Positions 1 to 64,000 of a stretch of 64,000 bases of DNA are shown here, piece after piece. This DNA comes from Deltaproteobacteria bacterium (GTDB taxonomy: Bacteria > Myxococcota_A > Polyangia > JAAYKL01), in the NCBI GenBank assembly GCA_030595125.1, contig JAUVDV010000006.1, forward strand, positions 1 to 64,000, given 5' to 3'. The notes under the pieces were generated by a model. It worked only from the letters and a program-made list of their open reading frames with translations, was not told the origin of the DNA and searched no databases. The position numbers and the translations under genes are program-made. Numbering within the stretch: position 1 is the first letter of the stretch; each line of letters opens with the position of its first letter.

Positions 1-393
1 CTGATAGGATTGCGGAATACAACTTGTGTCCGTGACCGTATCCGTGTCCGACCCGGTTTCCGTGTCGGTGAAGGTGTCGGTGTCACTGTCGGTGTCCGTG
101 TCGGTGTCCGTGTCACTGTCGGTATCACTGTCGGTGTCACTATCCGTGTCGGAATCCGTGTCCCCATCGGTATCGCCATCAGTGTCCGCATCTGTCGAAC
201 CGCACTGGCACTCTCCCCACCCGTCCTCTCCACATATCTGGACGCCGATGCTGCCGTCCGGGCACTGGCACACGTGCTCATCACCGACTTCGCAATATTC
301 ATCGAGTCCAAGCATCGATCGCCCGCAACCGACCACACCGATCGTCGCCGACAACGCCCCCGCCACCAGGATTCTCGTCCATATTGACTTCAT
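1..393 (-). CDS. Stalked surface lipoprotein, 5' part only (runs off left edge)
   Basis: The reading frame is open from an ATG at 393 to base 1 (131 codons) and leaves the window without a stop. The N-terminus has a signal peptide with lipobox VVGC (Cys23), so the product should be a lipoprotein. It is followed by a Cys-rich segment containing CQCPDGSIGVQICG and GWGECQC, a pattern frequent in myxobacterial exported proteins. After that comes a long run of Thr-Asp/Ser-Asp dipeptides encoded by hexanucleotide repeats on the complementary strand. GAGAGG lies upstream of the ATG. It is transcribed divergently from the lipoprotein array to its right. The function is unknown; any C-terminal domain lies outside the window. 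Confidence 0.8.
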   Translation of the reverse strand, partial: MKSIWTRILVAGALSATIGVVGCGRSMLGLDEYCEVGDEHVCQCPDGSIGVQICGEDGWGECQCGSTDADTDGDTDGDTDSDTDSDTDSDTDSDTDTDTDTDSDTDTFTDTETGSDTDTVTDTSCIPQSYQ

Positions 394-478
394 TATAATT
401 GCCTCTCGCTTTTTTCCAGTACCTACTTAGTAGCATAGAGCCGCGAAAAAGACCGAAATACGGTTATTCGATGGTCCA

Positions 479-516
479 TGATAGAATGCTCTTACGTACA
501 AAACGAAAGGCGGGGG
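479..516 (+). promoter_or_regulatory. Extended -10 promoter and RBS cassette, copy 1
   Basis: TGA-TAGAAT (479-487) reads as an extended -10 element. The purine-rich leader GAAAGGCGGGGG ends just before the ATG at 518. No good -35 hexamer is visible, as expected for extended -10 promoters. The same layout recurs before three later genes of the array. The 394-517 gap between the two divergent lipoprotein genes holds nothing else that I recognise. Confidence 0.5.
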
Positions 517-517
517 A

Positions 518-1723
518 ATGCGATATCTGATGTTGATGGTGCTGGCGACCGTGCTGGTCGGTGGCGGGTGCTCGAACGGTTCGTCGGACAGTGACGGTGG
601 GACCGACACCGACACAGGTCCGATCGAATGCAATAAAGCTCAATACACTGGCGATTTCACGATCTGCGCTCAGGAAGATATGGCAATCCTTTCGGGACAC
701 ACTTCTATCTCGGGAAACCTGGATATTGCCTGCCCTTCTTGCACAGACTTGAGCGAATTGGCTTGCCTGGTCATGGTGGGTGGAAGCATGTCGATTTATT
801 CCAGCAACTCCCTCACCAGCCTGAACGGTCCTGGTGACCTCGCTACAGTGGGTGAGGATCTGAACATCTCGGACAACGATTCCCTCATTAATCTAGTTGG
901 CCTTGACTCCCTCGACTCTGTTGGCGGGGACCTGAGCATCTCCGGCAACGGTGCCCTCACCGGCCTGAACGGTCTCGGCGCCATCACTTCTATAGAAGAA
1001 GGGGGTTGGTTGACGATTGAAAACAACGATTCTCTCACCAATATTGACGGCCTGAGCGGCCTCACTTCGGTGTCAGCCTTTAAAATCTCCAACAACGACT
1101 CCCTCATCAATATTGATGGACTGAGCGGAATAACCTCTGATGACCAAAGCATAACAATTACAAACAATGCAGCCCTCACCAACCTGGACGGTCTAAGTGG
1201 ACTCACGTCATTGTTTGACACAATAATCAGCGAGAATCCTGTTCTTACAAACATTGACGGACTGAGTGGAGTCATCAAGGCAGACTATGATATGAAGATT
1301 GAAAACAACGATTCCCTCACCAATATTGACGGCCTGAGCACTCTCGAAAATGTTTTCCAATTCCTTCAAATCTCATCGAATGACTCCCTCACAAATCTGG
1401 ATGGTCTGAGCGCTCTCGAAAGTGTTTACTCGGCAATTCGAATCTCATCGAATGACTCCCTCACAAATCTGGATGGTCTGAGCGCCCTTACACAAATACA
1501 TGAGTATGGTTTGACGATTGAAAACAACGCCTCTCTCTCTAACCTGGACGGGCTGAGTGCACTCACCTCGATGGGCGACGCCTTGAACATCTTCGACAAC
1601 GACGTCCTACCCGACTGCGAGGCGTGCGACCTGCTTGATCAGCTCACCAGCGTACCCGCTTCGATTGATGTGCACGACAACCTCGACGACACATGCACGC
1701 CGGTTCCGACAGGCTGTCCATAG
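518..1723 (+). CDS. LRR/L-domain-like repeat lipoprotein, paralogue 1
   Basis: 401 residues. The signal peptide starts MRYLMLMVLATVLVGGGC; Cys18 is the likely lipidated residue, although the lipobox (VGGGC) is not canonical. A short Asp/Thr linker follows, then an N-terminal module (GDFTICAQEDMAIL...) shared with its paralogues. About ten repeats of 24 residues follow, with the consensus x-L-x-I-x-x-N-x-S/A-L-T-N-L/I-D-G-L-S-x-L/I-T-S. A Cys-rich cap (CEACDLLDQLTSV...DDTCTPVP) is also shared. The repeat resembles leucine-rich or receptor-L-domain solenoids, so a surface binding role is inferred. The repeats are close enough at DNA level to carry a perfect 45-bp direct repeat. Four paralogues lie in tandem to 6209. 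Confidence 0.85.
   Translation: MRYLMLMVLATVLVGGGCSNGSSDSDGGTDTDTGPIECNKAQYTGDFTICAQEDMAILSGHTSISGNLDIACPSCTDLSELACLVMVGGSMSIYSSNSLTSLNGPGDLATVGEDLNISDNDSLINLVGLDSLDSVGGDLSISGNGALTGLNGLGAITSIEEGGWLTIENNDSLTNIDGLSGLTSVSAFKISNNDSLINIDGLSGITSDDQSITITNNAALTNLDGLSGLTSLFDTIISENPVLTNIDGLSGVIKADYDMKIENNDSLTNIDGLSTLENVFQFLQISSNDSLTNLDGLSALESVYSAIRISSNDSLTNLDGLSALTQIHEYGLTIENNASLSNLDGLSALTSMGDALNIFDNDVLPDCEACDLLDQLTSVPASIDVHDNLDDTCTPVPTGCP
1369..1485 (+). repeat. Perfect 45-bp direct repeat, period 72 bp, inside paralogue 1
   Basis: Bases 1369-1413 and 1441-1485 are identical, and the 72-bp period equals one 24-residue protein repeat. This indicates recent duplication or conversion of a repeat unit. 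Slippage or recombination between such units would change repeat number without shifting frame. Confidence 0.85.
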
Positions 1724-1760
1724 GCGTTTCTTGCTCTTTGTGACGTGCTTCCCTGATCGG

Positions 1761-1798
1761 TGGTAAGATGACGCTATGTACAGAACGAAGGTGGGGTG
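1761..1798 (+). promoter_or_regulatory. Extended -10 promoter and RBS cassette, copy 2
   Basis: TGG-TAAGAT (1761-1769) is the most divergent of the four copies. It is followed by GAACGAAGGTGGGGTG directly before the ATG at 1799. The position relative to the start codon matches the other copies. Confidence 0.4.
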
Positions 1799-3082
1799 AT
1801 GAGGTACTTGCTGTTGATGGCGCTTACGACCGTGCTGGTTAGCGGCGGGTGCTCGAACGGTTCGTCGGGCGGAGACGACAGTGGGACGACCGACTCGGAC
1901 TCGGACACCGATTCCGATTCCGATTCCGACTCCGACTCCGACTCTGATATGGATACCGACACGAGTACCGGTCCAATTGAGTGCAACCTGGGAGAGTACA
2001 GCGGCAATCTCACGGTCAGCACGCAACCAGACGTTGCAACCCTCGCGGGATACACATCGATCTCGGGAGATCTCACAGTCGACTGCTGTTATTGCACCGA
2101 CTTGAGCGAGCTGATTTGCCTCACCTCGGTGGGCGGGGATCTGTACATCTCCGGTTTTGACGGCCTCGCAAATCTGAACGGGCTGAGCGCCCTCACTTCG
2201 GTGGGGGGAGACTTGTCGATCGAACACAACTGCAGCTGGGACTTTACCAACCTTGACGGGCTGAACGCCCTCACTTCGGTGGGGGGGGACTTGTCGATCC
2301 GGGGCAACTGGTTCCTCACCAACCTTGACGGGTTGAGCGGGATCACCTCGGTGGTTGGAGGCTTGTACATCATCGGCGACGACGAACTTGATAACATTGA
2401 CGGTCTGAGCGGTATCACCTCGGTGGGCTTGAGTCTGAAGATCAACGACCAACGGACCCTCACCAACCTGGACGGTCTGAGCGGCATCACCTCGGTGGGT
2501 GAGGACTTGTGGATTAACAACAACTACGCCCTCACCAACGTGGGCGGGTTGAGCGGTATCACCTCTGTGGGCGGGGGCTTGATGATCGACAACAACCACG
2601 CACTCACCGACCTGGACGGCCTGAGCGCCCTCACCTCGGCGCTGGGTGGGGATTTATGGATCCGTTACAACGATGCCCTCACCGACATGGGCGGGATGAG
2701 CGGGATTACTTCTGTGGCGGGGGAGTTATATATCGGCATGAATAACGTCCTCATCAACCTTGACGGGCTCAGCGGCATCACCTCTGTGAGCTGGGACTTG
2801 GAAATCTACGGCAACGCCGCCCTCTACAGCCTGGACGGTCTAGGCGGTCTTCTCTCTGTAGGCTTGGACTTGACAATCTCTCATAACGACGCCCTCACCA
2901 ACCTGGACGGTCTGAGCAGTATCACCTCGGTGGGTGAGGGCTTGTGGGTCTATCACAACGACACCCTTCCCGCTTGCGAGGTGTGTGACTTGCTGGACCA
3001 GCTCACCAGCGGACCTGCTTCGATACACGTTTCCCAAAATCTCCACGACCCGTGCACGCCGGTTCCGGCCGACTGTCCGTAG
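1799..3082 (+). CDS. LRR/L-domain-like repeat lipoprotein, paralogue 2
   Basis: 427 residues from ATG 1799. A GTG at 1796 is in frame, but the MRYL start is conserved in the other copies. The signal peptide ends in LVSGGC (Cys18). A Ser/Thr-Asp stalk follows (roughly residues 28-60), then the shared N-terminal module, about eleven 24-residue repeats and the shared Cys-rich cap. It is the longest paralogue. Bases 2305-2342 match 3655-3692 of paralogue 3 almost exactly, with two differences, although the surrounding units differ. This suggests exchange between neighbours. A surface adhesion or binding role is inferred from the solenoid and lipobox only. Confidence 0.85.
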   Translation: MRYLLLMALTTVLVSGGCSNGSSGGDDSGTTDSDSDTDSDSDSDSDSDSDMDTDTSTGPIECNLGEYSGNLTVSTQPDVATLAGYTSISGDLTVDCCYCTDLSELICLTSVGGDLYISGFDGLANLNGLSALTSVGGDLSIEHNCSWDFTNLDGLNALTSVGGDLSIRGNWFLTNLDGLSGITSVVGGLYIIGDDELDNIDGLSGITSVGLSLKINDQRTLTNLDGLSGITSVGEDLWINNNYALTNVGGLSGITSVGGGLMIDNNHALTDLDGLSALTSALGGDLWIRYNDALTDMGGMSGITSVAGELYIGMNNVLINLDGLSGITSVSWDLEIYGNAALYSLDGLGGLLSVGLDLTISHNDALTNLDGLSSITSVGEGLWVYHNDTLPACEVCDLLDQLTSGPASIHVSQNLHDPCTPVPADCP

Positions 3083-3105
3083 GTCGTGCGCCTTTCTCCG
3101 ATCCC

Positions 3106-3145
3106 TGATAAAATACTCTCACGTCCATAATGAAAGGCGGGGGAA
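3106..3145 (+). promoter_or_regulatory. Extended -10 promoter and RBS cassette, copy 3
   Basis: TGA-TAAAAT (3106-3114) is followed by ACTCTCACGTCCATAATGAA and AGGCGGGGGAA, ending at the TTG start at 3146. The stretch CTCTCACGTCCAT is shared with copy 4 (around 4138-4150), so the conservation extends past the -10 element. Confidence 0.55.
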
Positions 3146-4102
3146 TTGCGGTACTTGATTCTACTGATCCTGGCGACCGTGCTGGTTTGCGGCGGGTGTG
3201 CGGATAACTCGTCGAGCAGTGACGGTGGGACCGACACGGATACAGATACTGACACGGATTCCGACACGGATTCCGACACGGATTCCGACACGGATACGGA
3301 CACCGATTCCGACACCGATACTGACACCGGCCCCGACTGCACTCAAGGAGAGTACTCCGGCGATTTCGTCATCAACACACAATCGGACGTTGCAACACTC
3401 GCAGGATACACTTCAATCTCAGGAGACCTTGAAATCATTTGCGAGGAGTGCACCGACTTGAGCGAGCTGATTTGCCTCACCTCGGTGGGCGGGGGCTTGG
3501 ACATCCGCGACAACGCCGCCCTCACCACTCTGGACGGGCTTGGCTTCCTCACCTCAGTGGGTGGGGACTTGAAAATCTACAATAACGACGCCCTCGCCAA
3601 CCTGGACGAACTGAGCGCTCTCACATCATTGGGGGGGCACTTGTGGATCGAAGACAACTGGTTCCTCACCAACCTTGACGGGCTGAGCGGCATCACCGGT
3701 TCGGTGGGATGGGGTTTGGGGATCTACAACAACCCCGCCCTCACGAACCTGGACGGCCTGAGTGGCATCACCTCGGTGGGCTGGAACTTGGGGATCTACA
3801 ACAACCCCGCCCTCACAAACCTTAACGGGCTGAGCGGCATCACGTCGGTGGGCTGGGAATTGCACATCAGAAACAACAATGCCCTCACAAACGTGGACGG
3901 CCTTAGCGCACTCACCACGTTGGGCGGGGACTTGAAAATCTACTGGAACGCTGTCCTGCCTGACTGCAAGGCGTGCGATCTTCTGGACCAGCTTACCAGC
4001 GTACCTACTGGCATCCTTGTCCAAGGCAACCTGGACGACACATGCACGCCGGTGCCGGGTAACTGCCCCGGCTATGACGCTGGTGTTGATGGTGGGCCGT
4101 AG
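3146..4102 (+). CDS. LRR/L-domain-like repeat lipoprotein, paralogue 3
   Basis: 318 residues. The start is TTG at 3146, chosen because TTG-CGG-TAC-TTG gives the conserved MRYL and sits directly after the shared RBS. The signal peptide ends in VCGGC (Cys18). A 30-residue Ser/Thr-Asp stalk is followed by the shared N-terminal module, six to seven 24-residue repeats and the Cys-rich cap with a short extra tail. Two adjacent units (IYNNPALTNL...) are nearly identical in DNA. It is shorter than paralogues 1 and 2, so repeat number varies between copies. It is likely anchored in the outer membrane and surface-exposed (inference). Confidence 0.85.
   Translation: MRYLILLILATVLVCGGCADNSSSSDGGTDTDTDTDTDSDTDSDTDSDTDTDTDSDTDTDTGPDCTQGEYSGDFVINTQSDVATLAGYTSISGDLEIICEECTDLSELICLTSVGGGLDIRDNAALTTLDGLGFLTSVGGDLKIYNNDALANLDELSALTSLGGHLWIEDNWFLTNLDGLSGITGSVGWGLGIYNNPALTNLDGLSGITSVGWNLGIYNNPALTNLNGLSGITSVGWELHIRNNNALTNVDGLSALTTLGGDLKIYWNAVLPDCKACDLLDQLTSVPTGILVQGNLDDTCTPVPGNCPGYDAGVDGGP
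3233..3327 (+). repeat. Hexanucleotide/12-mer tandem repeat encoding the Asp-Thr/Asp-Ser stalk
   Basis: About sixteen in-frame hexamers of the form GAC/T-A/T-C-N encode alternating Asp and Thr/Ser. The 12-mer GACACGGATTCC is repeated perfectly three times at 3251-3286. Changes in copy number would alter stalk length by two residues per hexamer without a frameshift. Similar tracts encode stalks in the genes at 1-393, 1799-3082, 4168-5661, 12297-12800, 51798-52796 and 54504-56633. Confidence 0.85.
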
Positions 4103-4127
4103 TAGTCCGGACAATGGTGAAGACCCA

Positions 4128-4167
4128 TGTTAGAATGCTCTCACGTCCATATTGAAAGGCGGAGGTT
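4128..4167 (+). promoter_or_regulatory. Extended -10 promoter and RBS cassette, copy 4
   Basis: TGT-TAGAAT (4128-4136) is followed by GCTCTCACGTCCATATTGAA and AGGCGGAGG before the GTG at 4168. CGGACA, 17 bp upstream of the -10 element (4108-4113), is a possible -35. The fifth gene (5676) keeps only the RBS part and follows a 14-bp gap, so it is probably co-transcribed from here. Confidence 0.55.
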
Positions 4168-5661
4168 GTGCGATACTTGATCGTTGTAGGGTTGGCAGCC
4201 GTGATTTCAGCGGGTTGCTGGACCCAGCAAGAAATCGTCATCGGTAACGATACCGGTTCCGACTCAGATATCGACACTGATACCGATTCGGATGTGGATG
4301 CCGATACGGATACGGACACCGATACTGATACAGACTCAGACACCGACACCGGCCCCTTCCAGTACCCGGGGCGGGGGTGGGCGTTTGCTGTTGCGGTAGA
4401 TAACGCGGGCAGCATCGTTGTCGCAGGATCCTTCTGGGACACGATTGGGTTTGGCGGTGAGCCTCTCGACGCCCACGGCGACGAAGACGACATCTTCATT
4501 GCGAAGTTCGACAGCGACGGCGATCACTTGTGGAGCAGGGGTTTTGGTGGCTACGAAGCAGACTCAGCCCGCTCGGTTGCCATCGACGGCCTCGGGAACG
4601 TGATCCTCGTCGGAACGTTCAGGGGAGACGTGAGCTTCGGTGGCGAACTGCTTTCGTCAGCAGGGGAGTTGGACATTTTCACGGTCAAGCTCAATTCGGA
4701 AGGCGGTCACGTCTGGAGCAAGAGGTTTGGCAGTGCGAGCAACGATCACGGCTACGATGTCGCGCTCGACAGCGCAAACCACTTGCTGTTCACCGGGATG
4801 TTCAGCGACACCATCGATTTCGGCGGTGGCCCACTCACGAATGCTGGAGCACCTGACATCTACGTTGCCAAGCTCAGCTCTGACGGGAGCCATTTGTGGA
4901 GCAACCGCTACGGCGCTGAAGGCAACGACTATGGTATGTCGATCGCTGTCGATGGGGCCGACAACGCCGTGCTCACCGGCTGGTTCAGTGAGACTACCGA
5001 TTTCGGCGGCGGCGCCATTACCAGCGCAGGTAGTAAGGACATCTTTTTGCTCGCGCTCAACGAGAACGGCGATCACATGTCGAGCGTTGGGTTCGGTGGA
5101 CCAAACTGGGGGGACAGAGGAGTGGCTATCTGGATCGACGACTCCGGGGACTTGCTACTCACCGGAACATTCGAGGACGAGATCGACTTCGGCGGTGGCA
5201 CGCTAACCGGCAGCGGGGACGAGGATCTGTTCCTGGCCAGGTTCGACTCGGCGGGGGTTCATCAGTGGAGCATGGGTGGCGGTGGCGAGAGTACTTTTGA
5301 TCATGGACAGGCGGTTGTCACCAACAGCTCAGACCACGTCATCTTCACCGGTTACTTCGCAGGTACCGTGGATTTCGGTGGCGGACCGCTCACCTCGACT
5401 GGGGACGATTGGGACATCTTCCTGGCCCAATACGGCTCTGGGGGGAACCACTTGTGGAGCAAGCGCTTCGGCGTTCCCGGCTGGGACGGCGCAACGGGTC
5501 TGGCGGTGGACCATGAGGACAACCTGATTATCGTGGGCTACATCAGCGGCACCGTGGACTTTGGCGGCGACCCGTTGGTCTGCAACTCGGGGCACGCTGC
5601 CTTTGTCGCCAAGTTCGATTCCGACGGTAACCACATCTGGAGCAAGAGCTTTGGAGACTGA
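4168..5661 (+). CDS. SBBP beta-propeller lipoprotein
   Basis: 497 residues. The start is GTG 4168, giving the same MRYL start as its neighbours. The lipobox is SAGC (Cys17), followed by a Ser/Thr-Asp stalk to about residue 68. Seven tandem units of about 60 residues fill the rest. Each follows the pattern xxVAVDxxxNVxxTGxF, then DFGGGxLTSxGxxDIF, then AKxxSDGxHLWSKRFG, which is characteristic of SBBP beta-propeller repeats. Seven units suit a complete seven-bladed propeller. It shares promoter cassette, signal peptide and stalk with the LRR paralogues but has an unrelated head domain, so the family appears to swap heads on a common anchor. Confidence 0.85.
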   Translation: MRYLIVVGLAAVISAGCWTQQEIVIGNDTGSDSDIDTDTDSDVDADTDTDTDTDTDSDTDTGPFQYPGRGWAFAVAVDNAGSIVVAGSFWDTIGFGGEPLDAHGDEDDIFIAKFDSDGDHLWSRGFGGYEADSARSVAIDGLGNVILVGTFRGDVSFGGELLSSAGELDIFTVKLNSEGGHVWSKRFGSASNDHGYDVALDSANHLLFTGMFSDTIDFGGGPLTNAGAPDIYVAKLSSDGSHLWSNRYGAEGNDYGMSIAVDGADNAVLTGWFSETTDFGGGAITSAGSKDIFLLALNENGDHMSSVGFGGPNWGDRGVAIWIDDSGDLLLTGTFEDEIDFGGGTLTGSGDEDLFLARFDSAGVHQWSMGGGGESTFDHGQAVVTNSSDHVIFTGYFAGTVDFGGGPLTSTGDDWDIFLAQYGSGGNHLWSKRFGVPGWDGATGLAVDHEDNLIIVGYISGTVDFGGDPLVCNSGHAAFVAKFDSDGNHIWSKSFGD

Positions 5662-5675
5662 GGAAAGGCGGGGGA

Positions 5676-6209
5676 ATGCGATATCTAATGTTGATGCTCC
5701 TCGCGACCATGCTGGTGTGGGGTGGGTGCTCACACGTTTCGTCCACCGGAGATGCCGGTCCGGTTGAGTGCAATCTGGGAGAGTACAGCAGCAGCTTCGA
5801 GATCGAAACACAATCGGATGTCGCAACCCTCGCGGGTTACACCTCTATCTCGGGAACCCTTACAATCCAGTGCCCTTCTTGCACCAACTTGAACGAGTTG
5901 ATTTGCCTCACCTCGGTGCGCGATTACTTATTGATTGAACACAACCACCTTCCCAACCTGGATGGCCTGAGCGCCCTCACCTCGGTAGGCTGGGGCTTGA
6001 GGATCTTCGACAACATCGGCCTCTCAAACCTGGACGGATTGGGCGCTCTCACTTCGGTGGGCGAGGGCTTGTTGATCGGGTTCAACTACCCCCTGCACGA
6101 CTGCGAGGTGTGCGACCTGCTTGATCAGCTCACCGTCACCCCCATAAATATAGATGTCCACGGCAACCTCGACGACACATGCACGCCGGTTCCGGCGAAC
6201 TGTCCATAG
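5676..6209 (+). CDS. LRR/L-domain-like repeat lipoprotein, paralogue 4 (short)
   Basis: 177 residues. ATG 5676 follows the conserved GAAAGGCGGGGGA. The signal peptide is MRYLMLMLLATMLVWGGC (Cys18). The Ser/Thr-Asp stalk is missing and only two to three repeats separate the N-terminal module (GEYSSSFEIETQSDVATL) from the Cys-rich cap. It has no promoter of its own and begins 14 bp after the propeller gene. It could be a contracted copy or a minimal functional form. Confidence 0.85.
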   Translation: MRYLMLMLLATMLVWGGCSHVSSTGDAGPVECNLGEYSSSFEIETQSDVATLAGYTSISGTLTIQCPSCTNLNELICLTSVRDYLLIEHNHLPNLDGLSALTSVGWGLRIFDNIGLSNLDGLGALTSVGEGLLIGFNYPLHDCEVCDLLDQLTVTPINIDVHGNLDDTCTPVPANCP

Positions 6210-6283
6210 AGGCAGGGCGGGCACCGCGCCCCTACACGTTGTGAAATGTCATCGTGCCATCCGGAACCTGTCTCGCCCTGATC

Positions 6284-6443
6284 CCGCGGGAATAAATCCC
6301 GCGGCCAGAAATGAAGAACACAAAAGGCCCGAGGCCTACGAAAAGACACTTCAGAAACAGCCCGCAGCGCTTTCAGTGCTTCAGGGCAAAGCCCTTTCCG
6401 ACACGAAGTGGCGCATTTCTGGCCGCGGGATTTATTTCCGCGG
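6284..6443. repeat. REPIN-like inverted pair of palindromes between convergent genes
   Basis: The arms at 6284-6313 and 6414-6443 are inverted copies matching at 29 of 30 bases. Each arm begins with its own palindrome; on the left the 8-bp arms are CCGCGGGA and TCCCGCGG with an ATAAA loop. The 100-bp interior has smaller hairpins (AGGCC-CGA-GGCCT and AGGGC-AAA-GCCCT). Two palindromes in inverted orientation about 100 bp apart is the layout of REP doublets (REPINs). It sits between the stops at 6209 and 6463 and may also end transcription from both sides. The rest of the 6210-6462 gap shows no gene. Confidence 0.6.
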
Positions 6444-6462
6444 TACATGGCCAGGCTGCCGG

Positions 6463-7254
6463 TCACCTGACTTTCAAACGCTCGATGGGCTTGGCTCCGT
6501 TGCGTGGTTTCTCCTGCAACGCGTTGCGGAGTTCCGCCTCCCATACATCATCCATGCCCTTCTCCGGCACGTCACGAACCACCTCCAGATCCTGGTAACC
6601 CCGCAACACGAGAGACAGGCTGCCCAGGGTGCTCGAAAAAGCGAGCAACTCCGACTCCTCGAGCCCGACGCTCAGGCTCACCGTGCCGTATCGAGCCGCC
6701 TTCTCATCTTCCTGCACATTGCTCCCGGACAGATCCCTCCCGGTGGCGAGCACCGTGACGTTCTGCAACAGCGTGACCGTCACCTTGTCCGAGCGAAGAT
6801 CCTTTCCCCTGGAGAAGGTCCCGAGAATATCCACCCGATGCCCCGGCCGCATCAACCCGCCCATGGACAGGGACGAATCGACCTGGATCGTCATCGCCCG
6901 CTGACCCGGCCCGATGAGCTCGGCCAGATCGTTCGCCATATCCGACGGTCGCTCCACGAAATCGGTCCACTGGATCATCTGCCCCTGTTCGAGATTGACC
7001 GCCAACGGCAATCCCACGATCTCGTCGGACCTCCCAGCGGTCACCACCCTCTCATCCACGAACGCCCCGGGGATCGATCGCGCGGCGACCATAGCCTCCT
7101 CCACCATCTCACCCACCTCGACCCCCGTCGTCGTCACGAGAACCTCAATCTCCATACCGCCCCTTGCCTCGGCCTCAACCTCCGAAAGAAAGGTAAAGTG
7201 CAAAAATCCGGCAACGAGCCCGAAAACAAGCGCCGCGATCCATTTTTTCCTCAC
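6463..7254 (-). CDS. cpaB: Flp pilus assembly protein CpaB/RcpC
   Basis: 263 residues. The start is GTG 7254, because GAGGAGGTG lies just upstream; a longer frame from 7281 would put that SD inside the gene. It has one N-terminal membrane segment (WIAALVFGLVAGFLHFTFL). The SAF-type region follows, with GLPLAVNLEQGQMIQWTDF and the RcpC-like core (GQRAMTIQVDSSLSMGGLMRPGHRVDIL, split here by domain boundary rather than sequence). CpaB is a periplasmic factor linked to the Tad secretin. It is the last gene of the minus-strand Tad operon in the window, and no cpaC, cpaE, cpaF or tadBC follows. Confidence 0.85.
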   Translation of the reverse strand: MRKKWIAALVFGLVAGFLHFTFLSEVEAEARGGMEIEVLVTTTGVEVGEMVEEAMVAARSIPGAFVDERVVTAGRSDEIVGLPLAVNLEQGQMIQWTDFVERPSDMANDLAELIGPGQRAMTIQVDSSLSMGGLMRPGHRVDILGTFSRGKDLRSDKVTVTLLQNVTVLATGRDLSGSNVQEDEKAARYGTVSLSVGLEESELLAFSSTLGSLSLVLRGYQDLEVVRDVPEKGMDDVWEAELRNALQEKPRNGAKPIERLKVR

Positions 7255-7258
7255 GAGA

Positions 7259-7810
7259 TCACCTCCTCTTTTTTTCGTCAAAGAACCCGGCGACGACCAC
7301 GTTGGCGGTTGTGCTCCTCACGCCGCGCGTCGCGATGACATGAAGCCGGGAATCTCCCCTGATCATGGTGGCCACGTGGAGATCCGCATTCCTCCCCCGG
7401 GCCAGCCTGGATTGTTCTGTCTGTGACCACCCCTGCAACCCGAGCTGCCCCAGGGTAATTTCGAGTGCCTCCGTGCAGCCTGCCTCTATCTCGCTGGCCG
7501 CTATCCCGGCCTTGCGGTCAGCCGTCATGGATGTGATCAGATGATTCCCCGGCAGCCCCTCCGGTACTCCCGGCAACCGACAACGTTCTTCCGGCGCAAC
7601 CCAGCCGGAGCCGTCTCCCCGTCCGTTGAACGCCTCCCGGGGGGATACGTCCCCGGTCAGGTTCATCGCTATTCCGGCGGTACAGATTTCACCGATTCCC
7701 GTATCGCGAGGGGTCGTTTCGTGGGCCTTCACATCCTCGTGAAAAACGAGCGCGGCTATCGACAGAGCCACGAGAACGGGCCACCAGGTTCTTCTTGCCA
7801 ATCTAGTCAT
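7259..7810 (-). CDS. Exported protein of unknown function in the Tad pilus operon
   Basis: 183 residues with an N-terminal signal or anchor segment (WWPVLVALSIAALVF). The remainder shows no family I recognise. The ATG at 7810 overlaps the end of the preceding TadE-like gene by 8 bp, and the stop lies 4 bp before the cpaB start, so it is embedded in the operon and probably translationally coupled. A role in pilus assembly or surface display is inferred from position only. Confidence 0.7.
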   Translation of the reverse strand: MTRLARRTWWPVLVALSIAALVFHEDVKAHETTPRDTGIGEICTAGIAMNLTGDVSPREAFNGRGDGSGWVAPEERCRLPGVPEGLPGNHLITSMTADRKAGIAASEIEAGCTEALEITLGQLGLQGWSQTEQSRLARGRNADLHVATMIRGDSRLHVIATRGVRSTTANVVVAGFFDEKKRR

Positions 7811-8273
7811 CTTCCATTCCCAACGCCTCGGAGACCACGGTGGTCACCAGATCCATGAGACCATCCACGGGCTCCATGTTGCACATCACAGTCCTCGTCC
7901 CCTTCACTTTCACTGTCGGGCCGCCCATGGGCACGGGCACTCCCTCCACCGAGTTTTGTATCGTCGCGCTCGCGTGGGACCAGGCAAACGGCTGGCATCC
8001 GGCGATGCTGCCGATCATCTCCCCTTCCGTCTCCTCGAGACCCGTGTCCATTCCGCTGATCTGAGAGATATCGTCCAGGGACAGATCCGCGTCTCCGCAC
8101 TCCCCCGAATCCGCCATCTGCATGGCCACCGCGCCCGCCGTCACCTGCGCCTCCATCCTCCCGACAAAAAGGTGGTGCAACGCCATGAGGCCCATCCAGA
8201 TCAGGATGAAGAAAGGCACTACTATCGCGCCCTCGGTCATGGCCGTTCCATTCTCGTCGCGAACGATCCCCAT
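7803..8273 (-). CDS. TadE-like pseudopilin (second copy)
   Basis: 156 residues from ATG 8273, preceded by GGAGGT at good distance. An ATG at 8291 overlaps the upstream stop as TGATG and is an alternative start. The N-terminus (NGTAMTEGAIVVPFFILIWM) is a TadE-type prepilin/membrane segment with a Glu after the small residues. The C-terminal part has a few Cys. TadE-like proteins are minor pseudopilins processed by the Tad prepilin peptidase. It follows the TadG-like gene directly. Confidence 0.75.
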   Translation of the reverse strand: MGIVRDENGTAMTEGAIVVPFFILIWMGLMALHHLFVGRMEAQVTAGAVAMQMADSGECGDADLSLDDISQISGMDTGLEETEGEMIGSIAGCQPFAWSHASATIQNSVEGVPVPMGGPTVKVKGTRTVMCNMEPVDGLMDLVTTVVSEALGMEDD

Positions 8274-8290
8274 TCCGGTTCTACCTCCCA

Positions 8291-9886
8291 TCAATGGAGC
8301 ACCAGCCCTTCGAGCCCCGTCAGTCCGTTGGCGCCGCCCCCACCTCCGAAAAACGTGTCGGTTTGACTTCCCACGCTCTGGCATTCCGAGGAGAACTCGC
8401 CATCGCAGGAGCCCGCGAATCCCTCGTCGGACGAAGGCATCCGAAACCGGATCAGCCTGGATCGCCAGCTCATGTGCCACAGGTCCATGTCGGCGGATGT
8501 AAAATCGGCAGCCGCGAAACCGATCCGCCCGACCGCGTCCACGTCATCGTGCTTAGCGCCGGCGATCCCCACCTTCCGCATGCGCCCCTCGTATCCCGTG
8601 CCGCCAATCACGAACCCGCGCACGCGCAGCCCCTCGGGAAGCTGCTCCTCATCCAGAGCCTTCGGCTTGGGCCAGTCGTCCGGATCGAGAGGCTCCCCCT
8701 GCACCTCCACCTCAAGGGTCTCCTCTATCAGGCAGCTGTGTAAGGCCGGATACTCCGTTCTCGTCACGCGCTGTGCATCATCCGGGTATCCCGATCCCGC
8801 GTCTTCCCTGTCCTCGATGAAGCATACAACCTCGCCACCGCAGGCTCCGCCCCCATCGCACGGATCGTCGTCGATCCACACCAGCTCTTTTGCTCCCGTC
8901 GACTCTATTGACTTTGAGATCTGTCCGCCGGAGTCGATCCACTCCACCCACACATCCCTCCGCCTCGTCCACAACCCCTCACTGTAGCGACTGCTCTCCT
9001 GCTTGCCGATGCACGCGGTGCAGCCCCACGCGGAACAGGTATCGCACAGGGCGGTGTCACAGCCGCCGGACCACTCGTTGGGCCTCGCCGAAGAATCATC
9101 GCATTCGGGATGATCATTCAATGGGTAGGCAACGTCCCGCGTCATCTCATCCGCCGGTGGAGAGTCGCTCCCCCCGCAGAAGAAAGACGTGAACGTTCCT
9201 GCAACCCCACCCACGAGTTCCCCCACTGTGTCCTGTGCAAACTCCGGAAGATCCCCCGGCAACAGGAACGTGCAGGCAACCACCACGTTCTCTCCCGCCC
9301 GCTCGCACAACTCCTCGAAGCTGCCTTCCACCACCGGAAGCTCATCCATCAGGGGCCACGCGAAACCTATCTCCACGGGATCGTAGACCGGCCTCGTGGA
9401 AATGTAGACTGCCTCTGCCTCGGCCAAAACCGGAACCGTTTTGCTCACCGCGTTGGATGCCTTCTCCAATCCCTCGAGCACATCCTTGATGCGCGGCTCG
9501 ACGTCGTCGGCGATATCCATCACCTTGTCGAGCGCCCTTCCGAGGGGAACCATCGCGCCGCACGCCGCGCCCTGTGTAACGACACAGGCCACACCGACGA
9601 CCACAATGGCCACTGTAAGAATGGCCTGGAGAACACGCAGAGCCACAAGGATGGACATCACCGCGGCCATCACCAGATTGATGAGCGCTATGATGTTCAT
9701 CCCACGGGCCTTGGCTGCGGCCGACGAGTAGGCCACGCTGTCGGCGGCGTCCTGCACAACCTGCTGCTCGATGGCTGCGTGCCCCACTCCGGCGACGTGG
9801 TAAACCATCGCAACCATGAACACGGCCACGAAGGTCGCCATCACCATCACCGCGCCGCTGTCGTTTTTCATCAACTTGCTTGTCAT
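8291..9886 (-). CDS. TadG-like pilus-assembly protein with Cys-rich insert
   Basis: 531 residues from ATG 9886, with AGGGGAT upstream. The N-terminus (SGAVMVMATFVAVFMVAMVYH) followed by a helical VQDAADSVAYSSAAAKARG region fits the Tad/TadG family (putative Flp pilus-assembly, DUF2134/PF13400-like). The second half is long and Cys-rich, with CDTCSAWGCTACIGKQ around the middle. That may form disulfides and is unusual for short TadG proteins. The gene lies 2 bp after the first tadE-like stop and overlaps the second TadE-like gene region. Confidence 0.7.
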   Translation of the reverse strand: MTSKLMKNDSGAVMVMATFVAVFMVAMVYHVAGVGHAAIEQQVVQDAADSVAYSSAAAKARGMNIIALINLVMAAVMSILVALRVLQAILTVAIVVVGVACVVTQGAACGAMVPLGRALDKVMDIADDVEPRIKDVLEGLEKASNAVSKTVPVLAEAEAVYISTRPVYDPVEIGFAWPLMDELPVVEGSFEELCERAGENVVVACTFLLPGDLPEFAQDTVGELVGGVAGTFTSFFCGGSDSPPADEMTRDVAYPLNDHPECDDSSARPNEWSGGCDTALCDTCSAWGCTACIGKQESSRYSEGLWTRRRDVWVEWIDSGGQISKSIESTGAKELVWIDDDPCDGGGACGGEVVCFIEDREDAGSGYPDDAQRVTRTEYPALHSCLIEETLEVEVQGEPLDPDDWPKPKALDEEQLPEGLRVRGFVIGGTGYEGRMRKVGIAGAKHDDVDAVGRIGFAAADFTSADMDLWHMSWRSRLIRFRMPSSDEGFAGSCDGEFSSECQSVGSQTDTFFGGGGGANGLTGLEGLVLH

Positions 9887-9888
9887 TT

Positions 9889-10587
9889 TTATATCCCCTG
9901 GTTGGGAAAGGTTCTCTCCGCTTCGAGCGCGAGCAGTTGCCAGCCCGCGACGTCTGCTATCCCGGCGAGCAAGCCGCCGTTGGTCATGAGCGCTTCCCTT
10001 CTCTTGGAATCGAGATCGTCGAAGGAAGAGCACATCAGACGCCGGGCCATCGGCACCGCGCAGCGAAACAGGAATGTCACCCTCACGGTCACCGGCCCTC
10101 GCGGCTCGAAGGTGGTAACGTAGCCCCCATCGGAATCAACGAAGGTCACCGCCACCGCCCATTCGTTCCAGCCCAGCACTCCCAACGCCAATCCAAGGGC
10201 GCCGTTTCCAGAAATAGCGCCCGCCACCGAAGAAGACGCGATGCTGTCCATGGACGGCGCGACCGGTGACAGGGTCAACCGGGCCGCATCCCCGATCGCC
10301 GCTAAGCGCCCCCCCGATGGCGCAGTCGCGTAGGCCTCCAACCCTTCACCGCTCGTTCCCACCTGGTTCAAAGGAACCCCGCCGTAGTCGGCCTCCTCGT
10401 GATCGTCGGGCAGGATCACCACCGCCGCCCTGACCGCCCTGGCCGCCGCGTGCTCCACCATGAGTTGCGCGCTGTATACAAGCGCGAGCTGAGTCAACCC
10501 CAGAAACAGCGTGAGAAACGGGATGATCACGACCAGGAACTCCACGTAGACCGCGCCTGAGTTGCGCATTGTCCGTCGATCCCTCAT
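9889..10587 (-). CDS. TadE-like pseudopilin
   Basis: 232 residues from ATG 10587, which overlaps the cpaA stop as ATGA. The N-terminus (NSGAVYVEFLVVIIPFLTLF) is a typical TadE segment: small residues, then Glu, then a hydrophobic helix. The tail is Cys-poor and without a further domain I recognise. It is part of the coupled operon with CpaA upstream and the TadG-like protein downstream. Confidence 0.8.
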   Translation of the reverse strand: MRDRRTMRNSGAVYVEFLVVIIPFLTLFLGLTQLALVYSAQLMVEHAAARAVRAAVVILPDDHEEADYGGVPLNQVGTSGEGLEAYATAPSGGRLAAIGDAARLTLSPVAPSMDSIASSSVAGAISGNGALGLALGVLGWNEWAVAVTFVDSDGGYVTTFEPRGPVTVRVTFLFRCAVPMARRLMCSSFDDLDSKRREALMTNGGLLAGIADVAGWQLLALEAERTFPNQGI

Positions 10588-11108
10588 CCGGCCGCCCTCA
10601 ATGCGAACGCAGCTATTGTGCCTACCAGAATCGCCGGACCGAATCGGATGGAGGTCCTGGAGGCCGATCCGATCTCTTGCCTGCGCCTCAGGCGCGCGCC
10701 CGCAAATGGCAAGGCCAGGCTCGCAACCGCGCACAGGCCTTCCTTCATCCTTCCCTGTCGGATCCAGACGAACACCCCCTGCGCCGACCCCGTGAGGAAG
10801 GCCATGGTTTCGAGTTCCAGCCCCATCTCCAGCCCCAGGAGTGCTCCGAGTGCCGCCAGCAACTTAACGTCGCCGCCGCCCATCGCGCCGGCCCGAAACA
10901 GGAGCAGCGGCACGATGGAGGCCGCAAGCCCGCCGACAATCGCCATCATCGCGCCTTGCAGACCTCCGAAGATCGCACCGCCGACCAGCCCGGCCGTCAT
11001 CCCGAGTACCGTCAACAGGTTGGGGATCTTGCCCGTTCGCATGTCGACGATCGCCGCAACGATGGCAATCGATATACCGATGGCGGCAAGTGGCCAGGCT
11101 ACTGTCAT
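10584..11108 (-). CDS. cpaA: Prepilin peptidase, A24 family
   Basis: 174 residues from ATG 11108, whose A is the last base of the preceding stop (TGATG). It has several hydrophobic segments. Asp22 lies in VDMRTGKIPN and Asp80 in AMGGGDVKLL; these are the two membrane-proximal aspartates of the GxGD aspartyl protease family. CpaA cleaves leader peptides of Flp pilins and TadE-like pseudopilins, all encoded on either side here. Confidence is high from motifs and context. Confidence 0.9.
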   Translation of the reverse strand: MTVAWPLAAIGISIAIVAAIVDMRTGKIPNLLTVLGMTAGLVGGAIFGGLQGAMMAIVGGLAASIVPLLLFRAGAMGGGDVKLLAALGALLGLEMGLELETMAFLTGSAQGVFVWIRQGRMKEGLCAVASLALPFAGARLRRRQEIGSASRTSIRFGPAILVGTIAAFALRAAG

Positions 11109-11299
11109 CACAGACCCCCGACTTCGCCGGTGGCGTCGCCGATCTTCCCGGACACCGTGTCTCCGAAAGCCCGCCACAGGCCGATACCGGCCACGGCGAT
11201 CAGCACCAGGATGATGATGTACTCCACCGTGGAGAGCCCCCGTTCGTCACGCGCCAGAGAACCGTTCGACCTGGCATCTTTTACTTTTTCGACTCCCAT
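11108..11299 (-). CDS. flp: Flp-type major pilin
   Basis: 63 residues. The leader ends DERG, with cleavage expected after Gly21, and the mature start is LSTVEYIIILVLIAVAG with Glu at +5. This is the hallmark of Flp/Fap pilins. The gene directly precedes and overlaps cpaA. AAAAAATGGGAG lies at the start, without a strong SD, so translation may depend on upstream coupling or a weak site. Confidence 0.88.
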   Translation of the reverse strand: MGVEKVKDARSNGSLARDERGLSTVEYIIILVLIAVAGIGLWRAFGDTVSGKIGDATGEVGGL

Positions 11300-11338
11300 T
11301 TTTTTATCGCTTTCTCGCCGGAATCACGCGCCGACGTC

Positions 11339-11524
11339 TCATGGGATGGGCAGAGCGAGGACTATCTCGATCGACCGGTGGTACTGAAAGAGCAACGATC
11401 CCAGCGGCACGGCCGCCGACGCGAACCCCACGGCCACGGTCACGATGAGCACGAGTTGCTCTATCTGCGCCGTTCCGCGCTGCCTGCAGCTCTTTTCAGT
11501 GTCCGAACGATCCGACATTCTCAT
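11339..11524 (-). CDS. Second small Flp-like prepilin
   Basis: 61 residues from ATG 11524, with GGGAGG 8 bp upstream; longer frames start without an SD. The sequence has RQRG, then TAQIEQLVLIVTVAVGF: processing after Gly17 would put Glu at +5 of the mature protein, as in Flp pilins. It is the first gene of the Tad operon. It could be a minor pilin or a variant of the main subunit. The 11525-11641 gap upstream is AT-rich in part and must contain the operon promoter, which I cannot define. Confidence 0.7.
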   Translation of the reverse strand: MRMSDRSDTEKSCRQRGTAQIEQLVLIVTVAVGFASAAVPLGSLLFQYHRSIEIVLALPIP

Positions 11525-11641
11525 CGCCTTGCCTCCCGCGTTACCCCCCTGTAATCGGTCGCTGGAGCGAGAAGTTGCGAAAAAAATAAAAAAACGTGCA
11601 AACTCGGTCTGAACCGCGCTGATGCGCAAGGAGGTAATCGC

Positions 11642-12292
11642 ATGGCTTCGTGGATGGATCTGGCGCCAGATTTGAACCTGATTCATTCTCCGTTTCCCGG
11701 CGCGATGGCTATGAATCAGGGGACAATGGAAGGTGACCGGGATGGTCATCGGATCGGGGTCAGGCAGATCGATGAATACAATCGAACCGCGCGAACAGGG
11801 ATCACTCTTACCATCAGGGAGCCGCTGACGATCGGGTTGTCGATCAAGGCATCGGCTTCTTCGCGAGGACAGACTCATTGGTTCTGGGCCGTGTTTGCCG
11901 GCCTCTTTCTTTGCGGTGGAATCGGCGGAGCGATCGCGGCGTTGCATCCCGGTCCGCTGGTTGTCTGTCTGGTTGGAGTGATTGTTTTATGGGCCTGGCT
12001 GGCAGCGCGAAGAGCCCAGGCCAGGCAGAAGGCCCGCGCGATCCCCACGGGAGATTCAGATCTGGACAGGATCTTTCAGATCGAAGCTAAAAAACCCGAT
12101 CGTGCGGCCGAGTACATGCGGATTCCCCGCGTATGTGAGCTTCTGGTGGAGCTGGCCGCCGGAGATCGCGAACTGGCCGTTACCGACCGGAAGATAACGC
12201 TGAATATCAATCGCATGATAAAAACGAGCGCCGATTTTGAGAAAGAACTGCGCAACATGAGTGAACTGGCGAGCTTGTTGATTGCGGGATAG
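11642..12292 (+). CDS. Membrane protein of unknown function
   Basis: 216 residues from ATG 11642, preceded by an excellent SD (AAGGAGGTAATCGC). It has two close hydrophobic segments (roughly residues 80-120, FWAVFAGLFLCGGIGGAI and PLVVCLVGVIVLWAWLA), then a charged, probably helical, cytoplasmic tail. I recognise no family. It is divergent from the Tad operon and convergent with the next gene, whose stop lies 4 bp away. Confidence 0.7.
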   Translation: MASWMDLAPDLNLIHSPFPGAMAMNQGTMEGDRDGHRIGVRQIDEYNRTARTGITLTIREPLTIGLSIKASASSRGQTHWFWAVFAGLFLCGGIGGAIAALHPGPLVVCLVGVIVLWAWLAARRAQARQKARAIPTGDSDLDRIFQIEAKKPDRAAEYMRIPRVCELLVELAAGDRELAVTDRKITLNINRMIKTSADFEKELRNMSELASLLIAG

Positions 12293-12296
12293 CGTC

Positions 12297-12800
12297 TCAG
12301 ATTTCGAAGATCAGATCCACGTGGGTGGTCTCTCCGGATTCGATGACGATGGGGATGGCGCCGTCCGAGTTTTCGTCTCCCGTGGCGTTTATCGCGTCCG
12401 TACCAACTACGGGTGCCAGACCGTCGGACGAGTCGGCGTCGATGTAGGCCATCAGGCACCAGTCGCCCGGGTCGATCTCGTCCTGCTGAGCATATGCGTC
12501 GCCGCTGTCCGAGTCCCAGGTTCCCTCGAAGAAGTAAGTTGGGGGCATGGTGAAGGGGCATTCGAAGACCGAAACCCTCAGGTTGGAGCCGGCCGGGAGG
12601 GCGCCCTGCCAGTTGCCGGTAACCTCGATGCTACCCATATCCGTGTCCGAATCGCTGTCACTGTCGCTGTCCGAGTCGGTATCTGCGTCGGTATCCGCGT
12701 CGGCACCCGAGTCGGAGCCGTCGGTGGCGTCGTCGTCGGCGCAACTCCACGACAGGAACAACAATGCCGACAGGATCCCCAATAAAGAATATCTGATCAC
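12297..12800 (-). CDS. Stalked lipoprotein
   Basis: 167 residues from GTG 12800, which directly follows the stop of the upstream gene. The signal peptide ends LSWSC (Cys20). A stalk of Ser/Thr/Ala-Asp repeats runs to about residue 55, followed by a compact domain of about 110 residues with two Cys and no recognised family. It is probably co-transcribed with the beta-barrel-like gene upstream. Confidence 0.75.
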   Translation of the reverse strand: MIRYSLLGILSALLFLSWSCADDDATDGSDSGADADTDADTDSDSDSDSDSDTDMGSIEVTGNWQGALPAGSNLRVSVFECPFTMPPTYFFEGTWDSDSGDAYAQQDEIDPGDWCLMAYIDADSSDGLAPVVGTDAINATGDENSDGAIPIVIESGETTHVDLIFEI

Positions 12801-13862
12801 TCAATCCCCCTTCTTGCGCCGATTCTTCATTTCCCTGATCGAGTCTTTAAACTCCTTTTGCGAGAAAACAAACGCCGGTCCTATCAGGAAGTACGTGTTG
12901 GTGAGCGTTATTTTCTGCGAATATTCGAAATACGCTGTGATCCCGAAGTTCTCATTGAACAGCATGGACCCGATAAGCCGCACCGTCCACAGATCGTGGT
13001 TGGTATTGTAGTAAACCTTGCCGCGCATCTGCAAGAAGTAGTGAAAGTCGAGGAAGAAGTCGGCCCCCACCAGGTGGGAGTGGTAGTTCTTTTCTGTGGT
13101 CTTGTCGAAGGTCCGCACCTCCACCGTGTCCATGGGATAGTCGCCCGTGATCTCCGCGCAAGACGGATCGTCCTGATCGGCGCATTGCCATAGCTCCACC
13201 GTGCCTCCGTTGGAGCGGGCCCGCGTCTTCACGTACTCGTACATGTAACTGTAAAAGGGTGTCGCGTACCAGTGCTGGATGGGGATCTTGAACTTGGCGC
13301 CCACCTTGGGGAAGGGCGCAACCACCGTGTTGTCCACGGAGATCCACGACATGTGGGCGTAGCCCCTCATGGTCATGCCTCCGAGATCGTCGATGCGTGT
13401 ATCATTGAAATCCAGGATATCCACGTCGGTGCTAACCAGCGCCAGCCCGGCTCCCATATATGGCTCCACGAAAACGGGGGTGGGTATTGCCACCGACAGG
13501 TAAGTGATGCTGCCCAGCAACTTGGCATGGTTGACCTGGGGGAAGCCGAAAAAGACGTTAGTGAGGGCCACTCGCTTGTAAAAACCCATGACGGTAATAC
13601 CGCCGCCCCAGCCCGTGTCGGTCATCTCGTAGTCTTCGAACACCAGCTCGTCGTTGCCGTCCCTCCCCACCGGGACGGGGAAGGTGGTGGTGTTTCGCAA
13701 CAAACCCATGGTGGGGGAGACCATGACCATCCAGTCCGGCGCGACCACCGTCGGCGTCGCCTCGCCTTCCACTTCCTGTGCGACGCTTGTGTAGCTCAGG
13801 GTCGAATACAGCAAAACCAGCGTAAAGCCGAAGATGCGAAACTGTGGAGCGAAATTCTTCAT
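12801..13862 (-). CDS. Probable outer-membrane beta-barrel-like protein
   Basis: 353 residues. A signal peptide (IFGFTLVLLYSTLSYTSVAQ) is followed by alternating aromatic/polar strands, many Tyr/Phe/Trp and Gly turns, typical of outer-membrane barrels. It has one short Cys pair (CADQDDPSCAE). No named family is recognised; the barrel assignment is inference from composition. The downstream stalked lipoprotein begins at the next base, so the two form an operon. The divergent lipoprotein at 13927 shares the 64-bp upstream gap. Confidence 0.65.
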   Translation of the reverse strand: MKNFAPQFRIFGFTLVLLYSTLSYTSVAQEVEGEATPTVVAPDWMVMVSPTMGLLRNTTTFPVPVGRDGNDELVFEDYEMTDTGWGGGITVMGFYKRVALTNVFFGFPQVNHAKLLGSITYLSVAIPTPVFVEPYMGAGLALVSTDVDILDFNDTRIDDLGGMTMRGYAHMSWISVDNTVVAPFPKVGAKFKIPIQHWYATPFYSYMYEYVKTRARSNGGTVELWQCADQDDPSCAEITGDYPMDTVEVRTFDKTTEKNYHSHLVGADFFLDFHYFLQMRGKVYYNTNHDLWTVRLIGSMLFNENFGITAYFEYSQKITLTNTYFLIGPAFVFSQKEFKDSIREMKNRRKKGD

Positions 13863-13926
13863 TTCACCTGTCTATCTACCACGTACATGCGCCTTTGTGA
13901 TCTTAGATGTGTTACAAGCGAACATC

Positions 13927-14376
13927 ATGATCGAAGTAAAACTCACCGCGATGGCCGTCGCCACGATGGCCCTATTGCTTGCGGCCGCGTGCGGGGAGAC
14001 GCGGCAGAAGCCCGTCGAAAAGTCGAACGATACGGGGGAGGCGTACAAACCCGGGGGCTGCAAAACCGAGAACGTTAAGGGACCATGTAAATTTATTGGC
14101 TCCATGCGCCAGAACGAGGGTCCCGCAACCTTCGTGGCAGGCACAGCGGTGCACAGGATCGATTTCCAGATTCTCACCGGCGACCGTGAGATTACCGTGA
14201 CCCTGGGTTACTTCCGGGTGTCCGAGAGCAAGGCGAATGCGCTCATTGAATACTACGAGAAGAACAGCCCGGCGAAGTGCGAGGCCTACATCGTGTGGCC
14301 CCCGTGCAACCCCCAGGGCACGACCGTGAGAATAGATGTCGAGCCACCCCCCTTCGCCACGCCGGTGAAATTTTAG
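13927..14376 (+). CDS. Small lipoprotein of unknown function
   Basis: 149 residues from ATG 13927; an in-frame ATG at 13834 would place the signal peptide internally. The signal peptide ends LLLAAAC, a canonical lipobox. The mature part has four to five Cys and no domain I recognise. Only a weak SD is seen. The gene converges on the FGE-like gene. Confidence 0.7.
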   Translation: MIEVKLTAMAVATMALLLAAACGETRQKPVEKSNDTGEAYKPGGCKTENVKGPCKFIGSMRQNEGPATFVAGTAVHRIDFQILTGDREITVTLGYFRVSESKANALIEYYEKNSPAKCEAYIVWPPCNPQGTTVRIDVEPPPFATPVKF

Positions 14377-14381
14377 GACTT

Positions 14382-14399
14382 CTCCAATACTTTTTGGAG
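14382..14399. terminator. Weak hairpin between convergent stops
   Basis: Arms CTCCAA and TTGGAG with a 6-base loop lie in the 33-bp gap between two convergent genes. It is not followed by a clear T-run, so a bidirectional terminator role is only a suggestion. Confidence 0.25.
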
Positions 14400-14409
14400 G
14401 TCACCAGAC

Positions 14410-15390
14410 TCATTTTGAGGAAGGGTGTTCGACCGAACCGCAGCATCTGATGCCGACACACCCCCAGTCGAAGTTCGGATCGAATACAGTGCGTTCAGTG
14501 ATCGTGTAATTGCTTTCGAAAAAGAAGCCGCCTCCCCGGCCGATCCGGTATCTCCCGTTTGTAGGGCCGGTGGGGTTGCAGGCGATTCCTCCGTCGCACG
14601 AATCGTAGGGCGCGTAGTAATCGTCGACCCACTCAAGGACGTTCCCGATGAGGTTAACGACTCCCTCGACCGATCTGCCCTCGGAATAGCGATCGACTCG
14701 TTCCAGGTAGCCCGGACCGCACGGAGGCACATTGGCCAAAACCCCGCTGACCGGAGCGTCACCCCATGGGTGTTTTCTCTTTTTGGGTCCCGGGGGGCCG
14801 TTCGCCGCCCGCTCCCATTCGGCTTCGGTGCATAGTCTTCTGCCTGTCCATGCGCAGTAGGTGGAAGCCTGTTCAAAAGTCTTGCAATTCACGGGATGGT
14901 GAGGACATCGGTCCGCGCTGTCCTTGCACTCCGGCGGGTAGTGATTGACCACGGGGCTGTTTCCATCTGCGGGCACCGGATCATCCGGCCACATACAACC
15001 GGACGGGTCGCAGGCCCCGGCATTGACACAAGCTGCGTAGCGCTCCGCGGTCACTTCGTATTTGTCGATGCAAAAAGCGTCGAGTTGAACTTTGTGTTCG
15101 GGCTTCTCGTCCCCGAAATGATCGAGCCCACCGATATACCGGGGAGGAACGCCCTTTGGCTCCGTATCCGAACCGATCTCGAAAACACCCCCGGGTATGT
15201 GCACTTGATCGCAGAACCGTTGCGCGCATTTCCCGTTGTCGGGGCATGACGGCTTGTGCTCTGCTTCCTTGTCCGCATGAGAGCACGGCGCAGGCGACTC
15301 GTTGTCTCCACCTTTTTGGGAAGATCCATTGCAAGAAAGACTGCATGCGAGCAGCACCAGAACGAGCCGGTTGATAATCCCATCGATCAT
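14410..15390 (-). CDS. FGE/sulfatase-modifying-factor-like lipoprotein
   Basis: 326 residues from ATG 15390, whose A is the last base of the preceding stop (TAATG); a GTG at 15402 is in frame. The lipobox is LSCN-type (SLSC). The body has the FGE-sulfatase fold signature: IPGGVFEIGSD near residue 65, HKVQLDAFCIDKYEVTAERY, a CAWTGRRLCTEAEWERAAN core, and NLIGNVLEWVDD followed by RIGRGGG near the C-terminus. True formylglycine-generating enzymes are not usually lipoproteins. In this phylum such proteins are abundant and often non-catalytic, so enzyme activity is not claimed. It is third in an operon after cysS and the pseudouridine synthase. Confidence 0.85.
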   Translation of the reverse strand: MIDGIINRLVLVLLACSLSCNGSSQKGGDNESPAPCSHADKEAEHKPSCPDNGKCAQRFCDQVHIPGGVFEIGSDTEPKGVPPRYIGGLDHFGDEKPEHKVQLDAFCIDKYEVTAERYAACVNAGACDPSGCMWPDDPVPADGNSPVVNHYPPECKDSADRCPHHPVNCKTFEQASTYCAWTGRRLCTEAEWERAANGPPGPKKRKHPWGDAPVSGVLANVPPCGPGYLERVDRYSEGRSVEGVVNLIGNVLEWVDDYYAPYDSCDGGIACNPTGPTNGRYRIGRGGGFFFESNYTITERTVFDPNFDWGCVGIRCCGSVEHPSSK

Positions 15391-16070
15391 TACCACACCC
15401 ACCCCTTCGGCGGATCGGCCGTCACCGTCACCGGTTCTTTTTTTGTGGGGTGCGAAAAGGTGATCGATCGGGAGAAGAGGGCAATGACACCGGGGCCGCC
15501 CGGGAGATCCCGCGAAGATCCGTACTTGCGATCTCCGATGATTGGATGGCCGATATACGAAAGCTGCACGCGTATCTGATGGGACAACCCCGTCTCCAGA
15601 TCCACCTCCACAAGGCTGCGATCGTCACGAGTCTCGATGACCCTGTAAGACAACCTCGCCTCCTTGCCGCCTTGTGCAACTACCCGGGTGACCCGCGTGG
15701 CACGATCCTTTAGAAGCATATGAACGAGCCGGCCGTTATCCGGATCCGGACAACCTTCCACAATGGCCCGGTATTTCTTTTTCGCCTCGCGGGACCGGAA
15801 CTGGCTCGAGAGTCGCCCGGCCGCCTTGGACGTCTTGGCAATGATCATCACTCCCGCCACGGGTCTGTCCAGCCTGTGCACGAGACCGAGATAGACGTTT
15901 CCGGGTTTGTCATCCCGCTGCTTGATCAACTGTTTCACCACGGTCAGCACGTCCAGATCTCCGGACATGTCCGCCTGGCTCAACATCCCGGCAGGCTTCT
16001 CGACAACGATGACGTGGTTATCTTCGTGGATCACCGACAGGGTTGCGACCGGATGATTCTCGGTCCCCAT
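15390..16070 (-). CDS. RluA-family pseudouridine synthase
   Basis: 226 residues. It isomerises uridine to pseudouridine in rRNA or tRNA; which site cannot be told. The catalytic Asp68 lies in LVHRLDRPVAG. EKPAGMLSQ and the C-terminal GLSHQIRVQLSYIGHPIIGD are typical of the RluA group. There is no S4 domain, so it resembles the short RluA/TruC-like type. It starts 6 bp after cysS. Confidence 0.9.
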   Translation of the reverse strand: MGTENHPVATLSVIHEDNHVIVVEKPAGMLSQADMSGDLDVLTVVKQLIKQRDDKPGNVYLGLVHRLDRPVAGVMIIAKTSKAAGRLSSQFRSREAKKKYRAIVEGCPDPDNGRLVHMLLKDRATRVTRVVAQGGKEARLSYRVIETRDDRSLVEVDLETGLSHQIRVQLSYIGHPIIGDRKYGSSRDLPGGPGVIALFSRSITFSHPTKKEPVTVTADPPKGWVW

Positions 16071-16076
16071 TTTCGG

Positions 16077-17729
<1,653 letters not shown>

Positions 17730-17811
17730 TGCGATGCGTACTCCTTAAAAGAAAAAAGAAGCATACTCCCAACTGGGTCATGGGGAAACACTCTTGGGTG
17801 TCGATGGGGGG

Positions 17812-18297
17812 CTAAAACAGCTGAATGCTCTCTTGAATCTTCCGCATGGCGGGCCGGTGAGCTTTGAACTTGGTTTTCTTAGCGGAAAGCACAAAAATGT
17901 ATGTCCCGCCGGGACCGTACCCGACCTGGGCAAGCCCCTTGTCTTTGCCCGACTCCGCGTCCCAGGTCCAGGATTCGCAGGCCGTCCATCCCGCGCCACG
18001 GCATTCCTCCTCGGTTTTGTTCCACTCACCGGGGAAATAGCTCATCAACCGAAAACGATGCTGGGCCTCAGGGACCTGTTCGCCCTTGCGCACAACTACC
18101 TTGACCTTTATTGCGCCGCTCACCCCGTCGAGGATGATATCGGCCGTGTCCTCCGTTGAGGTGATTTCTGATCCTTTGCTCCACGAGAACTTCAAACCCA
18201 GCCCCTGATTCTCGTACATCACACTCTTGGCCGCAAAAGCCGCAGCGGACGAAAAAAGAACAATCCCAAGAACTACGACTACATTCCTGGCTCTCAT
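17812..18297 (-). CDS. Exported protein of unknown function
   Basis: 161 residues from ATG 18297, with GGAGG 4 bp upstream; a longer frame from 18384 places the SD inside. The signal peptide (VVVVLGIVLFSSAAAFA) would be cut after Ala. The mature protein has two Cys and a Gly/Lys-rich C-terminus. No family is recognised. It lies between thiD and cysS on the same strand. Confidence 0.75.
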   Translation of the reverse strand: MRARNVVVVLGIVLFSSAAAFAAKSVMYENQGLGLKFSWSKGSEITSTEDTADIILDGVSGAIKVKVVVRKGEQVPEAQHRFRLMSYFPGEWNKTEEECRGAGWTACESWTWDAESGKDKGLAQVGYGPGGTYIFVLSAKKTKFKAHRPAMRKIQESIQLF

Positions 18298-18393
18298 GTT
18301 TCCTCCAAATCTCCCGGAATGTGGATTTTTTTCATTTTCTCTTGCCACATTCATATTGACGAGACGCTTTATCAATAAATTCACGGTACATGG

Positions 18394-19188
18394 TCACCTG
18401 TCAATGAATGAAAGCACGCTCGGCCCGACGCCGGTTTTTACCGATCGCGCCATTGCACCACGAAGAATCTCCCTGGCCCCTTCCACCGCATCGGGCATCT
18501 TCACTCCACAGGCAAGCCTGGCGGCGATTAGCGACGCTAGCGCGCACCCGGTCCCCCTCACCTCTCCCACATCCAGCCTATCGTCTTCCAAAACAATTGT
18601 GCCGGACTCACGGCTCGCAAACACATCCGCAACCCGAGATCCGTCAAGATGACCGCCCTTAATCAGAACTGCTCGCGCGCCGAGACCAAGGACAATACGA
18701 GCCGCCTCGGTCATTTCCTCTACGTTACCCACCGGAATCCCACAAATCACAGAAGCCTCCGCCAGGTTGGGAGTCACCAGGGCGGCCATGGGGATCAGAC
18801 GATCTCGCATCGCTATCACGCCGTCATCATCCAGCAACTCTCCGCCCGATGTGCTCCGGATGACAGGGTCGACCACTAACGGCTGGCCGTAATTGAACAT
18901 CAACCGCCCAACAGCGTTCACTATCTTCGAGTTGCCGAGGGCGCCGATCTTGACCGCTCTCACTTTTTGGTGCTCGAAAATGGATTCGATTTCGGCGATG
19001 ATCAACGGTACGTCTTGCGCCACCGCACTTGAAAACACGACACCGTCCTGCACTGTTCGAACAGCGCATACCGCGGCGCAGTGCAACCCCAGAGATTTGA
19101 TCGCACGGGCGTCTGCAAGGATCCCGGCGCCACCGGAAGGATCGAGACCACCGATTGTCAGCACCGTGATTTGTTTCTGCGCGCTCAT
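18394..19188 (-). CDS. thiD: Hydroxymethylpyrimidine/phosphomethylpyrimidine kinase
   Basis: 264 residues. It phosphorylates HMP and HMP-P in the thiamine pathway. Visible features are the N-terminal IGGLDPSGGAGILADARAI, the VVDPVIRSTSG stretch, LVTPNLAEASVI, VLIKGGH and the C-terminal anion-hole motif VRGTGCALASLIAA. Length suits the ribokinase-like ThiD family. No other thiamine genes and no recognisable TPP riboswitch are nearby. Confidence 0.92.
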   Translation of the reverse strand: MSAQKQITVLTIGGLDPSGGAGILADARAIKSLGLHCAAVCAVRTVQDGVVFSSAVAQDVPLIIAEIESIFEHQKVRAVKIGALGNSKIVNAVGRLMFNYGQPLVVDPVIRSTSGGELLDDDGVIAMRDRLIPMAALVTPNLAEASVICGIPVGNVEEMTEAARIVLGLGARAVLIKGGHLDGSRVADVFASRESGTIVLEDDRLDVGEVRGTGCALASLIAARLACGVKMPDAVEGAREILRGAMARSVKTGVGPSVLSFIDR

Positions 19189-19269
19189 TTTACCAAATTG
19201 TGCCTTCCATTACCCGGCAAAGTCAAAGTCATTCAAATTCCCATATTTGTAAAATCGACATTTCATCCA

Positions 19270-19298
19270 TTGACGTATCTTTCCGTTCCTCATAAGAT
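19270..19298 (+). promoter_or_regulatory. Sigma-70-type promoter of the TPR-PEGA gene
   Basis: TTGACG (19270-19275) and TAAGAT (19293-19298) are 17 bp apart, and the ATG at 19344 follows a strong GGAGG. It lies in the 155-bp gap between thiD and the TPR-PEGA gene, facing right. Confidence 0.55.
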
Positions 19299-19343
19299 TT
19301 TCATGATTCCAAAATTCTACAGTGATGCAGTGGAGGTAAGACA

Positions 19344-20387
19344 ATGGGAATGACCTATGCGCGTTTCCCCAAGATGTTGCTATTGATGGTGTTGATCCTG
19401 GCGTTTGCCATGGTCCCCGAAACCGGAATGGCAAAGAAGAAGAAAAAGAAGAAGGGCAAGAAAGCAGACGCCGCCGAGGTGGCAAAGCCCGAAGATCCCA
19501 GCGTACTCAAGGCTCGCGAACACTATTCCAAGGCCAAAAGTCTTTATGATTCCAAACAATATGCTGATGCATTGGTGGAATTCCAGGGGGCTTATGATCT
19601 CAAGCCGCACCCGAGTGTTCTCAAGAGCATTGCCGAATGCCAACTGCAGACCGGCAATATCCAGGGATCCATCGCTACATTTGAAAAGTATCTCGCGGAT
19701 CCTGCCGCGCCCAAAAAGCCTGAAATCGAGGCCCGCCTGGCCGAAATCAAGGGCATGATGGCATCTGTGGAGGTCACAAGCCAGCCGGACGGCGCCGGCA
19801 TCATGGTCGACGGCTCGGTCACTGACAAGATCACGCCGACAACTCTCGATCTGGCCCCGGGTGATCACGAACTGGCGCTGAACATGGATGGGTACGAACC
19901 CGTCGTCAAGCAGATCACGCTTGCAGCCGGTGAGAAGAGTAACGTCGAAGTTGATTTCTCTTCAGAGGGCGCAGCGGCCGAGGGGGAGCCTTCGCTCATC
20001 GACCCGTTTGGCGACGAGGCCGAAGAAGGCGACGAAGGAGTCACGATCGAAAACGAGTCCGATGGACCGCCCACGGCATTCTGGATTGCGGCGGCTGTCG
20101 CCGGAGTGGGTCTCGTCTCGGGAACGGTGTTCGGGACCATGGCTCTGGGCGACGAGAAGGATTACAAGGACAACCCGGACGACTCCATCAAGGAGAGCGG
20201 CGAGCGCAGCGCGGTAATCGCTGACGTATCCTTTGCTGTGGCGGCGGCGGCGGCAATAGCCGGGGTCGTGATCCTGCTTACCAACAAGGACGATGAGACT
20301 GAGACCGACACGGCGAAGTCGAAATTTGACATCGTACCAATAGCAACCGGTGACACCGTTGGTGTAAGCACCGCGATTACTTTCTAG
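19344..20387 (+). CDS. TPR-PEGA envelope protein
   Basis: 347 residues. A signal peptide or anchor (MLLLMVLILAFAMVPETGMA) is followed by a run of Lys. TPR-like helices lie around residues 50-120, with AREHYSKAKSLYDSKQYADALVEFQGAY as the core. A PEGA domain (VEVTSQPDGAGIMVDG to DGYEPVVKQITLAAGE) spans about 140-205. Two C-terminal hydrophobic segments follow. TPR-PEGA proteins are common exported proteins in this group; the function is not established. GGAGG precedes the ATG. The lipoprotein at 20405 follows after 17 bp. Confidence 0.85.
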   Translation: MGMTYARFPKMLLLMVLILAFAMVPETGMAKKKKKKKGKKADAAEVAKPEDPSVLKAREHYSKAKSLYDSKQYADALVEFQGAYDLKPHPSVLKSIAECQLQTGNIQGSIATFEKYLADPAAPKKPEIEARLAEIKGMMASVEVTSQPDGAGIMVDGSVTDKITPTTLDLAPGDHELALNMDGYEPVVKQITLAAGEKSNVEVDFSSEGAAAEGEPSLIDPFGDEAEEGDEGVTIENESDGPPTAFWIAAAVAGVGLVSGTVFGTMALGDEKDYKDNPDDSIKESGERSAVIADVSFAVAAAAAIAGVVILLTNKDDETETDTAKSKFDIVPIATGDTVGVSTAITF

Positions 20388-20404
20388 GGAAGTGAGGTAA
20401 TACG

Positions 20405-20905
20405 ATGACAAAAACAAGATTGATTGCACTGGTTGTCATGACTGTCTTCGCGATTTCGGGTTGTTCGGCGATAACCGACTTCGACAAGCCCGGTAATCTT
20501 TACTCGTTGCATCAGAACATGGGAAACGCAGTCACGGTGACACTTTTCTCGGCCAACAACACAGGTACTCTTGCCCTCAATTTCACGGAGCCTCTGCCGG
20601 AAGGAGATGACGCCACTCTGCTCGCTATCCTCGACAGCTCAATCACCGTCAACATCGCGAACGACACGGACGTAAACTACAATTTGACGGAAGGAATCCG
20701 GGTCGTCGAGACGCCCAACGAGAGCGGCGAGTACATGCTGGCCATGGGCGCGAACCGCTCCACCATCGACATCTCTTTCTACAATCTGCACGCCAACACA
20801 TCTATTCACGCCGGGGGCAATTACGATGCCACCATCACGGTTTTGGAGAATGACCTCTTCCAGGTCGAGTCTCTCACCCGCAGCGTCACCGTCAACGACG
20901 GATAG
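20405..20905 (+). CDS. Lipoprotein of unknown function
   Basis: 166 residues. The signal peptide ends FAISGC, a canonical lipobox. The body is rich in Asn/Thr and beta-type alternation, with no family recognised. It probably shares the promoter of the TPR-PEGA gene. It converges on ftsZ. Confidence 0.8.
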   Translation: MTKTRLIALVVMTVFAISGCSAITDFDKPGNLYSLHQNMGNAVTVTLFSANNTGTLALNFTEPLPEGDDATLLAILDSSITVNIANDTDVNYNLTEGIRVVETPNESGEYMLAMGANRSTIDISFYNLHANTSIHAGGNYDATITVLENDLFQVESLTRSVTVNDG

Positions 20906-20935
20906 AGCAACTTCACTACTCCCGTACTGTTACTG

Positions 20936-20963
20936 AAATCGATCTGAAAGGTCCGTTCGATTT
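20936..20963. terminator. Candidate bidirectional terminator hairpin
   Basis: AAATCGA (20936-20942) and TCGATTT (20957-20963) form a 7-bp stem with a 14-base loop between the stops of the lipoprotein and ftsZ. The right arm touches the ftsZ stop. There is no clear T-run. Confidence 0.3.
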
Positions 20964-22164
20964 ATTCGGACTGTTTGCGAATGAAGGTGGGGATGTCCAG
21001 ATGATCGTCTGCAGCCATCGATGCCCGCACGGTCGAGGTTCTGCCACCCGCCGGGATCTGAACCTGCTCGGGGGCCTCGGTCACTCGAGGCGCGTTGATG
21101 CTCTGCCTGGCCTGGGTTGGACGGCTGTAACGTTCAGTCGTACGGCCTCCGTAGTACTCCCTGGACGGTGAATGAGCCGCGCGCGCCTGGTTGGACGTGT
21201 GTTCGCTATTCTCAGCGGAGAATCCCGTGGCTATCACCGTACACTTGACCTCATCGCAGGGTTCCTCCAGAGAAACGTAGCCGAATATCACGTGGGCATC
21301 CTCATCCGCTGAATCCTCGATCATTGCAACCGCGTCAGCCACTTCCTTCATGGTCATGTCCAGACCACCGGTGATGTTGATCAGGATTCCAGTCGCGCCA
21401 TCTACCTTGATATCCTCGAGGAGCGGACTGTTTATTGCCATCTCGGCCGCCTGGAGCGCTCTGCTGTCTCCCTGGCCGTATCCTGTACCCATCAGCGCGC
21501 GTCCGCGATTGGTCATGATGGTCCTCACATCTGCGAAGTCCACGTTGATATTACCTCTGACCGTAATCAGATCCGAGATTCCTCGCACCGCGTTGCAAAG
21601 TACCTTGTCGGCGAAAACAAACGCTTCGTTGATCGCCATATCCTCTTCCAGCTCGAGCAGGCGTTCATTGGGGATGACTATCTGCGTGTCCACCTCATTG
21701 CCGAGCACGTCTATGCCCTCCTCGGCAAACCGAAGACGTTTTCGGCCCTCGAATCTGAACGGCCGGGTGATCACGCCTACCGTGAGCGCGTCAACATCCC
21801 GCGCGACCTGGGCAACAATGGGAGCCGCACCGGTTCCCGTTCCACCACCCATTCCGGCTGCGACAAAGACCATGTCGGAGCCACGCAGCGCCTCCTCGAT
21901 CCGCGCCACATCTTCCAACGCCGCCTTGCGTCCAATCTCCGGAAGTCCTCCCGCTCCCAGACCCTTGGTGAGGTTTCCCCCGATCTGGATTTTGGTGGGC
22001 GCCGGATTCGCCTCGAGTGCCTGATGGTCGGTGTTGACCACTATGAAGTCGACACCCTCCATGTTCTCGGCAATCATGTTCGCAACGGCGTTTCCGCCGC
22101 CTCCGCCGATTCCGACTACTCTGATCTTTGCTTGCTGATCGTTTCCCTCGAGCTCAAATTGCAT
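20962..22164 (-). CDS. ftsZ: Cell division tubulin FtsZ
   Basis: 400 residues from ATG 22164, preceded by GGGAGGG. FtsZ polymerises with GTP into the division ring. GIGGGGGNAVANM, the tubulin signature GMGGGTGTGAAP and the T7 loop NVDFADV are all visible. The C-terminal tail is Ser/Thr/Arg-rich and ends LDIPTFIRKQ, the conserved peptide for FtsA/ZipA binding. It follows ftsA by 92 bp. Confidence 0.97.
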   Translation of the reverse strand: MQFELEGNDQQAKIRVVGIGGGGGNAVANMIAENMEGVDFIVVNTDHQALEANPAPTKIQIGGNLTKGLGAGGLPEIGRKAALEDVARIEEALRGSDMVFVAAGMGGGTGTGAAPIVAQVARDVDALTVGVITRPFRFEGRKRLRFAEEGIDVLGNEVDTQIVIPNERLLELEEDMAINEAFVFADKVLCNAVRGISDLITVRGNINVDFADVRTIMTNRGRALMGTGYGQGDSRALQAAEMAINSPLLEDIKVDGATGILINITGGLDMTMKEVADAVAMIEDSADEDAHVIFGYVSLEEPCDEVKCTVIATGFSAENSEHTSNQARAAHSPSREYYGGRTTERYSRPTQARQSINAPRVTEAPEQVQIPAGGRTSTVRASMAADDHLDIPTFIRKQSE

Positions 22165-22256
22165 GGGACCCTCCCGGTTTCCGCTTTTCCGCCGCATTGC
22201 TCCCGCTCAACCTTGCAGCCTTCGAATTTCTCTTGGGCTAGCCTCACAAGGTCTCG

Positions 22257-23489
22257 CTAGAATATCTCCTTGAACCATTCCGTCATCCGGCCAAAGACCT
22301 TCGAATACACCCTGTCCTCACGAACGCGGATGATACTCGACCGCCCGTCCGGTATTGTTCTTCCGTATTTCACGAGCCCGGCCCCGGTCGCATAGATCGG
22401 GTTTGCGATGATGTCCTCCATCCCGCCGAACCCGAAGGGCACGCCCCTGCGCACCGGCATCCCGGTAACCTCCTCGGCCGCCTCCGCCATGCCCTCGAGC
22501 AGGGTCGCTCCCCCTGTTATCACCAGGCCGGAGGCCAACAGATCCGCGTACCCCGTCTCCATGATCGCGCGATGCACCAGAATGAACATCTCCTCCACCC
22601 GGGGCTCTATAATGTGAGACAAGACCTGCCTCGGCTGCTCCGTCGGCGGCCTGCCGCCCACGCCGGGAACCTCTATTGACTCGTCGGGATCGACAAGCTT
22701 GAGAAGCGCACATCCGTGGTTCTGCTTGATGCGTTCTGCCTCCGCCTTCGGCGTGCGCAATCCCAGCGCGATATCATTGGTCAGGTGTTGCCCACCAACC
22801 GAAATAACCGACGTGTGTGCCACCGCACCGTCCACATAGATGATCAGGTCGGTCGTTCCTCCGCCGACATCCACCATAGCGACGCCGAGTTCCTTCTCGT
22901 CCTCGTGAAGAACGGCGGCGGCGGATGCTATTTGTTCGAGCGCAATGTCCGCCACGTTCAACCCGCATCGCTGCGCGCACTTGACGATATTCTGAGCCGA
23001 GGTAACCGCGCCGGTGATGATATGCACGTTCGCTTCGAGACGAACCCCGCACATCCCGATTGGGTTCCTTATCCCCCCCTGGTCATCCACCACGTAGCCC
23101 TGCGGGATCGCGTGTATGACTTCCCGATCCATGGGAATCGCCACGGCCTTGGCCTGCTCTATCACGCGATTCACGTCGTCATCGGAGATCTCGCGGTCCT
23201 TCACGGCCACTATCCCGTTGTTGTTGAACGACGTGATGTGTCCCCCGGCGATACCGGCAAAGACCGTGTTGATATCGCAGCCGGCCATTTGCTCGGCCTC
23301 CTCGATCGCCTTTGTGATCGAGGCGCAGGTGGCGTCGATGTTTACAACGACACCCTTGTGCAGACCGGCTGATGGGTGAGAGCCGATCCCGATAACGTCG
23401 ATGCCGTCCTCGGTGGCTTCGCCGACGACGGCGGCAACCTTGGTGGTTCCAATATCGAGTCCGACGACTATCTCACCTTGCCTTGTCAT
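22257..23489 (-). CDS. ftsA: Cell division protein FtsA
   Basis: 410 residues from ATG 23489; a longer frame from 23561 lacks an SD. This actin-like protein tethers FtsZ to the membrane. The ATPase core starts VVGLDIGTTKVAAVVGE, with MVDVGGGTTDLIIY further on. The C-terminus (MTEWFKEIF) is an amphipathic membrane-targeting helix. It is separated from ftsQ by the 7.8-kb accessory block. Confidence 0.95.
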   Translation of the reverse strand: MTRQGEIVVGLDIGTTKVAAVVGEATEDGIDVIGIGSHPSAGLHKGVVVNIDATCASITKAIEEAEQMAGCDINTVFAGIAGGHITSFNNNGIVAVKDREISDDDVNRVIEQAKAVAIPMDREVIHAIPQGYVVDDQGGIRNPIGMCGVRLEANVHIITGAVTSAQNIVKCAQRCGLNVADIALEQIASAAAVLHEDEKELGVAMVDVGGGTTDLIIYVDGAVAHTSVISVGGQHLTNDIALGLRTPKAEAERIKQNHGCALLKLVDPDESIEVPGVGGRPPTEQPRQVLSHIIEPRVEEMFILVHRAIMETGYADLLASGLVITGGATLLEGMAEAAEEVTGMPVRRGVPFGFGGMEDIIANPIYATGAGLVKYGRTIPDGRSSIIRVREDRVYSKVFGRMTEWFKEIF

Positions 23490-23707
23490 GCTGGAACCTG
23501 CCTTCTGCTCACCCGGCGAAATAACCCCAAAAACACGCGTCTTGAACTGCCTATCATTCACACTCTCATGTCGCCTTTACGATGATCAAATTTTTGGCGT
23601 TTTAATTCTTCGCGAAGTCGAAAGTCGAAGATCTCGCCGTAGCCCGAAGGGCGGAGGCGGACACGTCACGACTTTATTGGAGTGAGCAGCAGACGGCTGC
23701 GGGGGAT
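23490..23707. other. Gap upstream of ftsA
   Basis: 218 bp between ftsA and the RCC1 gene. A short GCCC-TTC-GGGC hairpin (around 23644-23655) may end the RCC1 transcript. TTGATC (about 23584-23589 on the minus strand) could be a weak -35 for ftsAZ. I see no gene. Confidence 0.35.
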
Positions 23708-25006
23708 CTACTCGGGTCCAAATCCTAGAACATCCACGGGTTCGGGGAAGATGCAGTCGTCCCATTCCTGGCAGGTCGTGACATCGATGTCGTTTCCGAG
23801 CCGGCCGGAGCTTCCGCGGCCCCAGCACTTCATGGAACCGTCGTCCATTATCGCGCAGGTGTGCATTGTGCCGCCGCAAAGAGATACGACGAAATCGCTT
23901 TCGAGACCTACGACATCAACAGGCGTGGGGCTGATGAGATTAGATCCCCACTCGCCGTTGCCAAGTTGACCGAACTTATTGTTTCCCCAACACTTCATGC
24001 TTCCGTCTTCCAGGTTGATGCAGGTTTGAGCACCCTCGCATTCGACAGAAATGGGTGAGGGAGAAAAAGGTCCAATTTCAACCGGATCCCACTGAACGTA
24101 CTCCACCTCTCCATTTCCTACCTCTCCATCGGAATTTGCACCCCAGCAATAAAGGCGACCATCTTCAACTAAAACACACCCATGTGAGTCCAATCCGATG
24201 TGGCGAATTTGAGAGGGAAAGGAAGCGACCTCAAGCGGAACGCTGCTTGAAATGCACTCGGTTCCCTCGCCTCCCATGGGAGAGTCCGTTCCCCAGCATT
24301 GAATATTCCCATCAAAATCGGAAGAACAAGTCACGCCGGGCCCAACTGCGATGGAATCGACTGTCATTTCCAGATCAACCACTTCCGCCGGTTCAGGCTG
24401 AATGCAACTGTACCACTCCACGCAGAGGTCCAGGTCGACGCCGTTGCCGAGCTGGCCCAAACTGCCGTTGCCCCAGCACATTACCTTGCCGTTCTCCAGC
24501 AGAGCGCAGGAGTACCACAGACCGCAACCGACTTGGACCGCCTTGCCGCCGAGCCCTATCACATCGCTCGGAATGTACGCGAAGCCTCCGCCCATACTCC
24601 CGTTGCCGAGTTGCCCGTAAAGGTTGTCACCCCAACACTTGACGACGCCATCCTCCATCAGCGCGCAGGTGTTGTCAGATTCGGCGCAGATGTCGACGAC
24701 GCCTTCCTGGAGTGGCTCGGCCTGGTCCGGAGGCATGTAGCTAACTGCCGATGGATAAGCTCCTACTTGACCATAATTATTTCCACCCCAGCACTTCACC
24801 CCACCCGCGGCGGTGAGGGCGCAAGTATGCTCGCTTCCTGCGGCGCAGGCCACGGCTATCCGGGAGAGGGGATCTTCCCCCGTGTCGGTGTCGCCTCCGT
24901 CGTCGTCGCCCGCGTCCGTATTCCCCCCGTCGGGTTTCCCCTTGGCACCGGAGCAGGAGATCGCCGCCGCGAGAAGTAAAAGAAGCAATGTGGATTGTGT
25001 TTTCAT
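23708..25006 (-). CDS. RCC1-repeat lipoprotein
   Basis: 432 residues. The lipobox is AAISC, followed by an Asp/Gly/Thr linker. About seven RCC1-type units follow, with the pattern CALxxDGxVKCWGxNxYGQLGNG, which should close as a seven-bladed propeller. The repeats are Cys-containing, as usual in myxobacterial RCC1 lipoproteins. The 3' end (23709 to about 23796) is about 90 percent identical to 51672-51760, next to xerC. It follows the large metalloprotease by 12 bp and is the last gene of the accessory block before ftsA. Confidence 0.85.
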   Translation of the reverse strand: MKTQSTLLLLLLAAAISCSGAKGKPDGGNTDAGDDDGGDTDTGEDPLSRIAVACAAGSEHTCALTAAGGVKCWGGNNYGQVGAYPSAVSYMPPDQAEPLQEGVVDICAESDNTCALMEDGVVKCWGDNLYGQLGNGSMGGGFAYIPSDVIGLGGKAVQVGCGLWYSCALLENGKVMCWGNGSLGQLGNGVDLDLCVEWYSCIQPEPAEVVDLEMTVDSIAVGPGVTCSSDFDGNIQCWGTDSPMGGEGTECISSSVPLEVASFPSQIRHIGLDSHGCVLVEDGRLYCWGANSDGEVGNGEVEYVQWDPVEIGPFSPSPISVECEGAQTCINLEDGSMKCWGNNKFGQLGNGEWGSNLISPTPVDVVGLESDFVVSLCGGTMHTCAIMDDGSMKCWGRGSSGRLGNDIDVTTCQEWDDCIFPEPVDVLGFGPE

Positions 25007-25018
25007 TTCTTCTTCATT

Positions 25019-28000
25019 TTACATCGACAATCCCCGCGCGAAAACTGGAATGAAATTTCCCGAACCCCCAACGTGTCCCAGAGATCCGTATTGGCTGACA
25101 AAGAAATCCGCCGGGAAAAGAGGCCAGACTATCATGCTCGCCGTCTTTGTCGGCTGAAGGTCTATTTCGGTGTTTATTCTTACGTGTGAAAAGAGCCTCT
25201 GCGGCCCGTCGAAAGACGCCGGGAACGCAAGCCCCGCCGCCATCGCGTCGTAGGTGATCGCCTCGGCGTCAATATCTTCAAATGCCACATAAAATACATC
25301 ATGATTGTTACCGGCCGGACGGTAGAGAACGTAGACCCTGGTGACAGGCGCGATTGGACTTCCGGCCGGGATGGTAACCATGCGAGGCGAGGCGCTCAAT
25401 GAGACATCCACTCCCACACCCTCCGGTTCCGCAGCGGGTTTGAGCTTGCGCTTCCAGTCGCCCATCGGAGCGAGGTTGAAGTTGGCTTTCTTGAAGACCA
25501 CGCACGACATCCGTCCGACCTCCTGGCCGTATCTGAAGTCCGTACATGCGACCACGTTATCCCGTACTATCTGCACCATGGGGCTTAAATCCGTGATGGT
25601 TTCTCCAACCGTAGCGAGGCCGGGAGTGTACTTCGCTTTGCCGATCTGGTGATCAATAGAAGTGAAGGGATCGTCGGTCGCGCCGTACTCTCGAACGATT
25701 GCTGCCCGGACGCCTCCACCATATTCGGTAGCTCCCAAAAACGACACCGCCACGGTGCTCACGTTGAGTAACGGGATGGAGAATACCGACCCGTCGTCCC
25801 CTGGACCGGGATCCGGCGCTGGCAGCGGCGGCGGCTGCCAGTTCGAGAACTCCATCGCGACGGGGGCGGGCGAATCGGCCAGCGTGGAGAGGAAGGCTAT
25901 TGTGTTGGGCAGCACGGTCGCCAGGTCGGTGAGCGCCTGCGGGTTGGATACGGCAGCATTGGCCAGACCTCTATTCAGCGCTCTTTTTTGCAACGAGAAG
26001 GAGCCTTCCGCGCTCGAAGGCGCGTGCTCGGACCGCCATGTAGGCATGCGGGAGACACCGAGCCCGTCGGTATCGGTCAGCACACCGAGGCCGTTGAAGA
26101 AGTTGCCGTAGTCTCCAGGAGGAGGAAGCGGAGACTGCGCCGCCGCCGCCCCTTGCAGCACGGGCTGCTGCTGTATGTCGTCGAGGGTGAAGCCTAGGGA
26201 CTCCAGCATTGTTATTGTCATCGCCTCCGCCGGGTTGATGACGCTCATCCATTCTCCGATGAACCAATAGTCATAGCCCGGCTCCGGGTGGTCTATCTCG
26301 TGGAAATCGAGCGGGTGCGCAATGTATCCCCGGTCTACCAACGTGGAGCGCAACGCCCCGTGAATCTCGGTTTCATCGTCGTAGACGACCTCGCTCCAAG
26401 TGCCGCACGGATTGTAAAGTTGATCACCGTCGCCCGTCGCCGTGTGTGGATTCAGCGTCGCGTAGGCCATGTGACCGTATTGTGAGGTAGGCTGATCGTA
26501 CTGGCTCCACGCGACCCATATTCGATCGCCCAGGTTGACGGCGGTGGGCGCGAATCCGGAGATGGCAGTGGTGGGCGCGGTATCGTCCGGCAACGTAAAT
26601 TCCGGAAGCTCGCACTCGGCGATCTTGTTCCAGCCGCTGCCCGTGCCGCTCATCTCCAAAACCGAATAACTCAGCGGTCTGGGAAAATCGTGTGTCCCCC
26701 ACGTTCCGGAGCTTTCGTTCGCCCTTGTAAACAGGTACAGCCGTTGGTGGTTCACGTCGGCGAACCAGGTCACCGCCTCCATGTCGCTTGGAGCGCTGGA
26801 CGGACCGGCGTAGAAAGCATCTCCCGCATCAAGGAACACGCGAGTATCGCGGAGGGATTCTTGTATTCTATCCCTTTGCGTGGGTGAAAACCCCGAACCG
26901 TACTCGGCCACATAATCGACTTTGGCGGCCCAATCATTGTAGGTCTCGAGTTGAGAGCCGCTGTAGATGGACTGAAGCAGGTCGCGCTGTTTCTCGGCCG
27001 ATTCTTTTTCAGGGTAGGTTTCCTCATAGGAGTAGTAAAACGAATATAGGGCGCTCTCAAAACCGGACAGATCCCAGAAGAATCGGTTGTGGATGCCGTT
27101 GTCGGTGTGGGAGACGCCGTATCCCGATCCGCATTTGCAGGTGGTGCCTGAAGAGGGATTGAGTGATTGGCAGTATGCAAACCTATAATCATCATCTAAA
27201 TGGTTTCCAGTTTCAGACTGCTCCCAAACATCCCACTGGAATTGGTATCCAGAGCTGGGCGAGATCTCTCCGCCCTGGACGAGCTGATCGAAGGTCTCGG
27301 CGCCTCGGCCGTGGCCGTGGTTCTTGTTGTTGGGTTCCGCGAAAGAGCGCCACATGTTTTCGGCGTAGTCGGCTTCTGATGGGTTAAAATGCAGTTCCTC
27401 AATGGCACTACACCTGGTCGCTTGTCCGACGGCATGAACCTGGATGTTCTGGTGCGTGTAGCTAAGCATCGAATTGTCCCAGGTGTTGAAGAAAGGGTGA
27501 TCGACCTCGTACATCCAGTCATCGTCCGGCATGGGGGCACCGTCGCAGTAGTAGCCGATCTCCTCCGGACAATCCGAATCCCCGTGTAGTGATTCGTAAC
27601 GATATAGAGCGTTCCATATCATACCGAACGCGTCGGCTCGGCCTTCCTCGAGGCCCCAATCAGGAAGAGTGTCGACTGCGGTGGCTGGTTTCGTCTGGTA
27701 TCCGATGGATGAATCGCCGGTTCTATGACCGAACTCGTGAGCCAGGGTTGTGGTGTAGAAAGCTCCTTCTACGAAATAGAGGTCCCCTGTGTCGTTGCGG
27801 TAGAACGCTATTGTCTGGCCTCCCATCTTCGCCTTGGAGTAAAATCTCAAGGGGTATGAGTTAGTACCCATGACGTCAGTGTCGGAAAGTCCTGCATCCT
27901 CGAGATATTCCCAGATCAGCTCTTCGGCGAGATAGGCCACGGGCTGAAGTTGCTCACGTTCGAACAGTTCCAAATACGAGTTGGCCGATGAAGGTTGATC

Positions 28001-29455
28001 CCAGTCGTTGCTGTCGGGAGCCCAGTCGTTGCCATCGTCATCGCCGCCGTCCCAGACTTTAATGGTGGAGTAGTGCTGATCGGCTGAAGGGTCAAGCCCG
28101 CTGAGAAGGCAAATCCCGCCGTTACAGACATAAGCCTCATCATATCCAACATCTACATGGTGAATTATCACGTGATGATCATCTGGGCTGGTGTCGGGAA
28201 GAACGTCGTAGTAATGCGGCCAGCTCCAATCCAGCATGTGCTTCTCAAGGACATATCCGGTTATGGCGTCAACGCGAAACGCGCCGATTTGCAGACCGGT
28301 GTCCGTGTCGATAGCGGCGATTTCATACACCAACATGCTGGCGGTTCTGTCGTCCAATCCTCTTACTATAAAGATTTCGTTTTTCGTAGCGCCTACGTTT
28401 TGCACGCCCTCAAACGATGCTATGGCCCGGGTTGCCTCGTCAATGGTAATATCCGGGGTGGTGCCGTGGGAGATGGATGGAAGCAGAGAATTTCCAATCT
28501 CCACTATCTCCATGCTGCCGTTGACCGTGACGTAAAGGTCACCGTTTATCACTCTCACTCCGTTGAAGGTCTGCCGGTAGATCACAACCTCGCTGTCGGT
28601 ATTCGCGTCCGGTCTGACTGACGATACAAGGTCGCCATAATCTGCATCCAGACCGAGAACCAGCTCGCCGAAGTCATCCACAAAATCGTCCGCCATTTCC
28701 TGCGCGTCGGCAGGCGCGGATGCCAGGCCCAGCATATCCGAAGTCAACGGAGCGCCGATAGCGAGACGAAGCGCACCGTCGTCGTGAAAAGAAAATGTAG
28801 AGCTGCCCGGCACCTGCCCGTACCAAGAATGCCGCGCGATCTCCTCCGCGCGGTCGGCGAAGGACATGGCCGCGAGCTCGTCCGCCGTTTTCTGTCTATG
28901 AGCGTTCGCCCACGACTGAACGAGATACCCCGCGCATTCAGCGTCGGAGATCCCCATGGTGGAGCAGTCCCTGCAATCCGCCGGACACTCCCAGGGTGTC
29001 TCGTGCTCGCCGCAGATCCCGTCGCCGCAGTTTGCGCAGAAGTACAGGCCGCAATCTTCACCGGGAACGCAGCCGGTCATCGCCGTGAGACCGTCGCAGC
29101 AAAGATCGGGATCGCCCGTGGCGCCGCCTTCCCACATGCACTCGATACACACCATCCCGGGTCCCGGAGTCAGATCGTTGCAGGTTTGACTCGACGGGCA
29201 GTCCATGTCATCGACGCAGGGGATCTCGCACGTCTCGGTCGGAACTCCATCCGAATCGTCGTATGCCAGGCAGGTGAGAGACACGTAGCATGCAGTTGCG
29301 CTACAGTCTTCGTGCTGTTCGGCACATGTCTTACAACCGATACCAACGCCCAGCAGCATCAACAGAAGAACCGGAACGCGCCACCTGCTGGAAAGAAGAC
29401 GGGGAAAAAGGCCTGCCAAAAATCCATCCTTGTCATTGCGTCGAGGGGATCTCAT
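25019..29455 (-). CDS. Large gluzincin-type metalloprotease lipoprotein
   Basis: 1478 residues. The signal peptide ends LLGVGIGC (Cys41). A Cys-rich region (residues about 42-165) includes CGDGICGEHETPWECPADC. Then comes an FTP-like propeptide (VVIYRQTFNGVRVINGDLYV). The catalytic motif HEFGH is at 573-577, and E604-G-R-A-D608 supplies the third zinc ligand in the thermolysin-type ExxxD arrangement. The last 800 residues are beta-rich with no family recognised. It is inferred to be an exported, self-processing protease. It is the largest gene of the block inserted between ftsQ and ftsA. Confidence 0.85.
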   Translation of the reverse strand: MRSPRRNDKDGFLAGLFPRLLSSRWRVPVLLLMLLGVGIGCKTCAEQHEDCSATACYVSLTCLAYDDSDGVPTETCEIPCVDDMDCPSSQTCNDLTPGPGMVCIECMWEGGATGDPDLCCDGLTAMTGCVPGEDCGLYFCANCGDGICGEHETPWECPADCRDCSTMGISDAECAGYLVQSWANAHRQKTADELAAMSFADRAEEIARHSWYGQVPGSSTFSFHDDGALRLAIGAPLTSDMLGLASAPADAQEMADDFVDDFGELVLGLDADYGDLVSSVRPDANTDSEVVIYRQTFNGVRVINGDLYVTVNGSMEIVEIGNSLLPSISHGTTPDITIDEATRAIASFEGVQNVGATKNEIFIVRGLDDRTASMLVYEIAAIDTDTGLQIGAFRVDAITGYVLEKHMLDWSWPHYYDVLPDTSPDDHHVIIHHVDVGYDEAYVCNGGICLLSGLDPSADQHYSTIKVWDGGDDDGNDWAPDSNDWDQPSSANSYLELFEREQLQPVAYLAEELIWEYLEDAGLSDTDVMGTNSYPLRFYSKAKMGGQTIAFYRNDTGDLYFVEGAFYTTTLAHEFGHRTGDSSIGYQTKPATAVDTLPDWGLEEGRADAFGMIWNALYRYESLHGDSDCPEEIGYYCDGAPMPDDDWMYEVDHPFFNTWDNSMLSYTHQNIQVHAVGQATRCSAIEELHFNPSEADYAENMWRSFAEPNNKNHGHGRGAETFDQLVQGGEISPSSGYQFQWDVWEQSETGNHLDDDYRFAYCQSLNPSSGTTCKCGSGYGVSHTDNGIHNRFFWDLSGFESALYSFYYSYEETYPEKESAEKQRDLLQSIYSGSQLETYNDWAAKVDYVAEYGSGFSPTQRDRIQESLRDTRVFLDAGDAFYAGPSSAPSDMEAVTWFADVNHQRLYLFTRANESSGTWGTHDFPRPLSYSVLEMSGTGSGWNKIAECELPEFTLPDDTAPTTAISGFAPTAVNLGDRIWVAWSQYDQPTSQYGHMAYATLNPHTATGDGDQLYNPCGTWSEVVYDDETEIHGALRSTLVDRGYIAHPLDFHEIDHPEPGYDYWFIGEWMSVINPAEAMTITMLESLGFTLDDIQQQPVLQGAAAAQSPLPPPGDYGNFFNGLGVLTDTDGLGVSRMPTWRSEHAPSSAEGSFSLQKRALNRGLANAAVSNPQALTDLATVLPNTIAFLSTLADSPAPVAMEFSNWQPPPLPAPDPGPGDDGSVFSIPLLNVSTVAVSFLGATEYGGGVRAAIVREYGATDDPFTSIDHQIGKAKYTPGLATVGETITDLSPMVQIVRDNVVACTDFRYGQEVGRMSCVVFKKANFNLAPMGDWKRKLKPAAEPEGVGVDVSLSASPRMVTIPAGSPIAPVTRVYVLYRPAGNNHDVFYVAFEDIDAEAITYDAMAAGLAFPASFDGPQRLFSHVRINTEIDLQPTKTASMIVWPLFPADFFVSQYGSLGHVGGSGNFIPVFARGLSM

Positions 29456-29745
29456 GGTGCGCTCCTTTTTTCTTTAGTTTTTCGCTGAATTGAAATCATA
29501 CCCGATTCTTCACATGTGTGGGGAACAATTCGTTGGTGACATTCTGAGCTGGTTTCTCACACGCCGACGCAGTTCAACTGGTGGTCAAGATCGGCGACGC
29601 CCGGCGGGCTATGCGGGCGTAATTCCACCCTGACAACTTAAAGGTCACCTAACTTGACTACTATCCCGATAGCGTGTTTGATTTTTCGCCGAAGCTGACA
29701 ATCAAGAAATTCCAGAAACCATCCATCAACAAGGAGGAAACCACA
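29456..29745. promoter_or_regulatory. Divergent gap with a probable protease promoter
   Basis: 290 bp. On the minus strand TATGAT (29495-29500) is a good -10 about 40 bp before the protease ATG, with GGAG as SD; no clear -35 is seen. Toward the right, TTGACT near 29655 is a possible -35 for the gene at 29746. Short GC-rich inverted bases (GCCCGGCGGGC) lie near 29608. No gene is seen. Confidence 0.35.
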
Positions 29746-30501
29746 ATGGATCAAGGCGCAGAAAAGTCCTACAAGAACCTCTACGATTTCCTAATGGCCT
29801 TACCCAAGGACGCTCTGGTGTACTGCAACATGCCGCTGGAGATTTCCACGGCAGAGGGGATCCAGCTGGCGATCGTGGCCGCTGAAGATCGCGAGGCGCT
29901 TCTTGACGCCGGGATCGATCCTGAACACGTCGATAGCCTCAAGGACCGCGCGGGTGCCTTCGCGTTCGCAGCCGCAAATTACCAGCTCATCGTCGATTCC
30001 GATCCGAAGGCGAGCAAGTTGTGGAAGGAGTACTCTCCCGCCGGGCATGCAGTGCAGAATTACCTTATCAAGCATTATGCCTTTGCATTTCGCAAGGACG
30101 AGGAACTGACGAAGACCGTGGACAAGATCAAAGAGGGCCGGGGAGACAAGGATATGCTCCTCGATCTCCTGACGCTCAACATTCTCGGCAAGGACAATCT
30201 AGATCCGCTGTCCCAGATGAAGATGTTCGACAAGTCGAAAATAGACGAAGCGAAGGAACTTCACGAAAGACTGAGCGACCTCTACGCGCGCTTCACGATC
30301 GACCCCAAGAAGGTAAGCGAGGCGAAAGTCATGCTCGATCGCGCCTATACCTACTTCAAGCTGGCAGCCGACGAAGTAAAAGACCACGGGACATTCGTTT
30401 TCGAGGGAACCGACCGTCATCGGTCGTACGTCAGCGATTATCACAGCGGTCTTGGGAAAATGAGCGCCAAAGCCCAGTCGGGCAGCACCCCTCAGCCATA
30501 A
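29746..30501 (+). CDS. Unknown soluble helical protein
   Basis: 251 residues from ATG 29746, preceded by AAGGAGG; a longer frame from 29674 lacks this. No signal peptide or membrane segment. The sequence is rich in charged helices (for example DKIKEGRGDKDMLLDLLTLNILG). I recognise no family. It is monocistronic in appearance and is followed directly by the 21-bp periodic array. Confidence 0.7.
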   Translation: MDQGAEKSYKNLYDFLMALPKDALVYCNMPLEISTAEGIQLAIVAAEDREALLDAGIDPEHVDSLKDRAGAFAFAAANYQLIVDSDPKASKLWKEYSPAGHAVQNYLIKHYAFAFRKDEELTKTVDKIKEGRGDKDMLLDLLTLNILGKDNLDPLSQMKMFDKSKIDEAKELHERLSDLYARFTIDPKKVSEAKVMLDRAYTYFKLAADEVKDHGTFVFEGTDRHRSYVSDYHSGLGKMSAKAQSGSTPQP

Positions 30502-30505
30502 AAAG

Positions 30506-30736
30506 CGGCCTTCCAACATAACCAAGCGGCTTCCGACCAAAAACAACCGGCTTTTCGTCAAAAACGGGCGGCTTCGCCAGGAAAATGACCGGCTCCGGGT
30601 GGAAAACGGCCGGCTTTTTCTAAGAAATGGCCAGCTCCTGCTGAGAAACGGGCGGCTTTTCGTTGGAAACAGGCGGCTCAACATCGAAAATGACCGGCTT
30701 GGGATAAAAATACCGGCCTTTGGTGAGAAAAGCGGC
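30506..30736 (+). repeat. Degenerate tandem repeat, exact 21-bp period
   Basis: Anchor CGGC(T) occurs at 30506, 30527, 30548, 30569, 30590, 30611, 30632 (as CAGC), 30653, 30674 and 30695: ten units at exactly 21 bp. Two more follow at 30714 and 30733 with 19-bp spacing. The rough consensus is CGGCTTTTCG followed by a GAAAA-type A-tract about ten bases later. It begins 5 bp after the stop of the unknown gene. 21 bp is two DNA turns and also seven codons. Confidence 0.8.
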
Positions 30737-30873
30737 TCTTTTTGATTGGAATATTCAAGCGTGCATGGAATTGCCCCTGATCGACTGAAATTTGGACCGG
30801 CCATCACCTGTTGATTCTGCCTTCATCGCAGTCTATTATTTCGTAGTCCACTTCACATCAAACGGGGGGTCTC
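30737..30873. other. Gap before the receiver gene
   Basis: About 137 bp, AT-richer than its surroundings, ending in GGGGGG before a TTG start. I see no gene and no convincing promoter. Confidence 0.3.
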
Positions 30874-31260
30874 TTGCCTACAAATGACCACAACCCATTG
30901 TCGGAGCGCGATACGCTCCTGGTTGTCGACGACGAGCCTCGTATTTGTAAGCACATAGCGCGATTGCTGGAAAAGTCATTCGACAGCGTTCGCACCGCCA
31001 CGTCACAGAGTGAAGCGGAACAGGTTCTTGGCGAGGCGCGTGTCACACATCTGATCTGCGACTACAATCTGGGAGATGATTCGCCGTTGGGCACCGAGCT
31101 GATCTCGGAGTGGCGCGGTAGATTTCCGTCGATCGGCCTGGCCGTGTTGTTCACCGCATCGGCCGGGTTCCATATATCGACCTTGCCGGGCGTCGACAGG
31201 GTCTTTTTCAAACCGGGGGACATTCCCGAGATGATCGCAATGTTTTCCGGACGGGAGTAG
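30874..31260 (+). CDS. Single-domain response regulator
   Basis: 128 residues from TTG 30874 after GGGGGG. A CheY-like receiver: acidic pair Asp19-Asp20, phosphoacceptor Asp63 (ICDYNLGDD), Thr94 (LFTASA) and Lys113 (FFKPG). There is no output domain. No histidine kinase lies in the window. Convergent with ftsQ, 50 bp apart. Confidence 0.88.
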   Translation: MPTNDHNPLSERDTLLVVDDEPRICKHIARLLEKSFDSVRTATSQSEAEQVLGEARVTHLICDYNLGDDSPLGTELISEWRGRFPSIGLAVLFTASAGFHISTLPGVDRVFFKPGDIPEMIAMFSGRE

Positions 31261-31310
31261 GCGGATGACCTTTCTTGCAACGTCCAACAATTGAGCTGAT
31301 TTGCCTCGCG

Positions 31311-32270
31311 TCAATTAGCGCTTGAGATCTGCACGTCGGCTTGCTTCGTCGGGGTCGATTTGGGCTTGACCTTGACCGTTACACGATCGGGTCTTACTTC
31401 GTTGTCGAAGAACACTATCGCCGGCCGCTCGCCGTCGCGTCTCATCCTCGAAAGGAGGGTAGACAGCCTCTTGAGCTTGGCGCGATAGGGACCCTTGCCG
31501 AAGCGAATGTAGAAGGGATCCCGCCCAACTGTCAGGGAAAATCCGCCGTCCACCTCCCAGTGAATCTCGGACAGTGGCGCGGTCCTCTCCAGCCCGGATG
31601 ATCTGTATCTCCTGGCCAGCGAGATGGCGCTCTTGACCACCTCCCGCGTTCCCTCCTCGTCAGTGAACAGCCGCTCCCGGTCGAGTCCCGACAACACAGT
31701 CATGGACACCGGATCACCGAGCGTCCATCGCTTGAAAATCCCCCCCGAATCGTCAACCAGATACGGCACGTCAAACAGGACAATCATCTCGGGCTTGCAC
31801 TCTTCGATCTCCATAGTTAACGTTCGGGGTAGCTTTTTGGCCACCGATGCCGAGCAGATCCACGGGTGACTCTTGAGCTTCCTGGCGATGTTCGAAACAT
31901 CCAGGGAGAAGATGTTCATCCCTTCCTCTATGCCGCCTGCTTCCTCGACATCCTCATCGGACAGCCTCTGTGCCCCGTCTATGCTCACATCGCGCACCTC
32001 GAAGTAGTCGGAGGTGGTGGCGTGACGGTACGCGGATATCCCGCCCCATACGGTCAACCCGGTCACCGCAACGGCCACTGTAAACCGGAGCACCGTTCCG
32101 GCTATCTGCAGCCCCCTGCCTGTCCCTTCCTTCTTCGCCCCGGGGGCATCTTTTTTCTTGTTTCGGGATCCGTCGTCACCCCGACTCGGCCGCTTTACGT
32201 TCCCGGGAGTGGATCCCGGCCGCCTGCGATTGGGCGCCGATGGGCGCTCGCTCTTGCGAAACAGCCTCAT
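31311..32270 (-). CDS. ftsQ: Cell division protein FtsQ
   Basis: 319 residues. It is a bitopic divisome protein bridging FtsL/FtsB and FtsN-type partners. An unusually long basic Ser/Arg/Lys cytoplasmic N-terminus (about 50 residues) precedes one TM (VLRFTVAVAVTGLTVWGGI). A POTRA domain (VRDVSIDGAQRLSDEDV) and the FtsQ beta domain follow. The ATG overlaps the murG stop region as ATGA. It is the last gene of the first dcw segment. Confidence 0.9.
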   Translation of the reverse strand: MRLFRKSERPSAPNRRRPGSTPGNVKRPSRGDDGSRNKKKDAPGAKKEGTGRGLQIAGTVLRFTVAVAVTGLTVWGGISAYRHATTSDYFEVRDVSIDGAQRLSDEDVEEAGGIEEGMNIFSLDVSNIARKLKSHPWICSASVAKKLPRTLTMEIEECKPEMIVLFDVPYLVDDSGGIFKRWTLGDPVSMTVLSGLDRERLFTDEEGTREVVKSAISLARRYRSSGLERTAPLSEIHWEVDGGFSLTVGRDPFYIRFGKGPYRAKLKRLSTLLSRMRRDGERPAIVFFDNEVRPDRVTVKVKPKSTPTKQADVQISSAN

Positions 32271-33361
32271 GCGTCCCTCTTCGCGATCTTCATCAGCCCA
32301 TCGACCACCCGCCTGGCCGCGTCTGGTCGCCCCAACCCCAGGGAGGCCTTCGCCGCCCGCTGTCGGTAGTCGTTGTCCCTGACGAATCGACTTATTGCAT
32401 CCGCCAGTTCCTGCGGCGTCGTCTCTTTTTCCTTGAAGATGACAGCTGCCCCCGCAGCGCTCATGGGCGCCGCATTCTTTTCCTGCTGGAGATCCGCGTG
32501 ATGCGGATATGGAAGAAACACCGCCGGCAACCCCATCACGGTCAGTTCACTCACGGTTGTGGCGCCTGCTCGCGCGACGACCAGATCCGTGTCCAAAAAC
32601 GCCGAGGCTGTATCGTCGATGAAGTCAACAACCTCGACTGATACCTCCGCCCGCTCATACTCGTTTTTAACCTGATCGGCGCGTCCCTTTGAGCACTGGT
32701 GCAGCACTTGTACTTCCCCACCAAGCTGGGCAATGGACATCGCCTCCGGGATCATTTGATCAATTGCGCGCGCACCCTGACTACCTCCCATCACCAGCAC
32801 CCTGACCTTTCCCTGGCCGCGCACCCTGGGCTTGCGCGCCGCCTCAAGGATCGATCTCTTCACGGGATTACCGGTCAACTCCACTCTTTTCGCGGGGAAC
32901 GCACGCATGGTGCTCTCGTATGAAACAAAGGCGCGCCTCACCATCCTTGCGAGAATCTTGTTGGAGAGCCCCACGGTGGCGTTCTGTTCCAGAAGGGCGG
33001 TTGGTATCCCCATCAACTTGGCGCCGAGTACCACCGGCCCGGCAACGAACCCCCCCACGCCGATCACTACGTTGGGGCAAAGGCTCTTGAGCAGTTTCAT
33101 GGAACTGATCACCGATACAGGCGCATGAGCGAGCCCCTTGACCTTCCTGCCTACTCCACCTCCAGCAAGCGGCTTCACCTTGATGAAGTCGATTCGGTAT
33201 CCCGCGCCCGGAACGAGCCTGGCCTCAATTCTGTCGCTGGTCCCGACAAAGCCCACCTCGTTGCCGCGATTCGCCGCCTCGTCCGCGATGGCTATGGCCG
33301 GAATAACGTGGCCGCCCGTACCGCCACCCGCCAGAATGATCTTCAGGCCATGATCATTCAT
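32267..33361 (-). CDS. murG: N-acetylglucosaminyltransferase MurG
   Basis: 364 residues. It transfers GlcNAc to lipid I to make lipid II. The N-terminal ILAGGGTGGHVIPAIAIAD and the second-domain VMGGSQGARAID are diagnostic. The start overlaps the ftsW stop (TGATG). In most clusters murC, murB and often ddl follow; here ftsQ follows directly. Confidence 0.95.
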   Translation of the reverse strand: MNDHGLKIILAGGGTGGHVIPAIAIADEAANRGNEVGFVGTSDRIEARLVPGAGYRIDFIKVKPLAGGGVGRKVKGLAHAPVSVISSMKLLKSLCPNVVIGVGGFVAGPVVLGAKLMGIPTALLEQNATVGLSNKILARMVRRAFVSYESTMRAFPAKRVELTGNPVKRSILEAARKPRVRGQGKVRVLVMGGSQGARAIDQMIPEAMSIAQLGGEVQVLHQCSKGRADQVKNEYERAEVSVEVVDFIDDTASAFLDTDLVVARAGATTVSELTVMGLPAVFLPYPHHADLQQEKNAAPMSAAGAAVIFKEKETTPQELADAISRFVRDNDYRQRAAKASLGLGRPDAARRVVDGLMKIAKRDA

Positions 33362-34569
33362 CAGACGACCCCTTCGCTTCCGGCCTTGTCAGCCTTTCTC
33401 ACGTTCCCCTTGCTCGACCAACTTCTCTCTCCCATCTCCTTCGGTTGCGGGACGACCCCTCCTCTCGAGATGCTCAGAAGCACACCGATAGCCCCCAGTG
33501 AAAACACGAGGGCGGAGCCGCCGAAGCTGACGAACGGAAGATTGAGACCCTTGGTGGGAAGCAACCCCATGGCCACGCCCATATTGGCCAGCACCTGGAC
33601 ACCGAGGAGGATACTCAGGCCCGAGGCGATGAATGATCCGAACTCATCTTTTGACCGAAAACCGATCAGTACGCCTCTGCCGACAACGACCGCACAGAGC
33701 AGCATCGTCGCCCAGATCCCTATGACGCCGAGTTCCTCCGCGATGATCGAGCTTATAAAATCGTTATGGGCCTCGGGGAGAAAGAGAAACTTTTGAAGCC
33801 CGTCCCCTACTCCCACTCCCGTCAGCCCGCCGGACCCGAAACCGAAGAGCGATTGAGTAAGCTGATACCCATCGCCATACCGTGTCGCCAGGGGATCCAG
33901 GAACGTCAACAGCCTCCTGAAGCGGTACTCCGAACCGGTTGCCAGGAGATATGCAATTGGGGCGGCCACGATGCCGGCCAGCATGATGTAACCCATCTTT
34001 GCGCCGGCAATGAACAGGAGCGAGAATGTCAGCAACGCGATGACAACAGTCGTTCCAAAATCCGGCTGGAGCATACACGCGAACATCAGGACGCCCGGGA
34101 CGAGTAGATGCGGAAGAAAACCTATGGAAAAGGACTTGATCTGGCTGCTCTTTTTTGCGAGCGAATAGGAGAGCCAGATGACCAGCGACACTTTCACCGC
34201 TTCTGCGGGCTGCACGGTTACGGGACCTAATCTGATCCAGCGCGACGCCCCGTTGATGGTTGCACCCAATGGGGTGTGACATAGAAGGAGCCCCGCAAAT
34301 GAGATCCCCAGGACCGCCCAGACAACGGCGCTGTTTTGAAAGACGTGATAGTCGATCCTTGAAACCACCATCATGATCACGATGCCGATGATGGCGTAAA
34401 CAACCTGTCTTCCGAGAAAATAGGTCGAGTTATCCATTTGATGCGTGGCCATCACGGCAGATGCCGAATAGACCATCACTATCCCGAACGCGACTAGCAG
34501 AATCACGGCCACAAAAAGCGGCCGATCCATGTGGCCTGACTCTTCACTGGTTGTCGCTGCATCGTTCAT
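33361..34569 (-). CDS. ftsW: SEDS glycosyltransferase FtsW
   Basis: 402 residues with about ten membrane segments. The SEDS-family peptidoglycan polymerase partners with FtsI. GASRWIRLGPVTVQPAEAVK and FPFVSFGGSALVFSLGAIG-type stretches are typical. The ATG follows CAGGGAAG. It lies 17 bp after mraY; murD, usually between them, is absent. Confidence 0.93.
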   Translation of the reverse strand: MNDAATTSEESGHMDRPLFVAVILLVAFGIVMVYSASAVMATHQMDNSTYFLGRQVVYAIIGIVIMMVVSRIDYHVFQNSAVVWAVLGISFAGLLLCHTPLGATINGASRWIRLGPVTVQPAEAVKVSLVIWLSYSLAKKSSQIKSFSIGFLPHLLVPGVLMFACMLQPDFGTTVVIALLTFSLLFIAGAKMGYIMLAGIVAAPIAYLLATGSEYRFRRLLTFLDPLATRYGDGYQLTQSLFGFGSGGLTGVGVGDGLQKFLFLPEAHNDFISSIIAEELGVIGIWATMLLCAVVVGRGVLIGFRSKDEFGSFIASGLSILLGVQVLANMGVAMGLLPTKGLNLPFVSFGGSALVFSLGAIGVLLSISRGGVVPQPKEMGERSWSSKGNVRKADKAGSEGVV

Positions 34570-34586
34570 CTAGTTCTTCCCTGGGC

Positions 34587-35714
34587 TTACCTGAGCTTCA
34601 GAGAGCTCAACGCAACCAACGCCAACATCAAGGATATGATCCAGAAACGCACTATTATCTTGGGCTCGGCCCAACCCTTCAACTCGAAGTGATGGTGGAT
34701 CGGCGCCATCCTGAACACGCGCCTGCCCGTGAGCTTGAAAGAGGCTACCTGGGTAACTACCGAGACAGCTTCCAGGACGAATACCCCACCGAGGATGACA
34801 GACAGGAACTCATTTTTAGTCAATATGGACAACATCCCTATGGCGCCTCCCAGGGCCAGGGAGCCCACGTCACCCATGAACACCTGGGCGGGATACGTGT
34901 TGTACCAGAGGAACCCGACTCCGGCGCCGAACACCGCCGCGCAGAAGATGGTCAACTCGCTTGCCATCGGAACCGAAGGAATGTCCAGATACTGCGCGAT
35001 GTTTATTCCAAAGAAGGAGAGACCGGCGATGTAGGCCAGGATCAGGTACGTGACCGTGTTCACCATCACCGGGCCTATGGCCAGCCCGTCGAGCCCGTCG
35101 GTCAAGTTCACCGCGTTGGACATGGCAACGACCACGAATGTGGCGAAAACCACATACAGCCAGGCCGGCAACTCGATTGGGTGCTTTCCGAAAGCAACGA
35201 AGGGAACTGCCAACCGGTGACGCATTTCGAGCCACTCCGCAGGAAGGCTGGAATCCATGAACAGGTAGAGGAAAATAACGCCCGCCAGGGAAACCTGGAA
35301 CAGGAGCTTGAATTTCCCCGGCATACCCTTGGAGTTCTCGTACCGAATCTTGAGGTAGTCGTCGATGAACCCGATAAGCCCATAGCCCACGGTCAACGCC
35401 AGTATCAGCCAGATGAAGTGGTTGCGAAGATCAGACCAGAGCACAGTTGACATCACCACCGCAAACAGGATGAGCGATCCTCCCATGGTAGGCGTGCCTT
35501 GTTTGGAAAAGTGCGTTTCCGGTCCGTCTCCTCGAACCGACTGACCGACCTGACGCTGCTGCATGCGCCTGATGAACCAAGGGGAAATTGCGAAACAGAT
35601 GAACATGGCGGTCAACATGCTCATGATCACTCTGAACGGGACATAGCGCAGCACGTTGAGCCAGCTGAGCCACTCTACCTCCAGACGCAACGGGAAAAGC
35701 AGTTCGTACAGCAT
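34587..35714 (-). CDS. mraY: Phospho-MurNAc-pentapeptide transferase
   Basis: 375 residues with about ten membrane segments. It makes lipid I from UDP-MurNAc-pentapeptide and undecaprenyl phosphate. Conserved motifs: GTPTMGG, GFIDDYLKI, NLTDGLDGLA and PIHHHFELKGW. It begins one base after the murF stop. Confidence 0.97.
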   Translation of the reverse strand: MLYELLFPLRLEVEWLSWLNVLRYVPFRVIMSMLTAMFICFAISPWFIRRMQQRQVGQSVRGDGPETHFSKQGTPTMGGSLILFAVVMSTVLWSDLRNHFIWLILALTVGYGLIGFIDDYLKIRYENSKGMPGKFKLLFQVSLAGVIFLYLFMDSSLPAEWLEMRHRLAVPFVAFGKHPIELPAWLYVVFATFVVVAMSNAVNLTDGLDGLAIGPVMVNTVTYLILAYIAGLSFFGINIAQYLDIPSVPMASELTIFCAAVFGAGVGFLWYNTYPAQVFMGDVGSLALGGAIGMLSILTKNEFLSVILGGVFVLEAVSVVTQVASFKLTGRRVFRMAPIHHHFELKGWAEPKIIVRFWIISLMLALVALSSLKLR

Positions 35715-37097
35715 CTAGGATTTGCCCCTTATAAGGTTGGCCACAACCAGCTCCATTTGCGTTCCTCTTGATCCCTTTACCAGCAACGCGTCGCCTGCTT
35801 CCAGAATTTCACCCAAGAGCCGTGCCGCTTCCTCGTGGCTATCAGCATGTTTTATACGTTCCGGAGGCATCCCGGCCGCAATCGCGCTGCGACCGACGGT
35901 CGTTCCGCCTTCACCCATGGTCACCAGCATCGTCAGTCCGGCTTCCGTCACCGACCCGCCGATGCCCTCGTGGGCTTCTCGTGATGCGCTTCCCAGCTCG
36001 AGCATGTCCGAGATCGCCGCAAACCTGCGACCGTCGCCCGCAACCTCCACGAGAACCTCAAGAGCAGCCCTCATGGCCTCCGGGTTCGAGTTGTATGTAT
36101 CGTCGATGATCAGCGATCCGCGCGGACCTGTTTTCAATTCGAGGCGTCCGGTAAACTGACGCACCGACTCGATACCCGGCGATATGTGCGTCAGTTCGAT
36201 ACCCATTCCAATAGCGGCCGCCGTGGCGGCGAGCGCATTGACCGCGTTGTGCCTCCCCAGAAGAGGTAAACGAGCCGATACGCTCTTTCCCTCGACCGTC
36301 ATCACCAGCGATTGTCCCCGCGCTCCCATTTGCGCACACGACTCGAGTTTGACTTGCGCTCCTTGCGCCGCGCCGTAAGTGATCCGGCGCTGTGCCGAAG
36401 TCTTCATCTGTGCAACCATTGGATCATCCAGGTTGACAACTGCCGTTGCATCCCGCCGCAACCCGACGAACAGCTCGCCCTTCGCTCGCGCCACGCCGTC
36501 GAGATCCCCGAGTTTTTCCAGGTGCGCAGGACCGACATTTGTGACCAGCGCGACGTCGGGGTCAACCAGTCGCGTCAACAACTCGATCTCACCAAAATCC
36601 GAACAACCGAGCTCGAACACGGCCGTCTCGAAAGATTCGTTCAACTCCATCAAGGTTATCGGCACCCCGATGTGGTTATTGAAGTTCTTCTTTGGCTGAT
36701 GTGCCCTGCCCTGTTGCCCAAGGATGGAGGCGAGGATCCTTCGGGTGGTTGTCTTCCCACTGGATCCGGTGATCGCCGCCACCTTGCCCCCAAAAGATAC
36801 CCTCGCCGCATGGCCCAGGCTCTGCAAGGCTTCGAGCGAGTCGTTCACCAGAATCTGCGTGCACGCAACTCCTTCGATCTCACGCTCGACAATCAACCCT
36901 GCGGCACCGTCCAGCGCCGCCTGCCGTGCAAAATCGTGCCCGTCCAGGCGCTCCCCCTTCAAGGCCACGAAGAGGCTTTTTGCGGTTGCCTCCCTCGAAT
37001 CTATGCAAACACATCGCGGAAAAATTGACCCCTCGCCCGTGAGCGTTCCACCGACTATTTGCGCAATCTGAGCGAGATCCCACGAGAGGTCAGGCAT
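35715..37097 (-). CDS. murF: UDP-MurNAc-tripeptide:D-Ala-D-Ala ligase
   Basis: 460 residues from ATG 37097 with GGAAGGAGGG upstream; the frame extends further upstream into murE but without support. It adds D-Ala-D-Ala. The P-loop is AAITGSSGKTTTRR, with KKNFNNHIGVPITLM, and the Mur-ligase C domain includes LIIDDTYNSNPEAM. The start overlaps the murE end by 8 bp. Confidence 0.95.
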   Translation of the reverse strand: MPDLSWDLAQIAQIVGGTLTGEGSIFPRCVCIDSREATAKSLFVALKGERLDGHDFARQAALDGAAGLIVEREIEGVACTQILVNDSLEALQSLGHAARVSFGGKVAAITGSSGKTTTRRILASILGQQGRAHQPKKNFNNHIGVPITLMELNESFETAVFELGCSDFGEIELLTRLVDPDVALVTNVGPAHLEKLGDLDGVARAKGELFVGLRRDATAVVNLDDPMVAQMKTSAQRRITYGAAQGAQVKLESCAQMGARGQSLVMTVEGKSVSARLPLLGRHNAVNALAATAAAIGMGIELTHISPGIESVRQFTGRLELKTGPRGSLIIDDTYNSNPEAMRAALEVLVEVAGDGRRFAAISDMLELGSASREAHEGIGGSVTEAGLTMLVTMGEGGTTVGRSAIAAGMPPERIKHADSHEEAARLLGEILEAGDALLVKGSRGTQMELVVANLIRGKS

Positions 37098-38619
37098 CGG
37101 CGCCCTCCTTCCCGAGGGAAGCGATGGCCGCCGCCGCATGCTCCGCGTCATCGAAGTGTATCTTGTTCTTGCCGAGAATTTGATAGTCCTCGTGTCCCTT
37201 GCCCGCGATAAGCACGGTATCCCCGGCCGTTGCACACTGCAGGGACATGGATATCGCACGGCCCCGATCCACCTCCACTACATAACCGCTGCTCGCCTGC
37301 CGCAGCTCGCTCTGCGCAATCATGGACAGTCCTCCACCGTCCACCCCCGGCAGGATCATCTCCACTATCTTCTCGGGATCCTCGGTTCTCGGGTTGTCGG
37401 ACGTCACGATAGCGACATCGGCACCCCGCGCGACTGCATCTCCCATCAAGGGTCTCTTGGAATGATCGCGATCGCCGCCGCAGCCGAAAACGCAGATCAG
37501 GCGACCCTCGGTGATGGGCTTGAGGGCCTTCAGCACGCTGACCAGTGCGTCCGGCGTGTGAGCGTAGTCGACGAGCACAGTTAAACCACGCTTGCAAGGT
37601 ACTCTCTGAAGTCTTCCGGGCACCGCCTCGAAACGCTCCAGCCCGTCTATGGCTTTCGCAATATCCACTCGCAGCTGTATGCAGATCCCCATGGAAACGA
37701 GGATGTTGTTCATGTTGTGGGGCCCGAGCAAGGGCGATGATAAATCGAAGACACCGGAAGGTGTATGGATCCTCGCGTTGATTCCCCTGATGTCGTATCC
37801 GGGCTCGTTCACGGGTCTGATATCAGCCACGCTCGACGGATCGCAGGACACCGTCACGGCCGGCTTCTTCAGTCGCTCCAGGATCACCCTGGAGAATGGA
37901 TCATCGATATTGATCACCGCCCGGGCATCCGGAATATCCTCAATGACATCAGTGAAGAGCAACATTTTTGCTGCGGCGTACTCCCTCATGTCTCCGTGAA
38001 AATCGAGATGGTCCTGCGTGAGGTTCGTGAACGCCACTACATCGAATTCGCACCCCTTGAGCCTGTGGAGAGCGAGACCATGGGACGATACCTCCATGAG
38101 CATATGGGAAGCTCCGTCGTCCACCATCGCACGGACAACGGATTGGATTACCGGTGCTTCGGGAGTCGTGTGTTCGTCATTCCAGGTGCGCTCCTTGAAG
38201 CGGTGGGCCACGGTCCCCATCACGCCGGGGTGGTGACCGACACTATCCAGCATCGCCTCGACCATATAGGTGATGGTAGTTTTGCCGTTTGTTCCGGTTA
38301 TCCCAACCAGGGCAAGTTCCCTGGTTGGATACGAATAGCACGCCGATGAGATCGGCCCGAGCGCCACCCTTGGATCAGCCGTCACAATCTGAGGCAGGTC
38401 GAGGGGCACCTTGGCGCCTACCAACAACGCGACCGCCCCTCGCGTTATTGCGTCATCGATGAACCGGCGACCATCGGTCAGGTCCCCGGCCATGGCGGCG
38501 AAGAGAAACCCCGGGCGCACCTGGCGCGAATCGTGGGTCGCGCCTGTCACAATTACTTCAGAGTTTCCCTGCACCCGAGTATCAGGGAACGCCCTGGCTA
38601 TCTGCGCCAGTGTCGGCAT
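37090..38619 (-). CDS. murE: UDP-MurNAc-tripeptide synthetase, DAP type
   Basis: 509 residues. It adds the third amino acid of the peptide stem. GITGTNGKTT is the P-loop; THDSRQV and DYAHTPDAL are conserved. SDNPRTEDP contains the DNPR motif of meso-DAP-adding enzymes, so the cell wall is expected to be DAP-type. The start overlaps ftsI by 38 bp, which is long for this cluster; GAGGAAG sits just before the ATG. Confidence 0.95.
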   Translation of the reverse strand: MPTLAQIARAFPDTRVQGNSEVIVTGATHDSRQVRPGFLFAAMAGDLTDGRRFIDDAITRGAVALLVGAKVPLDLPQIVTADPRVALGPISSACYSYPTRELALVGITGTNGKTTITYMVEAMLDSVGHHPGVMGTVAHRFKERTWNDEHTTPEAPVIQSVVRAMVDDGASHMLMEVSSHGLALHRLKGCEFDVVAFTNLTQDHLDFHGDMREYAAAKMLLFTDVIEDIPDARAVINIDDPFSRVILERLKKPAVTVSCDPSSVADIRPVNEPGYDIRGINARIHTPSGVFDLSSPLLGPHNMNNILVSMGICIQLRVDIAKAIDGLERFEAVPGRLQRVPCKRGLTVLVDYAHTPDALVSVLKALKPITEGRLICVFGCGGDRDHSKRPLMGDAVARGADVAIVTSDNPRTEDPEKIVEMILPGVDGGGLSMIAQSELRQASSGYVVEVDRGRAISMSLQCATAGDTVLIAGKGHEDYQILGKNKIHFDDAEHAAAAIASLGKEGADA

Positions 38620-40672
38620 CTTCCTCGCTCAACGTGCCGTGATCCGGCAACGGCATAAAATTAACCTGCACAAACTCTCCTGTATCGACCGGCTCGTCGG
38701 GCTGCGGGATCTGCTCGGCCGCGATCCCCGTCCCCATGAACATCGGTCTCAAGCCCTCCGAAGAGAGGACCTCCATGGCATCACTCATGCTCATCCCAAT
38801 CAAATGCGGTGTCCTGACCTGCCCCGGACCCAGCTCAAGCATGTCCGCAAAAACACTGGCCGGACCCAGCTCTTCATCACGCGAGCCGTTCTCGGAATCC
38901 TGTCTCTTCGACCGCTCCACTTTCGCCTTCTTGACGTTCTTTTTCTTCCTGGAGGTCCCGGATTTTCCTGAAAAACGGGGTGAAACTCCCAGGTACCGCA
39001 GGGATTGATCGGCTATTCGCTTGAAGACCGGCGCCGCCACCGTTCCCCCGTAATGGTTGATGAGCGGCTCGTCGATCACTATTGATATTGCCAGCCTCGG
39101 TCGGTCCGACGGCACAAACCCGAAGAAGGACGCAACCCACTTATCCTTGGCGTAGCCCTTCGAACCCTCGGATTTCTGAGCCGTACCCGTCTTGCCCGCC
39201 ACCAGGTAACCATTGAGGGATGCCTGGGTGCCGGTACCGCCCTCCTCCGTAACCGCAGTCATCATGTCGGCCACCATTCGCGCCGTGTAGCGACTGATCA
39301 CTCGCCTTCTCACCTGAGGCGAAAAACTGCGCTCGGTCTCTCCACTCTGACCGATGACTCGCCTGACGATCAGCGGCTTCATGAGCTTCCCACCGTTGGC
39401 GATGGCACTCAAAGCGGTGGCCATCTGTATCCCGGTTACGCCGATACCCTGGCCGAATGAAGTGGTGGCCGTGTCGATGTCGTACCATTTTTTATGGTGA
39501 TTGAGGGTCCCGCGCATTTCGAACGGAAGCTGTACGTGCGTCCTCTCGCCAAACCCGAACCTGCGAATGTAATGGTACAGCCGTTTTTTACTGAGCCCCG
39601 CAGCAATCTTGGCAAAACAGATATTACTTGATCGTTTGAGGCACTCGGTTGGATTCAGCCAGCCGTCGCGATGATCGTCGTGGATCACCACGTCGAATAT
39701 TTCCATGCGCCCTCTCTCACAAAACGTCTTCTGGTTGGGTCGCAGCTTTCCGGCGTTGAGCGCTGCCGCAAGAGTGAAGACCTTGAAAGTGGATCCCGGT
39801 TCGAAAACATCGAGCACGGCGCGGTTTCGACGATTTTCGGCCGTCGACTTATTGAGCCTGTTGGGGTTGTAAGTGGGGTAGTTTGCCAGTGCCAGGATCT
39901 CGCCGGTGGACGGATCCATCATGACAATGTGACCGGCCTTGGCTTCGAAGACGCGTATAGTGTTCAACAGTTCCTGTTCCACGATGTACTGCAACGTCCT
40001 GTCGATTGTGAGTTCCACGTTGCGGCCGACGATTCCGTCAGATCCGAAGATACCATCCGAAAAAACCATCCTCCCACGAGCATCGCTCAAACCGGTCGCC
40101 GCTTCAGCGTTGCCCTGCAGCACCCCGTCGAACCTCAGTTCCACCCCCTCGAGCCCGTTGGAGTCGATACCGGCGAACCCGATGATGTGGGAGCCGAGGC
40201 TTCGATTCGGGTAGAAACGCTTGCTCTCGTCCAGGAGCGAGACGCCGGAAAAACCGAGCTTCTCGACCGCTTGCGCAACCTGTGGGGAGACCCGGCGCTT
40301 CAGCCAGACGAAATGGCGGTCGGATCCGAGCCTGGACTCCATCTTCGTAGCGTCCTTGCCCAGCAACGGCGACAGCGTCGCCGCGACCAACTGCGGGTTT
40401 GTGACCTTCCGGGGATCCGCGTACACGGACTTGACCTCGATCTCGACCGCCAGTTCTTCCCCATGCCGATCAGTGATCATGCCCCGATGGGCGGAGATCT
40501 TGATTTTACGGGTGTACTGCTCCGCAGCCAGATCGGTAAGCTCCTGCGCTCGTGTCACCCCTAGCTGCCAGGCCCCGTGGGCGACAGCGGCGGCTCCGGC
40601 CATCATCACAATCACGAGGAGCATGATCCGCACCCGGATCCACTGGTCCCTTCCCGAGGGTAGGGAAACCAT
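38582..40672 (-). CDS. ftsI: Division transpeptidase FtsI (PBP3) with C-terminal PASTA domain
   Basis: 696 residues, longer than typical proteobacterial FtsI (about 580). TM at about 15-35. The transpeptidase motifs are S294-TFK, S348-SN and K494-TGT. After the catalytic domain comes a charged linker (about 566-618, Lys/Arg-rich then acidic) and one PASTA domain (about 619-675: TPHLIGMSMSDAMEVL...). PASTA on FtsI is known in some Deltaproteobacteria and Gram-positives and is thought to bind wall precursors. It follows ftsL by 2 bp. Confidence 0.93.
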   Translation of the reverse strand: MVSLPSGRDQWIRVRIMLLVIVMMAGAAAVAHGAWQLGVTRAQELTDLAAEQYTRKIKISAHRGMITDRHGEELAVEIEVKSVYADPRKVTNPQLVAATLSPLLGKDATKMESRLGSDRHFVWLKRRVSPQVAQAVEKLGFSGVSLLDESKRFYPNRSLGSHIIGFAGIDSNGLEGVELRFDGVLQGNAEAATGLSDARGRMVFSDGIFGSDGIVGRNVELTIDRTLQYIVEQELLNTIRVFEAKAGHIVMMDPSTGEILALANYPTYNPNRLNKSTAENRRNRAVLDVFEPGSTFKVFTLAAALNAGKLRPNQKTFCERGRMEIFDVVIHDDHRDGWLNPTECLKRSSNICFAKIAAGLSKKRLYHYIRRFGFGERTHVQLPFEMRGTLNHHKKWYDIDTATTSFGQGIGVTGIQMATALSAIANGGKLMKPLIVRRVIGQSGETERSFSPQVRRRVISRYTARMVADMMTAVTEEGGTGTQASLNGYLVAGKTGTAQKSEGSKGYAKDKWVASFFGFVPSDRPRLAISIVIDEPLINHYGGTVAAPVFKRIADQSLRYLGVSPRFSGKSGTSRKKKNVKKAKVERSKRQDSENGSRDEELGPASVFADMLELGPGQVRTPHLIGMSMSDAMEVLSSEGLRPMFMGTGIAAEQIPQPDEPVDTGEFVQVNFMPLPDHGTLSEEDADTGADSQGVP

Positions 40673-40674
40673 GG

Positions 40675-41139
40675 CTACAGAGCTCCTCCGGAAACCGAAA
40701 CCACTTTACGCTTGCGATCGATAGGCACGATCCGGCCATGATCCGGCACTTCCATACCGAGCTTCTCCCGAGCATCGGTCTCCACCCGCTCGGGGGCCTT
40801 CAGGGATGCCAACTCCAGACGCAGCTCCCGCTGCTCCAGCAACAACCTCGTCTGAAGAGAACGCGCCTTGCTGGTCTCATAGCCCAGCCGGACGCCTTCG
40901 AAACGAACGCTCAGGTGAAAGACAAACGCTCCGCACACGATAGCGATCACCACGGTCAGCATGAGGACGTAAAGAAAACTCATGCCAGGCGAACTGATCT
41001 TCCGAGCTCCGTCACGGGATCCGAGTGAGCGGCCACCGTTCTGTGCAGGGCGCACCGGTTTTCTCATGAGCCCGGATAGTATACCCGTGCCCTTCGCTCC
41101 GGGATGCGCATAACGGCTTTGGCGTTTGCGTCCGCTCAT
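40675..41139 (-). CDS. ftsL: FtsL-like divisome protein
   Basis: 154 residues from ATG 41139, which overlaps the rsmH stop as ATGA and follows GGAGGG. A basic N-terminus, one TM (FLYVLMLTVVIAIVCGAFVF), then a coiled-coil (SKARSLQTRLLLEQRELRLELASLKAPERVE, described here by its Leu/Glu/Arg pattern). FtsL assigned from topology and position between rsmH and ftsI. Confidence 0.82.
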   Translation of the reverse strand: MSGRKRQSRYAHPGAKGTGILSGLMRKPVRPAQNGGRSLGSRDGARKISSPGMSFLYVLMLTVVIAIVCGAFVFHLSVRFEGVRLGYETSKARSLQTRLLLEQRELRLELASLKAPERVETDAREKLGMEVPDHGRIVPIDRKRKVVSVSGGAL

Positions 41140-42074
41140 CGTACCCTCCGCACAGCCCGAGCTTTTGCGCTGCGGGATCGAGGGTTTTCTTTTACCTGCG
41201 CCGAGCTGATGCGTACCGATCTGCGCGTGACATGCTCGACCACGGGCTCGGGGCAGTTGCACACGGGCATCCCGGGAGGACACTCGCAGGGATTGGCCAT
41301 TCGGGAGAAACGACGTTTTACCATTCTGTCTTCCAACGAGTGAAACGTTATGATCGAAACCGTACCTCCAACCGCCAGGGGCTCCGGCAGGAGATCCAGC
41401 AACGCCTCCAGTTCACCGAGCTCATCGTTGACCGCTATCCTTATCGCCTGGAATGTGCGGGTCGCGGGATCGATGCCACCCTTTTTGCTACGACCGACAA
41501 CTCTTCTTACGGCCACTGCCAGATCGGCGGTGGTTGCCAGGTTTCCATCGGCCTCCATGCGCTTGATGGATCTGGCCACCTTCCTGGACAACCGCTCTCC
41601 ACCAAACTTGTATATGGTGTCGGCCAGCTCATCCTCACTCGTCCTTTTAAGCAAACCGGCCGCAGTTTCTCCCTGAGACGAGTCCATTCGCATATCGAGT
41701 GGCCCCGCCCGCATGAAGGAAAACCCCCTGCTCGCCACGTCTACCTGATGGGAAGAGATCCCGAGATCCAGAAGAAGCCCGTCCAGTCTGGAGATACCCA
41801 CCTTCGAAAGGAGCTCGTCAAGCGCAGAGAAGCGACCATGATGAATCGATACCCGATCCCCGAACCGCGCAAGTCTCTTGCGGGCTGCGGCGACGGCATC
41901 CATGTCCCTGTCGATTCCCACGACACGCCCATCTGGGGAACTCATCTCTAAAAGTGTCTCTGCATGGCCGCCGCCACCCACGGTCGCATCACAGTACACG
42001 CCACCGGAAACTGGCGAGAGTAACTCCACCACCTCTTGCAGGAGCACCGGCTTGTGTTCGAAATGAACATCCAT
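41136..42074 (-). CDS. rsmH: 16S rRNA m4C1402 methyltransferase
   Basis: 312 residues from ATG 42074. It methylates N4 of C1402 with SAM. HKPVLLQEVV, the SAM loop DATVGGGGHAETLL and SIITFHSLEDRMVK are characteristic. It lies 13 bp after mraZ. Confidence 0.96.
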   Translation of the reverse strand: MDVHFEHKPVLLQEVVELLSPVSGGVYCDATVGGGGHAETLLEMSSPDGRVVGIDRDMDAVAAARKRLARFGDRVSIHHGRFSALDELLSKVGISRLDGLLLDLGISSHQVDVASRGFSFMRAGPLDMRMDSSQGETAAGLLKRTSEDELADTIYKFGGERLSRKVARSIKRMEADGNLATTADLAVAVRRVVGRSKKGGIDPATRTFQAIRIAVNDELGELEALLDLLPEPLAVGGTVSIITFHSLEDRMVKRRFSRMANPCECPPGMPVCNCPEPVVEHVTRRSVRISSAQVKENPRSRSAKARAVRRVR

Positions 42075-42087
42075 CGCAAAACACCTA

Positions 42088-42540
42088 CTAGAGATCGAAC
42101 CCCGCAAGCTCGCGGCGCACGTCTTGAATTCGGCCACTGGCCTCGTCTTGCGCTGCCTGCCAGCGCCTGGGTTCCCAGATCTCCATGATTCTGTTCATCC
42201 CGAGCCACACGACCTCCTTGACGATCTCGGCGCGCTCTCTGTGGAATTGTGGGATGAGAATTCGACCGTGGCTATCGATCTGGCATTCCACGGCGTCGGC
42301 CACGTAGAGTCTCTTGAGCATGGTGACGCTCGGATCGAAAATGGGCTTTTGGGCGAGTTTTTGCTCGAACTCCCGCCAGGCGGTATACGGAAAGACATCG
42401 AGATGCGGATACTCGGCATCGAGAGCGAAGGTCAGAACGACACGATCATCGTGAAGACCGGCGATGTTCTCGCGAAACCGCGATGGCAGGCTGGCCCTTC
42501 CCTTCAGGTCCACTGCATGATCATATCGTCCCTTGAACAC
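42088..42540 (-). CDS. mraZ: Transcriptional regulator MraZ
   Basis: 150 residues from GTG 42540, giving the family start (V/M)FKGRYDHAVDLKGRASLPSRFR. A GTG at 42594 is in frame, but starting there would place the promoter and operator-like repeats inside the gene. Two SpoVT/AbrB-like halves are visible (second: CQIDSHGRILIPQFHRE). MraZ binds repeated TGGG-type boxes upstream of its own operon in E. coli and others; matching repeats are present here at 42549-42563. Confidence 0.93.
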   Translation of the reverse strand: MFKGRYDHAVDLKGRASLPSRFRENIAGLHDDRVVLTFALDAEYPHLDVFPYTAWREFEQKLAQKPIFDPSVTMLKRLYVADAVECQIDSHGRILIPQFHRERAEIVKEVVWLGMNRIMEIWEPRRWQAAQDEASGRIQDVRRELAGFDL

Positions 42541-42548
42541 GTACTTAT

Positions 42549-42563
42549 CCCACTTCTTCCCAC
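42549..42563 (-). promoter_or_regulatory. MraZ-box-like operator of the dcw operon
   Basis: GTGGG occurs at 42563-42559 and 42553-42549 on the minus strand, 10 bp apart, just upstream of the mraZ GTG and overlapping the expected transcription start. MraZ boxes are direct repeats with this spacing. Confidence 0.6.
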
Positions 42564-42568
42564 TGTTG

Positions 42569-42598
42569 ATTGTATCCAAGTAGCCATACGTCACTCAA
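42569..42598 (-). promoter_or_regulatory. Promoter of the dcw operon
   Basis: TTGAGT (42598-42593) and TACAAT (42574-42569) are 18 bp apart on the minus strand. The expected start would fall in the GTGGG repeats. TTGACA a little upstream (near 42604) is out of register with any -10. Confidence 0.5.
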
Positions 42599-42669
42599 CT
42601 TGTCAATTTTTTTTGTATCTTCGATGTGTTACAGCACAACGGCATTTTCTCACAGCATCACCCCTTTTA

Positions 42670-42719
42670 TACAATTCTTTGTTTAATATTGATATGTTGT
42701 AGTGGTGGGAAAAAGTGGG
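42670..42719 (+). promoter_or_regulatory. Rightward promoter with a second MraZ-box-like pair
   Basis: TACAAT (42670-42675), with TTCTCA 17 bp upstream, faces the AgmX-like gene. GTGGG at 42705-42709 and again at 42715-42719 repeats the 10-bp spacing of the mraZ operator, now on the plus strand. The rest of 42541-42813 shows no gene. Confidence 0.45.
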
Positions 42720-42813
42720 CCAGTGTTTCGATAATTGAAATTTAACTGGTTGCCAGTAGAAATATTGTTTAGGTCTGAGTGTGTGCTACACTTCTCCTTT
42801 CGGAGGTACATGG

Positions 42814-43404
42814 ATGGCTGACAATCAAGGTTCCGGAGGAAGCAAGGGTATCGTCCTCCTGCTCGCAGGCGGTGTCATTATATTGATAATCGCCGGCGTA
42901 GTTTTCTTCATGCAACGGTCCGCTCCGGCCGAGCGTAAAGAGGCACCCCCGGTGATCGAGGAGCCGATCGAAATGCCTGCCCCACTTGTAATTTCAGACA
43001 ATGCGAGGCCAATAGAACAGAAGCCACCGGACGCCGGAGCAACTGTGGCTACCGAGGCTCCGAAAACCCCAAGGGGAAATCGGCCCAGGGGTCAGGCATC
43101 GGAACCAATGGGCAAGATCGACGCGCGCCAGATCAAGACATTCATCAACTCGCGATTCAACCAGGTGAGAGCATGTTACGAACGGCGTCTCAAGCTGAAT
43201 CCCATGCTGGCTGGTACACTTGATCTTCGCATCGCCATCTCCCCGAAGGGCAAGGTGACGGGCATCGGCGTGAACAACGATACAGTCGGAGATTCGACCA
43301 TGACCAACTGCGTCAAGAGCACCATTCGAAAGTGGAAGTTTCCCGCACCCGAGGGAGGTCGCGCCGTTTTCGACAAGCCTTTCAAGTTCAAAAAGAAACT
43401 CTAA
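42814..43404 (+). CDS. AgmX/PglI C-terminal-domain protein (TonB-like)
   Basis: 196 residues from ATG 42814 after GGAGGT. TM at about 13-33, then a Pro/Glu linker in the periplasm. The C-terminal domain (INSRFNQVRACYERRLK, GTLDLRIAISPKGKVTGI, NCVKSTIRKWKFPAP) matches the AgmX/PglI family, named after Myxococcus motility proteins and TonB-like in shape. A role in gliding or envelope force transduction cannot be read from this alone. Stops of this gene and the next overlap convergently at 43401-43404. Confidence 0.85.
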   Translation: MADNQGSGGSKGIVLLLAGGVIILIIAGVVFFMQRSAPAERKEAPPVIEEPIEMPAPLVISDNARPIEQKPPDAGATVATEAPKTPRGNRPRGQASEPMGKIDARQIKTFINSRFNQVRACYERRLKLNPMLAGTLDLRIAISPKGKVTGIGVNNDTVGDSTMTNCVKSTIRKWKFPAPEGGRAVFDKPFKFKKKL

Positions 43405-44444
43405 ATTGACCCCAATTCTTCGAGTCGAGCCCTCATTATTGAGCACTGCTCTTCTGTGATCCGATTGGGTCCCCCCACTGCTGAACTGGCGCGGGAGTGC
43501 ATGAGCAACCACGTTCTTCGATCGCCCCTGGAGTCGGGGTGCGAAAGATCTCCGAGCAGCAAGTGCCCGAGCTCGTGAGTAAACGTGTACGCCGTTCGCG
43601 CACGACCCAGGGCGCGCCAATCGAGAATGGCGGCGTCCCCGAGGGTCCCGGCGGGCGAAGCGATGAACGACTCCCCCTGCTTGCGTGATCCTTCGAACCG
43701 ATTGACGATGAAGATCTCCATGGTTCCAGGTTCCTTGTTGGACAACGCCCTCAGAAGCGTTCGTTCTTCGAGGGTGCCCATATTGATCTCGTTCACCCCA
43801 TATGACTCGAGCCCGTCGTCCAGCCGAACCATCCCGATGTCGATGGACTGCATCGAATCCGTCGTTAGCGGTTCGTTGGGCCACTGTCCAATCTCGGCCA
43901 GCGTCCCGTCTGCACGCCGCACCAGCAGATCCGCTTGCGCAAACGCGTCGGTAGAACCCCTGACACCGACGGTCAGTTCGGTTCTAAATCCGGCATTTTC
44001 GATGTAACGGATGAGATCACGGGCTGTTTGCTCGGGGGTCAATTCGCCGCCGATATTCCAGGGACCCAACTTTCCCCCATCGATTGTCAACCTCACCTCT
44101 CCCCCGGAAGAGGGCAGTCCGTATTTCTCACCCACCGAGAGCATGCAAGGACCCGGCGGATCAGCGATCACGATATCCATCTCATTCGAGCTCCTCACCC
44201 GGATGTGACACTGGGACATCACCTGGTTCGCCACCTCGATCTGATGTCGAATAACCTCCCGGGCGCCGGCGTCATCGCCTCCGACAATGGGCGCCCGTCC
44301 GGGTGAAGCACGCAGGACGATCACTCTCATGCGAACGACAAGGATCGGAAGTACCCCGTCGTCCTCCCCCACAGCGACAGAACCCCATCCTCCGACCAAT
44401 ACGATCAGCGCGACAGCCCAAATAACTGGTTCTCTCAGTTTCAA
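43401..44444 (-). CDS. Exported zinc metalloprotease-like protein
   Basis: 347 residues. The start is TTG 44444, 3 bp after the upstream stop; no SD is seen, so coupling is likely. Signal peptide AVALIVLVGGWGSVAVG. HELGH is at 290-294, followed by LLLGDLSH, then LLMH. His and Met after the HExxH recall metzincins, but the Gly and third His are at +8 and +12 from the first His rather than +7 and +10. Zinc ligation is therefore uncertain. It follows the gene with a C-terminal winged-helix-like segment. Confidence 0.7.
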   Translation of the reverse strand: MKLREPVIWAVALIVLVGGWGSVAVGEDDGVLPILVVRMRVIVLRASPGRAPIVGGDDAGAREVIRHQIEVANQVMSQCHIRVRSSNEMDIVIADPPGPCMLSVGEKYGLPSSGGEVRLTIDGGKLGPWNIGGELTPEQTARDLIRYIENAGFRTELTVGVRGSTDAFAQADLLVRRADGTLAEIGQWPNEPLTTDSMQSIDIGMVRLDDGLESYGVNEINMGTLEERTLLRALSNKEPGTMEIFIVNRFEGSRKQGESFIASPAGTLGDAAILDWRALGRARTAYTFTHELGHLLLGDLSHPDSRGDRRTWLLMHSRASSAVGGPNRITEEQCSIMRARLEELGSI

Positions 44445-44447
44445 TTT

Positions 44448-45287
44448 CTACGAAATTATACCGTCTTTGAGCAGTCGGCTGAGTATCCGACAGGTCTCGA
44501 ATCGGGGAAACCCAGAAATATCTATGATGTCCTCGAACGAGATCATCCCGTCTATCCGAGACAAAATGAACCCGGCGGCGGAATCCAAGTTTCGCCAAAT
44601 TATTTCGCGATCGGAAACCACCGCCTCCGGAACTCGATCGAAGGAGCCGATCGTGGACTCGTACATCTTGATGAGCACTTCGCGGCAGCTCATCCGGATT
44701 CGAAAAACGGCTGCGTCGTCCGGAAATTCGGCGAGGATACGATCAGCCAGATCGAGGGCGCCGGAATAGTCCCCCACCTCGTAGCGCTCGCGCATCTCCC
44801 GCCGCATATCCATGGGGGGAGGTTCATCACTGGCGAGAGGCGGCCTATTATCTGTCACCGGCTCGTCGACTATTGACTCCGACTGACCGGACATGATCGG
44901 TTCACCGGCTTCCGGGATAACGGATATCCGCGCCGAACCCACATTGGAGATCCGCTCCCGTACCGGGATGTCCGGGATGGAGTCAACGTCCGATAGCCCC
45001 ACCATTGTCTCCTTGGCGCTGGAGACATCGATGTACGGCTGAGAGATTCTTCTGGACGGCGCCGCCGGCTGCCTGGAATCAGCGGCAACCTCGTGAGCCT
45101 TGTGCTTCATCTTGTGTTTGGGAGGAGCAACTGTGGTTTGGATATCGTCGGATTCGGAACTCTTCACGGTGATGGTAGATCCCGCCACCGGGCTCTCGGG
45201 CATACTCCAGCCATCTTCAATGTCTTCGAGAAGTCCAGCCTCGTCGAGTACCTTGGCCCACTTGTTGTTCTTCTTCCCTTCGCTCAT
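44448..45287 (-). CDS. Protein with C-terminal 'SRIDG' helical domain
   Basis: 279 residues, no signal or TM. The N-terminal 150 residues are disordered-looking (Pro/Ser/Glu/Lys). A helical part (YEVGDYSGALDLADRILAEFPDD) resembles a TPR unit. The C-terminus, FILSRIDGMISFEDIIDISG then CRILSRLLKDGII, is a small winged-helix-like segment seen in many myxobacterial signalling proteins. The same pattern is at the N-terminus of the J-domain protein two genes upstream. The stop of dnaK lies 29 bp upstream of its ATG. Confidence 0.7.
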   Translation of the reverse strand: MSEGKKNNKWAKVLDEAGLLEDIEDGWSMPESPVAGSTITVKSSESDDIQTTVAPPKHKMKHKAHEVAADSRQPAAPSRRISQPYIDVSSAKETMVGLSDVDSIPDIPVRERISNVGSARISVIPEAGEPIMSGQSESIVDEPVTDNRPPLASDEPPPMDMRREMRERYEVGDYSGALDLADRILAEFPDDAAVFRIRMSCREVLIKMYESTIGSFDRVPEAVVSDREIIWRNLDSAAGFILSRIDGMISFEDIIDISGFPRFETCRILSRLLKDGIIS

Positions 45288-45316
45288 CGCACCCCGCCGT
45301 TATGAAGATGCACCAA

Positions 45317-47140
45317 CTAGCTCCGCGCCAGCACTCCCTTGAACATCTTCTGTGTTCGTTTCAGGGTTTCGATGGATTCCAACACCGCCTGCAAGTCTCT
45401 GGTCTCGATAGATTTGTGGGAACGTTCGATCAGGTCCTTGGCCTTGGCCAGCGCCTCCTGCCCAAACTCGGAGCCCGTCACCATTTCCTCCACCTTGGAG
45501 AACATCCTGTCCAGCTCACGGATGATCTTCTCGGCATCTTGCCTCGCCGTGTCGAATTCTTCCGTCGATCGACGGTCGACAAGGTAATCCTTGCTTTCCT
45601 CCACCATGCCCTTGATCTCTTCTTGGGTCAGACCTGAAGAAGCGGTCACGTTGATGGATTGTTTGAGCCCGGTCTCCATGTCCTTCGCGGATACGCTCAC
45701 GATTCCGTCAGCGTTTATTTCGAACGTCACCTCCACCTCAATCTGACCCTTTGGAGCCTTGCGAAGCCCCGTGAGAACAAACTCGCCGAGAAGCTCGTTC
45801 TCCTCCGCACGCTCGCTCTCGCCCTGCAACACCAGGATCTTGACCGCAGTCTGGTTGTCGCGCACCGTGGTGAAGATCTTGGATCTCTCGGTAGGAACTG
45901 TGGAGTTCTGCGGGATCAACTCCTCGAAATATCCGCCCACGATCATGATGCCCAGAGTGTGCGGCGTGACGTCGAGGAGAAGCATCTCGCTTCCTTCATC
46001 CACCAGCGCGACAGCTTGTATGGCCGCTCCAAGGGCAACAACCTCGTCGGGATGAACACCCTTGCACGGTTCCCGGCCAAAAAACTCTGAGACAGCTTTT
46101 TGTACCGCGGGCACTCTCGTCATGCCGCCGACGAGGATGACGTCCTCGACCTCGCTCTTGTCCAGCCCGGATTCCCTCAGGGTGGCGGCGCAGATATCGA
46201 CGGTGCGTGAGATGAGGTCAACACACAACTCCTCGAAAGATTCGCGTCTGAGCGACCGCTGGAGATGAAGCGCCTCGTTCTGACCTACCGAGATGATAAA
46301 CGGAAGGTTGATCTCGACCTCGGTCTGGCCAGACAACTCGATCTTGGCCTTCTCTGCCGCATCCTTCAGGCGTTGAAGGGCCATCTTGTCCTGCCGCAGA
46401 TCGACACCGTGATCATCCATGAAACCCTGAACCAACCAGTCCATGATCCTGGTATCGAAATCCTCACCTCCGAGGAAGGTATCCCCCGCGGTCGAGATAA
46501 CCTTGAACACTTCGTTGGAGCCGATCTCCAAAATGGAAATGTCAAATGTTCCTCCGCCCAGATCGTATATGGCCACAAGGCGATCGATCTTCTTGCCGAA
46601 ACCGTACGCCAGAGCTGCGGCGGTCGGCTCGTTGATGATGCGAATAACCTCGAGCCCGGCGATGAGCCCTGCATCGCGTGTTGCCTGGCGCTGATTATCG
46701 TTGAAATAGGCAGGTACCGTAACCACGGCCTTCTCCGCCATCTCGCCGAGATAGTCCTCTGCGACTATCTTCATCTCCTGGAGGATCATCGCGGAGATCT
46801 CAGGAATGGAGTACTGCTTACCCCTCAGCTCAATACGCACGTCGTCGTGGGGACCCTCCGCCACATTGTAAGGAGCCGATTCCTTGGCTGCCATAACTGG
46901 CGGAGACTGCCACTTTCGACCGATCAGGCGCTTGGATGCGTATACCGTGTTTTCCGCATTGGTGATCGCCTGACGTTTTGCGATGTGACCGACGAGCCTC
47001 TTCTCGGCCTCCGTCACCGCAATCATTGACGGCGTCGTCTTGTATCCACCACGATTGGGAACGACCGCCGGTGTATCTCCCTCGACCACCGCAACGCAGG
47101 AGTTTGTGGTTCCCAGATCGATGCCGATCACTTTTTCCAT
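45317..47140 (-). CDS. Hsp70 chaperone (DnaK family)
   Basis: 607 residues. Full Hsp70 layout: [64 protein letters not shown] and the substrate domain. The C-terminus ends FKGVLARS without the EEVD-like or acidic tail of canonical DnaK. The J-domain protein directly upstream is the likely partner; no grpE is seen. It may be a specialised second Hsp70 rather than the main DnaK. Confidence 0.9.
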
Positions 47141-47170
47141 TCGATCTCTCTCTTCCTGTTTGTGCCGACG

Positions 47171-48574
47171 TCAGCCATTGCAGGCCTTGTAACGCTTTTT
47201 GTATTCCTTGTTGTCCGGTTCCAACGAAATTGCCTTCCCGAAAGCATCGCAGGCCTGTTCGTTTTCCTTGGCCAATAACAAGAGTTCCCCCAGAGTAGCG
47301 AAATATCTACCCTTCTGTCCACCCATGCGAGTCAACTCCTTGCACAGCAGCAGAGCCCTCGGCAGTTCGGACCTCAGATCAAGGAGAGTCTGAGAAAGGA
47401 GATGCCGCGCCTCCAGATTTCCCGGATCGGACTGGAGGGCCTTATCGAAATGGCTTTTTGCCTGCCTGAAATCACCGTGCTTGCGCTCATACCGCCCCTG
47501 TCGAAGATAGCCCTTGGCAAGGGTCCGCCTGGCTCCGGCCTTTGCCTGCTCCAGCAGATTCGCCGCCTCGACGTTTTTTTCATCCAGCGTCACAACCTCC
47601 TTGAGAATACTGGCGGCGCTCGCAAACTCTTGTTGCTCCAGGGCAATCCGGGCGTGGTCCAGCTTACGTTCGACCATTTTCTTGTCGACGGCCGGAACTC
47701 TCTGATCTTTTGACACCCCGGATAGCGAACGATCCAGAGCCCGGGACATGCGCTCTCGTTTTAACTGATCCCTTCGGGCTTTCAGATCGGAATCGGACAC
47801 GCTTCCCTCTTTGTTTCGGGGCGGGTTCGATGATCTGGCAGGTCTCCTTTGGGGCGGATTGGACGAAACCTTTGAGCCGGGCGCGTCGCTCTGCCTGGAG
47901 CGCGGAGGGATTCTCTTTGGCGCAATGGTATTCATCTGGATCGGTCTGGTGGGAGAACGACTCGTGGACCTGGGAGTGGGCATGGATTCCCGGAGATCAT
48001 TCTCTTTTGCCTCGTCCTCACCAATCGCGTTCTTGAGTTGCTTTTCTATTTTCCACAAATCGATCTGATCGGCGATGTATTTGTCGTACTCGGCACGCTG
48101 GTCGCTGTTGGACAGGGTGTCATACGCCCGCGTGATGCGCCCAAAAACGATCTCCATTTTTCGTTTTTCATCGCTATTGCCGCCGAATGCCCTGTCGGGA
48201 TGAAACTTCTTTGATAAAGAAAAGTAGGACGATCGCATTTCTTTTCGGTCTGCGTCCGGCGCGACACCCAAGATATCGTAGAAAGTCATCCCTTCGATGC
48301 GCGCGAGCAGATCGTCTATTTCGGATATTTGATCAGGTTGTTTCGTTTCCTGGTGGTCTTGTTCAAAACCGGGAACCTCGACCAGATCCCTGGACATGAG
48401 ATCAGCAACGATCTTCTGAGCCAACTCGCCGTCTATCCCACACATTTCCCCCAATTCGAGGATGGTCGATTTGCCATCAATCATTGACAATACAAGCGAG
48501 GCCATCACATCCAACGAGCCGGAATTGCCGGTTTTTGTAACCCGGGGAACCTGGCTACCTTCCGGTAATTTCAT
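47171..48574 (-). CDS. J-domain/TPR protein
   Basis: 467 residues. Residues 17-66 (LDVMASLVLSMIDGKSTILELGEM) resemble the C-terminal helical domain of the protein at 44448-45287. The J domain spans about 98-165, with HPD at 125-127. A basic, Pro/Ser/Arg-rich linker follows, then TPR helices (about 310-465) ending FGKAISLEPDNKEYKKRYKACNG. It lacks the DnaJ zinc and substrate domains. The Hsp70 gene follows after 30 bp. It probably recruits the Hsp70 to a dedicated task. Confidence 0.85.
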   Translation of the reverse strand: MKLPEGSQVPRVTKTGNSGSLDVMASLVLSMIDGKSTILELGEMCGIDGELAQKIVADLMSRDLVEVPGFEQDHQETKQPDQISEIDDLLARIEGMTFYDILGVAPDADRKEMRSSYFSLSKKFHPDRAFGGNSDEKRKMEIVFGRITRAYDTLSNSDQRAEYDKYIADQIDLWKIEKQLKNAIGEDEAKENDLRESMPTPRSTSRSPTRPIQMNTIAPKRIPPRSRQSDAPGSKVSSNPPQRRPARSSNPPRNKEGSVSDSDLKARRDQLKRERMSRALDRSLSGVSKDQRVPAVDKKMVERKLDHARIALEQQEFASAASILKEVVTLDEKNVEAANLLEQAKAGARRTLAKGYLRQGRYERKHGDFRQAKSHFDKALQSDPGNLEARHLLSQTLLDLRSELPRALLLCKELTRMGGQKGRYFATLGELLLLAKENEQACDAFGKAISLEPDNKEYKKRYKACNG

Positions 48575-48656
48575 ACGAGCCTCATCAAACGGACGCGTAT
48601 ATTATTGAAATTCATTTTAAAACACCGATATCCCATACTTGCCTGTCGAAAATCCT

Positions 48657-48684
48657 ATTCTAGGCTGAAAAAAAGCATAGGCAA
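48657..48684 (-). promoter_or_regulatory. Promoter of the J-domain/Hsp70 operon
   Basis: TTGCCT (48684-48679) and TAGAAT (48662-48657) are 16 bp apart on the minus strand. TTGCCT and AGGCAA form a 7-bp inverted repeat across this region, which could also act in termination of hslU. No CIRCE-like element is seen. Confidence 0.4.
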
Positions 48685-48717
48685 GAGAAACATTTGTGCC
48701 AATTACCGCATTTGAAG

Positions 48718-50100
48718 TCAGAGGATAAACCTCGTCAGATCCTCGCTATCCAGAGTACCGGATAACGATTCTCGAACCTTTCCGGCATCGATTCCGACTG
48801 TCTGCCCACCCATCTCGGGAGCATTGAACGAAATTTCCTCGAGGAGTTTTTCCAGAACCGTATATAACCGCCTGGCACCGATGTTTTCCATGGTGTCGTT
48901 GACCCGGGCCGCGATCTGGGCAACCTCGTTGATACCGTCTTTCCCGAACTTCAGCGAAAGGCCCTCGGTATCCATCAGTGCCACGTACTGCTTGATCAGC
49001 GCATTCTTCGGTTCGGTGAGAATTCGTACAAACTCGTCGGCACCCAGAGAATCCAGTTCCACGCGAATGGGAAACCTGCCCTGCAGTTCGGGCACCATGT
49101 CCGACGGCTTGCTCACATGAAACGCCCCCGCCGCGATGAACAACACGTGATCGGTCTTGACCGGACCGTATTTCGTATTGATCGTGGAACCCTCCACCAT
49201 GGGCAGAAGATCTCTTTGCACACCTTCCCGAGAGACGTCCGGTCCATGACCATCCGAGCTGCGACTACGTCCTACGATTTTGTCTATCTCGTCGATGAAC
49301 ACTATGCCGGTTTGCTCGGCGCGGGTGCGGCCCTCCTGTTGAACCGAGTCCATGTCGATGAGCTTCTCGGCCTCCTGTGCGATGAATAGCTCCAGCGCCT
49401 CGGGGACTCTGACCTTGCGCCTCTTCTTCCGATCCTTGAACCCGGGAAGATTCTGAAACATATCTTTGATGTTGATGTCTTCGAGCCCGGCCGCGCTGAA
49501 CACCTCGACCATCGGCATGCTCGTGTCCGCTACCTCCATCTCGATGTATCGCTTGTCGAATTCCCCGTCCCGCAACCTTGGCCGCAGCTCCTCAACGGTA
49601 ACGACCTTCGCGGCCTGGTCCGGCATCTCGTACGACGGCCCGGCAACAGGGGGGGTCTCCTCCTTCGCGAGTATTTCCAGAACCCTGTCCTCGGCCAGGT
49701 CCTTCGCCTTGGTCTTTATTCGCTCCTCCTCCTCGCGGCGCACGAGCGACACGGAGGCCTCGACGAGGTCCCGCACGATGGAATCCACGTCCCGCCCCAC
49801 GTAACCAACCTCGGTAAACTTGGAAGCCTCCACCTTGACGAAGGGCGCCTGGGCCAGCTTGGCCAGCCGGCGGGCGATCTCGGTCTTTCCAACACCGGTG
49901 GGCCCGATCATGATGATGTTCTTGGGCGAAATCTCCTCGCGAAGATCCTCCGCCACCTGCTGTCGCCTCCAGCGATTCCGCAGGGCAATGGCCACCGCGC
50001 GTTTGGCGTTGTTCTGTCCGATAATGTAGCGGTCGAGTTCAGAAACGATCTCTCTCGGTGTGAAAGTCGCCGCCACCGGTAGTTTTTTGGGATCAGTCAT
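48718..50100 (-). CDS. hslU: ATP-dependent protease ATPase subunit HslU
   Basis: 460 residues. AAA+ unfoldase that feeds Hsl[24 protein letters not shown], Walker [19 protein letters not shown], Walker [12 protein letters not shown] and C-terminal LTRFIL are visible, with the I-domain between. It follows hslV by 21 bp. Confidence 0.97.
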
Positions 50101-50121
50101 GAATCCTCCGAATTGCCCGGT

Positions 50122-50667
50122 TTAAATTTTTTCCAGCATGATCTCGCCACCCGAGTAAATGCATATCGACTGGGCGATCTCCAACGATTTCGTCGCGATA
50201 TCGCCGGCCTCAAGATCGGTGTTGGCCAGAAGCGCCATGGCCGCCGCCTGGGCGAAGGTGCCGCCCGATCCTATGGCCAGCACCCCTTCGTCAGGTTCGA
50301 TAATGTCTCCGGTGCCCGAGATCAGCAGCGAAGTCTTCGTATCCACGGCAATGAGCAACGCTTCCAACCGCCTGAGCATGCGGTCGGTTCGCCAGTCCTT
50401 CGCGAGCTCCACCGAGGCGCGCATCAGGTTGTTGTTGTACTCCTCCAGCTTCTGCTCGAGGCGTCCGAAAAGGGTAAACGCGTCCGCCGTTGCGCCGGCA
50501 AAACCGGCGACGACCTTGCCGCCGGCCAGTCTCCTGACCTTGCGGGCCGACATCTTCATCACCGTCTGGCCCATGGTGACCTGACCATCCCCCGCCACGG
50601 CCACCTTGCCGTCCTTCCGGACGGCGATGATCGTGGTGGACCTGATTTTCTGATTAATCTCGTTCAT
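50122..50667 (-). CDS. hslV: ATP-dependent protease peptidase subunit HslV
   Basis: 181 residues from ATG 50667, overlapping the xerC stop as ATGA; the open frame continues upstream but only within xerC. A ten-residue N-terminal extension precedes [11 protein letters not shown]; the catalytic Thr is expected at residue 11 after processing, as in some relatives (for example CodW). [14 protein letters not shown] and [16 protein letters not shown] are conserved. Confidence 0.95.
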
Positions 50668-51626
50668 TTTTTCTCTTCTGAGCGGGTTTCTGCCGCGCCC
50701 TCTTCTTCTCGTTTTTTCCCGTCTTCTTGCCGGGCCTTGGGATGAGCCTTGTCGTACACCTCCATGAGGCCGTCGATGCTCACATGAGTATATCGCTGCG
50801 TAGTGGAGAGGCTCGCGTGCCCAAGCAGTTCCTGGATCACTCGGAGATCGGCGCCCCCGTCGAGCATGTGCGTCGCGCACGAGTGACGAAGCGCGTGGGG
50901 ATGCACGTTCTCCCTGGTTGCCACATGGATTCCCCGCCTGGCGACCATGCGCTGAACCGATCGAACAGATAATCTCCCGCCGCTCCTGTTGAGGAAGAGC
51001 GCCTCGGCGTGAGCCATCTTGTTCTTCACGACCACCACCGCCTCTCTTTGCCGAAGATGGATCTTCAGCGCCTCCACGGCCTTTCTCCCAAGGGGAACGA
51101 GCCTCTCCTTGCCGCCTTTTCCCTTCACCCGAACGCCTGGCGAGTCCAGGTCGATCGAGTCCAGATCCAGCGCGCATAGTTCGCTCACTCGCAACCCGCT
51201 CCCGTAGAGCACCTCGACCATCGCCTTGTCCCGCGCCCCTGCGGGACTGTCTTCCCAGTCAATGTCCGCGAGGCGCGACGCCTCGTCCACCGAGACAAAA
51301 CCCGGCAGCTTTCTCTTTACCCTGGGCGTACGAACCGCTGCAGCCGGGCTGCTGTCGATCAGCCCCTTTTTTTTCAATCGCGAAAAGAACCCTCGGAGCG
51401 CCGCCAGTTTTGCGGCAATGCTCGCCGGGCCGTTTTTTCCATACAGGCCGGCAAGGTATGCACGAACATGAGTAGAGTCAATCCCGGCGGGGTTGTCGGG
51501 AAGATCCTTCTCCTTGAGAAAACGGCAAAACTCCCGAAGCGCGCCGCCGTAGGCCTCCACCGTCCGTTGAGAGAATCTTCGTTCGTGCTCGATATACGTG
51601 AGGTAGAGAGCTGTCGCCTGGTCCAT
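50664..51626 (-). CDS. xerC: Tyrosine recombinase XerC
   Basis: 320 residues from ATG 51626. It resolves chromosome dimers with XerD. The catalytic set is visible: Arg146 (GSGLRVSEL), Lys in [12 protein letters not shown], His244 and Arg247 (HPHALRH), His270 (LLGHAS) and Tyr279 (TTQRYTH). The N-terminal SAM-like domain is intact. Position trmFO...xerC-hslV-hslU agrees with a conserved order. The frame upstream of 51626 runs into a fragment of the RCC1 gene and is not part of xerC. Confidence 0.94.
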
Positions 51627-51658
51627 GGTTTGCGTCACGATAAGCGGCCCGTCCAATG

Positions 51659-51778
51659 TTACGGATTTGCGTACTCGGGTCCAAATCCTAGCACATCCAC
51701 GGGTTCCGGGAAGATGCAGTCGTCCCATTCGTCACATGTCGAGATATCGATGTCGTTGCCGCCGGTGGTCTTGGCCAT
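51659..51778 (-). pseudogene. 3' fragment of an RCC1 lipoprotein gene
   Basis: Bases 51672-51760 are about 90 percent identical to 23709-23796, the end of the intact RCC1 gene. In frame they read DIDISTCDEWDDCIFPEPVD..., ending GFGPEYANP with a stop at 51661-51659. A minimal frame of 39 codons starts at ATG 51778 but has no RBS or signal peptide. It lies directly upstream of xerC and downstream of the LRR lipoprotein, as the intact copy lies upstream of ftsA. It is a remnant of a lost paralogue or of a recombination. Confidence 0.8.
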
Positions 51779-51797
51779 GTCGACGAAGACCTTCCTA

Positions 51798-52796
51798 CTA
51801 ATCGCACGCGGCGCAGTCGCAGACCAGATGGACGCCTCTGTCTTTCAACGTAGCAATGTTCGCGGCCTGGTCGTCGCAGTCGATGGGGTTGTACGTGAAG
51901 TGGGCTCCGCAACCGTCGGCGAAAGATGCGTTATCAACCAGCGGGGTAAGGTCGGTAATGCTATTTATCATGAAATAGATGTTATGAAGACCGGTCATTG
52001 AAGCAACGGCGTCGATGTCCGATACATCGTTTGAAACGAAACCGAAATCGTATAAGCCCGTGAGTGACGCGAGCGGGTCGATGTCCGAAATCTCATTGTT
52101 GTCTAAGGATAACGCTATCAAATTATCAAGGGCGGACAACGGCGATACATCGGAGACTATATTATCTTCCAACCAGAGAATGTTGAGTTGGGTCAGGCCG
52201 GAAAGCGGTGAGACGTCCGAAATTTCGTTGTGTTGAAGTTCCAGCGTGGAGAGCTGGGTAAGGCCGGCCAGCGGCGACAGATCGTCTATCTGGTTCGCAC
52301 TGGCGTACAGAATCTCCAACGCGCTCGCGTTGGCCAGTGGGGAGAGATCGAAAGAGGAGTAGTTATTCTCAATGTTCACCCCATGGAGATTCGGCATGCA
52401 TTCCAATCCGGTGAGATCGGATATGTAGTGTTCCGGCACCAGGCCTTGTTCCGATGATGCGAGAGAAGCGAAGTATGTCAACTGTGCGACGTCCTCGGCG
52501 AGGATGTCTGCAGTGCACGTTTTTGTAACGTCGTCGAATATGCCCAGGCTCAAGCACACGGAGAGTTCGAAGTTTGGGTCCGGAAAATGGAGAATGCCTT
52601 CGCAGACGAATTCAGTGTCGGTGTCTGTGTCGGTATCGGAATCTGCGTCGGAATCTGCGTCTGTGTCGGTATCGGAATCGACATCTCCGCCGTCAGGTGT
52701 GCCGCTCTGCCCGCCCCCCATCCAGCAACCGCAAATGGCCACGGTAGTGCAGAGCGCGAGCATCGGCCCCCAAACGGCCACTCTATTTACGGCCAT
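51798..52796 (-). CDS. Internalin-like LRR lipoprotein
   Basis: 332 residues from ATG 52796 after GAGGAGG; a longer frame from 52865 lacks support. The signal peptide ends AICGC, then a stalk of Ser/Thr/Ala-Asp (about residues 35-65). An N-terminal Cys-bearing cap precedes about seven 22-residue LRR units of the internalin type (LSGLTQLxxLxLxxNxISDVSPL). Two Cys pairs close the C-terminus. It is distinct from the 24-residue repeats of region 1. A surface binding role is inferred. Confidence 0.85.
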   Translation of the reverse strand: MAVNRVAVWGPMLALCTTVAICGCWMGGGQSGTPDGGDVDSDTDTDADSDADSDTDTDTDTEFVCEGILHFPDPNFELSVCLSLGIFDDVTKTCTADILAEDVAQLTYFASLASSEQGLVPEHYISDLTGLECMPNLHGVNIENNYSSFDLSPLANASALEILYASANQIDDLSPLAGLTQLSTLELQHNEISDVSPLSGLTQLNILWLEDNIVSDVSPLSALDNLIALSLDNNEISDIDPLASLTGLYDFGFVSNDVSDIDAVASMTGLHNIYFMINSITDLTPLVDNASFADGCGAHFTYNPIDCDDQAANIATLKDRGVHLVCDCAACD

Positions 52797-52871
52797 GTGA
52801 CCTCCTCGTAACCTGTGTACACGCCGTAGGGCTCGGAGGCAGTCCCGTCCCACACGGAAAAACATTTGGGG

Positions 52872-52913
52872 TCAAAGGTCTTGTCGGGCCTCATCGAGGA
52901 CCTGAACCTTCAT
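52872..52913 (-). pseudogene. 13-codon stub of a RelE/ParE-type toxin
   Basis: The ATG at 52913 overlaps the antitoxin stop (ATGA), as in intact pairs. The frame reads MKVQVLDEARQDL and then a TGA at 52874-52872. The start resembles the N-terminus of ParE/RelE toxins (MKxxxLxEAxxDL). The following bases lead straight to the LRR lipoprotein, so the rest of the toxin is lost. Confidence 0.65.
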
Positions 52914-53128
52914 TTGGCTGAATCTCTGATTTTCTGTTTCGCTTGCGTCCAGTCGGTAAATTGAGACGAGCCGTCGCGAACCCGATTCTCGCGCGCGTGG
53001 AGAACATCGGCGTGCCAGGCCGGAGACGGAATGCTATCGGCCGTGCGGCAAAGATCCTCCCAGATCTGTTCAAGCGCGCGTAACTTGTCCGCTGTCGTCA
53101 TATTCTCGAGCGGCAAAGGCAACTCCAT
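52910..53128 (-). CDS. Putative addiction-module antitoxin (PF09720-like)
   Basis: 72 residues from ATG 53128 after AAGGAG. KLRALEQIWEDLCR, then SPAWHADVLHARE and FTDWTQAKQKI match the short 'addiction module component' family, in which the antitoxin gene precedes a ParE-like toxin. Here the toxin is a stub, so the module is broken and the antitoxin is an orphan unless another toxin is elsewhere. Confidence 0.8.
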   Translation of the reverse strand: MELPLPLENMTTADKLRALEQIWEDLCRTADSIPSPAWHADVLHARENRVRDGSSQFTDWTQAKQKIRDSAK

Positions 53129-53164
53129 GGTGTTTCTCCTTCCCTGGGGCATCTTCTTTCTTGA

Positions 53165-54499
53165 CTATACCACAGTCTCGTCAGAAGGAGCGGGCGCCAT
53201 CCAGGTTTTCAGGTCTTCCAGGGCCTTGTTCGCCGCGCTCAGGCGGCGGTCTCTCTTCTTGACTCCCCGTTTTTTTCTCGGATGGTCGATCATGGCCCAC
53301 ACGACGTTGGAGGGCTGGTAGTTCCCGGCGGTCTTCCGGGTATGACGAATCAGTCCGCCGATGGCGGTAGTGGGCGGTGGGAGATCCTGGTTCAGGCCCT
53401 GCATTTCCAGGGCCACGGACATCCCCACGAACAGACCCGAGGCGATGGACTCGACATACCCCTCCACCCCGGTGATCTGCCCGGCCATGGACACATGGGG
53501 CGTGCGGACAATGCGCATCCGGTCGTCGAGCACCCTCGGCGCATCCACAAAGGTATTCCTGTGCACCTGGCCGTACCTCTCGAAGACCGCGCTCGTAAGG
53601 CCCGGGATCATTCTCAGAACCCTCTTCTGCTCGCCCCGCGTGAGCCGTGTCTGGAAACCCACCAGGTTGTAAGACGTACAAGCCGCGTTCTCCGGACGAA
53701 GCTGGACAACAGCAAAGGGCCGGTTGCCAAGACGCGGATCGATAAGGCCGACGGGCTTCATGGGACCGTGGGCCGGGGTCAGGGGTCCCCGCGCCGCCAT
53801 CTCCTCGATGGGAAGACACCCCTCGAAAAAGGGCGCGGTCTCGAACTCGTGCAGGGGCGTCTTGTCGGCCCCGATCAACTCCCGCACGAACTCCATGTAA
53901 TTCTTCTCGTCGAACGGACAATTCAGATACGCAGCGCCGTCGCCGGTTTCCTCGTATCGATCGGCCCTGAACACCACCGTACGATCGATGCTCTCCGCCG
54001 AAATCAACGGCGCGATGGCATCGTGATAGTTGAGGACGGCGCCGTGTTCGCGCAAGGATTGAAGGAGCGCGCCATCCGTCAGGGGCCCGGTGGCAACGAC
54101 CACCCTCTCATTGGCCGGAAGCACATCGAGGCGTTTCCTTTCGACGGAGATCAGGGGATGCGCGCTCACAGCATCATCCACCGCCTGCGAAAATTTATTC
54201 CGGTCCACGGCCAGAGCTCCTCCGGCGGGAACTGCGGTCTCGTCGGCGCAGCGCATGAGCAGAGATCCGAGACAGCGCAACTCCTCTTTCAGCAGACCCA
54301 CGGCCCCGGACAGGGAAGCGCCCCTCAGGGAATTGGAGCACACAAGCTCCGCCATCATGTCGCCAAAATGCGCGGGGGATCGATCCTGCGGCTTCATCTC
54401 CAGAAGAGTTACCTGAACGTCACGCTGCGCGAGCTGCCATGCCGCCTCGCAGCCGGCGAGTCCTCCTCCCACTACCGTAACGCTCGATATCTGGCACAT
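53165..54499 (-). CDS. trmFO: Folate-dependent tRNA m5U54 methyltransferase
   Basis: 444 residues from ATG 54499; a TTG at 54511 is in frame but overlaps the upstream gene. FAD-dependent, uses methylene-THF. VTVVGGGLAGCEAAWQLA is the FAD-binding loop. ELVCSNSLRG, TGPLTDG, YLNCPFDEKNYMEF and QITGVEGYVESIASGL are typical. Its usual neighbours topA and xerC are both present but separated by inserted genes. Confidence 0.95.
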   Translation of the reverse strand: MCQISSVTVVGGGLAGCEAAWQLAQRDVQVTLLEMKPQDRSPAHFGDMMAELVCSNSLRGASLSGAVGLLKEELRCLGSLLMRCADETAVPAGGALAVDRNKFSQAVDDAVSAHPLISVERKRLDVLPANERVVVATGPLTDGALLQSLREHGAVLNYHDAIAPLISAESIDRTVVFRADRYEETGDGAAYLNCPFDEKNYMEFVRELIGADKTPLHEFETAPFFEGCLPIEEMAARGPLTPAHGPMKPVGLIDPRLGNRPFAVVQLRPENAACTSYNLVGFQTRLTRGEQKRVLRMIPGLTSAVFERYGQVHRNTFVDAPRVLDDRMRIVRTPHVSMAGQITGVEGYVESIASGLFVGMSVALEMQGLNQDLPPPTTAIGGLIRHTRKTAGNYQPSNVVWAMIDHPRKKRGVKKRDRRLSAANKALEDLKTWMAPAPSDETVV

Positions 54500-54503
54500 T
54501 CTG

Positions 54504-56633
54504 TCAACCAAACAGCATCATACCAATAGAGATCACCGAGAACGGCCGTTGAGGGCGTGTCGTGTCATGTCCGATTAACTCCGAGCAACCGCACGAGTTG
54601 GATTTCTTTGGGGACTCGTCAAGGCCACCGTCAGGGTCAGTGTCGGAATCCGAGTCGGTGTCGGAATCCGAATCGATGTCTACATCTGCATCGGGACCGA
54701 TTCCTCCGAGTTCATGCGCCCCGAGATCCGGACCATTGTCCACGTAGTTATCGTTGACGCCCGGGATCGGAATACCAACATCGATAGCGGGGCTTGTCTC
54801 TTCGAGGGAGTAGTTGCTACCCGGACCATCCACAAAGAGCGGATCGGCTGAGACACAGTTTTCGCACTGACCTTCGGCGTTGAAGTAATCCAAAACAGTA
54901 TCGTAATTTGATCCCTGGTAGTAAACGAGACGATCCCCGCTCGAGAACAAAAGATCGTAGTCATGAAAGAAGGGATCGGCGCCGGAGTTCACATAGTAAA
55001 AAGCATGGTCTGTTCCCACCCAGATGTTGTTCAACAAGTGAACGTTCGACCAATCAGAATCGTCGGTGACGCCGAACGCCGCTTGATCGACCTCGTAGGT
55101 CACGCCAGTATTGTGATACGCGAATATGTCGCCCGAGGGCCGTGGATCCGCGACATTAAATTTCATCGAGCGAGTCATCCAATCCGAGCCGGCTCCCACG
55201 TTCTTGAGATCAACCATGAGGTTGCGGATAACGTAGGTTGGGCCTCCAACCGCCGGCGCAACCGAGACTCCCACCAGAGCATCTTCGAAACGGTTGAGCA
55301 TTATTCGAATATTTGAGCATTCCCCATCGGTCTCTATTCCATCGTCTCCCAGGTGAAAAAAAGTATTCGAGATCACGTCAGCATTGTTGGGGTGGTTCAT
55401 CAACTGATTGCCACATATGTTTATCCCGTCAAAAGAATCGTGGACAACATTGTCCATAAAGACGATGCCCTGACCGTCGTAGTCAGAGTCCACTGCGATG
55501 GCGCCGCTCTCCATCCCGCCCTGGGATTTCACGGCAGCCCACGGAAACTCTGCCAACCCTCTATCGGAGAACTCGTTGTTCATCACCGTGAGATCATCCA
55601 CGTTATTCTTGATCCAGACTCCTGGCATGACGTGTTCGAAAAGGTTTTCGACTATCCATACGTCATGGGATCCGTCGCGAACCATTATTCCCTCGGCGTA
55701 CTCCACGCCACCGAAAGATCGGATGGTCAACCCTCGAACGACAACATTGGGGGCACCCTCGATCCAGAACGCCCGGCCGAGAGAAGAGACCTCTATCACG
55801 TGTCCGGCCGGCGCAGCATCTCCCGGCAATCGAACATGGACCAGCGATCCGTCAAAGTAGAACCCACCATCGGTTCCCTCCGTCAGGCCGGCAAGATCGC
55901 TCAGGCTCTCGTACCGCCACATCCGAGTATCATCCACCGCAACGTATCTGGTCTGGGATACTGATGCTGAATATCTACCTCCGCCTTCGTCTGTCCACGC
56001 CGCCGGATCGAGGAGCGCAGGTTCAGCACCGCTCATAACAACCTCACCATCGCCTGCCGAACGAACTATTATCGGCGCGGCAGCTGTTCCACCGGCTCCG
56101 ATGTTGACCTCCTCGTGATAGGTGCCAGCGTGGATCAAAACAGCATCTCCCGGCAATGCAACTCCTACCGCATGTTGAACAGTCTCGAAGGGAGCTGTGT
56201 CGGTGCCGGTGTTTCCATCGTCTCCGTCGGGGGCCACGTGATATGTGTTTCCCGTCGACAGCGGAATGCTGCTTGTCCTGGTCTGGTCAGTGGCGGTAAG
56301 GGTGCCGTTTGTGACACCATCCGGATCGTCCAGGGTCACTCGAACCTCGTAAGAAGTGCTCTCGCTCAGAAAAAAAGCGCTGCCCACGAAGCGGTCCGAT
56401 CCCACTTCGGACAGATCGTGGACCTGGACAAAACCTGTACCGTTTATATCTATTTCCAGGGAGGCAGTTGCGTTCGAGTTTGCATCACCGGTGTACACCA
56501 CATCGACGCCCACGTTGTTAAAAGTCGAGTGAGTGGCGATTGAAACTCCTTCTATGGCGTTCTGCGCAGACGCGCTTGAACAACTGAAAACAACGATCAA
56601 ACCGGCATACATTGCAACGACATTGCGTCTCAT
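54504..56633 (-). CDS. Exported parallel beta-helix protein with degenerate C-terminal anchor
   Basis: 709 residues from ATG 56633 (an ATG at 56642 is also possible). Signal peptide MYAGLIVVFSCSSASA. An N-terminal Ig-like part is followed by HVAPDGDDGNTGTDTAPFETVQHAV, the usual entry to right-handed beta-helix proteins, and then many NN/I-V repeats to about residue 620. A Ser-Asp/Thr-Asp stalk follows, then SNSCGCSELIG...RPFSVISIGMMLFG. The Cys-Gly-Cys before a short hydrophobic end recalls MYXO-CTERM signals but the helix is cut short and has no Arg cluster. It lies between topA and trmFO; its stop is 4 bp before trmFO. Confidence 0.82.
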   Translation of the reverse strand: MRRNVVAMYAGLIVVFSCSSASAQNAIEGVSIATHSTFNNVGVDVVYTGDANSNATASLEIDINGTGFVQVHDLSEVGSDRFVGSAFFLSESTSYEVRVTLDDPDGVTNGTLTATDQTRTSSIPLSTGNTYHVAPDGDDGNTGTDTAPFETVQHAVGVALPGDAVLIHAGTYHEEVNIGAGGTAAAPIIVRSAGDGEVVMSGAEPALLDPAAWTDEGGGRYSASVSQTRYVAVDDTRMWRYESLSDLAGLTEGTDGGFYFDGSLVHVRLPGDAAPAGHVIEVSSLGRAFWIEGAPNVVVRGLTIRSFGGVEYAEGIMVRDGSHDVWIVENLFEHVMPGVWIKNNVDDLTVMNNEFSDRGLAEFPWAAVKSQGGMESGAIAVDSDYDGQGIVFMDNVVHDSFDGINICGNQLMNHPNNADVISNTFFHLGDDGIETDGECSNIRIMLNRFEDALVGVSVAPAVGGPTYVIRNLMVDLKNVGAGSDWMTRSMKFNVADPRPSGDIFAYHNTGVTYEVDQAAFGVTDDSDWSNVHLLNNIWVGTDHAFYYVNSGADPFFHDYDLLFSSGDRLVYYQGSNYDTVLDYFNAEGQCENCVSADPLFVDGPGSNYSLEETSPAIDVGIPIPGVNDNYVDNGPDLGAHELGGIGPDADVDIDSDSDTDSDSDTDPDGGLDESPKKSNSCGCSELIGHDTTRPQRPFSVISIGMMLFG

Positions 56634-56732
56634 GGCATTCATCCTATTCGGTGAAGAACGGATTATACACAATTGCCATTCTGTTGTCCCATCTCGACAT
56701 TTGATACAGTGGAAAGTGAGGCGGGAACGAGC

Positions 56733-59000
56733 TTAAGACGGGGTTTCGGTCTTCTTGAATCCACAACCATCTGCAATGCACTTGAGTTCCCTGGCGCCCT
56801 TCCGACGGGCGGACACCACCAGGAACCCGGCCCCGCAGTTTGGACACTTATCCTTGATGGGAGTACCCCACACGACAAAATCGCAGGCGGTCTTCTTGTA
56901 CTCGCTGCACCCGTAGAAAACCCGTCCCTTGCGAGTGCGTCGCTCCACGAGCTCGCCGTTGCAGCCCTCCTTGGGACAGTCTATCCCCGTGGGCATGGAG
57001 CGGGTGGCCTTGCAATCCGGATATCCTGAACAGGCGAGAAAATCACCGAAACGCCCGCGCTTGCGCACCATTTGTTTGCCGCATTCGTCGCACTTGATGT
57101 CCACCGGCTCCGCCTGCACAGCACCCTTGGCGGACTCGAGTTCCCTGGTATTGCGACAATCGGGATAGCCCGAACAGGCGAGAAAACGCCCGTTTCGTCC
57201 CCACTTGATAACCATGGGCTTGCCGCAGCTATCGCACTTCTCGTCGGATTTCTCTGTCAAATCGCGCACGCCCTTCATCTCCCGTAGCGCATTTTGCACT
57301 TCGACCTTGAAGGGTTCGTAGAAATCCTTGAGCAGTTCGACCCAGTCCTGGGTTCCGTCCTCGATCCTGTCCAGCGATTCTTCCATGGATGCGGTGAAGT
57401 CGATATCGAGGATTCGCGGAAAATGAAGTACGAGACGCTCTGTCACTATCTCACCCAGCTCGGACGGGGAGAGCTTGCCCTCCTCCTTTTTCACGTACTT
57501 TCTGTCCTGGATGGTCGTGAGTATGGTGGCGTAGGTGGATGGACGACCGATTCCGCGCTCCTCGAGATCCCTGATGAGGGTTCCCTCGGTAAAGCGGGCG
57601 GGCGGCTGTGTGAACTTCTGCAGCGCCGTGACTCCTTCACCGGTCATTTTGAGGATATCGCCCTCATTGAGTTGTGGAAGCACCGTCGATTCGTCATCCG
57701 AGTCGGCGAATCCGTTCTTCCCGTTGGCGGGAGCAGGATCTCCTGTCACCTCGAGCCAACCCTTGAACTTCAGCACCGAACCCGACGCCCTGAGGCTGTG
57801 ATCGCCCGCGTCGATCTGTACGGATGTCCTGTCGTAAATGGCGGGCTTCATCTGACACGCCGTGAAACGCTCCCATACCACGCTATAGAGCTTGCGCTGA
57901 TCTGCGGTCAGGTACTTGCCCACCTCCTGCGGCACAAATCGTATCGAAGTGGGGCGAATAGCCTCATGGGCATCCTGGGCGCTCTTCCTGCTCTTGTATA
58001 CATTCGGCTTGGCCGGAACCGCCTTCGCGCCGAATTTATCGCCGATGAACTCCCTCGCCTCCGCGACCGAGTCAGCGGACAACCGCACCGAATCGGTCCT
58101 CATGTACGTGATGAGACCCACGCTGCCCTCGGAGCCCAGGTCCACTCCCTCGTAGAGCTGTTGCGCTACCATCATGGTGCGCTTCGCGGTGAATCGGAAT
58201 CTCCTGGCCATCTCCTGCTGCAGACGGCTTGTAATGAAGGGTGGAAGCGCGGCCCGGCGTCTCTCCTTGCGATCGATCTTTGCAACCGTGAAACTGGCCT
58301 CGCGAAGATCATCTGTGATTCCTGTGGCTGTCTTCTCGTCCCCGACGTTGACCTTTTTGCCGTGACTACCGTAATACGCGGCGTTGAACAGCGGTGGCTT
58401 ATCGCCCTCAACCTGAACCCCGATCTTCCAGTACTCTCGAGGTTTAAAAGCGTTGATCTCGCTTTCCCTGTCCACGACCAGCCTCAGGGCAACAGACTGA
58501 ACACGTCCCGCCGAAAGCCCCCGCCTGACCTTCTTCCACAGAATCGGAGAGATTTCGTAGCCAACCAATCTGTCCAGAATTCGGCGAGCCTGTTGCGACT
58601 CGAACCGCCTGCTGTTGATCGGCAGCGGGTTATTCAGACCCTCGGTGATCCCCTTCTTGGTTATCTCGTTGAACAGGATGCGGCGTATGCGGTCCTTGTC
58701 GATACCCAGTTCTTCGGCGATGTGCCACGCAATGGCCTCTCCTTCGCGATCCGGATCCAGCGCCAGATAGATATCCTGCGCCTGCTGCGCGGACTTGATC
58801 AGATCTCTCAGGACCTTTTTCTTGCCAGGAATGACCTGGTATTCGGGGGTGAAGCCGTCATCGACGGCCACTCCAATCTTTGACTTCGGCAGATCCTTCA
58901 CGTGGCCGAGCGAGGCCTTCACGGAGAACGAGTTTCCCAGGTACTTCCTGATGGTGCGCGCCTTGGCGGGTGATTCGACTATAACTAGAGATTTCGGCAT
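56733..59000 (-). CDS. topA: DNA topoisomerase I
   Basis: 755 residues from ATG 59000 (MPKSLVIVESPAKA is nearly universal; a GTG at 59012 is also in frame). Type IA: relaxes negative supercoils. Toprim SLGHVKDLPKS, active Tyr in LITYMRTDSVRLS, and four C-terminal zinc ribbons, the first at CDSCGKPMVIKW and the last at CPNCGAGFLV. dprA lies 21 bp upstream. Confidence 0.96.
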   Translation of the reverse strand: MPKSLVIVESPAKARTIRKYLGNSFSVKASLGHVKDLPKSKIGVAVDDGFTPEYQVIPGKKKVLRDLIKSAQQAQDIYLALDPDREGEAIAWHIAEELGIDKDRIRRILFNEITKKGITEGLNNPLPINSRRFESQQARRILDRLVGYEISPILWKKVRRGLSAGRVQSVALRLVVDRESEINAFKPREYWKIGVQVEGDKPPLFNAAYYGSHGKKVNVGDEKTATGITDDLREASFTVAKIDRKERRRAALPPFITSRLQQEMARRFRFTAKRTMMVAQQLYEGVDLGSEGSVGLITYMRTDSVRLSADSVAEAREFIGDKFGAKAVPAKPNVYKSRKSAQDAHEAIRPTSIRFVPQEVGKYLTADQRKLYSVVWERFTACQMKPAIYDRTSVQIDAGDHSLRASGSVLKFKGWLEVTGDPAPANGKNGFADSDDESTVLPQLNEGDILKMTGEGVTALQKFTQPPARFTEGTLIRDLEERGIGRPSTYATILTTIQDRKYVKKEEGKLSPSELGEIVTERLVLHFPRILDIDFTASMEESLDRIEDGTQDWVELLKDFYEPFKVEVQNALREMKGVRDLTEKSDEKCDSCGKPMVIKWGRNGRFLACSGYPDCRNTRELESAKGAVQAEPVDIKCDECGKQMVRKRGRFGDFLACSGYPDCKATRSMPTGIDCPKEGCNGELVERRTRKGRVFYGCSEYKKTACDFVVWGTPIKDKCPNCGAGFLVVSARRKGARELKCIADGCGFKKTETPS

Positions 59001-59021
59001 ACCTTGTACCACTCCTCCTGA

Positions 59022-59945
59022 CTAACCTGTGCTCCTTACGAAATACTTTCCACCCCGGTCCTCCACAAAGCCCGACAACTCCAGGCTCATGAGAGAGGCG
59101 CCGGTCTCCGATGCGCCCAACCCGATCGTCGATGCGACATCGTCGATGTGCATGGGTGTTTCTCCAAGGACATCGAACACCAGAGCCTCATTTTCGCTGA
59201 TTCCGGCCGGAACCGGAGCCTCTGACGCAGACTCCTTACCTCGCGAATTCATTTCGGGCAAGCTAAGTTGTCCGGACCTCGCGGATCCGTCCATCAGTCT
59301 CATTACGTCGGAGACATCCTCGATCAGGGCCGCTCCGTCGCGGATGAGCCCGTTGGCGCCTCGACTCTTTGACTCGTTCACCGACCCGGGAACCGCACCC
59401 ACCGGCACCTCGAGACCACGTGCGACCCGAGCGGTGATGAGCGCCCCGGAGCGTGCGGATGCCTGGATCACGATCACCGCGCAGGCCATGGCCGCAACCA
59501 GCCTGTTCCGCTTCGGAAAAGTCCAGCGGGTGGGCGGGGTGCCGGGCTCGAACTCGGAAATCAGAGCTCCTGATTGGGTTATTTCGCGAAATAGTTCCCG
59601 GTTGGAGGGCGGGTACATGTGATCGAAGCCCGATCCGATGATCGCCACGGTGGATCCGCCGGCCTCCAGCGCTCCACGATGGGCCGCCGTGTCAATCCCG
59701 GCAGCGCCCCCGGACAGCACTACCAGCCCCCTTGCGGTCAAGTCCGCGGCCAGATCCTCCGTATACCGGATCATCCCGCGATCGGCATCCCGGGAACCCA
59801 CCAGCGCCACCATGGGCGCCGAAGGGATCTGACCGATCACGAACAGACGCTCAGGCGTGTCGCCGAGCATCTCGAGGCGTTCGGGATACCCGGGAGCCCT
59901 GCGATCCAGCTCTACCATCTCGCCCGGTATTGGGGATTGGGACAA
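59022..59945 (-). CDS. dprA: DNA-processing protein DprA
   Basis: 307 residues from TTG 59945, with GGAGG 8 bp upstream; ATG 59918 is the alternative. It loads RecA on incoming ssDNA. The Rossmann core shows VALVGSRDAD, VVLSGGAAGIDTAAHRGAL, FPKRNRLVAAMA and ARSGALITARVARG. A C-terminal winged-helix (DML1-like) part follows. Confidence 0.92.
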   Translation of the reverse strand: MSQSPIPGEMVELDRRAPGYPERLEMLGDTPERLFVIGQIPSAPMVALVGSRDADRGMIRYTEDLAADLTARGLVVLSGGAAGIDTAAHRGALEAGGSTVAIIGSGFDHMYPPSNRELFREITQSGALISEFEPGTPPTRWTFPKRNRLVAAMACAVIVIQASARSGALITARVARGLEVPVGAVPGSVNESKSRGANGLIRDGAALIEDVSDVMRLMDGSARSGQLSLPEMNSRGKESASEAPVPAGISENEALVFDVLGETPMHIDDVASTIGLGASETGASLMSLELSGFVEDRGGKYFVRSTG

Positions 59946-59988
59946 CGTATCGGCCTCCGGTCCTGTTTCATGCTGTTGAAAGACCAGA

Positions 59989-60018
59989 GTAATAGAGAGG
60001 GTACCTACCCATCGTCAA
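59989..60018 (-). promoter_or_regulatory. Promoter of the dprA-topA operon
   Basis: TTGACG (60018-60013) and TATTAC (59994-59989) are 18 bp apart on the minus strand, about 45 bp before the dprA start. Confidence 0.45.
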
Positions 60019-60052
60019 GTTTGTTTTGGGAAAAAAGGAAATCGGATGCGTG

Positions 60053-61201
60053 TTAGTAGCCCTTCACCATCTCAACCTGAACCCCGACCATCAATTCCTT
60101 GACCGTTGCGGTGACGACGCAGGTTGACGTGTTGGGCCTCGCCTCGATAACTCGCATCTCCGAGAGCACCTCGAAAGGATAACCCTCGTTGTCGTCTTCT
60201 TCGTCCAGGCTCTTGCGATAGTTGTCACGTTTCTCCACCACGAAAAACCTGTTGCCGACCTTGACTCCCTGCTCCGAGCCCTTGTCGACAAAGACGATAC
60301 TCTGAGCCGCGGCGATGATGCCCGGATCTAGAAATGCGATCACGAATCCCTTGAGTTCCTGTTGGTTCACCGCGGGCGACACGAGATCGAACCGTCTGTG
60401 AACCGGCCCGACCATGGAGCCCCGCTCGATGGGCCGAAACGATTCGTCTATGACCACCTTGGCGAGATCCTTGTTCCTGTCGTACTGCGTTACCCGGACC
60501 ACTCCGAGGATCTCCACCAGCTTGCCCATCTCCGATCCGGGATCCTCGACGGAATCGATCTCTCTGAGAACCTCGAAGATGGAAAACTCGTCGCCCGCCC
60601 GTATCTCCCTGGCGTCCGGGAACTGGACATAGGCCTCGTCGTACTGGGACAGCATCATCATCTCTTTCCGGGAGCCGATCAGGGTTCCGGACTGCTTGAG
60701 GGTCTCCGTGTCCACAAACCCCCGATTCCTCACCAGGATAGCCTTTGGCCTGGACTGAGCCACGGCGGCCGCCGGAGCGGACGACATCGAAATTGCGGCG
60801 GGGACAGCCCTCGGAGGCACAAGCCAGAGAGTATCGCCGGGATAGATCCAGTGGGGGTTGGTGATCTTGTTGTTGTACGACCATATTCGCGGCCACACGT
60901 ATGGATCGGAGAAAAACCTCGTACAAATATCCCAGAGGGTGTCGCCTTCTCTGACGTTGTACGTTTCCGTCTGCGGATTCACGCTACGGTCCGACACCCT
61001 CTCGCCACTCTCGGAGATGACCACGGAAACCCCGTCGCGGGCTGCCCGGGACAGCATTGACGGTCCCCCTTGCTGCGCGTGGATGTTCAACCCGGGTTTG
61101 ATGTCGGATTGATAATCATCCTGAGCAGACGCCGGTGCGGCGTACGAAACAACTCCAAACAAAATCAGCGCGACCCAGATCATTTTTTTCATGAGGATCA
61201 T
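60053..61201 (-). CDS. LysM-domain envelope protein
   Basis: 382 residues from ATG 61201 (AAGGTGAT upstream); GTG 61210 overlaps the preceding stop as GTGA. Signal peptide MIWVALILFGVVSYAAPASA. LysM domain about 85-135: YNVREGDTLWDICTRFFSDPYVWPRIW to WIYPGDTLWLVP. The C-terminal 230 residues have no family I know. It probably binds peptidoglycan and acts with the CpoB-like lipoprotein encoded just upstream. Confidence 0.85.
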   Translation of the reverse strand: MILMKKMIWVALILFGVVSYAAPASAQDDYQSDIKPGLNIHAQQGGPSMLSRAARDGVSVVISESGERVSDRSVNPQTETYNVREGDTLWDICTRFFSDPYVWPRIWSYNNKITNPHWIYPGDTLWLVPPRAVPAAISMSSAPAAAVAQSRPKAILVRNRGFVDTETLKQSGTLIGSRKEMMMLSQYDEAYVQFPDAREIRAGDEFSIFEVLREIDSVEDPGSEMGKLVEILGVVRVTQYDRNKDLAKVVIDESFRPIERGSMVGPVHRRFDLVSPAVNQQELKGFVIAFLDPGIIAAAQSIVFVDKGSEQGVKVGNRFFVVEKRDNYRKSLDEEDDNEGYPFEVLSEMRVIEARPNTSTCVVTATVKELMVGVQVEMVKGY

Positions 61202-61206
61202 GTCTA

Positions 61207-62145
61207 TCACCTTTTCACTGATGTCGGCAGCAAACTCATCGAGGCACCCTTATCCTCCCGAATCGCAGCAACACGCAGGCTCGCCTTTCGAGCCGCTTGT
61301 GTCCCGGGATGCATTTCAACTACCTTGAAATAGTACTCACCGGCCCTCTGACGATCATGGAGCTTGTCGTAAATGAAACCAATTCGATACAGGGTGGACG
61401 GGGTCTTCTCTGATCGCGGATATCGCCTCAGCAGGCGCTCGTACTCTCCGATGGCCTTCAACATCTTCCCCTGACTGAAGAAACATTCGCCCTTCCAGTA
61501 CATGGCGTTGTCCGCGTATTCATGGCTCGGGTATTCCTTGACGAACCCGGAGAACACCTCCAGGGCAACCGTGAAGTCCTTGTTGGAGTAGGCGCGATAA
61601 GCTTTTTGAAAATCGTTCATTGGCCTCGGAGCGGTGTTTCCTCCGCCGTCGGCATCCACCACTCCAAGATTGTCACCTCCGGCGATCAGGGAAGGAACGG
61701 CGGGACCACCGGAAGGATACGATGTTCCAGAGCCTCCCGACGCGCGTCTTTCACCAACGATGGTGAGCACGGGTCGCTTTTTACCATCGTCTTTTTTTCG
61801 GACCTCCTGATCTTTCCAGATAATTTCCTCGGCCGCCGTCGGCTCGGGCTGCGCTTTCGGTTTAGTGGTCAGTGTCACGACCCGAAGCCGTTTCTCGTCC
61901 TCGTCAGACCGACACTTCTCGATCTGTTTCTCCAGAAGCAGCACCTTGTCGTCCAGAGAAACATTCCTCGCGGTCAGATTGGCCCTGCTGGCCCTGGCCA
62001 TCAACAGCTCCCGATTGAGGTCGTCGATTGTCTTTGTCAGGGCTTCCTTGCCGTTCGAACACCCCGAAGACACGACCATGAGCAGACTCACGGCGATGAA
62101 TGTGAATTGGTGGATAGGTCCGATACATACTTTTATTGCATTCAT
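61207..62145 (-). CDS. CpoB/YbgF-like TPR lipoprotein
   Basis: 312 residues from ATG 62145 after GAGGTGA. The lipobox is VSSGC. A coiled-coil (SLDDKVLLLEKQIEKC), a Pro/Gly-rich linker and three TPR units (FQKAYRAYSNKDFTVAL onward) follow. This layout suits CpoB, which links Tol-Pal to septal wall synthesis; no tol-pal genes lie in the window, so the name is provisional. Confidence 0.75.
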   Translation of the reverse strand: MNAIKVCIGPIHQFTFIAVSLLMVVSSGCSNGKEALTKTIDDLNRELLMARASRANLTARNVSLDDKVLLLEKQIEKCRSDEDEKRLRVVTLTTKPKAQPEPTAAEEIIWKDQEVRKKDDGKKRPVLTIVGERRASGGSGTSYPSGGPAVPSLIAGGDNLGVVDADGGGNTAPRPMNDFQKAYRAYSNKDFTVALEVFSGFVKEYPSHEYADNAMYWKGECFFSQGKMLKAIGEYERLLRRYPRSEKTPSTLYRIGFIYDKLHDRQRAGEYYFKVVEMHPGTQAARKASLRVAAIREDKGASMSLLPTSVKR

Positions 62146-62186
62146 CCGGTTCACCTCTGGGAACACAAAACGGGTGCTCCAAAAAC

Positions 62187-62216
62187 ATTGTAGGTGTTTA
62201 TACTACACGCAGTCAA
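62187..62216 (-). promoter_or_regulatory. Promoter of the CpoB-like/LysM operon
   Basis: TTGACT (62216-62211) and TACAAT (62192-62187) are 18 bp apart on the minus strand, 42 bp before the CpoB-like ATG. Confidence 0.55.
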
Positions 62217-62271
62217 AAAAACGGCCTGACCCGGGAGACCGACCACTGGAACACATGTTAAAAGGAAGGGG

Positions 62272-62520
62272 ATGTCTACTACCCCAAGATCCATGATCAT
62301 GCGATCCGTCAAGGTCGGACGGGAGCATATCGGCTACCTCAAATGGCTTCTGGAATCCCACGACGGCATGGCCACACCCACGACAAGAGAGGGCGTGGAC
62401 GATGTGGTCGACCTGATGGTTGCGCCGGATTTCGTGGAGGAGCTGGACGAACTCCTCGACGCCATCTCCCTTGAAATCGGTCTGACCCGGGTGCCCTTGC
62501 CCCCGAAGCCTCCTTTGTAA
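62272..62520 (+). CDS. DUF4911-family small protein
   Basis: 82 residues after GGAAGGGG. RSVKVGREHIGYLKWLLESHDG, then VDLMVAPDFVEELDELLDAI fits the DUF4911 family found in Deltaproteobacteria; function unknown. The PLC-like gene starts 4 bp after its stop. Confidence 0.75.
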   Translation: MSTTPRSMIMRSVKVGREHIGYLKWLLESHDGMATPTTREGVDDVVDLMVAPDFVEELDELLDAISLEIGLTRVPLPPKPPL

Positions 62521-62524
62521 AGCA

Positions 62525-63367
62525 ATGGCGGGGACTCTGCTCCATATTACCCTGGCCGACGCAGCCCTTCGCAGGATCGACGATGGGGCCGGGATCCTGG
62601 ATAACCGTGACGATTTTCACCTCGGTGCCGTACTCGTAGATCTCCCATACTACGACAAACTCTGGCTCACCGGGCTAAAGATGCTGGCGAAACAACCACT
62701 CAGTTTCAACCCGTGGGGCACGCTCGTTCACCAGAGATCTCCGAGTGGACTGTGCCTGGCCCTCCTCGACCGGGCGAAAACACCGGGAAGACGCGCCGTG
62801 GCCTCAGGGGCGCTGACCCACCAGGCGGTAGACCTGGTCTTTCACCCGGAGATCCTGAAGCGAGTACTGATCGACGCCGGCGGAACAACCGATCCGGATA
62901 CGGTTCACAAACGTATAGAAGATCAAATGGATCTTCACTGTCATTACCATCTCAAATCTCACAGCGGAATGGGAACCCCATACTGCCGCCGATCTCTATG
63001 GCTGCGCCCGTCTGCAGGGTGGGAGGACATTGTCAAGGACGCCTTTTTTGAAGTCCACGGATCGACGCCTGCGGCCTGGAAACTCCGTTCCTGGCTGAGG
63101 AACCTCGCGCTCTTCGGAGTGAGTAGCTCCACGGGTCTCGTACCGTGGGTCAAAACCTTGCCCGCAGACGATCCCCGATTGCTGGAGTTATCCGTGGAGC
63201 TGGCCGACCGGGCGATATCGCTTTGCGTGGAGTATATCCAGGCGGGAATAGCCTACATGAACGGTGAGATCGACTCGAAGGTCTTCATGAAAAAAGTCCC
63301 CGACCTCTCCATGATCGACGGAACCCCGGCAAAGCCAGCGGTTAACCACCTTGAGGGGCCGCGATGA
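62525..63367 (+). CDS. Zinc-dependent phospholipase C-like protein (PF00882-like)
   Basis: 280 residues. His/Asp-rich helical protein: LLHITLADAALR, FHLGAVLVDLPYYD, GALTHQAVDLVFHP and MDLHCHYH supply likely metal ligands in the order expected for the zinc-dependent PLC/P1-nuclease-like fold. No signal peptide, so a cytoplasmic role is likely. Enzyme activity is not shown. Confidence 0.78.
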   Translation: MAGTLLHITLADAALRRIDDGAGILDNRDDFHLGAVLVDLPYYDKLWLTGLKMLAKQPLSFNPWGTLVHQRSPSGLCLALLDRAKTPGRRAVASGALTHQAVDLVFHPEILKRVLIDAGGTTDPDTVHKRIEDQMDLHCHYHLKSHSGMGTPYCRRSLWLRPSAGWEDIVKDAFFEVHGSTPAAWKLRSWLRNLALFGVSSSTGLVPWVKTLPADDPRLLELSVELADRAISLCVEYIQAGIAYMNGEIDSKVFMKKVPDLSMIDGTPAKPAVNHLEGPR

Positions 63368-64000
63368 TGAGGAATCGACAAGGAATGCAACTTGCGCGAA
63401 ATGTCGGCGTGATTCTGACCGGTCTGCTGCTTTCCACCTGCGGCCCCACGTCGCAATTGACGCCGCCTGGAGCGGTGAGTGTCGGTGGAACCGGCAGTAC
63501 AGGCACGGAGGGGGTGGAGTGGGTGGAGTGGGTATATTCGAAACCTGCCGGTGTGGAGTTCACCAGAACCGAAGTCACCCTTGGCCAATTCAAAAAGTGT
63601 GTATTGACCGGCGCATGCAAGGAGAAGAATCGCAAAACCAAGTCTGACAATAAGTATTGCAACTGGGGATACTCCGATCGCGAAAATCACCCGATGAACT
63701 GCGTGGACTGGTACGGGGCGCGGGATTTCTGTGCCTGGGCCGGCGGCCGTCTGCCGACCGAGGACGAGTGGTACGCGGAGGCTTCGAACGGTGGGAGCAG
63801 GGAGTGGCCATGGGGAGACAATCCGGAGGTGAATTGCGAATGCGATCAGAAAGGAGATAGTGACACAGACGGCTACGGAAAGGACAGAACCTGGCCTGTA
63901 TGCTCCAAAACAGAAGGCAACAGCGTGAGCGGTCTGTGCGATATGAGCGGTAACGTGTGGGAGTGGACGAGTTCCAAATATAAATTGGAGAGCGATGACA
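63363..64000 (+). CDS. FGE-like lipoprotein, 5' part (runs off right edge)
   Basis: The ATG at 63363 overlaps the preceding stop; the frame is open to 64000. The signal peptide ends GLLLSTC (Cys near residue 26). A Gly/Thr/Val-rich linker is followed by the sulfatase-modifying-factor fold: FTRTEVTLGQFKKC, HPMNCVDWYGARDFCAWAGG, RLPTEDEWYAEASNG, and GLCDMSGNVWEWTSS. It is the second such lipoprotein in the window, unrelated in position to the first. Catalysis is not claimed. Confidence 0.85.

What the first reader, a model, noticed from the sequence alone, without database searches (positions are those of the whole stretch)
518..6209. Tandem family of head-swapping, repeat-number-variable surface lipoproteins
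Five adjacent genes share the MRYL signal peptide and RBS, and most share a promoter and an Asp-rich stalk. Four carry a solenoid of 24-residue units in about 10, 11, 6-7 and 2-3 copies between the same N-terminal module and Cys-rich cap. The fifth carries an unrelated seven-blade propeller on the same anchor. Near-identical 72-bp units within genes, and a 38-bp stretch shared between paralogues 2 and 3 (2305-2342 and 3655-3692), suggest ongoing exchange. This could be a cassette system that diversifies surface binding.
Basis: partly seen in the sequence, partly recalled or inferred. Interest (0 to 1): 0.72.

Follow-up and report, generated by a model that had tools for sequence, protein, structure and literature searches.

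The report
Head-swapping repertoire of LRR surface lipoproteins
A cold-seep bacterium carries at least 87 genes for leucine-rich-repeat lipoproteins, probably on its surface, whose gene number, repeat number and binding domains differ between closely related species at the same chromosomal sites while the promoter and membrane anchor stay the same; this looks like a recombining repertoire of recognition proteins.

Summary
Four leucine-rich-repeat (LRR) lipoproteins and one seven-blade propeller share one promoter/RBS/signal-peptide leader. The cluster is a small part of something larger. The genome holds at least 87 genes with this LRR N-module and/or Cys-rich cap (74 with both; 741 repeat units; lengths in 24-residue steps), scattered among housekeeping genes. 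The expansion is specific to the genus. The same leader DNA also precedes at least six unrelated head types.

The proposed test was run between species (flanks about 90% identical). At the window locus G002 keeps only gene 5, joined to gene 1's promoter inside the shared leader; G001 has the propeller but no gene 5. At 14 one-gene-to-one-gene syntenic sites, 3 keep gene and unit number, 3 differ by one unit, 3 are mosaic and 5 carry a replaced head; further sites differ in gene number. One site keeps promoter, signal peptide and stalk nearly intact while the head drops to paralogue level. Unit variation concentrates on the outward strand face and is rich in W, Y and R.

Not supported: unit-cassette shuffling, hypermutation, or dedicated machinery. 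Strain-level switching and ligands are untested. Best reading: a recombining repertoire of binding lipoproteins.

The parts
518..1723 (+). Gene 1: lipoprotein, signal peptide 518-571, very short Asp-rich linker, N-module, 11 LRR units, Cys-rich C-cap
1799..3082 (+). Gene 2: lipoprotein, Asp/Ser/Thr stalk, N-module, 11 LRR units, C-cap (listed from GTG 1796; ATG at 1799)
3146..4102 (+). Gene 3 (TTG start): lipoprotein, long DTDTDS stalk, N-module, 6 LRR units, C-cap; mature part modelled with mean pLDDT 92.7
4168..5661 (+). Gene 4 (GTG start): same type of leader and stalk, unrelated seven-blade SBBP propeller head (PF06739; weak LipL53-family match)
5676..6209 (+). Gene 5: shortest LRR member (2 full units), no stalk, no own promoter; 96.5% identical orthologue is the only LRR gene at this site in G002; absent from this place in G001
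470..571 (+). Leader module of gene 1: TAGAAT-type -10 region, 5' UTR with GAAAGGCGGGG RBS, signal peptide; the stretch from about 510 to 543 is where the G002 locus joins gene 5
1751..1852 (+). Leader module of gene 2
3098..3199 (+). Leader module of gene 3
4120..4221 (+). Leader module of gene 4 (propeller), found by the leader profile at E 2.8e-13
5661..5729 (+). Truncated leader of gene 5 (RBS and signal peptide only); in G001 the sequence diverges at this RBS, directly after the propeller stop
626..769 (+). N-module (Cys-containing cap) of gene 1
1979..2122 (+). N-module of gene 2
3335..3478 (+). N-module of gene 3
5766..5909 (+). N-module of gene 5
770..1606 (+). LRR units of gene 1 (72-bp period)
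2123..2965 (+). LRR units of gene 2
3479..3955 (+). LRR units of gene 3
5910..6092 (+). LRR units of gene 5
1607..1720 (+). C-cap of gene 1 (LPDCEACDLLDQLT...CTPVPxxCP)
2966..3079 (+). C-cap of gene 2
3956..4069 (+). C-cap of gene 3
6093..6206 (+). C-cap of gene 5
1..462 (-). Conserved left flank (start of another DTD-stalk, Cys-rich lipoprotein gene), 84% identical in G002; the next contig to the left is C195
6463..7281 (-). Conserved right flank (first gene of a minus-strand cluster); protein 95% identical in G001 and 91-97% in G002

Best explanation
The cluster is one site of a genome-wide repertoire of at least 87 LRR lipoproteins. Each is built as promoter/RBS/signal-peptide leader, Asp-rich stalk, Cys-containing N-module, about 1 to 22 LRR units of 24 residues, and Cys-rich cap. 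The units form a solenoid whose outward strand positions (x in xLxIxxN) are free to vary and act as the binding face (the fold and the variability are shown by prediction and statistics; binding is inferred). The repertoire changes by recombination at shared homologous stretches: leaders recombine so that a new head or a whole gene comes under an existing promoter and anchor; repeats recombine so that units are gained or lost; whole genes are gained, lost, replaced or passed between related species at fixed sites (all seen as products in species comparisons; ordinary homologous recombination as the process is inferred, because no dedicated enzyme was found). The binding face is under purifying selection between orthologues, so diversity comes from gene turnover rather than hypermutation. 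The likeliest use is surface recognition or adhesion to changing partners (prey, particles, neighbours) or escape from phages or predators that recognise the surface (inferred).
For: Repertoire: 74 genes with both N-module and C-cap plus 13 with one, lengths mostly quantised at 24 residues; genus-specific expansion: 271, 99 and 156 matches in g1 against 1-20 in eleven other genomes of the family. Window locus: G002 has only gene 5 (96.5%), with gene 1's promoter, the junction lying within the identical leader; G001 has the propeller, identical at its end, then diverges at gene 5's RBS. Sites with both flanks conserved (mean identity 87-98%): of 14 one-to-one sites 3 unchanged, 3 with one unit more or fewer, 3 mosaic, 5 replaced; plus copy-number differences, including a clean empty site (L143/L197). 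In-place head swap: L127/L191 92-100% identical from -350 through promoter and signal peptide into the stalk, head 74-78%, 88-100% downstream of the stop. Unit slip: L129/L236, 99.5% identical N-module, differing by exactly 24 residues. Leader travels apart from head: promoter and signal-peptide distances correlate (r 0.54), leader and N-module do not (r about 0, null sd 0.08); L094 tandem pair has promoter and signal peptide 98-100% identical and N-module and C-cap 71-75%; one leader profile precedes LRR, SBBP, FG-GAP and at least three other heads. Binding face: entropy 4.0, 3.9, 3.6 and 3.5 bits at unit positions 2, 4, 5 and 24, against 0.3-1.4 at the structural positions; W, Y and R enriched about 4- to 10-fold at positions 2 and 4; the model puts positions 1-4 on the strands.
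Against: No unit of 72 nt is shared exactly between two genes of this genome, so exchange of single units must be rare or old. dN/dS at the binding face between orthologous units is 0.46-0.59, not above 1. No recombinase or diversity-generating reverse transcriptase is associated. All genomes compared are metagenome bins from single species representatives, so population-level variation is not shown; one contig (L198) may be chimeric. Cell-surface exposure and ligand binding are untested.
Confidence: 0.68

Rival explanations
1. Ordinary birth-and-death evolution of a large adhesin family: tandem duplication, divergence and loss, with no special role of the leader or of recombination between paralogues; leaders look alike only because signal peptides and promoters are constrained.
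For: Tandem neighbours exist; units resemble units of their own gene more than chance (17.8% nearest neighbours in the same gene against 1.4% expected, mostly adjacent); no identical units are shared between genes.
Against: At sites with flanks about 90% identical the head is replaced between an unchanged leader and an unchanged downstream flank (L127/L191); tandem genes with 98-100% identical promoter and signal peptide have heads no closer than random family members (L094); 114-nt identical C-caps on different contigs; the leader module precedes unrelated folds with DNA-level E-values down to 1e-27.
Confidence: 0.2
2. An actively switching antigenic or recognition variation system inside single populations, with a dedicated recombinase acting on the leader or on the repeats, comparable to Mycoplasma vsp or Borrelia vlsE.
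For: Shared leader DNA, junctions in the leader, a one-unit slip in genes otherwise 99.5% identical at the N-module.
Against: Most genes examined have their own promoter-like leader and an open frame; no silent cassettes without leaders stood out; no recombinase near the genes; no recently shared units; face residues of orthologues are conserved.
Confidence: 0.09
3. Assembly or binning artefact: short-read contigs joined wrongly at repeats, making heads appear exchanged.
For: MEGAHIT assemblies (PMC10491686), contig coverage down to 5x; L198 joins one context at 90% and another at 98.8% around an LRR gene.
Against: Replaced heads are bounded on both sides by the same conserved flanks in one contig, needing two coordinated errors per site; 99% of paralogue pairs share exact stretches of at most 38 nt, far below the k-mers in the contig names (119-127); a clean empty site exists; the pattern repeats at several loci in two bins.
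Confidence: 0.03

Closest known systems
Variable lymphocyte receptors (VLR) of jawless vertebrates
   Same: LRR solenoid with distinct N-terminal module, variable number of units and cap; outward strand positions (xxLxLxx) hypervariable and used for binding (PMC5395774)
   Different: VLRs are assembled somatically from many LRR cassettes (own knowledge); here complete genes lie in the genome, no unit is shared between genes, and turnover is seen only between species
Mycoplasma Vsp/Vlp/Vpma variable surface lipoproteins
   Same: Families of repeat-bearing surface lipoproteins that differ in gene content and repeats between strains (PMC3120828); shared leader and variable repeat number are known for vsp/vlp loci (own knowledge)
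   Different: Mycoplasma loci are clustered, switch expression through recombinases or promoter slippage and have low-complexity repeats (own knowledge); here at least 87 genes are dispersed, fold as LRR solenoids and show no recombinase
Leptospira LRR proteins and Listeria internalins
   Same: Bacterial LRR adhesins; the closest solved folds to the model are InlA (8h64, E 2e-4; 2omy, TM 0.55 by query) and, among others, Leptospira LIC12234 (4tzh, TM 0.55 by target)
   Different: No meaningful sequence match to any solved structure; different Cys-containing caps, lipoprotein anchor with Asp-rich stalk, large family, head swapping
BspA-like LRR family of Trichomonas vaginalis
   Same: Very large family of surface LRR proteins (911 entries) with repeat variants between paralogues and isolates (PMC2843621)
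   Different: Eukaryote, TpLRR type; a shared leader/anchor module with unrelated heads is not described in its abstract; membership not tested here
CDI/Rhs polymorphic toxins (own knowledge)
   Same: Conserved N-terminal delivery part with variable C-terminal part exchanged at fixed loci
   Different: No toxin domain and no immunity gene recognised here; the whole head, not a tip domain, is exchanged

Membership tests
Recep_L_domain / LRR superfamily | Profile match above Pfam gathering score | tested here: met
   Genes 1-3: 39.2, 31.6 and 26.6 bits against 21.8; gene 5 16.0, below
Recep_L_domain / LRR superfamily | Solenoid of strands, one per unit | tested here: met
   AlphaFold2 model of gene 3, pLDDT 92.7, pTM 0.89, regular strands about every 24 residues
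VLR-type receptor | Hypervariable strand positions in a conserved framework | tested here: met
   Entropy 3.5-4.0 bits at positions 2, 4, 5, 24 against 0.3-1.4 at the structural positions
VLR-type receptor | Assembly from shared LRR cassettes (identical units reused in different genes) | tested here: not met
   No identical 72-nt unit shared by two genes of G000 among 741 units
Diversity-generating retroelement target | Linked or genomic DGR-type reverse transcriptase with template repeat | tested here: not met
   Two RT hits in the genome, both judged from sequence as group II intron type; template repeats not searched
Recombinase-driven phase-variable lipoprotein locus (Vsp type) | Site-specific recombinase in or beside the locus | tested here: inconclusive
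   140 neighbour proteins scanned; no recombinase or transposase among the commonest 25 families, but only those 25 of 156 families were shown
Recombinase-driven phase-variable lipoprotein locus (Vsp type) | Alternative arrangements within one clone | not testable with these tools
   One genome per species, no reads
Bacterial lipoprotein | Signal peptide with lipobox and Cys | tested here: met
   All five genes, and nearly all family members, show a lipobox-like Cys about 15-30 residues from the start
Leptospira LipL53-family SBBP lipoprotein (gene 4) | NCBIfam NF047494 cut-off | tested here: not met
   128.3 bits against cut-off 400: related fold, not a member

The most novel reading that the evidence does not exclude
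A free-living bacterium keeps a genome-encoded, recombining repertoire of LRR recognition proteins, comparable in architecture and in its variable face to the variable lymphocyte receptors of jawless vertebrates, used to recognise changing partners; leaders act as exchange sites by which any head fold can be mounted on the same surface anchor.
Probability: 0.2. Interest if true: 0.9.

Novelty: new variant of a known kind. Interest (0 to 1): 0.72.

Why it matters
Large, rapidly changing surface protein families are known mostly from pathogens under immune pressure. Here a bacterium whose nearest relatives come from cold-seep sediment metagenomes shows one at genome scale, with an LRR fold suited to binding, a leader module that carries unrelated folds, and direct products of head replacement at fixed sites. 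It makes testable what drives diversification of surface recognition outside hosts (prey, kin, phage or particles) and offers a natural library of many LRR binding faces.

Tried and rejected
1) Diversity-generating retroelement: only two reverse transcriptases in the genome, both of group II intron type judging by their sequences. 2) Recombinase or transposon association: neighbours are mostly housekeeping proteins; no mobility family among the 25 commonest. 3) Unit-cassette traffic between genes: no identical 72-nt unit shared. 4) The 38-bp stretch of genes 2 and 3 as evidence of exchange: ordinary for the family. 5) Positive selection by point mutation on the binding face: dN/dS 0.46-0.59. 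6) N-module against C-cap correlation (r 0.003) as proof of shuffling: not decisive, because the two halves of the cap do not correlate either (0.04). 7) Sequence match to solved structures: none of note; fold search gives only general LRR proteins. 8) One-flank pairings were not used for counts; the L118 pairings there were wrong (one search shows an insertion instead). 9) L123/L198 was set aside as a possible chimera.
Full report
Observation. The five genes are present at 518-6209 and share leader, lipobox and, in three of them, a long Asp-rich stalk. Four have LRR heads (PF01030; gene 5 below the cut-off), one a seven-blade SBBP propeller. Periodicity and unit numbers (11, 11, 6 and 2 full units) are confirmed by two methods. 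Three details of the finding are wrong or weak: the propeller is the fourth gene, gene 5 lacks stalk and promoter, and the 38-bp shared stretch (36 of 38 identical) is ordinary for this family, where 12.3% of gene pairs share at least 28 nt exactly.

Scale. The window is contig C95 of a 5.39-Mb genome in 203 contigs. A search of that genome with gene 2 gave 227 matching stretches. After fetching the regions, 87 genes carried the N-module and/or the Cys-rich cap, 74 of them both; the span between the two runs from 3.4 to 24.8 unit lengths, mostly in steps of 24 residues. Two same-genus genomes, G001 and G002, have the same family; other genera of the family have 1-20 matches to gene 5's mature part against 99-271 in this genus. 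Contigs of G001 and G002 match records CSMAG_220 and CSMAG_2956, 'Deltaproteobacteria bacterium'; CSMAG bins come from a global cold-seep catalogue assembled with MEGAHIT (PMC10491686). The origin of G000 itself is not named. Neighbours of the LRR genes are mostly unrelated housekeeping genes.

The leader module. A DNA profile from 48 bases before to 54 bases after the start codon of 40 LRR genes finds 66 sites in the fetched parts of the genome: 54 were counted as LRR genes (at least one more, L127, was missed by that count because of a long upstream frame) and most of the rest lie in genes with other heads, among them FG-GAP propellers (L117, L096), SBBP propellers (window gene 4, L139), a Cys-rich repeat protein (L174), an FGE-like domain (L172), a WxxDG-type repeat protein (L171) and a VWA-like protein (L138) (domain names other than FG-GAP and SBBP are read from sequence). 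E-values for several of these are as low as 1e-23 to 1e-27. Promoter and signal peptide distances among genes correlate (r 0.54), while leader and N-module do not (r about 0; null sd 0.08); neighbouring parts of the N-module correlate at 0.25-0.33, so there is signal to be found. In the tandem pair at L094 promoter and signal peptide are 98-100% identical and N-module and C-cap 71-75%, the family average.

Species comparison. At the window locus G002 has conserved flanks and only gene 5 (96.5% identical), preceded by gene 1's promoter; the switch lies within about 34 bases of leader common to both. G001 has the propeller up to its stop codon and diverges at gene 5's ribosome-binding site; gene 5 is absent. 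In an automated table of sites with conserved flanks on both sides, 14 have one LRR gene in each genome: 3 keep gene and unit number (L097/L224, and L212/L235 and L222/L247, which are near-identical between species), 3 keep the gene with one unit more or fewer (L129/L236, L146/L228, L124/L206), 3 are mosaic (L101/L200, L113/L240, L244/L218) and 5 carry another head (L102/L238, L095/L205, L103/L207, L127/L191, L227/L202). Other sites differ in gene number, one as a clean empty site (L143/L197). The assignment to these classes is mine, from unit identities. The clearest head swap is C195/C142 (L127/L191): 92-100% identity through promoter and signal peptide into the stalk, 74-78% in the head, 88-100% after the stop. 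The clearest unit change is L129/L236: near-identical genes in two species, differing by exactly one 24-residue unit. The reverse case, a gene about 94% identical with unrelated flanks, is L209/L234. As a control, about 60-70% of a 20-kb stretch of the window has 84-92% identical counterparts in G001 and G002, whereas about 8 of 42 fetched G002 genes and 4 of 26 fetched G001 genes have a G000 counterpart at the thresholds (84%, 180 nt).

Fold and binding face. The model of gene 3 is confident (pLDDT 92.7, pTM 0.89) and shows strands about every 24 residues. Its nearest solved folds are internalin A and other LRR proteins at TM up to 0.55. Over 741 units, entropy is 4.0, 3.9, 3.6 and 3.5 bits at positions 2, 4, 5 and 24, and 0.3-1.4 at the structural Leu, Ile, Asn and Gly positions; Trp, Tyr and Arg are about 4- to 10-fold enriched at positions 2 and 4 relative to the gene bodies. 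That positions 2 and 4 point outward follows from alternation with the buried Leu and Ile on the strand (inference). Between orthologous units dN/dS is 0.46-0.59 at the face and 0.23 in the core: a given face is maintained by selection, so diversity arises by turnover.

Mechanism. Shown: the products listed above. Inferred: ordinary homologous recombination between leaders, conserved modules and repeats, with loss, gain and transfer between related species. Not found: shared units, a DGR, a recombinase. The use as a binding repertoire is inferred from the fold, the variable face and the predicted lipoprotein anchor.

Limits. One genome per species; short-read bins with 5-77x contig coverage in the records seen; no reads; the G000 list and especially the G001 and G002 lists are incomplete, since match listings were cut off. 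Replacement seen between species does not prove switching within a population.

Noticed in passing
L117:6694-7941, L096:2501-3589, L107:4654-5916: FG-GAP (51-residue repeat) propeller genes directly beside LRR genes, two of them with the same MRYL leader found by the leader profile; the genome has 145 FG-GAP_3 matches, so this may be a second expanded family.
   Followed up: partly
L222:1710-2468 and L247:5757-6515; L212:3453-4871 and L235:5004-6422: LRR genes 100% and 97.8% identical between G002 and G001 although the upstream or downstream flank falls to about 93%: possible recent transfer between species.
   Followed up: partly
L198 (G002:C152): Upstream part matches G000 contig C25 at 90%, downstream part matches C50 at 98.8%, with an LRR gene between: rearrangement or chimeric contig.
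   Followed up: partly
window 1-430 and L127:28-2834: Window contig C95 and contig C195 both map to G002:C142, so they are probably neighbours; the break lies in the DTD-repeat of a Cys-rich lipoprotein gene.
   Followed up: partly
G000:C65:9241-9918 and G000:C99:1313-1684: Two group II intron-like reverse transcriptases; the C99 frame overlaps a serine-recombinase-like gene (read from sequence).
   Followed up: no
window 25019-29455, minus strand: 1478-residue ORF with no Pfam family above cut-off (weak FTP propeptide match).
   Followed up: no
L156:10558-12411: 617-residue lipoprotein with DTD stalk whose sequence resembles CotH followed by a C-type lectin domain: another binding head on a similar anchor.
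   Followed up: no
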